A stretch of DNA of 41,854 nt from contig JAAYWZ010000141.1 of NCBI GenBank assembly GCA_012516175.1, forward strand, positions 1 through 41,854, given 5' to 3'. Both the position numbers and the translations under genes were made by a program. Source of the DNA: Bacilli bacterium. Its GTDB lineage: Bacteria; Bacillota_I; Bacilli_A; Haloplasmatales; Haloplasmataceae. Under the pieces are notes generated by a model, which saw nothing but the letters and a program-made list of their open reading frames with translations, had not been told where the DNA came from and searched no databases. Within the stretch, counting starts at the first letter, position 1. Every line of letters begins with the position of its first letter. This document shows, in pieces, positions 1 through 41,854 of the stretch.

Positions 1-2
1 AT

Positions 3-443
3 ATTAACTGGGAAGTAGAAATTAATGAAGATTATGGTGTTATTCATTTAAATAATTTGAGTAACATTAACCGCTTAAACTTAAATCTAAATGAAAGTAT
101 TCTATTACTACTTCTTAGACAAATATATCAAGAAAAATTAAAAGAGGTATCTTTAACACAAAACATCTTAATTAACATTGAAGAGTTAAAGGTGCGTTAT
201 GACAGCTTAAAAATTCGTGATAAGCAATTAGATAAAACCACTTTAAGGAATACGATTAGACTCTTTAAACGCTACAATCTAATTGAACCACTTGATAGCG
301 ATTATGCCTTAGGTGATACGAGAATCATCATTTATCCAACGATTTTAATGGCTATTAAAGTAGATGATATTATGAAAATTAGTGAAAAACTTGATAGTTA
401 CCGTCTTGGGGGTGGAGAAGATGAAGAAACTGATGAGGCTTAA
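3..443 (+). CDS. jetB: JetB, MukE-like subunit of Wadjet defence complex (5' partial)
   Basis: The frame is open from the left window edge, so the true start lies upstream; 146 codons plus stop are visible. The fragment has a leucine-rich stretch (NLNESILLLLLRQIYQEK) and a C-terminal winged-helix-like part with 'TLRNTIRLFKRYNLIE', typical of the DUF4194/JetB family. These proteins are the kite (MukE/MksE-like) subunit that bridges the kleisin JetA and the SMC-like ATPase JetC. The last 23 bases overlap jetC, indicating translational coupling. jetA is expected just left of the window, following the usual jetA-B-C-D order. The family call rests on motif resemblance plus the unmistakable jetC downstream. 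Confidence 0.85.
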   Translation: MNWEVEINEDYGVIHLNNLSNINRLNLNLNESILLLLLRQIYQEKLKEVSLTQNILINIEELKVRYDSLKIRDKQLDKTTLRNTIRLFKRYNLIEPLDSDYALGDTRIIIYPTILMAIKVDDIMKISEKLDSYRLGGGEDEETDEA

Positions 444-3400
444 GCTCATTAATTGGCATTACTTTATCAATGAAACAATTATATTCGAAGGTAATACCCT
501 CATAACTGGTGAAAATGGTGCCGGTAAATCCACTATTCTCGATGCCATGCTTTATGTCTTAACGGCAGGTAAACAACAATTTAATAGTGCTGCGAATGAA
601 AAGACGAAACGGGATTTAATTGGTTATGTGCGTTGTAAAACGGGGCATGATGCTAATCAATATCTCCGTAGTGGTGATGTCACTAGTCACATCGCTTTAG
701 AATTCTTAGATGAAAAGAAAAACAATTATTTTATTGTTGGGGTTGTGATTGATTCATCAAGTGATTTATCAACACCTAAAACGCTATTTTATCGGATTGA
801 GAATAAGAGAATCGATGATAACTTATTCTTTAAAGATAGTAAACATCCCCGGGAAATCAATAATTTTAAAGTGAAACTAAAAGAATATGATTTTAGAATC
901 TTGGACACTTTGAGTAAAGCTCGGCATGATTACCTTCATAGATTTGGACAATTAAATGAACGATTTACGCTTTTACTACCAAAAGCATTAGCTTTCCGTC
1001 CCATTAATAATGTCAAAGATTTTGTTTATGATTATCTTCTTGAAAAGAAAGAAGTAGAAATTGAATACTTAAAACAAAATATTAATACTTTAAAAGAGTT
1101 TGAACTACATTTAGAAAGAGTTAAACTGCAACTAAATGATTTGGAGAAAATTGATAACATTTATCAGGAATACCTTCAACTAGATAATAACATCAATATT
1201 CAGGAATATATCATTAGACGAGCCCTAGTTGAACAGAATCAAGAAAAGACTCATCTAAAGAATAATGAGCTGAATAAAGTCATTATCGATATCGAAGCAA
1301 TTAGTCAAAAACTAAATTCAATTAAACTAAAAATTGAAGAGAATCAGGACTTTCTAAATAAAATTAGGATATCCTTGCTCAATAATGAAACATTTAAATT
1401 AGTACAAGATTTAGAAAACAAGATTAGAGATATTGAAATCCAACTTAGTAATCTCGAAGCGAAAAAGCATAAATTAATTGAGAAACTTAATAGTAGTTTT
1501 GAAATCATTAGCGAGTTATCAGCTAAGAATTTAAATATAAATAGTTTAGCTAAATACTATGAATTTAAGAATCAAAAAATCACAAGAGAAAATATTACGG
1601 AGTTTAGATTAATCACTAATGATTTATCACAAGAGATTAAAACCTTTCGTAACAGTATATCAGAAAAGAAGGGGTTGTTAAAGAATCAAATTGAAACTGT
1701 AAGAACTAATCTCCAAGAAGTTAGATGTGAGATTACAGAGTTAAATAAACAACGTCTGATTTATCCTCCGTATGTTACTAACTTACAGAGAGAAATCAGA
1801 AATCAATTATCAAAACGTTATGGTAGTAATATTGAACCAAAGATATTCTGTGAACTAATTGATATTAAAGATGAGTTATGGCGAAATGCGATTGAAGGTT
1901 ATTTAAATACGCAAAGGTTTAGTCTATTTGTTGAACCTGAATACTTTGATGCAGCCCTAGAAGTATATGAACGAGTTAAGTTTGCGCTAAATATCCATAC
2001 AGTAGGTTTAGTTAATACAAAACAACTAGATGAATATCATGATATTAATCCTGATAGTTTAGCTTATATGATATCTACTGAGCACCATTATGCTAGGTTA
2101 TATGCGAATATGTTACTCAATAGAGTAATAAGATGTGAGGAAGTTCTCGATATACAGAAGTATAACATCGCAATTACGCCAACCTGTATGGTTTACCAGA
2201 ATAAAACCGCAAGACAAATTAAGAAGGATGTCTATGAACAACCTTTTATTGGAAAAGAAGCATATAAAGTCCAACTTCAAAAGAAAGAACAAGAAGAACA
2301 ACTTCTCCTTCAAGAGTTAACAGATTTAGCGAACCAACTTAACCAACTCGATACTTTGTATACTTTATGTGATAGTTTGGATTTAAGTTATGTTTATGAA
2401 AACTGTGATTTATTCATAACGATTGCTGAATATAAACTTAGGAAAAAAGCATATGAACAAAAATTGCAGGAAATCGATCGTAGCTCTTACTTAGATTTGC
2501 AATTAAAGATTAGTAGTACTGAACAAGAAATTAAAGATTTACAGAAAGATAAAGATAATCAAGAAAGTATACGTAATGAGTATAATGTCAGTAAACGGGT
2601 TTTAACTGATGAGATCAATAGACTACAAATGGAATACTTAAACTTAACTGCGAATCTACGGGAAATCTCCCTAAAGTTAAACCATTTATTAGCGGAAGCT
2701 GATAAACGTTATCAAAGTAGTATTGACCGTTATAAACGAGATTACCAGAAGATTATCGAAGTCTTTACATCGCAAAAGAAAGGTCTAGAAACGCAAATTT
2801 ATAATAAACTGAGTGAATTGAAGGAAGCACAATGGGAATATAATCGCGATTATGATTTTAGTGCCGAAGCAGGACTTGCGGGTATGGAAACCTATTATCG
2901 TGAAGCTAGACTTTTAAGAGACAGTAAAGTTATTGAGTATGAAGAAAAGATCCGAGATGCAAAACGTAAAGCTGAGGAACAGTTTAAAGATGAGTTTATT
3001 TCGAAATTACAAGAATATATTTATACCGCCCAAAGAGAATTTACAAAATTAAATGAGGCTTTAAATGGGATTCGTTTTGGGAATGATGAATACCGTTTTA
3101 AATGGGATATCAGTAAAACTAAACAGAAGTTTTATAAAATGATTATGGACCGCTCTAATATTGGTGGTAATACACTCTTTTCAGATACTTTTAGAAATCA
3201 ACACAAAGAAGCGTTAGATGAGTTATTCGATCGGATTAGTATAAGTGATGATGAATCGCAAAAAGCCTTAGAAGAATACACTGATTATCGCTCTTATATG
3301 GATTACGATATCCAAATTATCCACAATAACAACAACACTTCTTCTTATAATCAAGTCGGTCGAGAGAAGAGTGGGGGAGAAACCCAAACACCTTTCTATG

Positions 3401-3666
3401 TTGCGATTGCGGCGAGTTTCATCCAATTATACCATAGCAATGCTTATGAAGACTCAATCGGGTTAATTATGTTTGATGAAGCCTTTGATAAGATGGATGA
3501 TAATCGGATTGAAAGCATGATGACATTCTTCAATCGACTAAACTTACAGATTATCCTAGCGGCGCCCCCACAAAAGATTGAGACAATAAGTCCATTTATC
3601 AAAACAACACTCATGGTCTATCATTATGATAATGCTTCTTATGTGGAGTTGTTTCAACATGAGTGA
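421..3666 (+). CDS. jetC: JetC, SMC/MukB-like ATPase of the Wadjet system
   Basis: 1081 residues if started at the ATG at 421, which lies just after GGTGGAGAAG; a GTG at 382 is less likely. The N-terminal head has the Walker A motif GENGAGKST (residues 30-38). Long E/K/L-rich coiled-coil arms cover roughly 220-480 and 640-900, with a hinge-like non-coiled segment near 480-600. The C-terminal head has the signature-like REKSGGETQTPF and the Walker B motif GLIMFDEAFDKMD. This is the SMC-family motor that, with JetA and JetB, extrudes loops on small circular DNA so that JetD can cleave it. The frame is intact with every ATPase motif present. Its 3' end overlaps jetD by 8 bases (ATGAGTGA). Confidence 0.93.
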   Translation: MKKLMRLKLINWHYFINETIIFEGNTLITGENGAGKSTILDAMLYVLTAGKQQFNSAANEKTKRDLIGYVRCKTGHDANQYLRSGDVTSHIALEFLDEKKNNYFIVGVVIDSSSDLSTPKTLFYRIENKRIDDNLFFKDSKHPREINNFKVKLKEYDFRILDTLSKARHDYLHRFGQLNERFTLLLPKALAFRPINNVKDFVYDYLLEKKEVEIEYLKQNINTLKEFELHLERVKLQLNDLEKIDNIYQEYLQLDNNINIQEYIIRRALVEQNQEKTHLKNNELNKVIIDIEAISQKLNSIKLKIEENQDFLNKIRISLLNNETFKLVQDLENKIRDIEIQLSNLEAKKHKLIEKLNSSFEIISELSAKNLNINSLAKYYEFKNQKITRENITEFRLITNDLSQEIKTFRNSISEKKGLLKNQIETVRTNLQEVRCEITELNKQRLIYPPYVTNLQREIRNQLSKRYGSNIEPKIFCELIDIKDELWRNAIEGYLNTQRFSLFVEPEYFDAALEVYERVKFALNIHTVGLVNTKQLDEYHDINPDSLAYMISTEHHYARLYANMLLNRVIRCEEVLDIQKYNIAITPTCMVYQNKTARQIKKDVYEQPFIGKEAYKVQLQKKEQEEQLLLQELTDLANQLNQLDTLYTLCDSLDLSYVYENCDLFITIAEYKLRKKAYEQKLQEIDRSSYLDLQLKISSTEQEIKDLQKDKDNQESIRNEYNVSKRVLTDEINRLQMEYLNLTANLREISLKLNHLLAEADKRYQSSIDRYKRDYQKIIEVFTSQKKGLETQIYNKLSELKEAQWEYNRDYDFSAEAGLAGMETYYREARLLRDSKVIEYEEKIRDAKRKAEEQFKDEFISKLQEYIYTAQREFTKLNEALNGIRFGNDEYRFKWDISKTKQKFYKMIMDRSNIGGNTLFSDTFRNQHKEALDELFDRISISDDESQKALEEYTDYRSYMDYDIQIIHNNNNTSSYNQVGREKSGGETQTPFYVAIAASFIQLYHSNAYEDSIGLIMFDEAFDKMDDNRIESMMTFFNRLNLQIILAAPPQKIETISPFIKTTLMVYHYDNASYVELFQHE

Positions 3667-4864
3667 TTATAGAAAATATATATTAACTAAACTCCTTGAT
3701 AAGTATGAAAAAAGTAAAGTCTTTCGGGGGGAAAATCTAGTAAACCGCAAGATAGATTTTAAATTCAATCTTGATACTTTAAAAGACTACTATCATCCTA
3801 CTAATGTAGAATTAAAACTTGAAATTAATGAAGTATGTAAGAACTTAGAAAAAGAAGGGTTAATCTTCATTCACTGGCAAAAGTATGAAGAAGGGAATAT
3901 AATTGAGCGGATTCAGTTAAATATTGATAATGTCGATATTATATATAAAGAATTAAAGCGAACGAGCAAAATAGAATTAGAAAGGCAAATGATTAACTTC
4001 CTAAAACAGTATGAAAACCATCCTACCTGGATAAGTGAGTTTGTAAGGTACCTGATTAATCGTCTTGAAAAAGGAGAAAGCATTGATAAGTACTTTAGCC
4101 TTAATGATCAAAAATTGGCACAAGACATCTTTATAGCACTAGAAGCAATCCTTAAGCAAGAGATAGAAATACCAAAAAGACTATTTAGTATAAAATTATT
4201 TAATCAATCTAAATATTTTGAAACAATTGAGCACAAGATTATTAGTATTATGAAGTAATTCGGACCTTATGGTTTAGACGCAAACTACTTAGCAGAAGAA
4301 AACATCATTGATAATCCTGGCTATGTATATTTAAAGGGTACAGGTATCTTTAAATGCGGGGAACAGTTTCTTGATTTAAGTAAATTAACTGGTGATGTTG
4401 GTTTAAGTACTAACCTACTAAAAAATATCGAAATTATCAAATTAGATGTTAGCAGAATAATTACGATTGAGAATTTGACTAGTTTTCATACCTATACACC
4501 TCAAAATGAATTGGTTATATATTTAGGTGGTTATCATAATAAGTTAATAAGAAGCTTCTTAAAAATGTTACATGAGTTTAATCCTCATCTAATCTTTTAT
4601 CATTGGGGTGATCTTGATTTAGGTGGCTTTCGGATTTTACATCACTTGAGAAGTCAGACTGGCGTACCATTTAAACCATTGTATATGGATTTAAATACCT
4701 TAAAATATTATGAGGATTATGCGATGCCAATCAATAAAGAGCATGAAAAGCAGTTAATAGAGTTATTAGGTAAGGAAGAGTACCAAGAATTTCGTGATGT
4801 TATTCAATACATGGTAGATAAAAAAATACGTCTTGAACAGGAAATCGTTGGTTTTGATAAGTAA
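3659..4864 (+). pseudogene. jetD: JetD, Toprim nuclease of Wadjet, interrupted by one in-frame TAA
   Basis: The start ATG overlaps the jetC stop. Codons 1-199 are open, codon 200 is TAA (4256-4258), and the same frame then stays open for 201 more codons to the TAA at 4862. Joined, the product is about 400 residues, the normal JetD size. The first half corresponds to the N-terminal DUF3322-type arm. The second half is the DUF2220/topoisomerase VI A-like Toprim domain. It keeps the Toprim glutamate (E271 in TIENLTSF) and the DxD pair (D318, D320 in YHWGDLDLGGF). No ATG, GTG or TTG lies in frame between the stop and the TTG at 4475, and a restart there would lose E271. Unless the stop is read through or is a sequencing error, the nuclease is lost. 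Confidence 0.88.
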
Positions 4865-5038
4865 ATGATATCCCCTAATCTAATATTATAGTCATTTTAG
4901 CGAAATATCTGTATAATCAATATATTGGATAACATATAATGCTAATTAACTCATATTGAAGTACCTAATACAAAGCAAGAACCAGTTAAGTTAAGTATAC
5001 TTGACATCGAGTAACTGTTTATGCTCGATTATTTCAAA

Positions 5039-5076
5039 GATATCACCTTTTCAAGTTAAGGTGATATCTTTTTTTT
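5039..5076 (+). terminator. Rho-independent terminator after the Wadjet operon
   Basis: A perfect 11-bp stem, GATATCACCTT (5039-5049) with AAGGTGATATC (5058-5068), has an 8-base loop and is followed by eight T. The flanking AAA upstream would extend pairing into the T-run. Confidence 0.9.
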
Positions 5077-5199
5077 GAGTTATGTCAGCATTATTTTCGA
5101 GATGGAAATTTCTTAATTATATCTAGAAAAAATATTTTGAAAACTTTTTATGTTTCTTTATTGATTTATTACCAAAGTTATGATATTACTTATTTGTAT

Positions 5200-5205
5200 T
5201 ATAAT
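5200..5205 (+). promoter_or_regulatory. Probable -10 box for the BmrCD-like exporter operon
   Basis: TATAAT lies 18 bases upstream of the ATG at 5224, with a GTGGTGGG ribosome binding site between. No convincing -35 hexamer is visible at 16-18 bases spacing. Confidence 0.45.
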
Positions 5206-5223
5206 GAAATGAAGTGGTGGGTA

Positions 5224-6957
5224 ATGCTTAGAGTATATCGAAATCTATTTTGGTTCTTTAAACAAGAATGGAAAAAATACTTAATAATGTTTTTCTTATT
5301 AATTATCTTAAGTTTCCTTGCAATCTTCCCAGCAAACATTCTCGGTACCATCATTGACCTCATTGCGAGTGGTTCAATGAAAACGCATGAATTCTGGGTC
5401 TATGTAATCTTACTTATCTTATTTGCGGTAATCAGATATGGTAGTAACTATGCTTACCATTTTATGATTAACAGAGAAGGTCAACAACTATCATATGAAC
5501 TACGGAAAAAATATTTAAACAAACTCTTCTCCTTAGATGCTAAAGTATATGAAAAGTACACTAAAGGTGAACTTATCAGTCGTATATCCAATGATATGCA
5601 ACATATTACAACAGCCGCCACAACACTTCTTCAAGAATTGGTTTATAATGGCTCATTATTAATATTTACTGTGGGAGCCATGGTGATTACAATTAGTTGG
5701 CGCTTAACTGTAGCGTCAGTCACAATCATGCCCATCGCTTTTTTTATTTTGATGCGGATTCTGAACCATATGAGGAAGTACTATAAGACGCATCGTGTTA
5801 TTTATTCGGCTATGACTGAAAAAGTGCTTGAAAGTATTGAAGGAGTAAAAGTTGTTCGAGCTTATGTGCAAGAAGATACCGATTATGCTAACTTAGAAAA
5901 AGCCCTGTTGACTGATATTAAATCATGGCGTAAAATTGTTAAATTTGAATCGATTTTTGGTCCCTTATTTGATTTAGTATACTCATTATGTTATTTTATT
6001 GCCTTTGCTTATGGTACTTATCTTGTGATTAATCAAGATATTTCAGTAGGTAATTTAATTACTTTTACTACATATTTAGGGATGTTATATGCCCCAATTA
6101 TTTCATTAAGTAATGTATTTAACGCAGTAAACAATGCGATTATCTCGAATGACCGCTATAATGAAATTCTTAATGAAGAAGCAGAAGTCAAAGATGACGA
6201 GCATTCAAAACATATTATTGACTTTGACACGATTGAGTTTAGAAATGTTTCTTTCAAATATCCATTTGATAAACATAATGTCATTAATAATATATCGTTT
6301 ACCATAAAGAAGGGCGAAACCATCGGGATTGTTGGTCCTACGGGAGCGGGTAAGTCGACGATTATCAGACAACTTTTGAGAGAGTTTAATGTCACTCAAG
6401 GAGACATTTACATTGATGGCGAACCCATCGAATCATTTAAAGTTGAAGATTTACGCAATCTTGTTGGTTATGTGCCACAATCGCATATCTTATTTAGACG
6501 AGGTGTGGATGAAAACATCTTAGTTGGAAATCCCGATGCTCCTATGGAAGAAGTACAAAGAGCGATTACGTTTGCGGATTTCCAAAAGGATTTACCATAT
6601 CTATCAGAAGGCCTACATACGATTGTTGGTGAATCGGGAACGACACTAAGTGGTGGGCAAAAACAACGTCTATCTATTGCGCGAGCGATGGTAAGGAATC
6701 CTGAAATCTTAATTCTTGATGATTCTTTAAGTGCTGTTGATGCTGAGACAGAATCAACCATCATAAGAAATCTTAAAGAATACCGCAAGGGTAAAACCAA
6801 TATCATTGTCGCACATCGCTTTTCAGCGATTCGCGAAGCTGATCAAATCCTAGTCATCTCAGAAGGTCGCATTATCGAGAAGGGTACCCATGAAGAGTTG
6901 TTGAAGTTAAATGGGTGGTACCGTCGCCAATATGATAAGCAAAATATGGAGAAGTAG
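5224..6957 (+). CDS. ABC exporter half-transporter, BmrC/LmrC-like (degenerate-site subunit)
   Basis: 577 residues from the ATG behind GTGGTGGG; in-frame upstream TTG and ATG codons lack a binding site. A six-helix exporter membrane domain (about residues 15-310) precedes a nucleotide-binding domain with Walker A GPTGAGKST (371-379) and canonical signature LSGGQKQRLSIARAM. Walker B reads ILILDDSLSAVD, with Asp at position 500 where the catalytic Glu belongs, and the H-loop is IIVAHR. Asp in place of Glu marks the subunit that contributes Walker motifs to the non-hydrolytic site of heterodimeric exporters such as BmrCD and TM287/288. The partner gene starts 9 bases after the stop, so the two form an operon. 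The substrate is probably drugs or lipophilic compounds, inferred from family. Confidence 0.87.
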   Translation: MLRVYRNLFWFFKQEWKKYLIMFFLLIILSFLAIFPANILGTIIDLIASGSMKTHEFWVYVILLILFAVIRYGSNYAYHFMINREGQQLSYELRKKYLNKLFSLDAKVYEKYTKGELISRISNDMQHITTAATTLLQELVYNGSLLIFTVGAMVITISWRLTVASVTIMPIAFFILMRILNHMRKYYKTHRVIYSAMTEKVLESIEGVKVVRAYVQEDTDYANLEKALLTDIKSWRKIVKFESIFGPLFDLVYSLCYFIAFAYGTYLVINQDISVGNLITFTTYLGMLYAPIISLSNVFNAVNNAIISNDRYNEILNEEAEVKDDEHSKHIIDFDTIEFRNVSFKYPFDKHNVINNISFTIKKGETIGIVGPTGAGKSTIIRQLLREFNVTQGDIYIDGEPIESFKVEDLRNLVGYVPQSHILFRRGVDENILVGNPDAPMEEVQRAITFADFQKDLPYLSEGLHTIVGESGTTLSGGQKQRLSIARAMVRNPEILILDDSLSAVDAETESTIIRNLKEYRKGKTNIIVAHRFSAIREADQILVISEGRIIEKGTHEELLKLNGWYRRQYDKQNMEK

Positions 6958-6966
6958 GGGTTGTAA

Positions 6967-8982
6967 ATGAAAACATTAAAGAAAGTTTGGCGTTATGTTA
7001 AAAGATATAAGCAGTATTTATTCATCAGTTTAGCGATGATACTCTTAGGACAAGTACTTAATATGGTATCACCATTAATTGTTAAAGAGATTCTTGATGA
7101 ACATCTCATGGGTATTGAAAAGCCATGGGTAGAAGTTCAAGCATCGGATAAATATACTGTTATGTACGATGGCAAATTTTATAAACAAGAGCGTTATGTG
7201 GACGACGATGATGTGGTTCTAGGTGAAGCATCCATCTTTATGCATAATAATAAATTTTATCTAACTGATGCTCACATCGTTAATGGTAAAAAAACTATTA
7301 ATGGTAATACATTAATAATAAATGTTAATGGTGAAGAATATACCTATACAATAACTTTATTAAATAAAGAACAGGTTAGAGACTTTTATTCTCCCTCAGT
7401 ACCGATTCTAAAAGTATTAATCATCTTGTTGTTTGTCCGTTTCTTTCTCTCGATAATAGTTAACTATATCCAAAGAATTACTTCTGCCACTATAACCATC
7501 AATGTGACGAGAGACGCAAGACTAGATGCGGTTAAGAGAATTCAAAGTATTCCGATTGATTACTTTGAAAAGGAACCTGCTGGTAAGTTAAGTAACCGCA
7601 TTGTTCATGATGTAGGTGGTATTACATCGTTGTTTCAAACCACGGTTAACTTAGTTATTACAGCAACAATGAGTTTCATCTTTGCCTATATTGGGATGTT
7701 TTATCTCGATTGGAGACTTGCCTTAATCTCTTTTGTAATATATCCGCTAGTCTATTTCTGGTTAAAGTTCTTTGTAAGTAGAATTAGAAAAGTTGCGACC
7801 AAAGTTAATGAATTAAACTCTTTGATAACCGCAAATCTAAATGAAATCATCAATGGGATTTCCATTATTCAAATCTTTAATCACCAAAAACATACGGCAA
7901 AGCGCTTTGATGATTTAAATAAAGAGTTTATGGGTGAGCATATTAAAGAAGTTAAACTCCACTTAAGTTTAGGGTGGAATATGATCAACTTCTTAAGACA
8001 ACTCGTTACTGCCTTTGTTGTACTATACTTTGGTTGGAACTACTTCCACCTACCTTATGGAGCGATTACAGCTGGATTAATCTATGCATATAATGAATAC
8101 TTATTAAAATTAATTGATCCTATTACTATTCTTTTCCGTGATGTTGGTAATATTGAACACTCCATTGTTAAAGCAGAAAGACTATTTACCATTATCGATT
8201 CACAGGCAGAAGATACAGAGTTATACCCAATACCTCGTTATCGTGGTGATATTAAGTTTGAAAATGTCTGGTTCTCCTATAATGAAAAAGAGTATGTCTT
8301 AAAGGGTATTAATCTCGATATCAATGCGGGAGAAATGGTTGGAATCGTAGGGCAAACAGGAAGTGGAAAATCTACCTTAATGAGTTTATTATTGCGCTTC
8401 TATGATCTAAAACCCACTGATGTGGGGAGAATCACTGTTGATGGAGTAGATATCAATACATATCCTAAGCGGACCTACCGGCAACATATCGGCATCATCC
8501 TCCAGGAACCAATTCTCTTTAAAGGTACTATCGCATCTAATGTGAAGTTTGGCTTAGATGTATCGGATGAAGAAGTATATGATGTACTAGTTAAAATTGG
8601 TGGGAAAAAACTCATCGATAAGTTTGAAGATGGCATTCACCATGAAGTAACAAGAGGTGGAGGTAACCTCTCTCTAGGCGAGAAACAGTTAATTAGCTTT
8701 GCGAGAGTTTTATTATATAACCCAGCAATTCTCGTTATGGATGAGGCTACCGCTAATATCGATACAGAAACAGAAGAGATGATTCAAAATGCACTTAATG
8801 TGGTAGCGAAAGGTCGTACAGTAATCATTATTGCCCACCGGTTAAGTACGATTAAGAATGCCGATAAGATTATCGTTCTTCATAATGGTAAGAAGTTTGA
8901 AGAAGGTAGTCATGAAGAGCTCATTATCAATAATGGGATTTACGCCAATATTTATCGTTCCCAAGTTAAACTCAGTCAGTAA
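6967..8982 (+). CDS. ABC exporter half-transporter, BmrD/LmrD-like with extracellular insertion
   Basis: 671 residues, ATG behind GTAGGGG. Between the first and second membrane helices lies an insertion of about 100 residues (about 45-145). It is polar and rich in Tyr, Asp and Asn, and matches the size of the extra extracytoplasmic domain in BmrD (673 aa in B. subtilis). The nucleotide-binding domain has Walker A GQTGSGKST (462-470), Walker B ILVMDEATANID with catalytic Glu593, and an altered signature LSLGEKQ (568 on) in place of LSGGQ. The altered signature pairs with the Asp-type Walker B of the upstream protein, leaving one competent ATP site per heterodimer. A terminator overlaps the stop codon. 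Confidence 0.88.
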   Translation: MKTLKKVWRYVKRYKQYLFISLAMILLGQVLNMVSPLIVKEILDEHLMGIEKPWVEVQASDKYTVMYDGKFYKQERYVDDDDVVLGEASIFMHNNKFYLTDAHIVNGKKTINGNTLIINVNGEEYTYTITLLNKEQVRDFYSPSVPILKVLIILLFVRFFLSIIVNYIQRITSATITINVTRDARLDAVKRIQSIPIDYFEKEPAGKLSNRIVHDVGGITSLFQTTVNLVITATMSFIFAYIGMFYLDWRLALISFVIYPLVYFWLKFFVSRIRKVATKVNELNSLITANLNEIINGISIIQIFNHQKHTAKRFDDLNKEFMGEHIKEVKLHLSLGWNMINFLRQLVTAFVVLYFGWNYFHLPYGAITAGLIYAYNEYLLKLIDPITILFRDVGNIEHSIVKAERLFTIIDSQAEDTELYPIPRYRGDIKFENVWFSYNEKEYVLKGINLDINAGEMVGIVGQTGSGKSTLMSLLLRFYDLKPTDVGRITVDGVDINTYPKRTYRQHIGIILQEPILFKGTIASNVKFGLDVSDEEVYDVLVKIGGKKLIDKFEDGIHHEVTRGGGNLSLGEKQLISFARVLLYNPAILVMDEATANIDTETEEMIQNALNVVAKGRTVIIIAHRLSTIKNADKIIVLHNGKKFEEGSHEELIINNGIYANIYRSQVKLSQ

Positions 8983-9012
8983 AAAAGTAGGGAAATAATC
9001 TCCCTACTTTTT
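8982..9012 (+). terminator. Terminator after the BmrCD-like operon
   Basis: AAAAAGTAGGGA (8982-8993) pairs perfectly with TCCCTACTTTTT (9001-9012) across a 7-base loop. The stem starts inside the stop codon of the upstream gene and ends in T residues. Confidence 0.9.
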
Positions 9013-9049
9013 GTTTTTCTCGATATACATAGTATTTTTGAACTAATCA

Positions 9050-9058
9050 TGTTATAAT
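9050..9058 (+). promoter_or_regulatory. Extended -10 promoter of the AmmeMemoRadiSam operon
   Basis: TGTTATAAT, an extended -10 of the form TGnTATAAT, lies 20 bases before the start codon with AAGGAGGG between. No good -35 is present, as is usual for extended -10 promoters. Confidence 0.6.
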
Positions 9059-9078
9059 GATTATTAAGGAGGGATAAC

Positions 9079-10485
9079 ATGGCTGGGTATTATTTGATGC
9101 CACATCCACCAATTATGATTTATGAGGTCGGAAAAACAGATACACAAAAAGTCCAAAAGACGATTGACTCTTGTCGATTTATTGCCCAAGAAATAAAAAC
9201 CATACAACCCGATACAATAATCATCATCACATCCCATGGTCCTTTATTTAGTGATGCAATTGCGCTTAGTCTTGAAGGAACAATCTCTGGTAATCTGCGT
9301 CAATTTGGTGCCCCAAATGTGACTTTGTCATATGATATAGACTTAGAACTTACGAAGTTAATCATCGATAAGGCTACAGCACAAAATATCCAAACAGTTG
9401 GTATCACGAAAAAGTTCTTAAAGTATTATAACCGTCAATATGAGTTAGATCACGGTAGTATCGTACCATTATCCTTTGTGAATGAGTTTTATCAAGAATT
9501 CAAACTCGTACATATCACTTATGGGATGATTAGTTGTTTAGATTTATATCGGTTTGGTTTACTTATCAGAGAAGCAGTTAAAGAAATTAATCGCAAAGTT
9601 GTCGTGATTGCGAGCGGAGATTTATCCCATCGATTAGCTCATGATGGACCATATGCTTATTCACCAAAAGGTAAGCTTTTTGATGAGACGATTATCAAAT
9701 ATTTAGAAGCTGGTAACACTGAAGAAATTTTTAATATGAATAAAAAGGATGTTGAAGAAGCAGGTGAATGTGGGTATCGTTCGATATTAATTTTATTAGG
9801 GGTTTTAGGTAAATTTAAGGGAAAGATTTTATCATATGAAGCACCATTTGGTGTGGGATATGCGGTAGCTAGGTTTGAATCATATGCGGATGAGAATCTC
9901 TATTTAAAATTAAAGGAAAATCATCTCCAAAGTTTCCAAAAGAAATATAATAACTCCGATGATTATGTGAAACTTGCAAGAAGAAGTTTACATTACTATT
10001 TTAAACATAAACAATTAATGGAAGTTCCTAAAGACTTGCCTGAAGAAATGCTTAATAATCGAAAAGGCGTTTTTGTCTCGTTAAAGAAGGAAGGTAGTTT
10101 AAGAGGCTGCATTGGGACCTTTTTACCTACTACTTTTTCAATTGCTCATGAGATTATTCAGAATACTTATGAAGCAGCTTTTCAAGATCCTCGGTTTCCT
10201 AAATTGACTGAAGATGAGTTATATGATGTTGAAATTAGCGTTGATGTGCTAAGTGAACCCACCAAAGCAAGCATTGATGAACTAGACCCCAAAATTTACG
10301 GTATCATTGTCACACAAGGAAGAAAACGTGGTTTATTATTACCAGATTTAGAGGGTGTAGATACCATTGCCAAACAAATAACAATAGCCTGTAATAAAGC
10401 AGGGATTGATCCAAACAAACATTTTGAGATTGAAAAGTTCACTGTCGAGCGCCATGTTGAAGGTGGATTGAGGCATGAAATATAA
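9079..10485 (+). CDS. MEMO (LigB-like) and AMMECR1 fusion protein, AmmeMemoRadiSam system A/B
   Basis: 468 residues, ATG behind AAGGAGGG. Residues 1-265 form a MEMO/class III extradiol-dioxygenase-like domain, opening with YYLMPHPPIMI. Its candidate metal ligands are in TSHGPLF (His53), LDHGSIVPL (His125) and SGDLSHRL (His184). Residues 290-468 form an AMMECR1 domain with the family hallmark LRGCIGT (341-347). The next gene, a radical SAM enzyme, overlaps it by 11 bases, which identifies the AmmeMemoRadiSam cassette. The cassette is widely conserved, but to my knowledge its reaction and substrate are not established. Cytoplasmic, with no signal peptide or membrane helix. The fusion of both accessory domains in one chain implies that they act together. 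Confidence 0.92.
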   Translation: MAGYYLMPHPPIMIYEVGKTDTQKVQKTIDSCRFIAQEIKTIQPDTIIIITSHGPLFSDAIALSLEGTISGNLRQFGAPNVTLSYDIDLELTKLIIDKATAQNIQTVGITKKFLKYYNRQYELDHGSIVPLSFVNEFYQEFKLVHITYGMISCLDLYRFGLLIREAVKEINRKVVVIASGDLSHRLAHDGPYAYSPKGKLFDETIIKYLEAGNTEEIFNMNKKDVEEAGECGYRSILILLGVLGKFKGKILSYEAPFGVGYAVARFESYADENLYLKLKENHLQSFQKKYNNSDDYVKLARRSLHYYFKHKQLMEVPKDLPEEMLNNRKGVFVSLKKEGSLRGCIGTFLPTTFSIAHEIIQNTYEAAFQDPRFPKLTEDELYDVEISVDVLSEPTKASIDELDPKIYGIIVTQGRKRGLLLPDLEGVDTIAKQITIACNKAGIDPNKHFEIEKFTVERHVEGGLRHEI

Positions 10486-11446
10486 AGCCCGTTATTGGGA
10501 AACCGTTGATGATCGAGTATTATGCAAACTATGCCCCCATGATTGCTTAATCCCTTTAGGTAAACGTGGTTTTTGTCGGACTCGCATTAATATAAATAAT
10601 GAATTAATATCATTAAATTATGGTGAAGTCACGGCCTTAGCCCTTGATCCAATCGAAAAGAAGCCATTGTATCATTATAAGCCAGGTTCCTATATTTTAA
10701 GTGTTTCAACTTATGGATGTAACATGCGGTGTGATTTTTGTCAGAATTACGAACTCTCCCAACAAGACGTTTATGCAAGATTAATTAGCCCCAAAGAATT
10801 AGTTAAATTAGTAATGAAACATGAACATAACATTGGAATCGCCTTTACCTATAATGAGCCTTTCGTTTGGTTTGAGTATATTTATGATTGTGCAAAACTC
10901 TTAAAGGAAACAAAACAAGATAAAGATGTTGTCTTAATTACCAATGGTTACATCAATCCTGAACCATTAAAAGAATTATTACCTTATATTGATGCCATGA
11001 ATATTGATTTGAAAGCTTTTAGTAATGACTATTATCAAAAAGTTTGTAAAGCATCTTTAGAACCAGTCTTAGAAACTATTAAACTAGCCCATGCAAACTG
11101 TTTTATTGAGATAACTACATTAATCGTTACTAACGAAAATGACAATTTAACTGAAATTGAAAATATTGCAAAATTTATAGCGAGTGTTGATAAAAATATA
11201 CCTTTACATTTAAGTCGTTACTATCCTAATTATAAAATGACAAATCCGCCCACTTCAGTTAACTTTATGAAACAAGCACAAGAAGTGGCTGAAAAATATT
11301 TGTATTATGTTTATGTCGGTAATATTCCCTATGAAGATCGTAATACTTACTGCCCTGAATGTAAGACCCTTGTGATTGACCGTACTTATGGTTCTGTGCA
11401 TCAAACTTGTCCAAAATGTGGGTTAAATATCCCCCTAATTATCTAA
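10475..11446 (+). CDS. amrS: AmmeMemoRadiSam system radical SAM enzyme
   Basis: 323 residues, ATG overlapping the previous stop (ATGAAATATAA). The radical SAM [4Fe-4S] motif is CNMRCDFC (Cys82, Cys86, Cys89). An N-terminal Cys cluster (CKLCPHDC, then GFC, residues 17-34) is shared with pyruvate-formate-lyase-activating-like members of this family. Two CPxC pairs near the C-terminus (CPECK and CPKCG) form a likely zinc ribbon. 'ITNGYINPEPL' and 'DAMNIDLKAF' are TIM-barrel strand motifs of this group. Co-translation with the MEMO-AMMECR1 protein suggests that they modify a common target, still unknown. A strong terminator starts at its stop codon. Confidence 0.93.
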   Translation: MKYKARYWETVDDRVLCKLCPHDCLIPLGKRGFCRTRININNELISLNYGEVTALALDPIEKKPLYHYKPGSYILSVSTYGCNMRCDFCQNYELSQQDVYARLISPKELVKLVMKHEHNIGIAFTYNEPFVWFEYIYDCAKLLKETKQDKDVVLITNGYINPEPLKELLPYIDAMNIDLKAFSNDYYQKVCKASLEPVLETIKLAHANCFIEITTLIVTNENDNLTEIENIAKFIASVDKNIPLHLSRYYPNYKMTNPPTSVNFMKQAQEVAEKYLYYVYVGNIPYEDRNTYCPECKTLVIDRTYGSVHQTCPKCGLNIPLII

Positions 11447-11474
11447 AAAAAGCATAAAACTCTTATGCTTTTTT
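11446..11474 (+). terminator. Terminator after amrS
   Basis: AAAAAAGCATAA (11446-11457) and TTATGCTTTTTT (11463-11474) form a perfect 12-bp stem with a 5-base loop and a terminal T-run. Confidence 0.92.
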
Positions 11475-11502
11475 CTTTGGTACCTAATTTATTCGACTTT
11501 AA

Positions 11503-11531
11503 TTGAAAACTACAATAAGACGTTTTATAAT
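11503..11531 (+). promoter_or_regulatory. Promoter of iadA
   Basis: TTGAAA (11503-11508), a 17-base spacer and TATAAT (11526-11531) form a near-consensus vegetative promoter. The GAAAGG ribosome binding site and the iadA ATG follow 22-36 bases downstream. Confidence 0.8.
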
Positions 11532-11566
11532 ATAGATACTAACCCTACTTATGAAAGGTACTGATT

Positions 11567-12691
11567 ATGTTTAGACTTATCAAGAATGTCCATGTATATG
11601 CACCTGAATATTTAGGAAAATGTGATGTTCTTATCTGTGTTGAAAAGATAGTAAAGGTAAGCTCTGACATCAATTATCCTGATGCCATTATCTATGATAA
11701 AGAAGGCTTCTATTTAATCCCTGGTATCATTGATCAACACGTTCATATCACTGGGGGTGGTGGAGAAGGTGGCTTCCACACTCGCACGCCTGAAGTGAAG
11801 GTCAATGACTTAGTACAAGCGGGAATCACTACTGTCGTTGGTGTATTGGGTACAGATGATTTAACGCAAAGTATTGAAAGGCTCCTTGGTAAAGTTAAGG
11901 CATTAAAAAAAGCGGGACTTACCGCATATTGTTTAACAGGTGCCTACAAATATCCATCACCAACACTTACTGGTTCTGTGGATAAAGATATAGCGTTTAT
12001 CGAAGAAATTATTGGTTTAAAACTAGCCTTATCTGACCATCGCTCAAGCCACATTACTAAGGAAGAATTTATACGGCTTGCGAGTCAGGTTCGGGTGGCA
12101 TCAATGCTCGGTAGTAAGTGTGGTATCATCACTTTACACATGGGGGATGAGAAACAAGGTTTACAGCAAGTGTTTGATGTAGCAAAAGAAACAGACATCC
12201 CAATTAGGCATTTTGTCCCTACCCATGTGACTAGAAATGAATATTTATTTGATCAAGCTCTAGAAATCCTTAAAATTGGTGGTACAATTGATATTACCGT
12301 AGATGGTAAGGATAAACTAATTGATTATCTAAGTAAGATAGACCCCAGGTATTATGACCATGTCACTTTTAGTTCCGATGGTAATGGTAGTTTCTCTCGT
12401 TATGATGAAAATGGAAAACTAATTGAAATTGGTATACAAAGTTGTGATGGTATCATTAAGGCTATCACCACACTTATTAAAAATGGCTATAAGATTGATG
12501 ATGCTTTAAGATTTGGCACTACTAATGTTAGCTCCTTACTTCAGTTACCCAATAAAGGTAGGATAAAAGTTGGTAATGATGCTGATATCGTTATCTTAGA
12601 TGAAGAATTTACAATAGATACAGTTATTAGTCGTGGCAAAGTTATGATGGAGAATAAAATCATGATTAGGGGTGATTATATTGGCTTATGA
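11567..12691 (+). CDS. iadA: Isoaspartyl dipeptidase (beta-aspartyl-peptidase)
   Basis: 374 residues, the usual family size. This zinc amidohydrolase cleaves L-isoaspartyl dipeptides left by protein ageing. The binuclear metal site can be read directly: HVH (His58, His60), Lys152 in the GLKLALSDHRS segment (carboxylated lysine by analogy with E. coli Lys162), His191 (LHMGD), His220 (PTHVTRNE) and Asp271 (SSDGNGS). The glycine-rich GGGGEGG loop and TGAYKYPSPTLTGS are also family hallmarks. The start has a good GAAAGG site and a near-consensus promoter. The 3' end overlaps the following nucleotidase gene, so both are probably co-transcribed. Cytoplasmic. Confidence 0.93.
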   Translation: MFRLIKNVHVYAPEYLGKCDVLICVEKIVKVSSDINYPDAIIYDKEGFYLIPGIIDQHVHITGGGGEGGFHTRTPEVKVNDLVQAGITTVVGVLGTDDLTQSIERLLGKVKALKKAGLTAYCLTGAYKYPSPTLTGSVDKDIAFIEEIIGLKLALSDHRSSHITKEEFIRLASQVRVASMLGSKCGIITLHMGDEKQGLQQVFDVAKETDIPIRHFVPTHVTRNEYLFDQALEILKIGGTIDITVDGKDKLIDYLSKIDPRYYDHVTFSSDGNGSFSRYDENGKLIEIGIQSCDGIIKAITTLIKNGYKIDDALRFGTTNVSSLLQLPNKGRIKVGNDADIVILDEEFTIDTVISRGKVMMENKIMIRGDYIGL

Positions 12692-13634
12692 GTTAACTAA
12701 TTATCTCGTCGTAGGAATCTCTTCCACAGCACTCTTTGATTTATCCCACGAACAAAAAATCTTTGAAACTAAGGGTTTAGATGAATATATTAAGTATCAA
12801 ATTGAACATGAAAAAGATATCTTAAAACCTGGTCCAGGTTTTCGCTTAGTAAAAAAACTCTTGCGATTAAATGAACTAAAACCTGATAAACGCTATGTTG
12901 AAGTAATAATTCTAAGTAGGAATAGCGCCAACTCAAGTTTACGCTTCTTTAATTCAATCGAGTACTATGGTTTAGATATTACTCGGGCTGTCCTTACAAG
13001 TGGTAATTCCATTATTCCCTATGCGAAAGCTTTAAATGTTGGGTTATTCTTATCAACTAATGGTAAAGATGTGCAAGATGCGATTAATGGAAATATTGCG
13101 GCTGGATTAATTTATAATTATGAATATAAACCCAATACTGAAAAACTTCATGATAATGATAAAGAAATCCGCATCGCATTTGATGGTGATGCGGTCATCT
13201 TCTCTGATGAATCAGAGCGCATTTATCAGAAAGAAGGTTTAGAAGCATTCGCACAGCATGAAAAAGCCAACGCGTTAAATCCTTTGCCTGAAGGTCCATT
13301 TATAAATTTCTTAAGAACCATCTCGAAGATTCAACGTGAATTTTCCGATCATGAGATGCCGATTCGTACCGCCCTTGTCACCGCTAGAAGTTCACCAGCC
13401 CATGAACGGGTAATTCGGACTTTAAGACATTGGGATGTAAGAATCGACGAAGTATTCTTTTTAGGTGGAATAAGAAAAATGGATATTCTAAAAGCTTTCA
13501 ATGCGGATATCTATTTTGATGACCAAGATTCCCATCTAAAATATTCACGTCAAGTTGTTCCAAGTGCGAAAGTACCATACAAAAATTTATCGGAACAAAT
13601 CAGTATTGATGATTTGTTAGGAAGTGATGAGTAA
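12681..13634 (+). CDS. Cytosolic 5'-nucleotidase, NT5C1-like
   Basis: 317 residues from a TTG at 12681, which sits 8 bases after TAGGGG; a GTG at 12672 overlaps that site and is less likely. The protein resembles the PF06189 5'-nucleotidase family: an N-terminal 'LVVGISSTALFDL', 'VIILSRNSANSSLRFFNSI', 'IAFDGDAVIFSDESERIY' with the DGD acidic motif, and 'TARSSPAHERVIRTLRHW'. Near the C-terminus, 'DIYFDDQDSHL' supplies the final Asp pair of the haloacid-dehalogenase-like fold. The expected role is dephosphorylation of nucleoside monophosphates in the cytoplasm. It overlaps iadA by 11 bases; joint salvage of damaged peptides and nucleotides is only a guess. A terminator follows directly. Confidence 0.85.
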   Translation: MAYELTNYLVVGISSTALFDLSHEQKIFETKGLDEYIKYQIEHEKDILKPGPGFRLVKKLLRLNELKPDKRYVEVIILSRNSANSSLRFFNSIEYYGLDITRAVLTSGNSIIPYAKALNVGLFLSTNGKDVQDAINGNIAAGLIYNYEYKPNTEKLHDNDKEIRIAFDGDAVIFSDESERIYQKEGLEAFAQHEKANALNPLPEGPFINFLRTISKIQREFSDHEMPIRTALVTARSSPAHERVIRTLRHWDVRIDEVFFLGGIRKMDILKAFNADIYFDDQDSHLKYSRQVVPSAKVPYKNLSEQISIDDLLGSDE

Positions 13635-13638
13635 AAAT

Positions 13639-13669
13639 AAATTCCTCAAATTAAACTTGAGGAATTTTT
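13639..13669 (+). terminator. Terminator after the nucleotidase gene
   Basis: AAATTCCTCAA (13639-13649) pairs with TTGAGGAATTT (13657-13667) across a 7-base loop, with a T-run at the end. It could also serve the minus-strand queT gene ending at 13720. Confidence 0.88.
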
Positions 13670-13719
13670 AATTAGTTTTTAAATAATTTTTAAGCATTTT
13701 TATTATATATTATTTAAAA

Positions 13720-14208
13720 TTAATCAATTAATTCAGAGAAAGGTAATTGTTTATTTAATAAATACATCACTGGCATTCCAAAAAGCATTACAGCTAGTTC
13801 ACCTAAGGCACAGTATAAATAAGATTCTAGAAGTGGTAACTCAAGGGCTATATTTAATTCAATCGCGATAATAAACATCATGAAGCTAAAAATGATTGTA
13901 TTAATAAGCATCCTCGCCCAAATATTCTTTGTTAAGCGACTTATAACCATTGTAAGACATAATGACACAATAGTATGCAGTACCCCGAAGATTAAATCAT
14001 AGGGTAAGAGGGGTGAAAAAAAGAGATTAGCGAGAAAAACGCCAACGATGATACCAAAGAAATATTTTTTATTGTATACAATCAGGTGATTAAAGATTTC
14101 TGGAATGCGAAATTGAATATTGGTGAAGGCGATTGGTTGGATTAATACTGTAATCGCGATATATAAAGCAGCGATGATACTATTTACAGTCAAATTCTTG
14201 ATTTTCAT
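13720..14208 (-). CDS. queT: QueT-family ECF transporter substrate-binding subunit
   Basis: 162 residues with about five hydrophobic helices and no soluble domain. The N-terminal 'SIIAALYIAITVLIQPIAF' followed by 'NIQFRIPEIFNHLIVY' is the typical QueT (PF06177) opening, and the length is normal. QueT is the S component that captures queuosine precursors such as preQ1 or queuine for uptake with the shared ECF energy module, which is not in this window. The ATG follows AAGGAGA, and a good promoter lies 36-64 bases upstream. I looked for a preQ1 riboswitch between promoter and start, but the leader is only about 28 bases and shows none of the expected motifs. It is transcribed alone, with the regulator terminator upstream. 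Confidence 0.87.
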   Translation of the reverse strand: MKIKNLTVNSIIAALYIAITVLIQPIAFTNIQFRIPEIFNHLIVYNKKYFFGIIVGVFLANLFFSPLLPYDLIFGVLHTIVSLCLTMVISRLTKNIWARMLINTIIFSFMMFIIAIELNIALELPLLESYLYCALGELAVMLFGMPVMYLLNKQLPFSELID

Positions 14209-14243
14209 AGTACTCTCCTTGTTGTTAGTTTAAATACGGATAT

Positions 14244-14272
14244 ATTATACATATATTAATGGAAAAATACAA
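14244..14272 (-). promoter_or_regulatory. Promoter of queT
   Basis: On the minus strand, TTGTAT (14272-14267), a 17-base spacer and TATAAT (14249-14244) precede a leader of about 28 bases. Confidence 0.7.
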
Positions 14273-14300
14273 GAAACTATTATTATTTTATATAAGACAA

Positions 14301-14323
14301 AAGACCTTTATGTAAAAGGTCTT
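14301..14323 (-). terminator. Terminator of the MFS-regulator operon
   Basis: AAGACCTTT and AAAGGTCTT form a perfect 9-bp stem with a 5-base loop, overlapping the stop codon of the regulator. On the minus strand it is followed by a moderately T-rich stretch. Confidence 0.75.
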
Positions 14324-15392
14324 AAGATTGTAAATCATTGATTAGTTCTTGAAATACTTCATTAATGACATCAGAATCTACTTCATAACTGAACTTACGA
14401 TTATTAGTAGAGATTTTGATTAGTTTTGCGGCAAGCAAGGCATTTAAGTGATAGGATATTGTAGCACTTGAGACATTTAGAACTGTCGCAATATCTTTTG
14501 TTGAAGTAATCCCTTTACTGATTAGTTTTAATACTTCATAACGGGTTTTATCACCTAAGTTTTTAAATACCTGAATGCGGTTGTTTAAGCGATTATCATA
14601 GTTTTCTTTTAACTTCTTACTAGCATCTTCAATATGTAAACCCCAGACGATGATTCTCCCATCAGTAAGATCGATAAAACTAAGACTATAGGGAAAGATG
14701 CAGGAGATTAAAAGGTCGTTATAATCATCTAAAATCAAAGATTTATCAAGTAGGGAGTGCGTGATTTCTTCTAAACCTACTGACCCTTTTTCATTTAGAT
14801 AGTTTTCGAGGAATTTGCCATAGGAAATAAGTTTTGTTTCAAAGTGTTGGTAATAATCTAAGAATACGGGATAGAGTTGTTTCATGAGGTTTACATAGAT
14901 GTTAAGGTATTTTTCTGGCTCTTGGATGATTAAATATAGATTCCATTTTACAGAGGAATCAATTAACAAGTCATTAATTAGATTCATTATCTTTTCATTA
15001 CTGCTCATGACTTCATTAATTAATTCATTTATGTTAGGATTATCTTTTTCTTGTTTTAATAGTGATTTGACGAATATCTGTTTAACTTGATTACTTGATA
15101 AGGTTAATAAGAAATCCAGAAATTCATGAGGATCAGTGTATGTTAGTAGCTTATCTTTGGTGAGAATTTGTTCAATAAAATTTGCATAAAATATATTCTT
15201 AGTATAAAAGAGATTGATTTCTTTTGCGTAAGGTGAGAGGATATCAGAATATCGTGCCAACAACGCTTCAAATTCCTTATCAATATAATCATCAATTTGA
15301 GCTATGTCATCGTAAATCTCTTTATTTAATAACTTAGGAAACATCAGAAAATCATATAATTTACTTACTTCTTGATTAAACAGAAACTTCAT
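14322..15392 (-). CDS. ArsR-like winged-helix regulator with long N-terminal domain
   Basis: 356 residues from the ATG at 15392, which has GGGAG nine bases upstream; an in-frame start at 15416 lacks a site. The C-terminal 85 residues form an ArsR/HTH_5 DNA-binding domain: 'LGDKTRYEVLKLISKG', then 'STKDIATVLNVSSATISYHL' as helix-turn-helix with recognition helix, then a wing. The first 270 residues are mainly helical with no motif I recognise, perhaps a ligand-sensing domain. It overlaps the MFS exporter gene by 17 bases, so they are translated together. A local role controlling the exporter through the palindrome at 16723-16742 is plausible. The co-transcription and HTH are visible; the ligand is unknown. 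Confidence 0.85.
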   Translation of the reverse strand: MKFLFNQEVSKLYDFLMFPKLLNKEIYDDIAQIDDYIDKEFEALLARYSDILSPYAKEINLFYTKNIFYANFIEQILTKDKLLTYTDPHEFLDFLLTLSSNQVKQIFVKSLLKQEKDNPNINELINEVMSSNEKIMNLINDLLIDSSVKWNLYLIIQEPEKYLNIYVNLMKQLYPVFLDYYQHFETKLISYGKFLENYLNEKGSVGLEEITHSLLDKSLILDDYNDLLISCIFPYSLSFIDLTDGRIIVWGLHIEDASKKLKENYDNRLNNRIQVFKNLGDKTRYEVLKLISKGITSTKDIATVLNVSSATISYHLNALLAAKLIKISTNNRKFSYEVDSDVINEVFQELINDLQS

Positions 15393-16656
15393 TACTATTC
15401 GCTCCCATCGCATCATATTTAAATAGAGCTGTTTTATATCTTAACATCGTGATTAAAAGGATTAATCCACAAATAATTATAACATAGCTTGGGGCTAAAT
15501 AGTCATAGAGGAAACCAAAAATCATTTGACCTAAGGGAATTAAGATGGTAACTGCAAGTGATAATACAGTAGAAGTTCTACCCATTGCTTCTAGTGGTAC
15601 AATTTGATTGAATATCGTGCCGATTGCGATATTCACAATTACAATGATTATTCCCATGATAAAGGTAAGTACCAAAAGAATAATATATGGAAATCCATTA
15701 GGTTCGAAGTTATTTATCAGGATATCCGAAGGAACCAATGACATTATAAGAATTAAAAGCGAAATATTTATGAAACCAATAAAACAGATTTTGCCAAATT
15801 TAATTCTTTTAATCACTGCACCCGCGAATAGCGGTGCGATGATGGCGGACAAAGCATAAGTCATTTGAAATAAGCCATATTGGAAGTCACTAGCTTTAAG
15901 GATTTGTTTAATTACGAAGATGAGTCCTATTGAGAAGAGAGGTGAAATGACGAAGTTAATGATGGAAGCTAGACTAATAACTGTCTTTATAAACTCGTTA
16001 CTCCGGATGATTCTCATCCCTTCGATGAAGTCCGTTTTAAAGGTGCTCAAGTTTAAATTTTTATCTCCATTATTGGTTTTCGGAATACTAATGCCTATTT
16101 TACTTAAACTGGCTCCTACAAAGCTAACCGCATTAATCACAAATAAGGTAAAGATACCATAACTTCCATATATGAGAGCAGCGATAGTAGGTGCGATTAA
16201 TTGACCTATATGCATGACAAAGGAGTTAATAGAGTTAGCTTCCAATAAATCATCTTTTTCTACCATACTGGGGATAACAGCACTCATCGAAGAATGATAG
16301 AAAATCTCAGTAATTTCTAAGAGGATGACAAAGATATATATGGAAAGTAAGTTTAATTCACCATTAAAGAAATAGATTATGCCAAAAACACCAATAATAA
16401 TCCCATTAACTAAGTCAAGTATGATGATGCTCTTTTTTCGGTCAAACCAATCACCAAACACGCCAGCAATGGGCGAGAGGAGTAATCTAGGAAAAATGGT
16501 GATGGAGAGAATTGAAGCAAAGATGGTTGCACTTTCTGTTAAGGATAGGACATATAATGATAAGGCGAACTGCAACATGTTGCTTCCTAAGAGGGAGGAA
16601 AGTTTGCCGAAGATTAATAAGGAAAAGTCTTTACGTTTTAATAGTTTAATACTCAT
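15376..16656 (-). CDS. MFS exporter, macrolide/enterobactin-efflux type
   Basis: 426 residues with about twelve hydrophobic segments. MFS motif A appears after helix 2 as GVFGDWFDRKKSII. 'FYHSSMSAVIPSMVEKDDLLEANSINS' between helices 4 and 5 is characteristic of the MFS_3/MefA-like group, which exports macrolides, siderophores or other small molecules. The ATG follows a strong GGAGG, and a perfect consensus promoter lies upstream. An ArsR-like regulator is encoded 3' with overlap, suggesting substrate-induced expression. The export direction is inferred from the family, and the substrate cannot be predicted. Confidence 0.87.
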   Translation of the reverse strand: MSIKLLKRKDFSLLIFGKLSSLLGSNMLQFALSLYVLSLTESATIFASILSITIFPRLLLSPIAGVFGDWFDRKKSIIILDLVNGIIIGVFGIIYFFNGELNLLSIYIFVILLEITEIFYHSSMSAVIPSMVEKDDLLEANSINSFVMHIGQLIAPTIAALIYGSYGIFTLFVINAVSFVGASLSKIGISIPKTNNGDKNLNLSTFKTDFIEGMRIIRSNEFIKTVISLASIINFVISPLFSIGLIFVIKQILKASDFQYGLFQMTYALSAIIAPLFAGAVIKRIKFGKICFIGFINISLLILIMSLVPSDILINNFEPNGFPYIILLVLTFIMGIIIVIVNIAIGTIFNQIVPLEAMGRTSTVLSLAVTILIPLGQMIFGFLYDYLAPSYVIIICGLILLITMLRYKTALFKYDAMGANSNEVSV

Positions 16657-16687
16657 AAATGCCTCCAGATCGATTATTGATGATTAT

Positions 16688-16716
16688 ATTATATGTGTCA
16701 AAACATTAAATGTCAA
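16688..16716 (-). promoter_or_regulatory. Consensus promoter of the MFS-regulator operon
   Basis: On the minus strand, TTGACA (16716-16711), exactly 17 bases and TATAAT (16693-16688) match the sigma-A consensus perfectly. A second TTGACA occurs within the spacer. So strong a promoter behind a regulator gene suggests repression in the resting state. Confidence 0.85.
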
Positions 16717-16722
16717 CCAAAG

Positions 16723-16742
16723 AATTAGATAATCATCTAATT
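16723..16742. promoter_or_regulatory. 20-base perfect inverted repeat, candidate operator
   Basis: AATTAGAT-AATC-ATCTAATT is an 8-4-8 perfect inverted repeat lying 6 bases upstream of the -35 box of the MFS operon. It lacks a T-run and is separate from the neighbouring terminator. Its position suits binding by a dimeric winged-helix protein such as the ArsR-like product of the same operon. Confidence 0.55.
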
Positions 16743-16755
16743 TTTGACAATAATA

Positions 16756-16783
16756 ATAAACAGTGATGGTTATCACTGTTTAT
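16756..16783 (-). terminator. Terminator of the ABC-F gene
   Basis: A 12-bp perfect stem, ATAAACAGTGAT with ATCACTGTTTAT, has a 4-base loop and overlaps the ABC-F stop codon. On the minus strand it is followed by TTATTATTG. Confidence 0.82.
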
Positions 16784-18642
16784 TCCATTAACTCAATCCA
16801 AGTATGAATCTTTTCATCTAGTTCTTGTTGCTTAGTTTCAATGAGTTGATGAACCTCTTGGGCTTTTTTATAATCTGAGTATACTTCCTCTGTTTGGGAG
16901 TAACTTAGTAGTTCACTTATTTCTTGTTCTAATTGCTTAATATCTAATTCTAGTTGGGCAATTAGCTTTTCTTGCCTTTTTTGCTCATTCCTTATACGTT
17001 TCAGTAATTCATAATTATTATTTGAAGTCTTTTTTTCTTCGACTTCAGGGAGTTCTTCTTGTTGTTTCTTTTCAAGATAATACTCATAATCGCCATTATA
17101 TTGGATTAGTCTCTTATTTCGGATTGCAAATACTCTAGTCGCAAGCTTCTTTATAAAGAAACGGTCGTGGCTTACAAAGAGGATTGTGCCAGGGAAGTTT
17201 AGTAATTCCGATTCTAATACTTCCCGACTTAAGATATCTAAATGATTGGTAACCTCATCAAGAATGAGAAAATTAGCATTTAGTAATGCTAATTTCGCTA
17301 AGGCTAATCTTACCTTTTCGCCACCACTTAAACTACGAATTACTTTATAAACATCATCACCAGTAAAGAGGAAGTTACCTAAGTGCTTACGGATATCTTT
17401 TTCTAACATCGCTGGATGTTCATCCCAAATCTCTGCAAGCACGGTCTTATCACTATTTAATAAGGCTAAATCCTGATCGAAATAGGCTATTTCAACTCTC
17501 GCGCCATAACGAATTCTACCCTTTAACTGCGGGATTACTTGATTTAGCGTTTTTAATAAAGTTGACTTACCAGTACCGTTAGAACCTAAAATCGCTACTC
17601 TTTCCCCTTTCTCAATGAGAAAGTTAATATGTTCCACAAAAGGTTTATCATAACCGATTGCTAGATCATTTACTTCAAGAACAATATTTCCCGTATCGCT
17701 ATTGATATCAAATTTGAGGTTGATATTTTTCGCATCAATTTTTGGGTTTTTGATTAGTTCTAGTTTCTCTAATTTCTTCTGTCTTGCTTGCGCTCTTTTC
17801 GTTGTACTAGCCCTGACGATATTTTTATTAATAAATTCTTGTTCCTTTTGAATTAACTTCTGTTGAAGTTCATATTGTTTCTTCTGACTTTGGTAACGCC
17901 TATCCTTTTCCTCTAAATAAGAATCGTAGTTACCTTGGTATAAAGAGCCTTCTGTTAACTCAATTTCATATATTGCATTAGCAATTTGATTAATAAAATA
18001 GCGGTCATGGCTAATCATTATGATACTATTCTTGTATGTTTTTAAGAAACTTTCTAAATATTCTAATGTTTCTAAATCAAGATTATTGGTTGGTTCATCT
18101 AAGACTAAGATATCAGGTTGATCTAGTAGTAATTTAGCCAGAGCTAATCTCGTTTTTTCGCCACCGCTTAAGTGGCTCACCTTTTCCGTAAACCGACCTT
18201 GGAAACCAAATTTATTTAACATCGTTTCAATCTGATACTCAAAAAGGTAACCACCTTGCTCCTCATATTCTAATAATAATTTCGTATAGAAATCATAATC
18301 AATATTTTTACCCTCACTCATTTGTTTTTCAAGAGTTTGAAGTTGGTCTTTTAGATTCAATTGTTTCTGGAAAACAGTTTGAAGTTCTTCGAAGATGGTT
18401 AGTTCCGAATTTAATGTGCTCTCTTGTGAGAAATACCCAAGTTTCATTCCCGCGGCAATATATATTTCACCTTGATCATAATCTTCTAAACCACATATTA
18501 TCTTTGCTAAGGTACTTTTACCAGCACCATTTCTACCTATAATAGCCATTTTATCGGTGGATGTAAGGGTAAGATTGATATTATTAAGAATTAAATCGGA
18601 ACCGTAGTATTTAGTTAGATTCTTGACATTAAGGACAATCAT
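16780..18642 (-). CDS. ABC-F family ATPase (ribosome-associated, YdiF-like)
   Basis: 620 residues from the ATG at 18642, six bases after GGTG; an in-frame GTG at 18651 is weaker. Two nucleotide-binding domains occur in one chain without membrane helices. The first has Walker A GRNGAGKST, signature LSGGEKTRLALAKLLL and Walker B ILVLDEPTNNLD. The second has Walker A GSNGTGKST, signature LSGGEKVRLALAKLAL and Walker B FLILDEVTNHLD, both with catalytic Glu. A charged linker of about 70-80 residues between them is the P-site tRNA interaction motif. The C-terminal tail (about 530-620) is a Lys/Glu-rich coiled coil. ABC-F proteins act on stalled ribosomes or protect them from antibiotics; which applies here cannot be told from sequence alone. 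Confidence 0.9.
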   Translation of the reverse strand: MIVLNVKNLTKYYGSDLILNNINLTLTSTDKMAIIGRNGAGKSTLAKIICGLEDYDQGEIYIAAGMKLGYFSQESTLNSELTIFEELQTVFQKQLNLKDQLQTLEKQMSEGKNIDYDFYTKLLLEYEEQGGYLFEYQIETMLNKFGFQGRFTEKVSHLSGGEKTRLALAKLLLDQPDILVLDEPTNNLDLETLEYLESFLKTYKNSIIMISHDRYFINQIANAIYEIELTEGSLYQGNYDSYLEEKDRRYQSQKKQYELQQKLIQKEQEFINKNIVRASTTKRAQARQKKLEKLELIKNPKIDAKNINLKFDINSDTGNIVLEVNDLAIGYDKPFVEHINFLIEKGERVAILGSNGTGKSTLLKTLNQVIPQLKGRIRYGARVEIAYFDQDLALLNSDKTVLAEIWDEHPAMLEKDIRKHLGNFLFTGDDVYKVIRSLSGGEKVRLALAKLALLNANFLILDEVTNHLDILSREVLESELLNFPGTILFVSHDRFFIKKLATRVFAIRNKRLIQYNGDYEYYLEKKQQEELPEVEEKKTSNNNYELLKRIRNEQKRQEKLIAQLELDIKQLEQEISELLSYSQTEEVYSDYKKAQEVHQLIETKQQELDEKIHTWIELME

Positions 18643-18658
18643 TATTATCACCGCATTT

Positions 18659-18667
18659 ATTGTATCA
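18659..18667 (-). promoter_or_regulatory. Possible extended -10 for the ABC-F gene
   Basis: The minus strand reads TGATACAAT, an extended -10 with one mismatch, 17 bases before the ATG. No clear -35 is seen. Confidence 0.4.
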
Positions 18668-18747
18668 TGGATAAAAATATTTTAAAATACAAAGTTTTTT
18701 GACAAAAAAAGTTTATTTATTTACAAATTTCTTAATTAATGATATAT

Positions 18748-18753
18748 TATAAT
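18748..18753 (+). promoter_or_regulatory. Probable -10 box of rex
   Basis: TATAAT lies 34 bases before the rex start. Just downstream, TTGTGAA and TTGTTAA (18759-18776) resemble Rex half-sites but are arranged as direct repeats rather than the usual inverted pair. Confidence 0.4.
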
Positions 18754-18786
18754 AAACATTGTGAAAAAATTGTTAAAGGTGGTGTA

Positions 18787-19431
18787 ATGATGTACAAGAT
18801 TCCTAAAGCTACAGTTAGAAGACTTCCTTTTTATCGTCGCTGTTTCGAAAGCTTACATGAACAAGGAATTCAACGGGTCCTATCATCTCAACTCGGTGAT
18901 ATCCTCAAAATCGATCCAGCCACAATTCGTCGTGATTTTTCATATATAGGAGAATTAGGACGCCAGGGTTATGGCTATGAGGTAAGTAAAGTATTATATG
19001 CATTAAATGATTTTCTCGATTTAAATAATGTCGAAAAATGTGTCTTAATTGGTGTTGGTAATCTAGGTAAAGCCTTTCTCCAATATAATGTGATGAAGTC
19101 ACAATCCCAAAATACATTGAACCCAATAAAGATAGCCTATGCTTTCGATATTAATCCAGAAATTGTTGGTAAAACATTTAGTGGTGTTGAAGTACTCCAT
19201 ATTGATCTATTAGAAGAAATTATTACGAAGAATAAGATTCGCATAGCGATTTTATCAGTACCACCTCAAGCTGCCAATGAAATCGCAGAACGCTTAGAAA
19301 AATGCGGTATCAGAGGTATCTTCAACTTCTCATCAGTAAGCTTACATGTTTCACGAAATGTCTATGTTTATGATGTCGATTTATTGAACGAGTTACAATC
19401 ATTCCTTTTCTTTGTAAAGAACAAGTATTAA
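18787..19431 (+). CDS. rex: Redox-sensing transcriptional repressor Rex
   Basis: 214 residues from the ATG behind AAAGGTGGTG, a normal Rex length; a second ATG follows immediately. The N-terminal winged helix carries the family signature 'IPKATVRRLPFYRRC', and 'DPATIRRDFSYIGELGRQGYGY' is the recognition-helix region. The Rossmann domain has GVGNLGKAFLQY for NAD(H) binding, followed by 'IAYAFDINPEIVG' and 'IAILSVPPQAANEIAE'. Rex dimers repress fermentation and respiration genes until NADH rises. It is transcribed divergently from the ABC-F gene and ends in a strong terminator, so it appears monocistronic. None of its usual target genes is obvious in this window. Confidence 0.95.
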   Translation: MMYKIPKATVRRLPFYRRCFESLHEQGIQRVLSSQLGDILKIDPATIRRDFSYIGELGRQGYGYEVSKVLYALNDFLDLNNVEKCVLIGVGNLGKAFLQYNVMKSQSQNTLNPIKIAYAFDINPEIVGKTFSGVEVLHIDLLEEIITKNKIRIAILSVPPQAANEIAERLEKCGIRGIFNFSSVSLHVSRNVYVYDVDLLNELQSFLFFVKNKY

Positions 19432-19432
19432 G

Positions 19433-19463
19433 CTTCATTATGTCTTCATAATGAAGTTCTTTT
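19433..19463 (+). terminator. Terminator after rex
   Basis: CTTCATTATG (19433-19442) pairs with CATAATGAAG (19447-19456) across the 4-base loop TCTT, followed by TTCTTTTTTT. Confidence 0.92.
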
Positions 19464-19473
19464 TTTATTTAGG

Positions 19474-19501
19474 TTTACTTTACTTTAGATAATGATATAA
19501 T
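19474..19501 (+). promoter_or_regulatory. Promoter of the PL8 lyase gene, with extended -10
   Basis: TTTACT (19474-19479), a 16-base spacer and TATAAT (19496-19501) are present, with TG one base upstream making an extended -10 (TGATATAAT). Confidence 0.65.
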
Positions 19502-19533
19502 ATGACTGATTAATTTAGAAAAGGAGACCAATT

Positions 19534-21420
19534 ATGGAAATTTTAGTTAAACGTTATCTAGAAAGTATCTTTAGAGAACGATTAACGCTTAACGTTGAAG
19601 ATGAATTAACTAAGAAAGCTCGCAATCTTTTAGATAAATTACAAGAAGCTAAAGATCACACCCTTTTCTGGTCAGATGTTTCCTTAGAACAACCAGATTT
19701 ATCTGGATGGAAAACTCTAATGCATATGCAAAGAATAATTGATATTATTTATTACCTTGGGCTTAAGCACTTAAGGGAAGAAGTTGATACGAGAGAAAAG
19801 ATTTTACGTGCTTTAACTTGGTGGACCAATCATGATTTTATTCATCCGAATTGGTGGTGGAATGAAATTGGTTTACCACAGCGGTTAGCGCGTATTGCCA
19901 TTCCTTTAAATGAATATATAAAAGGTGATTTACGCGAAGGTGTCTTAAGGATTTTCCGCCGCGGTTCGATGAGTCATAATCAAAGAATCGAATATCAATG
20001 GGGAGGAGCTAATCTCACCTGGGGTGTGTGGGGCACAATTTATTATGCGATGTTTGAAAATGATACGGAGTTATTAAAGCGTGCTGTTAATCGCTTCGCA
20101 AGAGAAATCTATATCGCTCATGGTGATGTGGAAGGCATAAAGGAAGATTATAGTTTTCATCAACATGGTGCGATGTTACAGTCTGGTGGTTATGGTCGTG
20201 CTTTTTGTGAAGCGGTGAGCGACCTCGTAGTCCTTCTTACTGATACACCATATCAACTACCCCAAGAGAAAATTGATTTATTCTGTGATTTTGTTTTATA
20301 TGGACAACGTTATTTTACTCATATAGATGGACAAGATTACCTAACAGTAGGAAGAGAAATCTCGCGGCGGGGTATCCCAAAAAGCAATTTAAGGGAAGTT
20401 GTGGAAAAACTCTTAAGAACGAAGGAAGTAACGAAGAAAGCGGAATTACAAGCTTATTATGATAGTTTACAAAGAAAAGAAAATACCCTCATTGATACGA
20501 GATATTTTCCTGATTCCCTCACTCTAACTCATCATCGCAAAGGTTTTTATATGTCCGCTAAGGGAAGTAATACAAAGATTATGGGTACAGAGTGCGCAAA
20601 CTTTGAGAATTATCTAGCATATAACCATTTCTTTGGTTCTTGTACGTGTTATATGGCTAGTGGTGAGGAGTATTATGAAATAAATCCTTTATGGGATCAT
20701 TGTTTCTATCCTGGAACAACTGCTTATGTAGAAACTGATACTGAACTCTTAGAACATACCTCAAGTTATCAATCATGGTTTAGAATCCCTGGTACTAATG
20801 ATCATTGTGGTGGTTTAAGTGATGGTAAATTTGGGGCAATGTATCAGTTAATGACTCATGATGGTTTAGAAGTTTATATGAGTTTTATCACTTTTGATTT
20901 AGGGATGATAGTCTTAGGAACTGGTTTAACAGCAAATAATGAAAAAGCAGTTGTAAGTACCATTGATCAATGTTTCTTAAAAGATCACAATTATAATGGT
21001 AAACCACTCGCAAATGAGATGTTAATTACAGATAAAAAGCCAATTATTAATGGTGGCTTTGCTTATTATAATCTTTGTGACAAACCATTACATTTATTTG
21101 CGGGTAAAGTGACTGGTAACTGGAATCGCAATAATCGCTCTTATGGAGACATAGAGGTTCAAGGTGAAGTTTTCAAATTATGGTACAACCACGGCGTTAA
21201 ACCACAAGAGGAAAGTTTTGCTTATGCGGTAATTGGTAAAACCGCTAACTTACCTGACGATTCTAAGGGATTACCTATAAAAAAGATTATAAATACTAAA
21301 GAAATCCAAGGTGTTGAATTGAATGATGGTCATGCTATATTAGTTTTCCATAAACCAGGTCGTTATGAGACGACGCATGGTAAAGTAATATCTTCGTCGC
21401 AAGGTGTAGTTATCTTTTAA
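19534..21420 (+). CDS. Polysaccharide lyase family 8 protein without signal peptide
   Basis: 628 residues, ATG behind AAAAGGAGA. The N-terminal half is the PL8 alpha/alpha toroid with NWWWNEIGLPQRL (106-118), GGANLTWG (catalytic Asn160), DYSFHQHG (catalytic His211) and SGGYG (catalytic Tyr220). The His-to-Tyr spacing of nine matches hyaluronate lyases. The C-terminal half is the beta-sandwich region. Family members cleave hyaluronan, chondroitin or xanthan by beta-elimination and are usually secreted proteins of 700-1000 residues. This one is shorter and starts without a hydrophobic signal, so it seems cytoplasmic and may act on imported oligosaccharides. No unsaturated-uronyl hydrolase or sugar transporter is adjacent, so the substrate remains open. 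Confidence 0.85.
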   Translation: MEILVKRYLESIFRERLTLNVEDELTKKARNLLDKLQEAKDHTLFWSDVSLEQPDLSGWKTLMHMQRIIDIIYYLGLKHLREEVDTREKILRALTWWTNHDFIHPNWWWNEIGLPQRLARIAIPLNEYIKGDLREGVLRIFRRGSMSHNQRIEYQWGGANLTWGVWGTIYYAMFENDTELLKRAVNRFAREIYIAHGDVEGIKEDYSFHQHGAMLQSGGYGRAFCEAVSDLVVLLTDTPYQLPQEKIDLFCDFVLYGQRYFTHIDGQDYLTVGREISRRGIPKSNLREVVEKLLRTKEVTKKAELQAYYDSLQRKENTLIDTRYFPDSLTLTHHRKGFYMSAKGSNTKIMGTECANFENYLAYNHFFGSCTCYMASGEEYYEINPLWDHCFYPGTTAYVETDTELLEHTSSYQSWFRIPGTNDHCGGLSDGKFGAMYQLMTHDGLEVYMSFITFDLGMIVLGTGLTANNEKAVVSTIDQCFLKDHNYNGKPLANEMLITDKKPIINGGFAYYNLCDKPLHLFAGKVTGNWNRNNRSYGDIEVQGEVFKLWYNHGVKPQEESFAYAVIGKTANLPDDSKGLPIKKIINTKEIQGVELNDGHAILVFHKPGRYETTHGKVISSSQGVVIF

Positions 21421-21514
21421 ATTTATGCAAAAATCCGCATAAATTAACAGTTAAATTATTTAAGTATTTTGAGGTTTTTAAGAAATTAAATGGTAAAAAA
21501 TGCATAAAAACTAC

Positions 21515-21542
21515 TTGCAAAAATAAAATAAGTATGTATAAT
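21515..21542 (+). promoter_or_regulatory. Promoter of groES-groEL
   Basis: TTGCAA (21515-21520), a 16-base spacer and TATAAT (21537-21542) lie just upstream of the CIRCE element, so HrcA binding would block the start of transcription. Confidence 0.75.
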
Positions 21543-21553
21543 ATTATATGTAA

Positions 21554-21580
21554 TTAGCACTCAAACCTAATGATTGCTAA
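21554..21580. promoter_or_regulatory. CIRCE element (HrcA operator)
   Basis: TTAGCACTC-N9-GATTGCTAA matches the CIRCE consensus TTAGCACTC-N9-GAGTGCTAA with one mismatch in the right arm. It lies between the promoter and groES, the standard position for heat-shock repression by HrcA. hrcA is not in this window. Confidence 0.93.
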
Positions 21581-21603
21581 CAAAATCAAAGGAGGGTATG
21601 GAC

Positions 21604-21888
21604 ATGATTAAACCTTTAGGACAAAGAGTTTTACTCGAAAAAGTAGAAGTCGAAAAGAAAACTGAAAGTGGTATTATTTTGCCAGACAATGTGAATGAAG
21701 ATAAGAACATTGCTACTGTAGTTGCCCTAGGAACGGGTAAAAAACTTGAAGACGGCACACGTGAAAGTTTCGATGTCAAAGTTGGCGATCGGGTTATCTA
21801 TTCCCAATATGCAGCCACAGAGACAAAGATTGATGGTAAGAAATATTTAATCGTTGATGAAAAAGATATTTTAGCAGTAATAGGATAA
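21604..21888 (+). CDS. groES: Co-chaperonin GroES
   Basis: 94 residues from the ATG at 21604. The AAAGGAGGG site (21588-21596) is well spaced for this codon and too close for the ATG at 21598. Recognisable by IKPLGQRVLLEKVE at the N-terminus, the mobile loop KKTESGIILPDN and the C-terminal YLIVDEKDILAVI. It forms the heptameric lid that binds the GroEL cage during ATP-driven folding in the cytosol. The CIRCE operator is upstream, and groEL follows after 18 bases in the same operon. Confidence 0.96.
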   Translation: MIKPLGQRVLLEKVEVEKKTESGIILPDNVNEDKNIATVVALGTGKKLEDGTRESFDVKVGDRVIYSQYAATETKIDGKKYLIVDEKDILAVIG

Positions 21889-21891
21889 TGA

Positions 21892-23520
<1,629 letters not shown>

Positions 23521-23525
23521 TAAAT

Positions 23526-23557
23526 AAAGGTGCTGAAAATTAGTTTTCAGCACCTTT
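23526..23557. terminator. Bidirectional terminator between groEL and the DUF1461 gene
   Basis: A 14-bp perfect stem, AAAGGTGCTGAAAA (23526-23539) with TTTTCAGCACCTTT (23544-23557), has a 4-base loop. T-rich ends face each direction, and the minus-strand stop codon sits in the loop. Confidence 0.9.
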
Positions 23558-24196
23558 GCTTTTTATATATCTTGTTACTAAGAAGCGATATAAGAATACT
23601 AAAATGGCACTATAGATTGTTACAAGTATTAGCATGAGTAAGGCACAATGCATAAAGTATCGCTCGGGTAAAATTAAGATGACTGGATCTGTATCAGGAT
23701 CAAAGAGCCAGTAATCATTTGTGAAGGCAATTTTATGGAAGAGAGTAAAAACGAAATTGAAGTCAATTAAGAAGGGGATTATAAAGATTATTGGTAAAGC
23801 AAATAACATAATCGCTGTATATTTAAAGACGATGTAATTCTTTTGAATTACTAAATAGATGATACCTGCTAATGAGATAAATAAGGTAATCCACATTAAG
23901 TATTCAAAGAAGATGAAGATATTTTTAACATCGATAAAGTGGATTCTACCGGCTTCACTCATTGGTAAACTGGGGAATTCTAATTCACCTTTATATGAAG
24001 GTTGAAGATAATCGATTAAGACATCATAGTTTCTTTTTATATCTGCTTTATCCATATTGACTTCTTCTGTTATTTTCAAGTAATTAATATCAAAATAATA
24101 AAGTGGACGGAAATTAAGGGTTATTTTTACTGTAGTACTAATAAGAAAAATCGCGAAGACTATACTAGTTAAAATGGGAATAATCTTACTTCTCAT
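23540..24196 (-). CDS. DUF1461 / TIGR01906-type integral membrane protein
   Basis: 218 residues. An N-terminal membrane helix (about 5-25) precedes an extracytoplasmic segment of about 70 residues. Three further hydrophobic helices follow (about 95-115, 125-145, 180-210). The family pattern is seen in 'RIHFIDVKNIFIF', 'FTLFHKIAFTNDYWLFDPDTDP' and 'LPERYFMHCALLM'. TIGR01906 proteins are widespread in Bacillota with no known function, so I assign none. The ATG follows GGGTGAAAG, and a good promoter (TTGACT-N17-TAAAAT) lies 29-57 bases upstream. It is transcribed alone, divergent from the CvpA-headed gene. Confidence 0.8.
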   Translation of the reverse strand: MRSKIIPILTSIVFAIFLISTTVKITLNFRPLYYFDINYLKITEEVNMDKADIKRNYDVLIDYLQPSYKGELEFPSLPMSEAGRIHFIDVKNIFIFFEYLMWITLFISLAGIIYLVIQKNYIVFKYTAIMLFALPIIFIIPFLIDFNFVFTLFHKIAFTNDYWLFDPDTDPVILILPERYFMHCALLMLILVTIYSAILVFLYRFLVTRYIKSKGAEN

Positions 24197-24224
24197 ACTT
24201 TCACCCGTTATTTGAATTATCTCA

Positions 24225-24253
24225 ATTTTAGCAATTATCTCCTAAAAAGTCAA
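24225..24253 (-). promoter_or_regulatory. Promoter of the DUF1461 gene
   Basis: On the minus strand, TTGACT (24253-24248), a 17-base spacer and TAAAAT (24230-24225). Confidence 0.65.
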
Positions 24254-24301
24254 TTAAGCCAACATTATTCAACATTTTTTCTTTTATCTTTTAATTTACT
24301 T

Positions 24302-24310
24302 TGGTATAAT
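24302..24310 (+). promoter_or_regulatory. Extended -10 promoter of the CvpA-headed operon
   Basis: TGGTATAAT is an extended -10 box lying 40 bases before the TTG start. It faces away from the DUF1461 promoter in the same intergenic region. Confidence 0.6.
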
Positions 24311-24350
24311 ATATTTAATTAATTGAGATATAAGCTGAGGGGGGATTTAC

Positions 24351-26063
24351 TTGTATTTAACCCTAGATTTTGATGTTATATTTATCATGATTCTCGTCGC
24401 CATGATGATCATGGGTTATATAACTGGAGCTACAGTAGAAATTATCAAGCTTATTAGGATATATATACCATTTATAGTTGTGTATTATCTTGGTGGACCA
24501 CTATCACGATGGGTATATAAACTACCTTTTACTCATAATTCTATTAAAAAGCTAAGTTTCTTACAGAACATACCCTATTTAAACACTTTCATTATGATGT
24601 TTTGTACAATTGTGGCGTTTGTTGGAGCATATTTTATCTTAGGTATAATTATCAAGTTTATCCAGAAAAAACTCCTCCAGGAAAAAGTTAACTATAAATT
24701 AGGTAAATTTAATCATTTCTTAGGAGCTATCATCGCGACTATCAGGTTCTATGTTATTATCTCTTTATTATTCTTACCATTTTATCTTCTAGATTTTGCG
24801 ACTAAGGATGATATTAGTACCAATCTAATATTAAAATATCCCCCACCTTTTACCCAAATTGGAAATATAGTTAATTCAGCTGAACCCGTGGTATCAGCCA
24901 CAACTTCCGTTTCAACATTCATGGAAGTAGTCGATATAAACCAAATTAAAGATTATTATGATATTGTAACTGATTTACCACAAACACTAAGTAATTATGA
25001 ACAAAAGGCAGAAACTGAATGCACACTCACTCCCGGTAGTGGTAGATATCCTTATTTAACTAGTTATCTAAGTAATCCGAGATCATGTGAGAATGAAGAA
25101 CTTCAAGAGATAATACCGTATCGAGGTATTATCCTTTGGATTAATAATAATGATATAGATATTACTTCCATGAGTGCTGACGAATTAATTGAACAGTTCA
25201 ATGAAGATTTTGACGAAATAATTTCTGAAACAACAGATGAAAACTTTAAGATTAAGTTAATTAGTGCTAATGAGAACATCAAGATTTACTTAGTAGTAAA
25301 CAATTGGTTAAAATCAGTGTTATCTGGTGATAACATCTTAAGTGATGAAAATATCGAAAGTATCATTTTACAGTTAAAGCAGGATTTTGACACTAAAGAT
25401 ACTGCAGGGTTATTTTATGAGTTGTATCAATTAAATAATGAAAGTTTAAACAATAAGTTAGAAGTAGTAGCTAAGTTTGTCATTAAGTATCAGGAACTTT
25501 ATGGACCCTTGATGGAAAAATTAAGTGTGGATTTACCATTTAAGTACAAATTAATTGCGGCAACCCTGAAGGATGTTAATTTCCTTCCTACTTTAGAACG
25601 AAACCCTTATGTAGCTATGTATATCATTGATACATTTGATTTTCTTAGTGTGCAGAATATTCAGTTATTGGATAATGAATCAGTTTATGAAACTTTCTTG
25701 CGGATAATGCTCCCGGTTTATTTCTTAACTGATGAAAATGGTAATGATAAAGTCTTAACAACACAAGAGTTTCAAGATTTATTAGAGAAGACTTGTGCTG
25801 GTAAAATTTGTAGTTTAAATCAAGCATTGAATAATGTCATTGTGACTGAGGACTTCATCATTGAGTTAATCTATAGTTTTTTGGTTAATGATTATGGAAG
25901 AGAATCCTATTTAAGTGAACTAGTTTCAGCTGGTAAACTTGAAGCTGGATGTGTTGATGTTTTATTAGAATATCTAAATCGTAATTATAGCGACCACCCT
26001 AAGGTAAGTACCATTTTATCTGCCCTTGGAGAGGAGGGTGAAGCTAATGTTCAAGAAGAATAA
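24351..26063 (+). CDS. CvpA-like membrane-headed protein with large extracytoplasmic region
   Basis: 570 residues from a TTG placed 6 bases after GAGGGGGG. The first 150 residues contain four hydrophobic helices (about 7-28, 34-50, 82-105, 123-150). The basic loop KKLLQEKVNYKLGKFN before helix 4 and the GAIIATIRF segment resemble CvpA (colicin V production protein) domains. The positive-inside rule places both ends outside the cell. The remaining 420 residues are soluble, acidic and helical, with five Cys including a CAGKIC pair, and contain no domain I recognise. The 3' end overlaps the next membrane-protein gene by 17 bases. The giant gene at 33329 shares the same type of head, so the two are probably a local family. 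Function unknown. Confidence 0.65.
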   Translation: MYLTLDFDVIFIMILVAMMIMGYITGATVEIIKLIRIYIPFIVVYYLGGPLSRWVYKLPFTHNSIKKLSFLQNIPYLNTFIMMFCTIVAFVGAYFILGIIIKFIQKKLLQEKVNYKLGKFNHFLGAIIATIRFYVIISLLFLPFYLLDFATKDDISTNLILKYPPPFTQIGNIVNSAEPVVSATTSVSTFMEVVDINQIKDYYDIVTDLPQTLSNYEQKAETECTLTPGSGRYPYLTSYLSNPRSCENEELQEIIPYRGIILWINNNDIDITSMSADELIEQFNEDFDEIISETTDENFKIKLISANENIKIYLVVNNWLKSVLSGDNILSDENIESIILQLKQDFDTKDTAGLFYELYQLNNESLNNKLEVVAKFVIKYQELYGPLMEKLSVDLPFKYKLIAATLKDVNFLPTLERNPYVAMYIIDTFDFLSVQNIQLLDNESVYETFLRIMLPVYFLTDENGNDKVLTTQEFQDLLEKTCAGKICSLNQALNNVIVTEDFIIELIYSFLVNDYGRESYLSELVSAGKLEAGCVDVLLEYLNRNYSDHPKVSTILSALGEEGEANVQEE

Positions 26064-26937
26064 TCTTGAACTAGACCCACTGGCAAGAGAAACTTTCGAG
26101 AAGAAACTGAAAGTTTATACTGATTTTAATCCTTATTTTGAAAAGAATTTTCACTCTGAGATTGATACGATTGAACAAGTAAGCTTCTATCATAAAAAAG
26201 TAAAACAAACCCGAGCGCTTGGTGATTTTCTTAAAGATCGGAAGCATTCACCAGGTTTTAAGAAAAAAGTAATAAAGGACTTATTAAAGTTCTGGGAAAA
26301 GGAATTCCGCGAACATATAGATTTTGAACAAAGTAAAATGTTACAAAAAACCTCTAAAGTTAATCGGAAAAAGATTAAGAAGATTCGCTTCATCTTTGCT
26401 TATATAGCAATCATTGTTAGTGCAATAGGGATGATAATAACCCGTAAAGTGAAATTCTTAGAAACTATCCCTTTTATAGGAAAGTATTTTACCTCCCATT
26501 ATCAGATGATTGATAATCCTTTATACCATAATCTACTTATTAGTTTAGTCTATTTAACAATAATATTAATCCTATACAAAATGATTCTAAAAACCTACTT
26601 TGAAACTTTACGTAATATGGGTGCTAATGCGGAAAGCTACATCTCAAAAGAGTTTAAGAAGATTAAAACTAACTTTCAGGGTCAGCAAAAGAAATTGAGA
26701 ACCCATTTACTAAAAAGTAGAAGAAAAGGATTTAAGAAGACTTATAAGATTAATAATATTTTTGACCCTAATGTCATGATTAATAAATTAGAAAACTATT
26801 CTAAGAACATAGAAACAAGGTATACCAAATTTCGTAAAAAGTATTTCTGGTTATTATTCTTGCATTTCTTAATGATCTTAGGAATTGTTGGCATAACTGG
26901 ATATATTGGTTATCAATTTGTGACGTTATATCTTTAA
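26047..26937 (+). CDS. Uncharacterised three-helix membrane protein coupled to the CvpA-headed gene
   Basis: 296 residues from the ATG behind GGAGAGGAGGGTG; an upstream in-frame TTG overlaps that site. A highly basic cytoplasmic-looking N-terminal part (1-110) is followed by membrane helices at about 114-132, 162-182 and 267-293. A Lys/Arg-rich segment lies between helices 2 and 3 (190-265). No family is recognised. The overlap with the CvpA-headed gene implies co-translation and probably a membrane complex, with this basic protein mainly inside and the acidic partner mainly outside. A long hairpin terminator follows. The call rests on ORF quality, start site and operon context. Confidence 0.7.
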   Translation: MFKKNNLELDPLARETFEKKLKVYTDFNPYFEKNFHSEIDTIEQVSFYHKKVKQTRALGDFLKDRKHSPGFKKKVIKDLLKFWEKEFREHIDFEQSKMLQKTSKVNRKKIKKIRFIFAYIAIIVSAIGMIITRKVKFLETIPFIGKYFTSHYQMIDNPLYHNLLISLVYLTIILILYKMILKTYFETLRNMGANAESYISKEFKKIKTNFQGQQKKLRTHLLKSRRKGFKKTYKINNIFDPNVMINKLENYSKNIETRYTKFRKKYFWLLFLHFLMILGIVGITGYIGYQFVTLYL

Positions 26938-26952
26938 GATGATGATACTTAT

Positions 26953-26995
26953 CATAAAAATAGGTTATTTCGCTTAAGAAATACCTATTTTTATG
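26953..26995. terminator. Long hairpin terminator after the CvpA-headed operon
   Basis: CATAAAAATAGG and CCTATTTTTATG form the outer 12-bp stem. After a single bulged T, TATTTC and GAAATA extend it to a 6-base loop. T-rich strands occur inside the stem. Confidence 0.7.
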
Positions 26996-27045
26996 AATGA
27001 ACTAATATTTACTTCTGAGATAATATAAATAGTACAGGTGGTAAC

Positions 27046-27699
27046 ATGAAAAAAGTCGTGATAAGTGAAGAACTAATAGCTAAATTACCAGATTTTTCTG
27101 TGGGTGTAACATCATTTTCTGTTACTGTACAGAAAAGTAATAAACTTGATGAATTAATAAATGAACTTCAGGTGCAAATCCGACAGAAATATACGTTAAA
27201 TGATGTTTTACAAATACCTAATATTAAATCAGCTCGCGATGGATATAAAAAACTAGGAAAAGATCCTAGTCGATATCGATTAGCGGTTGAATCGCTCTAC
27301 CGAAGAATTGTCAAAAACAATGATTTATATCGCATTAATGATGTTGTTGATTTAGGTAATGTTTTATCATTAATGACCATGCGTAGTGTTGCTGTTCTTG
27401 ATGAGAATAAAATTTGCGGTGATGTCCTCATTAGAATAGGTAAAGATGAACCTTATGAAGGTATCGGTCGAGGTGAAATCAATATCGAAAATATCCCTGT
27501 TTATACCGATGAAATCGGTCCTTTTGGTTCACCCACTAGTGATACCTTAAGAACAGCAATTACAGAGGATACAAAACAAGTACTTCTCTTTATCATTTCT
27601 TTTGATGGTAAAGAAGTGCTAAAAGACGACTTACAATTGTGTCAAGAGTTATATGAAAAATATACTGATGCAAACGATTTTCGCTTTGTAATTATTTAA
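27046..27699 (+). CDS. Free-standing B3/B4 domain protein (PheT-like)
   Basis: 217 residues, ATG behind AGGTGGT. The fold markers are those of the B3/B4 (tRNA-editing-like) domain found inside the phenylalanyl-tRNA synthetase beta subunit: 'NIKSARDGYKKLGKDPSRYRLAVESLYRRI', 'DLGNVLSLMTMRSVAVLD' and 'GEINIENIPVYTDEIGPFGSPTSDT'. The standalone form has no aminoacylation domain. In PheRS the domain removes mischarged tyrosine, so a trans-editing or amino-acid-binding role is possible but unproven. It lies directly upstream of glnS, which has its own extended -10 promoter, so co-regulation is loose. Cytoplasmic. Confidence 0.83.
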   Translation: MKKVVISEELIAKLPDFSVGVTSFSVTVQKSNKLDELINELQVQIRQKYTLNDVLQIPNIKSARDGYKKLGKDPSRYRLAVESLYRRIVKNNDLYRINDVVDLGNVLSLMTMRSVAVLDENKICGDVLIRIGKDEPYEGIGRGEINIENIPVYTDEIGPFGSPTSDTLRTAITEDTKQVLLFIISFDGKEVLKDDLQLCQELYEKYTDANDFRFVII

Positions 27700-27728
27700 A
27701 CAATATCCCTTTAAATATCTTTTATCTA

Positions 27729-27737
27729 TGTTATAAT
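27729..27737 (+). promoter_or_regulatory. Extended -10 promoter of glnS
   Basis: TGTTATAAT, identical to the extended -10 at 9050, lies 37 bases before the TTG start of glnS. Confidence 0.6.
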
Positions 27738-27774
27738 AAACTACGTGTGACAAGAATAAATGGAGGCGATTTAC

Positions 27775-29424
27775 TTGGAAAAAACTTACGCACCAAACTT
27801 TATTACGCAAAGGATTGATAAACATTTAGAAGATGGTGTTTATGATAAAGTAGTAACCCGTTTTCCCCCAGAACCTAATGGCTATTTACATATTGGCCAT
27901 ATTAGAGCTATAACAATGGACTTTGAAGTCGCAAAGAAGTATGGAGGAAAAGTTAATTTACGATTTGATGACACTAACCCAACAAGAGAAGACGTGGAAT
28001 TTGTAGAAGCGATACAAGAAGACATTCGCTGGTTAGGTTATGAATGGGATAACATGTTCTGGGCAAGCGATTATTTTGATGAGTTATACAATCGTGCAGT
28101 TTTGCTTATTAAGAAAGGGTTGGCTTATGTCGATGATCAAAGTGCTGAAGAGATTAGCCGCACTAGAGGTACCCTAACTGAACCAGGAATTCCTTCACCA
28201 TATCGGAATCGCACAGTTGAAGAAAACCTTGACTTATTTGAAAGAATGAAGAATGGAGAATTCCCTGAAGGGTCAAGAGTATTAAGAGCGAAAATCGATA
28301 TGGCTAGTCCTAATATCAATATGCGTGACCCCGTTATGTATCGGATTGCCTATGTAGCTCATCATAATACTGGGACCAAGTGGTGTATTTATCCGATGTA
28401 TGACTTTGCCCATCCTTTATCAGATGCGATTGAAGGTATTACGCATTCCTTATGTTCATTAGAATTTGAAGATCACCGACCCTTATATGATTGGTTTGTT
28501 AGAGAATGCGAAATGCCTAATAAACCTACACAAATTGAGTTTGGTAAATTATATATCTCTAATACCATCATTTCTAAACGGAATCTCCGAAAACTTGTTG
28601 AAGAAAAGATTGTTGATGGTTGGGATGACCCAAGACTTGCGACAATTCGTGGTTTAAGAAGAAGAGGTTATACCGCTAGTGCATTAAAAAATTTCGTCTT
28701 TGATTTAGGTATCTCAAAGAGTAATGCGATTGTTGATTATCAACAATTAGAACACTATATTAGAGAAGACCTTAAGCTCACTGTACCACGAACAATGGCT
28801 GTGCTTCGACCATTAAAAGTGGTCATTACTAACTATCCAGAAGGTCAAGTTGAGTATTTAGAAGAACCTATTAATAAAGAAGTTCCAGAAATGGGGATAA
28901 GAAAGATTCCTTTCTCTCGTGAAATATATATTGAACAAGATGATTTTATGGAAGTTCCAATTCCAAAATATTATCGTTTATATCCAGGTAATGAAGTTCG
29001 TCTAGCTCATGCATACTTCATTAAATGTACTGATGTTATTAAAGATGAGAATGGAAATATCGTCGAAATCCATGCTACCTATGATCCCGAAACTAAATCT
29101 GGTTCAGGATTTACAGGTAGAAAAGTTAAAGGGACGATTCATTGGGTAGATGCAACTCATAATATACCAGTTGAAGTCAGATTATATGACCATCTAACTA
29201 TTGAGACGGAAGAAACGAAGGATTTACCTATCTGGGATAAACTCAATCCCAATAGTCTAGAAATCTGTCAAGGTTATGTTTCTTCAGCACTTACAGACCT
29301 AAAACCCTATGACCGATTCCAATTCACTCGCCATGGTTACTTTATGGTAGATCCTAAAGATACTAAAGATAGTAAGATTGTCTTTAATCGAATTGTGTCA
29401 TTGAAGAGTTCTTTCACGCTATAA
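27775..29424 (+). CDS. glnS: Glutaminyl-tRNA synthetase
   Basis: 549 residues from a TTG eight bases after GGAGG; the ATG at 27760 overlaps that site and is unlikely. This is a class I synthetase with [12 protein letters not shown] (HIGH motif, residues 39-42), the KMSKS-equivalent ISKRN (266-270) and the GlnRS-type RFDDTNP. The C-terminal beta-barrel anticodon-binding domain is complete ('[14 protein letters not shown]', '[21 protein letters not shown]'). It charges tRNA-Gln directly. Many Bacillota lack it and use Glu-tRNA-Gln amidation by GatCAB, so its presence is informative about lineage. The gene ends in an AT-rich 152-base gap before the convergent ABC operon, in which I see only a weak long-loop inverted repeat (29521-29559). 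Confidence 0.95.
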
Positions 29425-29576
29425 ATTGAATACACATTAAATAATAATAAAAATCCTTATTAAAATTATTAAAAAATATTATATTTATTTGTATGATATA
29501 AAAAATGCACACCACTTTCAGATTATTGATTGGTTTTCATTTTTTATTAAGCAATAATCAAATCATAATCCTTTAA

Positions 29577-31409
29577 TTATGTCGCATCTTTAGCATGATG
29601 TAACCGATAGTAGATTCCTTTATGGTTAAGTAATTCCTCATGTGTTCCTTGCTCAATTATCTTTCCATCTTCTAATACGATAATTAAATCAGCTTCCCTA
29701 ATTGTTGATAATCGATGGGCAATTATAAAAGATGTTTTGCCTTTAGTGAGATTCTTTAAAGCTTGTTGGATGGTCATTTCGGTTATCGTATCAACGCTAG
29801 ATGTAGCTTCATCAAGGATGAGAATATCAGGATTCTTTAATATGGTTCGTGCAATTGATAATAATTGTCTTTGACCATAACTTAAATTTGAACCATTTGG
29901 AGCCAACTTAGTATGATATTTATCAGGTAGTTTCATGATGAACTCATGACATTTTGCCAATTTACATGCTTCAATAACTTCTTCATCTGTAGCATCAAGT
30001 TTACCAAAGCGAACATTTTCTAAGATGGTATCACTAAAGAGATGAGTATCTTGCAAGACAATGCCTATATGATCTAAGAGACTTTGTTGGGTTATGTCCT
30101 TAATATTCTTACCATCGATAAGGATATCTCCTTCATTAACATCGTAGAATCGGGTGATAAGGTTTATGATGGTAGTTTTGCCAGCACCAGTATGACCAAC
30201 TAAGGCAATCTTCATTCCCGGTTTGGCGTCAATAGACACATTCTTTAGGACTATTTTATCATCTAAATAACCAAAAGTAACATTCTTAAGTACAACATGA
30301 CCTTTGACTGTTGTAAGTTCGATCGCATTATCTCCATCTTTAATTATAGTTTGGTCATCAATGATTTCAAAAATCCGTTCCGCTCCTGATAAAGCATTTT
30401 GGATATCTATATAAAGGTTAGCTAAGTTATTGATTTGTCCACCAAACCTATCAGCTAAGGTTAAGAAAACCGCAATAGTACCAATAGTAGCAGTTGGGTC
30501 ACCTTTGATAGCGAGAAGAGCACCAGCAGTGATGATAATTATGTATCTTAATCTGTTTAAGAAGCCGATAACTGGTGTCATGAAACTACCCCAAGCGAGG
30601 GCATTAATGGTAATATCCTTCACTCTAGTACTTTCAATAATAAACTCATTGATGATTTCTTGTTCTTGACAGAAGGATTGAATTACTTTAGCACCGTTTA
30701 TTTGCTCAGCGACAAAACCATTTAAAGCACCACGTTCATAACGCATTTGTCTAAACCGTTTCCTTGAAACATCAGTTACTTTTTTGGCGGCAATATAAAG
30801 AATAGGAATAGTGACGCAAGCTATTAATGAAAGTTTCCAACTCATCCAAAACATCACAGAAATAGTTAAGATGAGAGTCATAACACTGGTAATAAAGGAA
30901 ATAAATGACTGGGTCATGGTGCTACTTATATTATCCACATCGCTAGTGATACGAGTCATTAAATCTCCATCGCGGTTTCTGTCAAAGAAACTTACTGCGA
31001 GGTTTTGCAGTTTAATAAAGATATTTCTTCGCATCATCTTTAAGGTACGTTGGGTAATACCAATCATTAAGAAAGAGGAACTAAATGTCGTAATGATTTC
31101 TAATAGATAGAGAATAGCTAGATAAGCTACATGTAAAGCAAATCCTTCAGAGATGCCTTTCTTTATAAAATCATCAAGAAGAATTTTCTTAACTTGTTCT
31201 CCCCCTAAAGAGAAGATGATTGATAAGAGGATTAAAATGATTACAATAGTAATACCTTTTCTCTCATAATTAAGGTATTTTATCACTCGAAGAGTAGTTT
31301 TTAATCCTTGTTGGGGTTTTTCATTTCTTTTTCGAAAGGTTGAACGTTTATATAGATCAAGGCGGGATTTTCGTTCTGGTGTAATTGTATTATCCTGCTT
31401 TTTCGTCAT
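29577..31409 (-). CDS. ABC exporter half-transporter, second heterodimer (catalytic subunit)
   Basis: 610 residues from the ATG at 31409, which overlaps the upstream gene by 20 bases and follows GGGGGGAAG. A basic N-terminal extension of about 50 residues precedes six membrane helices. The nucleotide-binding domain has Walker A GHTGAGKTT, signature NLSYGQRQLLSIAR (LSYGQ rather than LSGGQ) and Walker B ILILDEATSSVDT with the catalytic Glu. The H-loop is IIAHRL. The altered signature complements the Asp-type Walker B of its operon partner. It is a multidrug or lipid exporter of the bacterial B type; the substrate is unknown. It has no BmrD-like extracellular insertion, so it is a different pair from the one at 5224-8982. 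Confidence 0.87.
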   Translation of the reverse strand: MTKKQDNTITPERKSRLDLYKRSTFRKRNEKPQQGLKTTLRVIKYLNYERKGITIVIILILLSIIFSLGGEQVKKILLDDFIKKGISEGFALHVAYLAILYLLEIITTFSSSFLMIGITQRTLKMMRRNIFIKLQNLAVSFFDRNRDGDLMTRITSDVDNISSTMTQSFISFITSVMTLILTISVMFWMSWKLSLIACVTIPILYIAAKKVTDVSRKRFRQMRYERGALNGFVAEQINGAKVIQSFCQEQEIINEFIIESTRVKDITINALAWGSFMTPVIGFLNRLRYIIIITAGALLAIKGDPTATIGTIAVFLTLADRFGGQINNLANLYIDIQNALSGAERIFEIIDDQTIIKDGDNAIELTTVKGHVVLKNVTFGYLDDKIVLKNVSIDAKPGMKIALVGHTGAGKTTIINLITRFYDVNEGDILIDGKNIKDITQQSLLDHIGIVLQDTHLFSDTILENVRFGKLDATDEEVIEACKLAKCHEFIMKLPDKYHTKLAPNGSNLSYGQRQLLSIARTILKNPDILILDEATSSVDTITEMTIQQALKNLTKGKTSFIIAHRLSTIREADLIIVLEDGKIIEQGTHEELLNHKGIYYRLHHAKDAT

Positions 31410-33132
31410 CGGTACTTCCCCCCATTTGTTGGTAATAGATGATTTGATAGAAAGTGTTTGTTTGTAAAAGTTCATCATGGGTACCAAATCCCGTTACTCG
31501 ACCATCTTCTAAAATTAAAATTTTATCAGCATTAATCACTGACCTAATTCTTTGCGCAATAATGATTTTTGTACAGTCAGTAATCTCTTCACGTAGAGCT
31601 TTTAGAATTTTCTGTTCAGTGGCCATATCGACAGCACTAGTTGAATCATCTAATATAAGTATCTTAGGCTTTACTAGTATACTACGTGCCAGTGACAAAC
31701 GTTGTTTTTGCCCACCTGATAGGTTAATGCCTCTTTCACCTAAAATGGTGTCATAACCATCGGTGAAAGTGGATATGAACTCATAGGCTTGGGCTGCTTT
31801 ACTTGCCTTGGTAACTTCTTCTTCAGATGCACTCATTTTCCCAAATTTAATATTATCACCAATGGTACCCGCAAACAGCAAGGCTTTCTGCATAACGGTA
31901 CTGATTTGGCTCCTAAGTGTATATAAGTCATAATCCTTAATATTAATATTATCAATTAGAATTTCTCCTTCATTAACATCATAGAAGCGAGGTATTAGGT
32001 TAATTAATGTTGTCTTACCACTTCCAGTGGTACCTAAGATTCCTAATACTTCTCCTGCTTCAATTTTAAAGGAAATATCTTTTAGGACGGGTTCTTGTCC
32101 TTTATAAGCAAAGGTAACATTACGGAATTCGATTTTACCTTTGATTTCTACATCTTTAATAGGATTTGCACAGTTCTTTATTTCACTTTCAACACCGAAT
32201 AATTCGTATAACCTATTAGCGGATGCTCCAGCACGAGGAAGTTCAAGGATTAAGTGACCAATTAAGTTTAAAGCAGTCATAATTTGACTTAGATAACCTA
32301 AGAAAGCGATGATATTACCTGCTTCATATTGTTGAGCAATTACATCTAAACCACCAAGATAAATGACAGCAACAATACAAAAATTCGTCACTAGCATGAA
32401 AATTGGTGAATTAAACGAGGTAATGATATTCGCTTTAATGGTGGTATCTTGAAGTTCATTGATATAATCATCGAATTTGTCAATAACATACTCTTTTCGA
32501 TTAAATGCTTTAACTACTCGAATATTTTCGAGGTTTTCTTGAGTAAAAGTATTGATATTTTCCAACTTCTCTTGTACTAATCTGAATTTAGGGAATGACT
32601 TTTTAATGATAATATAATTAGCAACAAAAATAATGGGAATTGCGACTAATAAGGTGAAAGCTAGTTTGGGGCTTAAACTAATTACCATGAAGATTGCGCC
32701 AAAGATAAGAATTGGTGCTCTTAAGAAAGTTCGAAGGATATTTCTAATCATCATTCTAATGATATTTGTATCAGAAGTAACCCGAGTAATTACCTTACCA
32801 ATTTGAAATTCATCAAGGTTAGTGAATGACATGTTTAATGATTTTGTAAATGTTTCTATCCGTAAATCATTAGCAACTTGATTACTAGCAACATTTGAAA
32901 AGTATTGACTTAAATAGCCAAAGATTACACTTAAAGTGGTGTAGAGTAACATCATTAGACTCATTGTAATGACTTGATTTAGATTTTTATGAGTAATCCC
33001 AATATCGATGATGTTACCTGAAGTTTTTGGAATTAAGAGGAGGAAAAAGATTTCTCCTAACATGAAAATTGGGGGTAGGATAGCTACATACCAATAGCGT
33101 CTTAAATAACCCATGATTTTAAGTAGTTTCAT
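31390..33132 (-). CDS. ABC exporter half-transporter, second heterodimer (degenerate-site subunit)
   Basis: 580 residues from the ATG at 33132, six bases after GAGGGAG; the in-frame codon at 33183 lacks a site. Six membrane helices precede a nucleotide-binding domain with Walker A GTTGSGKTT, canonical signature LSGGQKQRLSLARSIL and Walker B ILILDDSTSAVD. As in the exporter at 5224, Asp replaces the catalytic Glu. The H-loop position reads IIAQRI, with Gln in place of His, a second sign of degeneracy in this subunit. It is translationally coupled to the downstream partner. It is transcribed divergently from the giant repeat gene across a 196-base region rich in A and T, where I could not place a convincing promoter for this gene. 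Confidence 0.87.
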   Translation of the reverse strand: MKLLKIMGYLRRYWYVAILPPIFMLGEIFFLLLIPKTSGNIIDIGITHKNLNQVITMSLMMLLYTTLSVIFGYLSQYFSNVASNQVANDLRIETFTKSLNMSFTNLDEFQIGKVITRVTSDTNIIRMMIRNILRTFLRAPILIFGAIFMVISLSPKLAFTLLVAIPIIFVANYIIIKKSFPKFRLVQEKLENINTFTQENLENIRVVKAFNRKEYVIDKFDDYINELQDTTIKANIITSFNSPIFMLVTNFCIVAVIYLGGLDVIAQQYEAGNIIAFLGYLSQIMTALNLIGHLILELPRAGASANRLYELFGVESEIKNCANPIKDVEIKGKIEFRNVTFAYKGQEPVLKDISFKIEAGEVLGILGTTGSGKTTLINLIPRFYDVNEGEILIDNINIKDYDLYTLRSQISTVMQKALLFAGTIGDNIKFGKMSASEEEVTKASKAAQAYEFISTFTDGYDTILGERGINLSGGQKQRLSLARSILVKPKILILDDSTSAVDMATEQKILKALREEITDCTKIIIAQRIRSVINADKILILEDGRVTGFGTHDELLQTNTFYQIIYYQQMGGSTDDEKAG

Positions 33133-33289
33133 AGCATGCTCCCTCGTTGTTTCTATTATTTCATACATATATAATTTTAACAATTATTAAATATTAGTCA
33201 ATTAATAATTACCATTTTTGCTCATCGAAAAATAATAACCAGATTCTTACTTATTATTTATTTTTGTAGAATATTTAAATTATGTGTAT

Positions 33290-33295
33290 TATAAT
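33290..33295 (+). promoter_or_regulatory. Probable -10 box of the giant repeat gene
   Basis: TATAAT lies 33 bases before the TTG start. A TTGTAG at 33264-33269 is 20 bases away, longer than ideal. Confidence 0.4.
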
Positions 33296-33328
33296 TAAAT
33301 TAACTATTTATCAAGGGGGTATGAGCCA

Positions 33329-36300
33329 TTGGAACAATTGGATTTTAATCTGTATATAAATATCGTACTCGGAGTAATATTTGGTTTTGCGGTATTATTA
33401 GGGTTTATGCGTGGTTTCAAAAAATCGGTATATTGGTTAATAGTCATGGTAATTTACTATACCTTTTTTTTCTTAACTCTCGATTTAGTAGTTAATGCTA
33501 TTTATACCTACTATACACCACAATTAGGAGATATATTAGGTGGTTATTTACCTGAGTTGAGTGAAGTAGTTACTCTAAAGGATGCTTTAGAGACTCTGAT
33601 TGAATCCAGAGTACCTGATGAATATGTTAGTATTCTAACCAGAGACGATGTGCGGGTATTAATTGGTTCAGTTGGATTATTTGTCTTGAAAATTATTTAT
33701 ACTATTTTTTACTTTACAGTTCTAAAATTTCTCTATAAGTTTATTTGTTGGATTATTCGTTTAATTTTTATTAGAGTTAATAAAGATGCTCCAAAAAGAC
33801 GTTTATTAGGTGGTTTTGTTGGTGCTATTAGAGGTGCAATGGCAGTCTATATTTTCTTCATTTTTGTTGGTGGCTTAATTAATATTGCCGAAAATGTTTA
33901 TAAAGTTGCACCAGAAGACGTCAAGATGGATGAGGTGGATCAATTTCTCGAAGCATATAATAATAACATCTTTGTTCAGGGGTTGGATTATGTACCTAGT
34001 ATTGATAAAGATACCCCCATGCATTTTTACCTATTCGATAAAATCTTCTCCCTCGATGTAGAATACGAAATTAAACCACTACCACCACAAGAGCAAACTT
34101 TAGTATTTTTAAGCAATGGGTACCATCCACCATTAAAAATTATTAATCAGAATGCACAAGGAGTTATAAAAGTTGATGTTCAAATAGCCTTCCGTAAGGA
34201 AATTGCGATTTTTGCATCTGTTTATGAATACTATATTAATTCTGATTATTATAAATCAAATAATTTAAATCAAATTACTGGTGATGATATCCGTACTGTT
34301 TCTGGCATTATCAGTAATTCAGATTTAATCAATACTATTATACCAATAGCGATTGAAGCTGGTATGGAGTATTTTGAAACCGAAATTACTATCCCTCGGG
34401 AAGAATTATACGAAATCCATTGGAAACAAGAACTACTCATTTTAGGAGATTTAGCAGCTACTACATTTGATTTAATTAATATGGCTGGTTTGCTAGATTC
34501 CGAACAAGAACTAGAAACGATACCATTTACTGGTGAAGATGTACAGCAAATCTTTGATGGTTTAGCAGAAAGTGAGTTAGTAACCTTTGCGGCTTATGTT
34601 GCTTTAGAGCCACTCCTTAAGCAAATTGGTGGTGAAGTCCAAGCGATAATTACTGTACCAAAAGACATTGATTGGAAAACGGAATTCAGAGCTATTGGTG
34701 CAATAATCGCAGCAATTATTGATACCGATATTACAGTATCAGAACTTCGTAATCCTGAACCAACCCAATTAATTCAACGATTATCAAAACTGGACTTTAC
34801 GATTATTCTTAATTCTAAAATCATAAAAGGTGCCTTAATAAATATTTTCTCAGGCAAGGTTCAAATCGAAGGACTTGATCAAATCGTTATTACTGAGCAA
34901 GTTAATTGGGATGAAGAACTTCAAAACATCCTTCAAGCAGTAAACATGATTGCGGCGAAAGTGGATAAAATAGATTTTAATAATTTAACCTTAAAGGTAC
35001 TCGCAGAATTTGATGAGGAAACCATTGATAAGATCTTTTCATCTAAGATCTTAATCGCCACGATAACAAAATTTATTAATGAGATGGATTTTGGTGAAAC
35101 ACCTGTAATCCTCTCTAATACCGTCTATGATGAAGATGGCTATATTAAGAAGAGTGAGTTAACTAGTGTAGTTAATACCTTCAAAATGTTAATTGAACAA
35201 TTACCTTGTGATGAACAAGATCAAACCTGTACAGAACTTGGATTTAATTATAAAGGAATTCTTACATTAAATGATAATCATGTTAAGCAATTACTATCTT
35301 CAACTATTATTACAGAAACAGTAGGGTACATGTTACTTCAACAAGCAGGTGATATGTTAACAGTACCGGATAGTGTCAAAGATAAAGTTGTAGTAAATGA
35401 AGAAGAGTTAGAAGTAATCGTTAAGGAAGAATTAGAAAGACTCTTTAATGCGATAATCATTTTCTCATTTAAAAATATTGAAAACATTAGTTTTGATGAA
35501 ACATTAATTAACCAATTAGCCCTTGAAAATGAAGATGGTAGTAAAAAATTGGACCCTGAAAAGAGTAGTAAACTCTTTGGTCCTGAGAGCTCAGTAATTA
35601 TTCATGCATCCTTATCGAAAATGATTTTAGATGTGGCAAAGGAAGAAAATAGTCCACTGATAGTTCCTTATTTTGACGTAGATAATAAACCGATTAGAAT
35701 CGTAGGAGAAGATGGATTAGAGTATATTGCAAAGTCAGAACTGGAAAATATCCTGAATGCTTTAATCGTCATTGATATGACAGATTTTAATGATGTAGAA
35801 AATATTAGTATTCAAACCTTATTAGCTAATACTAATACCTTGTTACAATCTGCAATTATTCACGCTACTGTATCAGATCAAATCATTAAGCAAGAAAGTG
35901 AAGATATTATTATTCCTTTATCTGTAAGAGTAAATGTTGGAGAAACAGATAAAAGTACAGTTTACGTTAAGAAAGTAGAGATCGAGAATATCGTTCAAAC
36001 CTTAGATATCCTCGATGTTGAAAATCTTGATAATTTTACTGGTGATTTTACCCTCACAAATCTTTATGAAAGCGAAGAAGATCGTGAAACAGTGCTTTCT
36101 TCTGAGATTCTTCATGCTACAATTTCTAAACAGATTGTTAAAATTAGAAAAACATCAGATGAAGATGCTTCAGGAATTGTTGTACCTGATTCATTATTAA
36201 AAGAAGTAGAAGAAACAGAACTTGAAAGAACAATTACTTTGGTTAAGAAAACAGAAATTGATGCCGTTATTCAAGCATTTGGCGTATTAAAGATTAATAA

Positions 36301-39300
36301 TGTCAATGAGTTTGATGGTAAGGTAAATCTCAATGATTTAGCTAAAAGGCCAGAAGAACAACAAAAACTCTTTAACTCAGTTATCGTCCATGCTACAGTT
36401 TCAGACCAAGTCCTTAAACTTCATAGGGATGGTAATATTGTCGTCCCAAGTGTAGATGAGACTGAAAAAGCAGTCATTACTATTGATGAAGAGGATAATT
36501 TTGAATATATCGATAAAGAAGAAATCTATACTATCATTGATGCTTTAGTTATCCTTGGTTTTAGTGATGTTGAAAGCTATGATGGAAAAGTTAATCTAGA
36601 TATTCTTAAAGGTGAACAAAACCCAGATAAGGATGATGTCTTAAAATCAGCTATCATCAGAGCTACAATTTCTCGCGAAATCATCAAACTTACTGATGAT
36701 GGTACGATTGTTGTACCCATTGATGATGAAGAAGGTAATGAAATTAAACACATTGTCGATGGAGATATAGCACTAATAGATCGGGATGAAATAGCTATAT
36801 TAATTGACGCAGTGACCATTTTTATCGAACCTAATGAAAATAATGAATATCTCATTGATAATTTTAGTGGGAAAGTTAATATAAGAAAGTTAACTAGAGA
36901 AAATAGTGAAAATAAGGACACGATTTTAAGTTCAGCAATTATCAGGGCGACTATCTCTGATAAGATACTTGACCTTGATGAAGGAAGTAAGGAGATTTTA
37001 GTCCCAATTAAAGATGAGACAGGTAAAGAGATCGTTAAGCCAGTTAAAGGAGTACGATTCATCATCCGTGAGGAAATCTCAACACTGATTGATGCCCTAG
37101 CTATTTTTGGTGAAGATGATATTGAAAACTTCTCAGGGACAGTTGATTTAAGCAAATTAACTGATGAAGAAAATATATATGATGACATCACAGATAAAGA
37201 ATTAATATTAAGTTCAGCAATACTTCGGGCAACTGTATCACGTGAACTAATTAACCTTGATTCTAATGGTACCATTGTTGTACCTGAAGTAGATGAAGAA
37301 GAAAAAGTCGTTATTATTTCTGTTGATGAAACTGATAGAATAGTTAATTTTGTCAAGCATAATGAATTATCCATCCTTATTGATGCATCCACGATATTAG
37401 GATTTACCGATGTCCAAAATTATAATGGTAAAGTAGATTTAATTAAATTATTCGGTGATGAAAACCCTGATAAGGAGACAGTATTAAGTTCAGCGATTTT
37501 ACGTGCTACAATCTCTAAAGAAATTGTCAAGTTACATGATAATGGTGATATTGTTGTTCCGAATGTAGATGTAGATGGACGTTATATTCATAAAGTTATC
37601 AATAGCAATGATTTCATTTCTCGCGATGAAATAAGCGAGTTAATCGACGCATTAGTAATCCTAGGATTTAGTGATGTTGAAACCTATGAGGGTAGAGTTG
37701 AACTAGGAAAACTTGCAGGGGAAGAAAATCCTGATAAAGAAGATGTTTTAGATTCAGCTATCATAAGAGCTACAATTTCCCGTGAGATTAACGCGCTTAC
37801 GACAATTGTTGTACCAGCTGTAGATGATGATAGCAAAACAATTAAGAGATTAGTCGGCGAAGTTACCTTCATTGATCGTTCAGAAATTTCTGTTTTAATC
37901 GATTCGGTTGTCATCTTTATGAATCCCGATGAAAATGGTAACTATTATATCGATAATTTCACAGGAGCTATTGATTTAACCAAGCTTACAGGTGCTAATA
38001 GTGCAAATAAGACAACAGTACTTAGCTCCGCAATTATTCGTGCTACCATTTCTGATAAAATTGTTGAACTTAATGGTGATGAAATCGTCGTACCTCTGAA
38101 GGATGACCAAGACCATAGTAATAAAGTTATCAAGAGAACCATTGAAGGCGTTGACTTTATCGATAAGAATGAAATCTCTACTTTAATTGATGCCCTAGTT
38201 ATTCTGGGATTTGCGGATGTCGATAATTACACTGGTAATGTTGATTTAAGCAAATTAACAGATAATGATAATCTCTATGACGATAGAACAGATAAGGAAG
38301 TCATATTAAACTCTGCAATTTTACGTGCAACTATTTCCCGGGAGATTATCAAGCTTAATGGTGCAGATATTGTTGTACCACGTAAAGATGAAAGTGGTAA
38401 TAGCATTATTAACACCGTTAACGAAGGCGATAAAGCAATTGATTTCGTCAAGAAAAATGAAATCTCCACCTTAATCGATGCTTTAGTTATCTTAGGCTCC
38501 AATGATGTAGAAAATTATGATGGTAATGTCGATTTAGGAAAACTTAAGGGTGACGATAATCCTGATAAACAAACAGTCTTAGACTCAACAATACTAAGGG
38601 CAACTATCTCTAAGAAGATTACTGAGTTATCAGGTGAAGATATTGAAATACCTGATATTGATGTTGATGACAAAGAAATAAGAATTACCGTTCCAGGTGA
38701 AACTGCTGAGTATATCGATCGTGATGAAATCTCTATATTAATTGATTCTATCGTAATTTTCATTGAACCTAATGAAGAAGGCGAATATCATATTAATAAT
38801 TTTACTGGTGATATTGATTTAAACAAATTAACTGGTGCTAATAGCGCTAATAAGACAACAGTATTAAAATCCGCTATTATTAGAGCTACAATATCAAACA
38901 AAATTATAGAATTAGCCACTAATGGACACATTGTTGTACCTAACATAGATCTAACTGATCGGGAAATCATTATTAATAAAGGTACAATAGACTTCATAAT
39001 TAAGGATGAAATCTCAGCCTTAATCGATGCTCTAGATGTATTAGGAATTTATAATATCGATTCTTATGAGGGTCAAGTGGATTTACATAAATTAACAGGA
39101 GATAATGAAGGAAATCAAGATATTATCTTAGGTTCAGTGATTATCCATGCGACCATTTCTAACCAAATCATTGGTCTTCACAATGATAATGATATCATTG
39201 TACCAAGCAAGGATTGGGAAAACAAAGACATCATCTTACCAGTTGATGGCGTTGGTTTCATCAGAATTGATGAAGTTAAGAATATTATCAATGCTTTACC

Positions 39301-41113
39301 AATCCTCAACATCTACGATGTCACATCATTTGCTGGTACAGTTGAATTGGATTATCTCTTTAATAGTACAATTAACCAAGACAAATTACTAAAATCCGCT
39401 ATTATCCATGCATCCATATCTAAACAATTATTAAATATAAGTGATGATCCAGACACAGAATTAGAAGTACCTAAATATAAAGATGATGAAGAAGAAACAG
39501 AAATTATTATTGAAGTAAATACAGATAGTGGATTAGTCAAATTTGTTGAAAAAGAAGAAATCAAAGCACTCATCAACGTATTAGATGTGCTTGGATTACA
39601 TGACATTAAACATTTCTCAGGAAATGTCGCTTTAACTGACTTCTATAATAATGAAACTAATCAAAATAAACTTCTAGCTTCAGCAACTGTTCATCGCACT
39701 ATTTCTAAGCAAATGTTGACTAATAGTGATTTCCTAGTACCTGAAAAAGATATTAATGATAATCCTATTCGTAAGACTGTTCAAGGTATTCAATATGTTG
39801 AAAAAGATGAAATTAAAGCATTAATCAATGCACTAGAATTATTAAATGTTACAGATGTTTCAACGTTTGAGGATAGCTTTACTTTAGATCAACTAAGTAA
39901 TGATACTAATAAAGAAAGACTCTTAAGTTCTGCTACTATTCATGCAACGCTTTCGAACGAGTTATTTGAATTAGCTGCAGATGGTATCATTGTTGTTCCG
40001 AATAAATCCGTTGAAAATGTGAAAATCCAAAAGACTGTGCAAGGTACAAACTTTATCGTCAAGGATGAATTGATGCAAGTTATTGATGCCTTAATTAAGA
40101 TGGATTATACAAGTATTGGTACAATTGGCAATAATATTAACTCACAAAGATTCTTCGATAATCGTAGTATCCTCGACTCAGCTATAATTCATGCTACAAT
40201 ATCATATAAACTACTTAATGAAACGCATGATTACTTAATTATACCAGATGAATACTATGGAACTAGTGAGCCAATTCGCATTATGGTTGAGGGTGTAACA
40301 TTTGTTGATATTGATGAAATCAATAATATTTTAAATGCGTTAGACGCCTTAAATCTTAAAGACTTTAGTAATATTGACTTAGAACCACAAAATGTCTTCG
40401 AAGTCGACTTCAATATACTTCTCAATTCAGCCTCAATCCAGGCTACTCTATCAAGAGAAATCCTCGCTAATGCGGAAGATGAAAATGCTCCAGTTGGTCA
40501 AGAAGTATTGATCATACCACAATACTATCGTCAAGCTAACTTGAGTGCTGGTACTAATACCTTCACCCAAATTGAAAAAACCGAATTACAAAGACTATTA
40601 GATGCTCTAAAATCATTAAGTATTAGTGAATTCAATGGTATTGTAGATGCTCAAGAAATCACCTATAACATTACACGCACTACTTTAGAAACTAAGTTAT
40701 TAGTAAGTGGTTCCATCCATGTGACTATCGATAGAATGTTGAAAGGTAATGATTATATCAGTAATAAAATTCCAGATAAAGCTCTAGAAGAAAACGAACT
40801 ATATGGTATTGCTGATTTAGTTAAAACAACAGAAATTACTAACTTCATTCTTGCTGCTAAGGAAGTTGAAGCTAATGACTTCATTGAAGCAGAATTCACA
40901 TTTACCCAATTACAAATATTAAATGAAGAAAAAGTAGATATTATCTTAGATTCCATGATTGTCCGTAATTCGATAACTATTGAAATACGTGACATCGTTG
41001 GAGATTACCTCTTCTATTATTACTTCGATGATGTAGACTTTGAAGACGGAGATCCTTCAACATTCTTGACTGAAGCGGCAATTAAACATGCTATCAGTAA
41101 CTTACCAATTTAA
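33329..41113 (+). CDS. Giant CvpA-headed repeat protein (2594 aa), predicted cell-surface
   Basis: The TTG start is nine bases after AAGGGGG; the nearer ATG at 33321 is out of frame. Residues 1-190 hold four hydrophobic helices (about 8-28, 34-58, 110-145, 165-186) with CvpA-like loops, MRGFKKSVY after helix 1 and KDAPKRRLLGGFVGAIRG before helix 4. Basic residues sit only in these two loops, so the positive-inside rule puts both termini outside. From about residue 490 to the end the chain is a tandem array of about 23 repeats of 82-96 residues. The core reads LSSAIIRATISREI, IVVP, FIDRDEIS and LIDALVILG. The region is strongly acidic and almost Cys-free, with no LPXTG motif or signal peptide. 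A shared bidirectional terminator follows. I recognise no described family for the repeat. Confidence 0.85.
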   Translation: MEQLDFNLYINIVLGVIFGFAVLLGFMRGFKKSVYWLIVMVIYYTFFFLTLDLVVNAIYTYYTPQLGDILGGYLPELSEVVTLKDALETLIESRVPDEYVSILTRDDVRVLIGSVGLFVLKIIYTIFYFTVLKFLYKFICWIIRLIFIRVNKDAPKRRLLGGFVGAIRGAMAVYIFFIFVGGLINIAENVYKVAPEDVKMDEVDQFLEAYNNNIFVQGLDYVPSIDKDTPMHFYLFDKIFSLDVEYEIKPLPPQEQTLVFLSNGYHPPLKIINQNAQGVIKVDVQIAFRKEIAIFASVYEYYINSDYYKSNNLNQITGDDIRTVSGIISNSDLINTIIPIAIEAGMEYFETEITIPREELYEIHWKQELLILGDLAATTFDLINMAGLLDSEQELETIPFTGEDVQQIFDGLAESELVTFAAYVALEPLLKQIGGEVQAIITVPKDIDWKTEFRAIGAIIAAIIDTDITVSELRNPEPTQLIQRLSKLDFTIILNSKIIKGALINIFSGKVQIEGLDQIVITEQVNWDEELQNILQAVNMIAAKVDKIDFNNLTLKVLAEFDEETIDKIFSSKILIATITKFINEMDFGETPVILSNTVYDEDGYIKKSELTSVVNTFKMLIEQLPCDEQDQTCTELGFNYKGILTLNDNHVKQLLSSTIITETVGYMLLQQAGDMLTVPDSVKDKVVVNEEELEVIVKEELERLFNAIIIFSFKNIENISFDETLINQLALENEDGSKKLDPEKSSKLFGPESSVIIHASLSKMILDVAKEENSPLIVPYFDVDNKPIRIVGEDGLEYIAKSELENILNALIVIDMTDFNDVENISIQTLLANTNTLLQSAIIHATVSDQIIKQESEDIIIPLSVRVNVGETDKSTVYVKKVEIENIVQTLDILDVENLDNFTGDFTLTNLYESEEDRETVLSSEILHATISKQIVKIRKTSDEDASGIVVPDSLLKEVEETELERTITLVKKTEIDAVIQAFGVLKINNVNEFDGKVNLNDLAKRPEEQQKLFNSVIVHATVSDQVLKLHRDGNIVVPSVDETEKAVITIDEEDNFEYIDKEEIYTIIDALVILGFSDVESYDGKVNLDILKGEQNPDKDDVLKSAIIRATISREIIKLTDDGTIVVPIDDEEGNEIKHIVDGDIALIDRDEIAILIDAVTIFIEPNENNEYLIDNFSGKVNIRKLTRENSENKDTILSSAIIRATISDKILDLDEGSKEILVPIKDETGKEIVKPVKGVRFIIREEISTLIDALAIFGEDDIENFSGTVDLSKLTDEENIYDDITDKELILSSAILRATVSRELINLDSNGTIVVPEVDEEEKVVIISVDETDRIVNFVKHNELSILIDASTILGFTDVQNYNGKVDLIKLFGDENPDKETVLSSAILRATISKEIVKLHDNGDIVVPNVDVDGRYIHKVINSNDFISRDEISELIDALVILGFSDVETYEGRVELGKLAGEENPDKEDVLDSAIIRATISREINALTTIVVPAVDDDSKTIKRLVGEVTFIDRSEISVLIDSVVIFMNPDENGNYYIDNFTGAIDLTKLTGANSANKTTVLSSAIIRATISDKIVELNGDEIVVPLKDDQDHSNKVIKRTIEGVDFIDKNEISTLIDALVILGFADVDNYTGNVDLSKLTDNDNLYDDRTDKEVILNSAILRATISREIIKLNGADIVVPRKDESGNSIINTVNEGDKAIDFVKKNEISTLIDALVILGSNDVENYDGNVDLGKLKGDDNPDKQTVLDSTILRATISKKITELSGEDIEIPDIDVDDKEIRITVPGETAEYIDRDEISILIDSIVIFIEPNEEGEYHINNFTGDIDLNKLTGANSANKTTVLKSAIIRATISNKIIELATNGHIVVPNIDLTDREIIINKGTIDFIIKDEISALIDALDVLGIYNIDSYEGQVDLHKLTGDNEGNQDIILGSVIIHATISNQIIGLHNDNDIIVPSKDWENKDIILPVDGVGFIRIDEVKNIINALPILNIYDVTSFAGTVELDYLFNSTINQDKLLKSAIIHASISKQLLNISDDPDTELEVPKYKDDEEETEIIIEVNTDSGLVKFVEKEEIKALINVLDVLGLHDIKHFSGNVALTDFYNNETNQNKLLASATVHRTISKQMLTNSDFLVPEKDINDNPIRKTVQGIQYVEKDEIKALINALELLNVTDVSTFEDSFTLDQLSNDTNKERLLSSATIHATLSNELFELAADGIIVVPNKSVENVKIQKTVQGTNFIVKDELMQVIDALIKMDYTSIGTIGNNINSQRFFDNRSILDSAIIHATISYKLLNETHDYLIIPDEYYGTSEPIRIMVEGVTFVDIDEINNILNALDALNLKDFSNIDLEPQNVFEVDFNILLNSASIQATLSREILANAEDENAPVGQEVLIIPQYYRQANLSAGTNTFTQIEKTELQRLLDALKSLSISEFNGIVDAQEITYNITRTTLETKLLVSGSIHVTIDRMLKGNDYISNKIPDKALEENELYGIADLVKTTEITNFILAAKEVEANDFIEAEFTFTQLQILNEEKVDIILDSMIVRNSITIEIRDIVGDYLFYYYFDDVDFEDGDPSTFLTEAAIKHAISNLPI
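34795..41110 (+). repeat. Protein-level tandem repeat array, about 23 units of about 270 bases
   Basis: Boundaries are approximate. Units are defined by the recurrent S-A-I-I-x-A-T-I-S segment, for example near 36373, 36646, 36931, 37207, 37485, 37756 and 38023. Units between about 36370 and 39130 are most alike, and both ends of the array are diverged. Synonymous codons differ freely between copies: ATISRE is encoded differently near 36665, 37770 and 38330. So the array is old and conserved at protein level, not a recent slippage product. Some units carry an insert such as EPNENNEY or NPDENGNY, which recurs every three to four units. Confidence 0.85.
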
Positions 41114-41121
41114 TTAAATAT

Positions 41122-41162
41122 AAAAGAGGGCATAAGACTTGAAATCTTATACCCTCTTTTTT
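41122..41162. terminator. Bidirectional terminator between the giant gene and the dehydrogenase
   Basis: AAAAGAGGG and CCCTCTTTT (41122-41130 with 41152-41160) flank a C/A mismatch and a second stem ATAAGA/TCTTAT with a 7-base loop. It ends in a T-run that overlaps the minus-strand stop codon. Confidence 0.88.
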
Positions 41163-41853
41163 ATGCCATTGTTTCTAACATTTTTAAGGTTACTTCGTAG
41201 GATAGAGGTTTACCTTGAAGCCACTTTTCTAATTCTATTACTGCATAACTGGACATTCTGATAACTTCCTTACCGCTACTTCCTGCCATGTGTGGTGTTA
41301 ATACCACATTTGGTAACTTATAAAACTCACTATCAGGTAAGGGTGGTTCAGGATAGGTAACATCTAAGACTGCAGTGCGGGATGGTTTTTCTTTAAGTGC
41401 AGCGATTAAATCAACTTCAACTACTTGTTGACCTCTACCTGTATTAATAAAGGTCGCATTATCTAACATTAAATCAAAGTGCTTTTTATTCAACATACCT
41501 TTGGTAGCCTCATTATTAGCCAAATGATTTGAGATGGTTTGACATGTCGCAAATTTTTCTTCAAGGCTAGTTTTTCTTACTCCTAGTTCAGCACTTCTTT
41601 CGTCGCTTAAGAATGGGTCAAAAACGAGGATTTCCGCATTGATGTTCATTGCTTTAAGTAACCTGATTACATGGCTCCCTACCATTCCAGCACCCAAGAT
41701 ACCAATCTTAATGTTATAATTACCTGGAAAAGTGTTAAAATGTTTCTTTCCCGCCGAGTATGAGTCAGTTTTGACTAAATGACTTGCTTGGAAATACCCT
41801 TTATTAGCAAGGACGATTTGACAAGCAGCAAATTCTGCAGTGGGAATCGCATT
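41161..41853 (-). CDS. D-isomer-specific 2-hydroxyacid dehydrogenase (5' partial)
   Basis: 231 codons are visible. The frame is open to the right window edge, so the N-terminal catalytic half lies outside; a TTG at 41697 is inside the Rossmann fold and not a true start. The visible part begins at the conserved NAIPTAEFAA helix and continues into the NAD-binding motif IGILGAGMVGSHV. It then has the catalytic residues expected of the family: Arg in INTGRGQQVVE, Glu in VTYPEPPLP and His in LTPHMAGSSG. Members reduce 2-keto acids such as pyruvate, glycerate precursors or phosphoglycerate using NAD(P)H; the exact substrate cannot be assigned from this part. Confidence 0.88.
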   Translation of the reverse strand, partial: NAIPTAEFAACQIVLANKGYFQASHLVKTDSYSAGKKHFNTFPGNYNIKIGILGAGMVGSHVIRLLKAMNINAEILVFDPFLSDERSAELGVRKTSLEEKFATCQTISNHLANNEATKGMLNKKHFDLMLDNATFINTGRGQQVVEVDLIAALKEKPSRTAVLDVTYPEPPLPDSEFYKLPNVVLTPHMAGSSGKEVIRMSSYAVIELEKWLQGKPLSYEVTLKMLETMA

Positions 41854-41854
41854 A

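What the first reader, a model, noticed from the sequence alone, without database searches (positions are those of the whole stretch)
4256..4258. Wadjet nuclease gene jetD carries a single in-frame TAA while jetC and the visible part of jetB stay intact
Seen: codon 200 of jetD is TAA, yet the same frame continues for 201 sense codons with the Toprim residues E271, D318 and D320 preserved. The absence of further decay means the lesion is very recent, is read through, or is a sequencing error. JetD is the cleaving subunit of this anti-plasmid system. A loader without its nuclease would extrude DNA without cutting, which could be a tolerated 'disarmed' state or a way out of self-damage or plasmid exclusion.
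Basis: partly seen in the sequence, partly recalled or inferred. Interest (0 to 1): 0.75.

Follow-up and report, generated by a model that had tools for sequence, protein, structure and literature searches.

The report
Plasmid-defence nuclease gene with premature stop
In one uncultured bacterium's draft genome, the DNA-cutting gene of an otherwise ordinary plasmid-defence system (Wadjet) is cut short by a single premature stop, most likely a recent loss or a draft-genome error, since the same draft carries similar lone stops in unrelated genes.

Summary
In detail: codon 200 of jetD (3659-4864) is TAA (4256-4258), and the frame stays open for 201 more codons, keeping E271, D318 and D320. The operon is type I Wadjet. 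The window is a whole contig of a fragmented draft of the Haloplasmataceae, starting inside jetB. jetA was not found, but the sampled contigs under 3 kb read as N, so its absence shows nothing. A same-genus genome has an intact jetABCD (JetD 70% identical; Glu at codon 200).

Readthrough is unlikely: TAA ends 132 of 205 long frames sampled, no UAA-reading tRNA was found, and relatives differ in the residue at the three stops compared. Reinitiation cannot restore the nuclease: the first in-frame start (TTG, codon 273) lies past E271. The lesion is young: neutral drift beyond about 0.08-0.10 changes per site would have added stops. It is not special: 381 kb of the draft holds two more lone in-frame TAAs in genes intact in the same-genus genome. 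Hence an ordinary recent nonsense lesion, or a consensus or strain artefact; reads would decide.

More interesting in passing: three relatives carry a second, intact jetABC operon without jetD, beside a complete one.

The parts
3..443 (+). jetB, 3' part (146 codons); 5' end lies beyond the contig start
   Evidence: PADLOC JetB1 PDLC00479 6.3e-52, Pfam DUF4194; 90% identical to same-genus JetB residues 58-203
421..3666 (+). jetC, SMC-like ATPase, 1081 aa, intact (GENGAGKST Walker A, KSGGE signature, LIMFDEA Walker B)
   Evidence: PADLOC JetC1 PDLC00519 E=0 over 1-1080; sequence
3659..4258 (+). jetD up to the premature stop: 199 codons, N-terminal (CAP-type) half; its start overlaps the end of jetC by 8 bases
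   Evidence: PADLOC JetD1 PDLC00533 positions 1-200; translation
4256..4258 (+). in-frame TAA at codon 200; relatives have Glu (two) or Asp (two) here
4259..4864 (+). jetD 3' remnant: 201 open codons with the Toprim domain (E271, D318, D320 kept); no in-frame ATG/GTG/TTG before TTG 4475 (codon 273)
   Evidence: PADLOC JetD1 PDLC00533 positions 210-406, Pfam JetD_C; start scan
5036..5071 (+). intrinsic-terminator-like hairpin downstream of jetD
   Evidence: consensus scan, 1 found against 0.4 expected

Best explanation
This is an ordinary type I Wadjet operon (jetABCD order, as in the same-genus relative) in a Haloplasmataceae draft genome. Its last gene, jetD, carries a recent nonsense change. 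Translation would yield a 199-residue CAP-type fragment and no Toprim nuclease, so the system should not cut plasmids. The rest of jetD looks intact because the change is young, not because it is translated. The change is most likely a neutral or mildly favoured loss of one defence function, one of several lone nonsense lesions in this draft. Shown: the stop, the intact relatives, the lack of a usable restart, the youth bound, the other lesions. Inferred: loss of cleavage in the cell, and that the base is real in the organism.
For:: one gene split by one TAA; intact JetD in four relatives, Glu or Asp at codon 200; the first in-frame start after the stop is TTG at codon 273, past E271; in the homologous MksG, E236A or D279A drastically impairs nuclease activity, and deleting mksG affects plasmid stability as deleting mksB or mksF does (PMC10123090); all four Jet subunits are needed (PMC10586767); 95% bound of about 0.08-0.10 neutral changes per site since inactivation, against dS about 1.7 between the two congeners, so roughly the last tenth of the lineage; two more clean lone stops in 381 kb. 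TAA is the usual stop and no UAA-reading tRNA was found.
Against: The base call cannot be checked; in a metagenome-type assembly it may be an error or a minor strain allele. Constraint relaxation in the 3' half is only hinted at: 10 changes against 3 in the congener at 92 columns fixed in three outgroups, p = 0.09, and 6 against 1 at 49 columns at least 75% conserved.
Confidence: 0.6

Rival explanations
1. The TAA is a consensus error or a minor strain allele in a draft metagenome-type assembly; the living population carries an intact jetD and a working Wadjet system.
For: The assembly is broken into 207 contigs and the window starts inside jetB. The 3' half keeps every residue invariant among 12 other JetD1 proteins. 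Several lone stops without frameshifts occur in the sample. The close relative is labelled a MAG.
Against: Three stops in 381 kb from errors alone would need about 1.5e-4 substitution errors per base (my estimate from the 113/1809 stop-neighbour fraction), high for a short-read consensus. A nonsense-lesion rate near 1% of frames is ordinary for bacteria (own knowledge).
Confidence: 0.3
2. A selected 'disarmed' state: the JetABC motor is kept as a condensin-like loop extruder while the nuclease is dropped, for instance to tolerate a plasmid or avoid self-damage.
For: jetC and visible jetB are intact. Three family members carry a second, intact jetABC operon without jetD, and P. [quoted passage not shown] Real Wadjet losses raise plasmid uptake (PMC12287153).
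Against: No sign of selection: the lesion is young, comparable stops lie in unrelated genes, jetA is not seen, and no other clear JetD1 gene in the phylum sample has an internal stop.
Confidence: 0.07
3. The stop is read through, or the second half is translated separately, giving a working JetD.
For: The downstream frame is open and conserved.
Against: No UAA-reading tRNA among those found (the set is incomplete); TAA ends 132 of 205 long frames; congener residues at the three clean stops differ (Glu, Leu, Glu); a restart at codon 273 loses E271.
Confidence: 0.03

Closest known systems
Type I Wadjet (JetABCD / MksBEFG / EptABCD)
   Same: Gene order jetB-jetC-jetD, overlapping genes, JetB1, JetC1 and JetD1 matches; Toprim acidic residues kept in the remnant
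   Different: jetD is interrupted at codon 200; jetA is not seen in the assembly as held
MksBEF condensins without nuclease (P. aeruginosa)
   Same: If jetA is present, the locus would encode a motor without a nuclease, the state reviewers suggest arose from JetABCD by losing JetD (PMC10586767)
   Different: Here a near-intact jetD is still in place, so this is at most the first step and not an established MksBEF system
Natural and laboratory Wadjet losses (M. smegmatis mc2 155 eptC mutation; C. cellulovorans jetABCD deletion)
   Same: Loss of one Wadjet function in a single lineage
   Different: Those hit the SMC gene or the whole operon and have a measured effect on plasmid uptake; this one hits jetD and has no phenotype data

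Membership tests
Type I Wadjet (JetABCD) | JetC SMC-like ATPase with Walker A, signature and Walker B | tested here: met
   PDLC00519 E=0 over the full length; motifs read in the sequence
Type I Wadjet (JetABCD) | JetB (DUF4194, KITE subunit) | tested here: met
   PDLC00479 6.3e-52 on the 146 visible codons; the 5' end is off the contig
Type I Wadjet (JetABCD) | JetA kleisin | tested here: inconclusive
   Not found in the own genome, found in four relatives with the same query; the nine sampled contigs under 3 kb read all N
Type I Wadjet (JetABCD) | JetD with CAP and Toprim domains in one open frame | tested here: not met
   The gene is present but interrupted by TAA at codon 200
Type I Wadjet (JetABCD) | Cuts small circular plasmids | not testable with these tools
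   Needs a bench assay
MksBEF condensin without nuclease | Kleisin-KITE-SMC operon with no nuclease gene | tested here: not met
   A nearly intact jetD still follows jetC
Stop-codon reassignment or programmed readthrough | UAA-reading tRNA, or one common replaced residue at several stops | tested here: not met
   No such tRNA found, tRNA set incomplete; congener residues are Glu, Leu and Glu at three stops

The most novel reading that the evidence does not exclude
The locus is caught in the first step of turning a plasmid-cutting Wadjet into a nuclease-free, condensin-like motor, a change that this bacterial family seems already to have made in other copies: three relatives keep an intact second jetABC operon without jetD, in two tree positions (weakly supported).
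Probability: 0.07. Interest if true: 0.6.

Novelty: new member of a known kind. Interest (0 to 1): 0.2.

Why it matters
By itself a single young nonsense lesion in one draft genome matters little: it shows how easily a defence system can lose its cutting arm and warns that gene-presence tools would call this operon Wadjet from fragments. If reads confirmed it across strains, it would be a natural motor without nuclease, useful for asking what JetABC does to DNA when it cannot cut. The jetD-less jetABC operons of relatives are the better material for that question.

Tried and rejected
Genetic-code change or suppressor tRNA: rejected as unlikely. Split-gene or reinitiation model: rejected because no usable start precedes E271. 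True absence of jetA: not claimed, because nine sampled contigs under 3 kb are withheld as N. A first scan counted those N stretches as open frames and was redone. JetA Pfam PF18982 rang in no genome including controls and was discarded as uninformative. 'Stops inside' reported for JetA in G004 and a GH3 gene on C201 were the genes' own terminal stops. First scan of named genomes with the single protein found nothing; the alignment query named three relatives. Sequence search of solved structures gave only a weak MksG match; the fold search placed the model with topoisomerase VI A subunits and Spo11, as expected for JetD, with poor overall superposition (TM 0.3-0.4), probably because the linker is uncertain. 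Metagenome reads or contigs could not be searched.

Full report
What is there. The window is the whole of contig C111 (41,854 bases) of a 2.26 Mb genome in 207 contigs, estimated 99% complete. Two named records with the lengths of relatives' contigs are Haloplasmataceae / Haloplasma MAGs, and the same-genus contig is a 'Bacilli bacterium' MAG. The contig starts inside jetB (3-443), followed by jetC (421-3666) and jetD (3659-4864), with overlapping gene ends and a terminator-like hairpin at 5036-5071. PADLOC models give JetB1, JetC1 and JetD1.

The lesion. Codon 200 of jetD is TAA at 4256-4258, followed by 201 sense codons. The two halves match positions 1-200 and 210-406 of the same JetD1 model, so one gene is interrupted once. 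In the same-genus genome jetABCD is complete and JetD is 70% identical with Glu at this position; a second relative has Glu and two have Asp. E271, D318 and D320 are kept. In the homologous MksG, E236A and D279A drastically impaired nuclease activity (PMC10123090); the equivalence of these residues to E271 and the D318/D320 pair is my inference from the Toprim motif.

What it would do. A read-through model (pLDDT 79) puts residue 200 at the end of a helix, before a poorly predicted stretch (204-220) and the Toprim half. The product would be the N-terminal CAP-type half alone. After the stop the first in-frame ATG/GTG/TTG is TTG at 4475, codon 273, which lies past E271. So neither half nor a restart gives a working nuclease. 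All four subunits are required for plasmid suppression (PMC10586767).

Readthrough. The tRNAs found in the genome include no UAA reader, though the set is incomplete. TAA ends 132 of 205 long frames in the sample. At the three clean stops compared, the congener has Glu, Leu and Glu. Nothing suggests recoding.

How old. If the 3' half were drifting freely, about 30-38 new stops per substitution per site are expected, so the absence of any gives a 95% bound of about 0.08-0.10 changes per site. The two congeners differ by dS about 1.7 in this half, about 0.84 per lineage, so the lesion falls in roughly the last tenth of the lineage. Relative-rate counts hint at relaxed constraint but do not show it: 10 changes in the window lineage against 3 in the congener at 92 columns, p = 0.09; jetC gives 16 against 10. 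No residue invariant in 12 other JetD1 proteins is changed.

Is it special? No. In 381 kb of non-withheld sequence (17% of the draft), a scan for lone in-frame stops with no nearby start found jetD, a GH3 glycosidase gene on C100, an unnamed gene on C19, and a TAG in a degraded carbohydrate-binding gene on C60; three weaker candidates were not followed. The GH3 and C19 genes are open in the congener. In a sample of 392 genomes of the phylum, 14 have a JetD1 match over 100 bits and only this one has an internal stop, so recurrent disarming is not seen.

What cannot be decided. Errors alone would need about 1.5e-4 substitutions per base to give three such stops (estimate), which is high but not impossible for a thinly covered or mixed-strain assembly. 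jetA and the start of jetB are not in the held assembly, but all nine sampled contigs shorter than 3 kb read as N, so the loader may well be complete. No plasmid search was made.

A side finding of more interest. In G002, G004 and G006, three genera of the same family, a second jetA-jetB-jetC operon is intact, with JetC Walker and signature motifs, but no JetD within the flanks read; the same profile finds JetD in the first operon of each genome. The JetC proteins of these copies are 34-38% identical to the complete systems' JetC. A tree of the JetC C-terminal part needs two changes of state, with one origin not ruled out. This matches the published view that MksBEF of P. aeruginosa likely arose from JetABCD by losing JetD (PMC10586767), and shows that a nuclease-free JetABC is kept in this family.

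Verdict. The most likely account is an ordinary, recent nonsense lesion (0.6) or a draft-genome artefact or strain allele (0.3).

Noticed in passing
L020:2779-8064 (G006), L021:2046-7222 (G002), L123:1662-6701 (G004): Second, intact jetABC operons without jetD in three genera of the same family, each beside a complete jetABCD elsewhere in the genome; two positions in the JetC tree, weakly supported. Candidate condensin-like systems derived from Wadjet.
   Followed up: partly
L069:547 (G000 contig C100): Lone in-frame TAA in a full-length GH3 glycosidase gene whose same-genus homologue (63% identical) and own-genome paralogue (62%) are open.
   Followed up: yes
L083:12974 (G000 contig C19): Lone in-frame TAA in a 255-codon gene without Pfam match, open in the congener (77% identical) and in G005 (50%).
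   Followed up: yes
L065:457 (G000 contig C60): In-frame TAG in a degraded carbohydrate-binding / Ig-like surface protein gene.
   Followed up: partly
L056, L057, L060, L070, L073, L087, L088, L090, L092: All nine sampled contigs of the draft shorter than 3 kb are given as N throughout, so absence of a gene from this draft cannot be shown.
   Followed up: yes
window 33329-41113: One 2594-residue protein of many similar repeats of roughly 100 residues (recurring 'SAIIRATIS...VVP...' units) behind an N-terminal part that looks membrane-spanning; only a weak Pfam match.
   Followed up: no
window 19534-21420: Polysaccharide lyase family 8 gene (hyaluronate/chondroitin lyase-like) between a Rex-like regulator gene and groES/groEL.
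   Followed up: no
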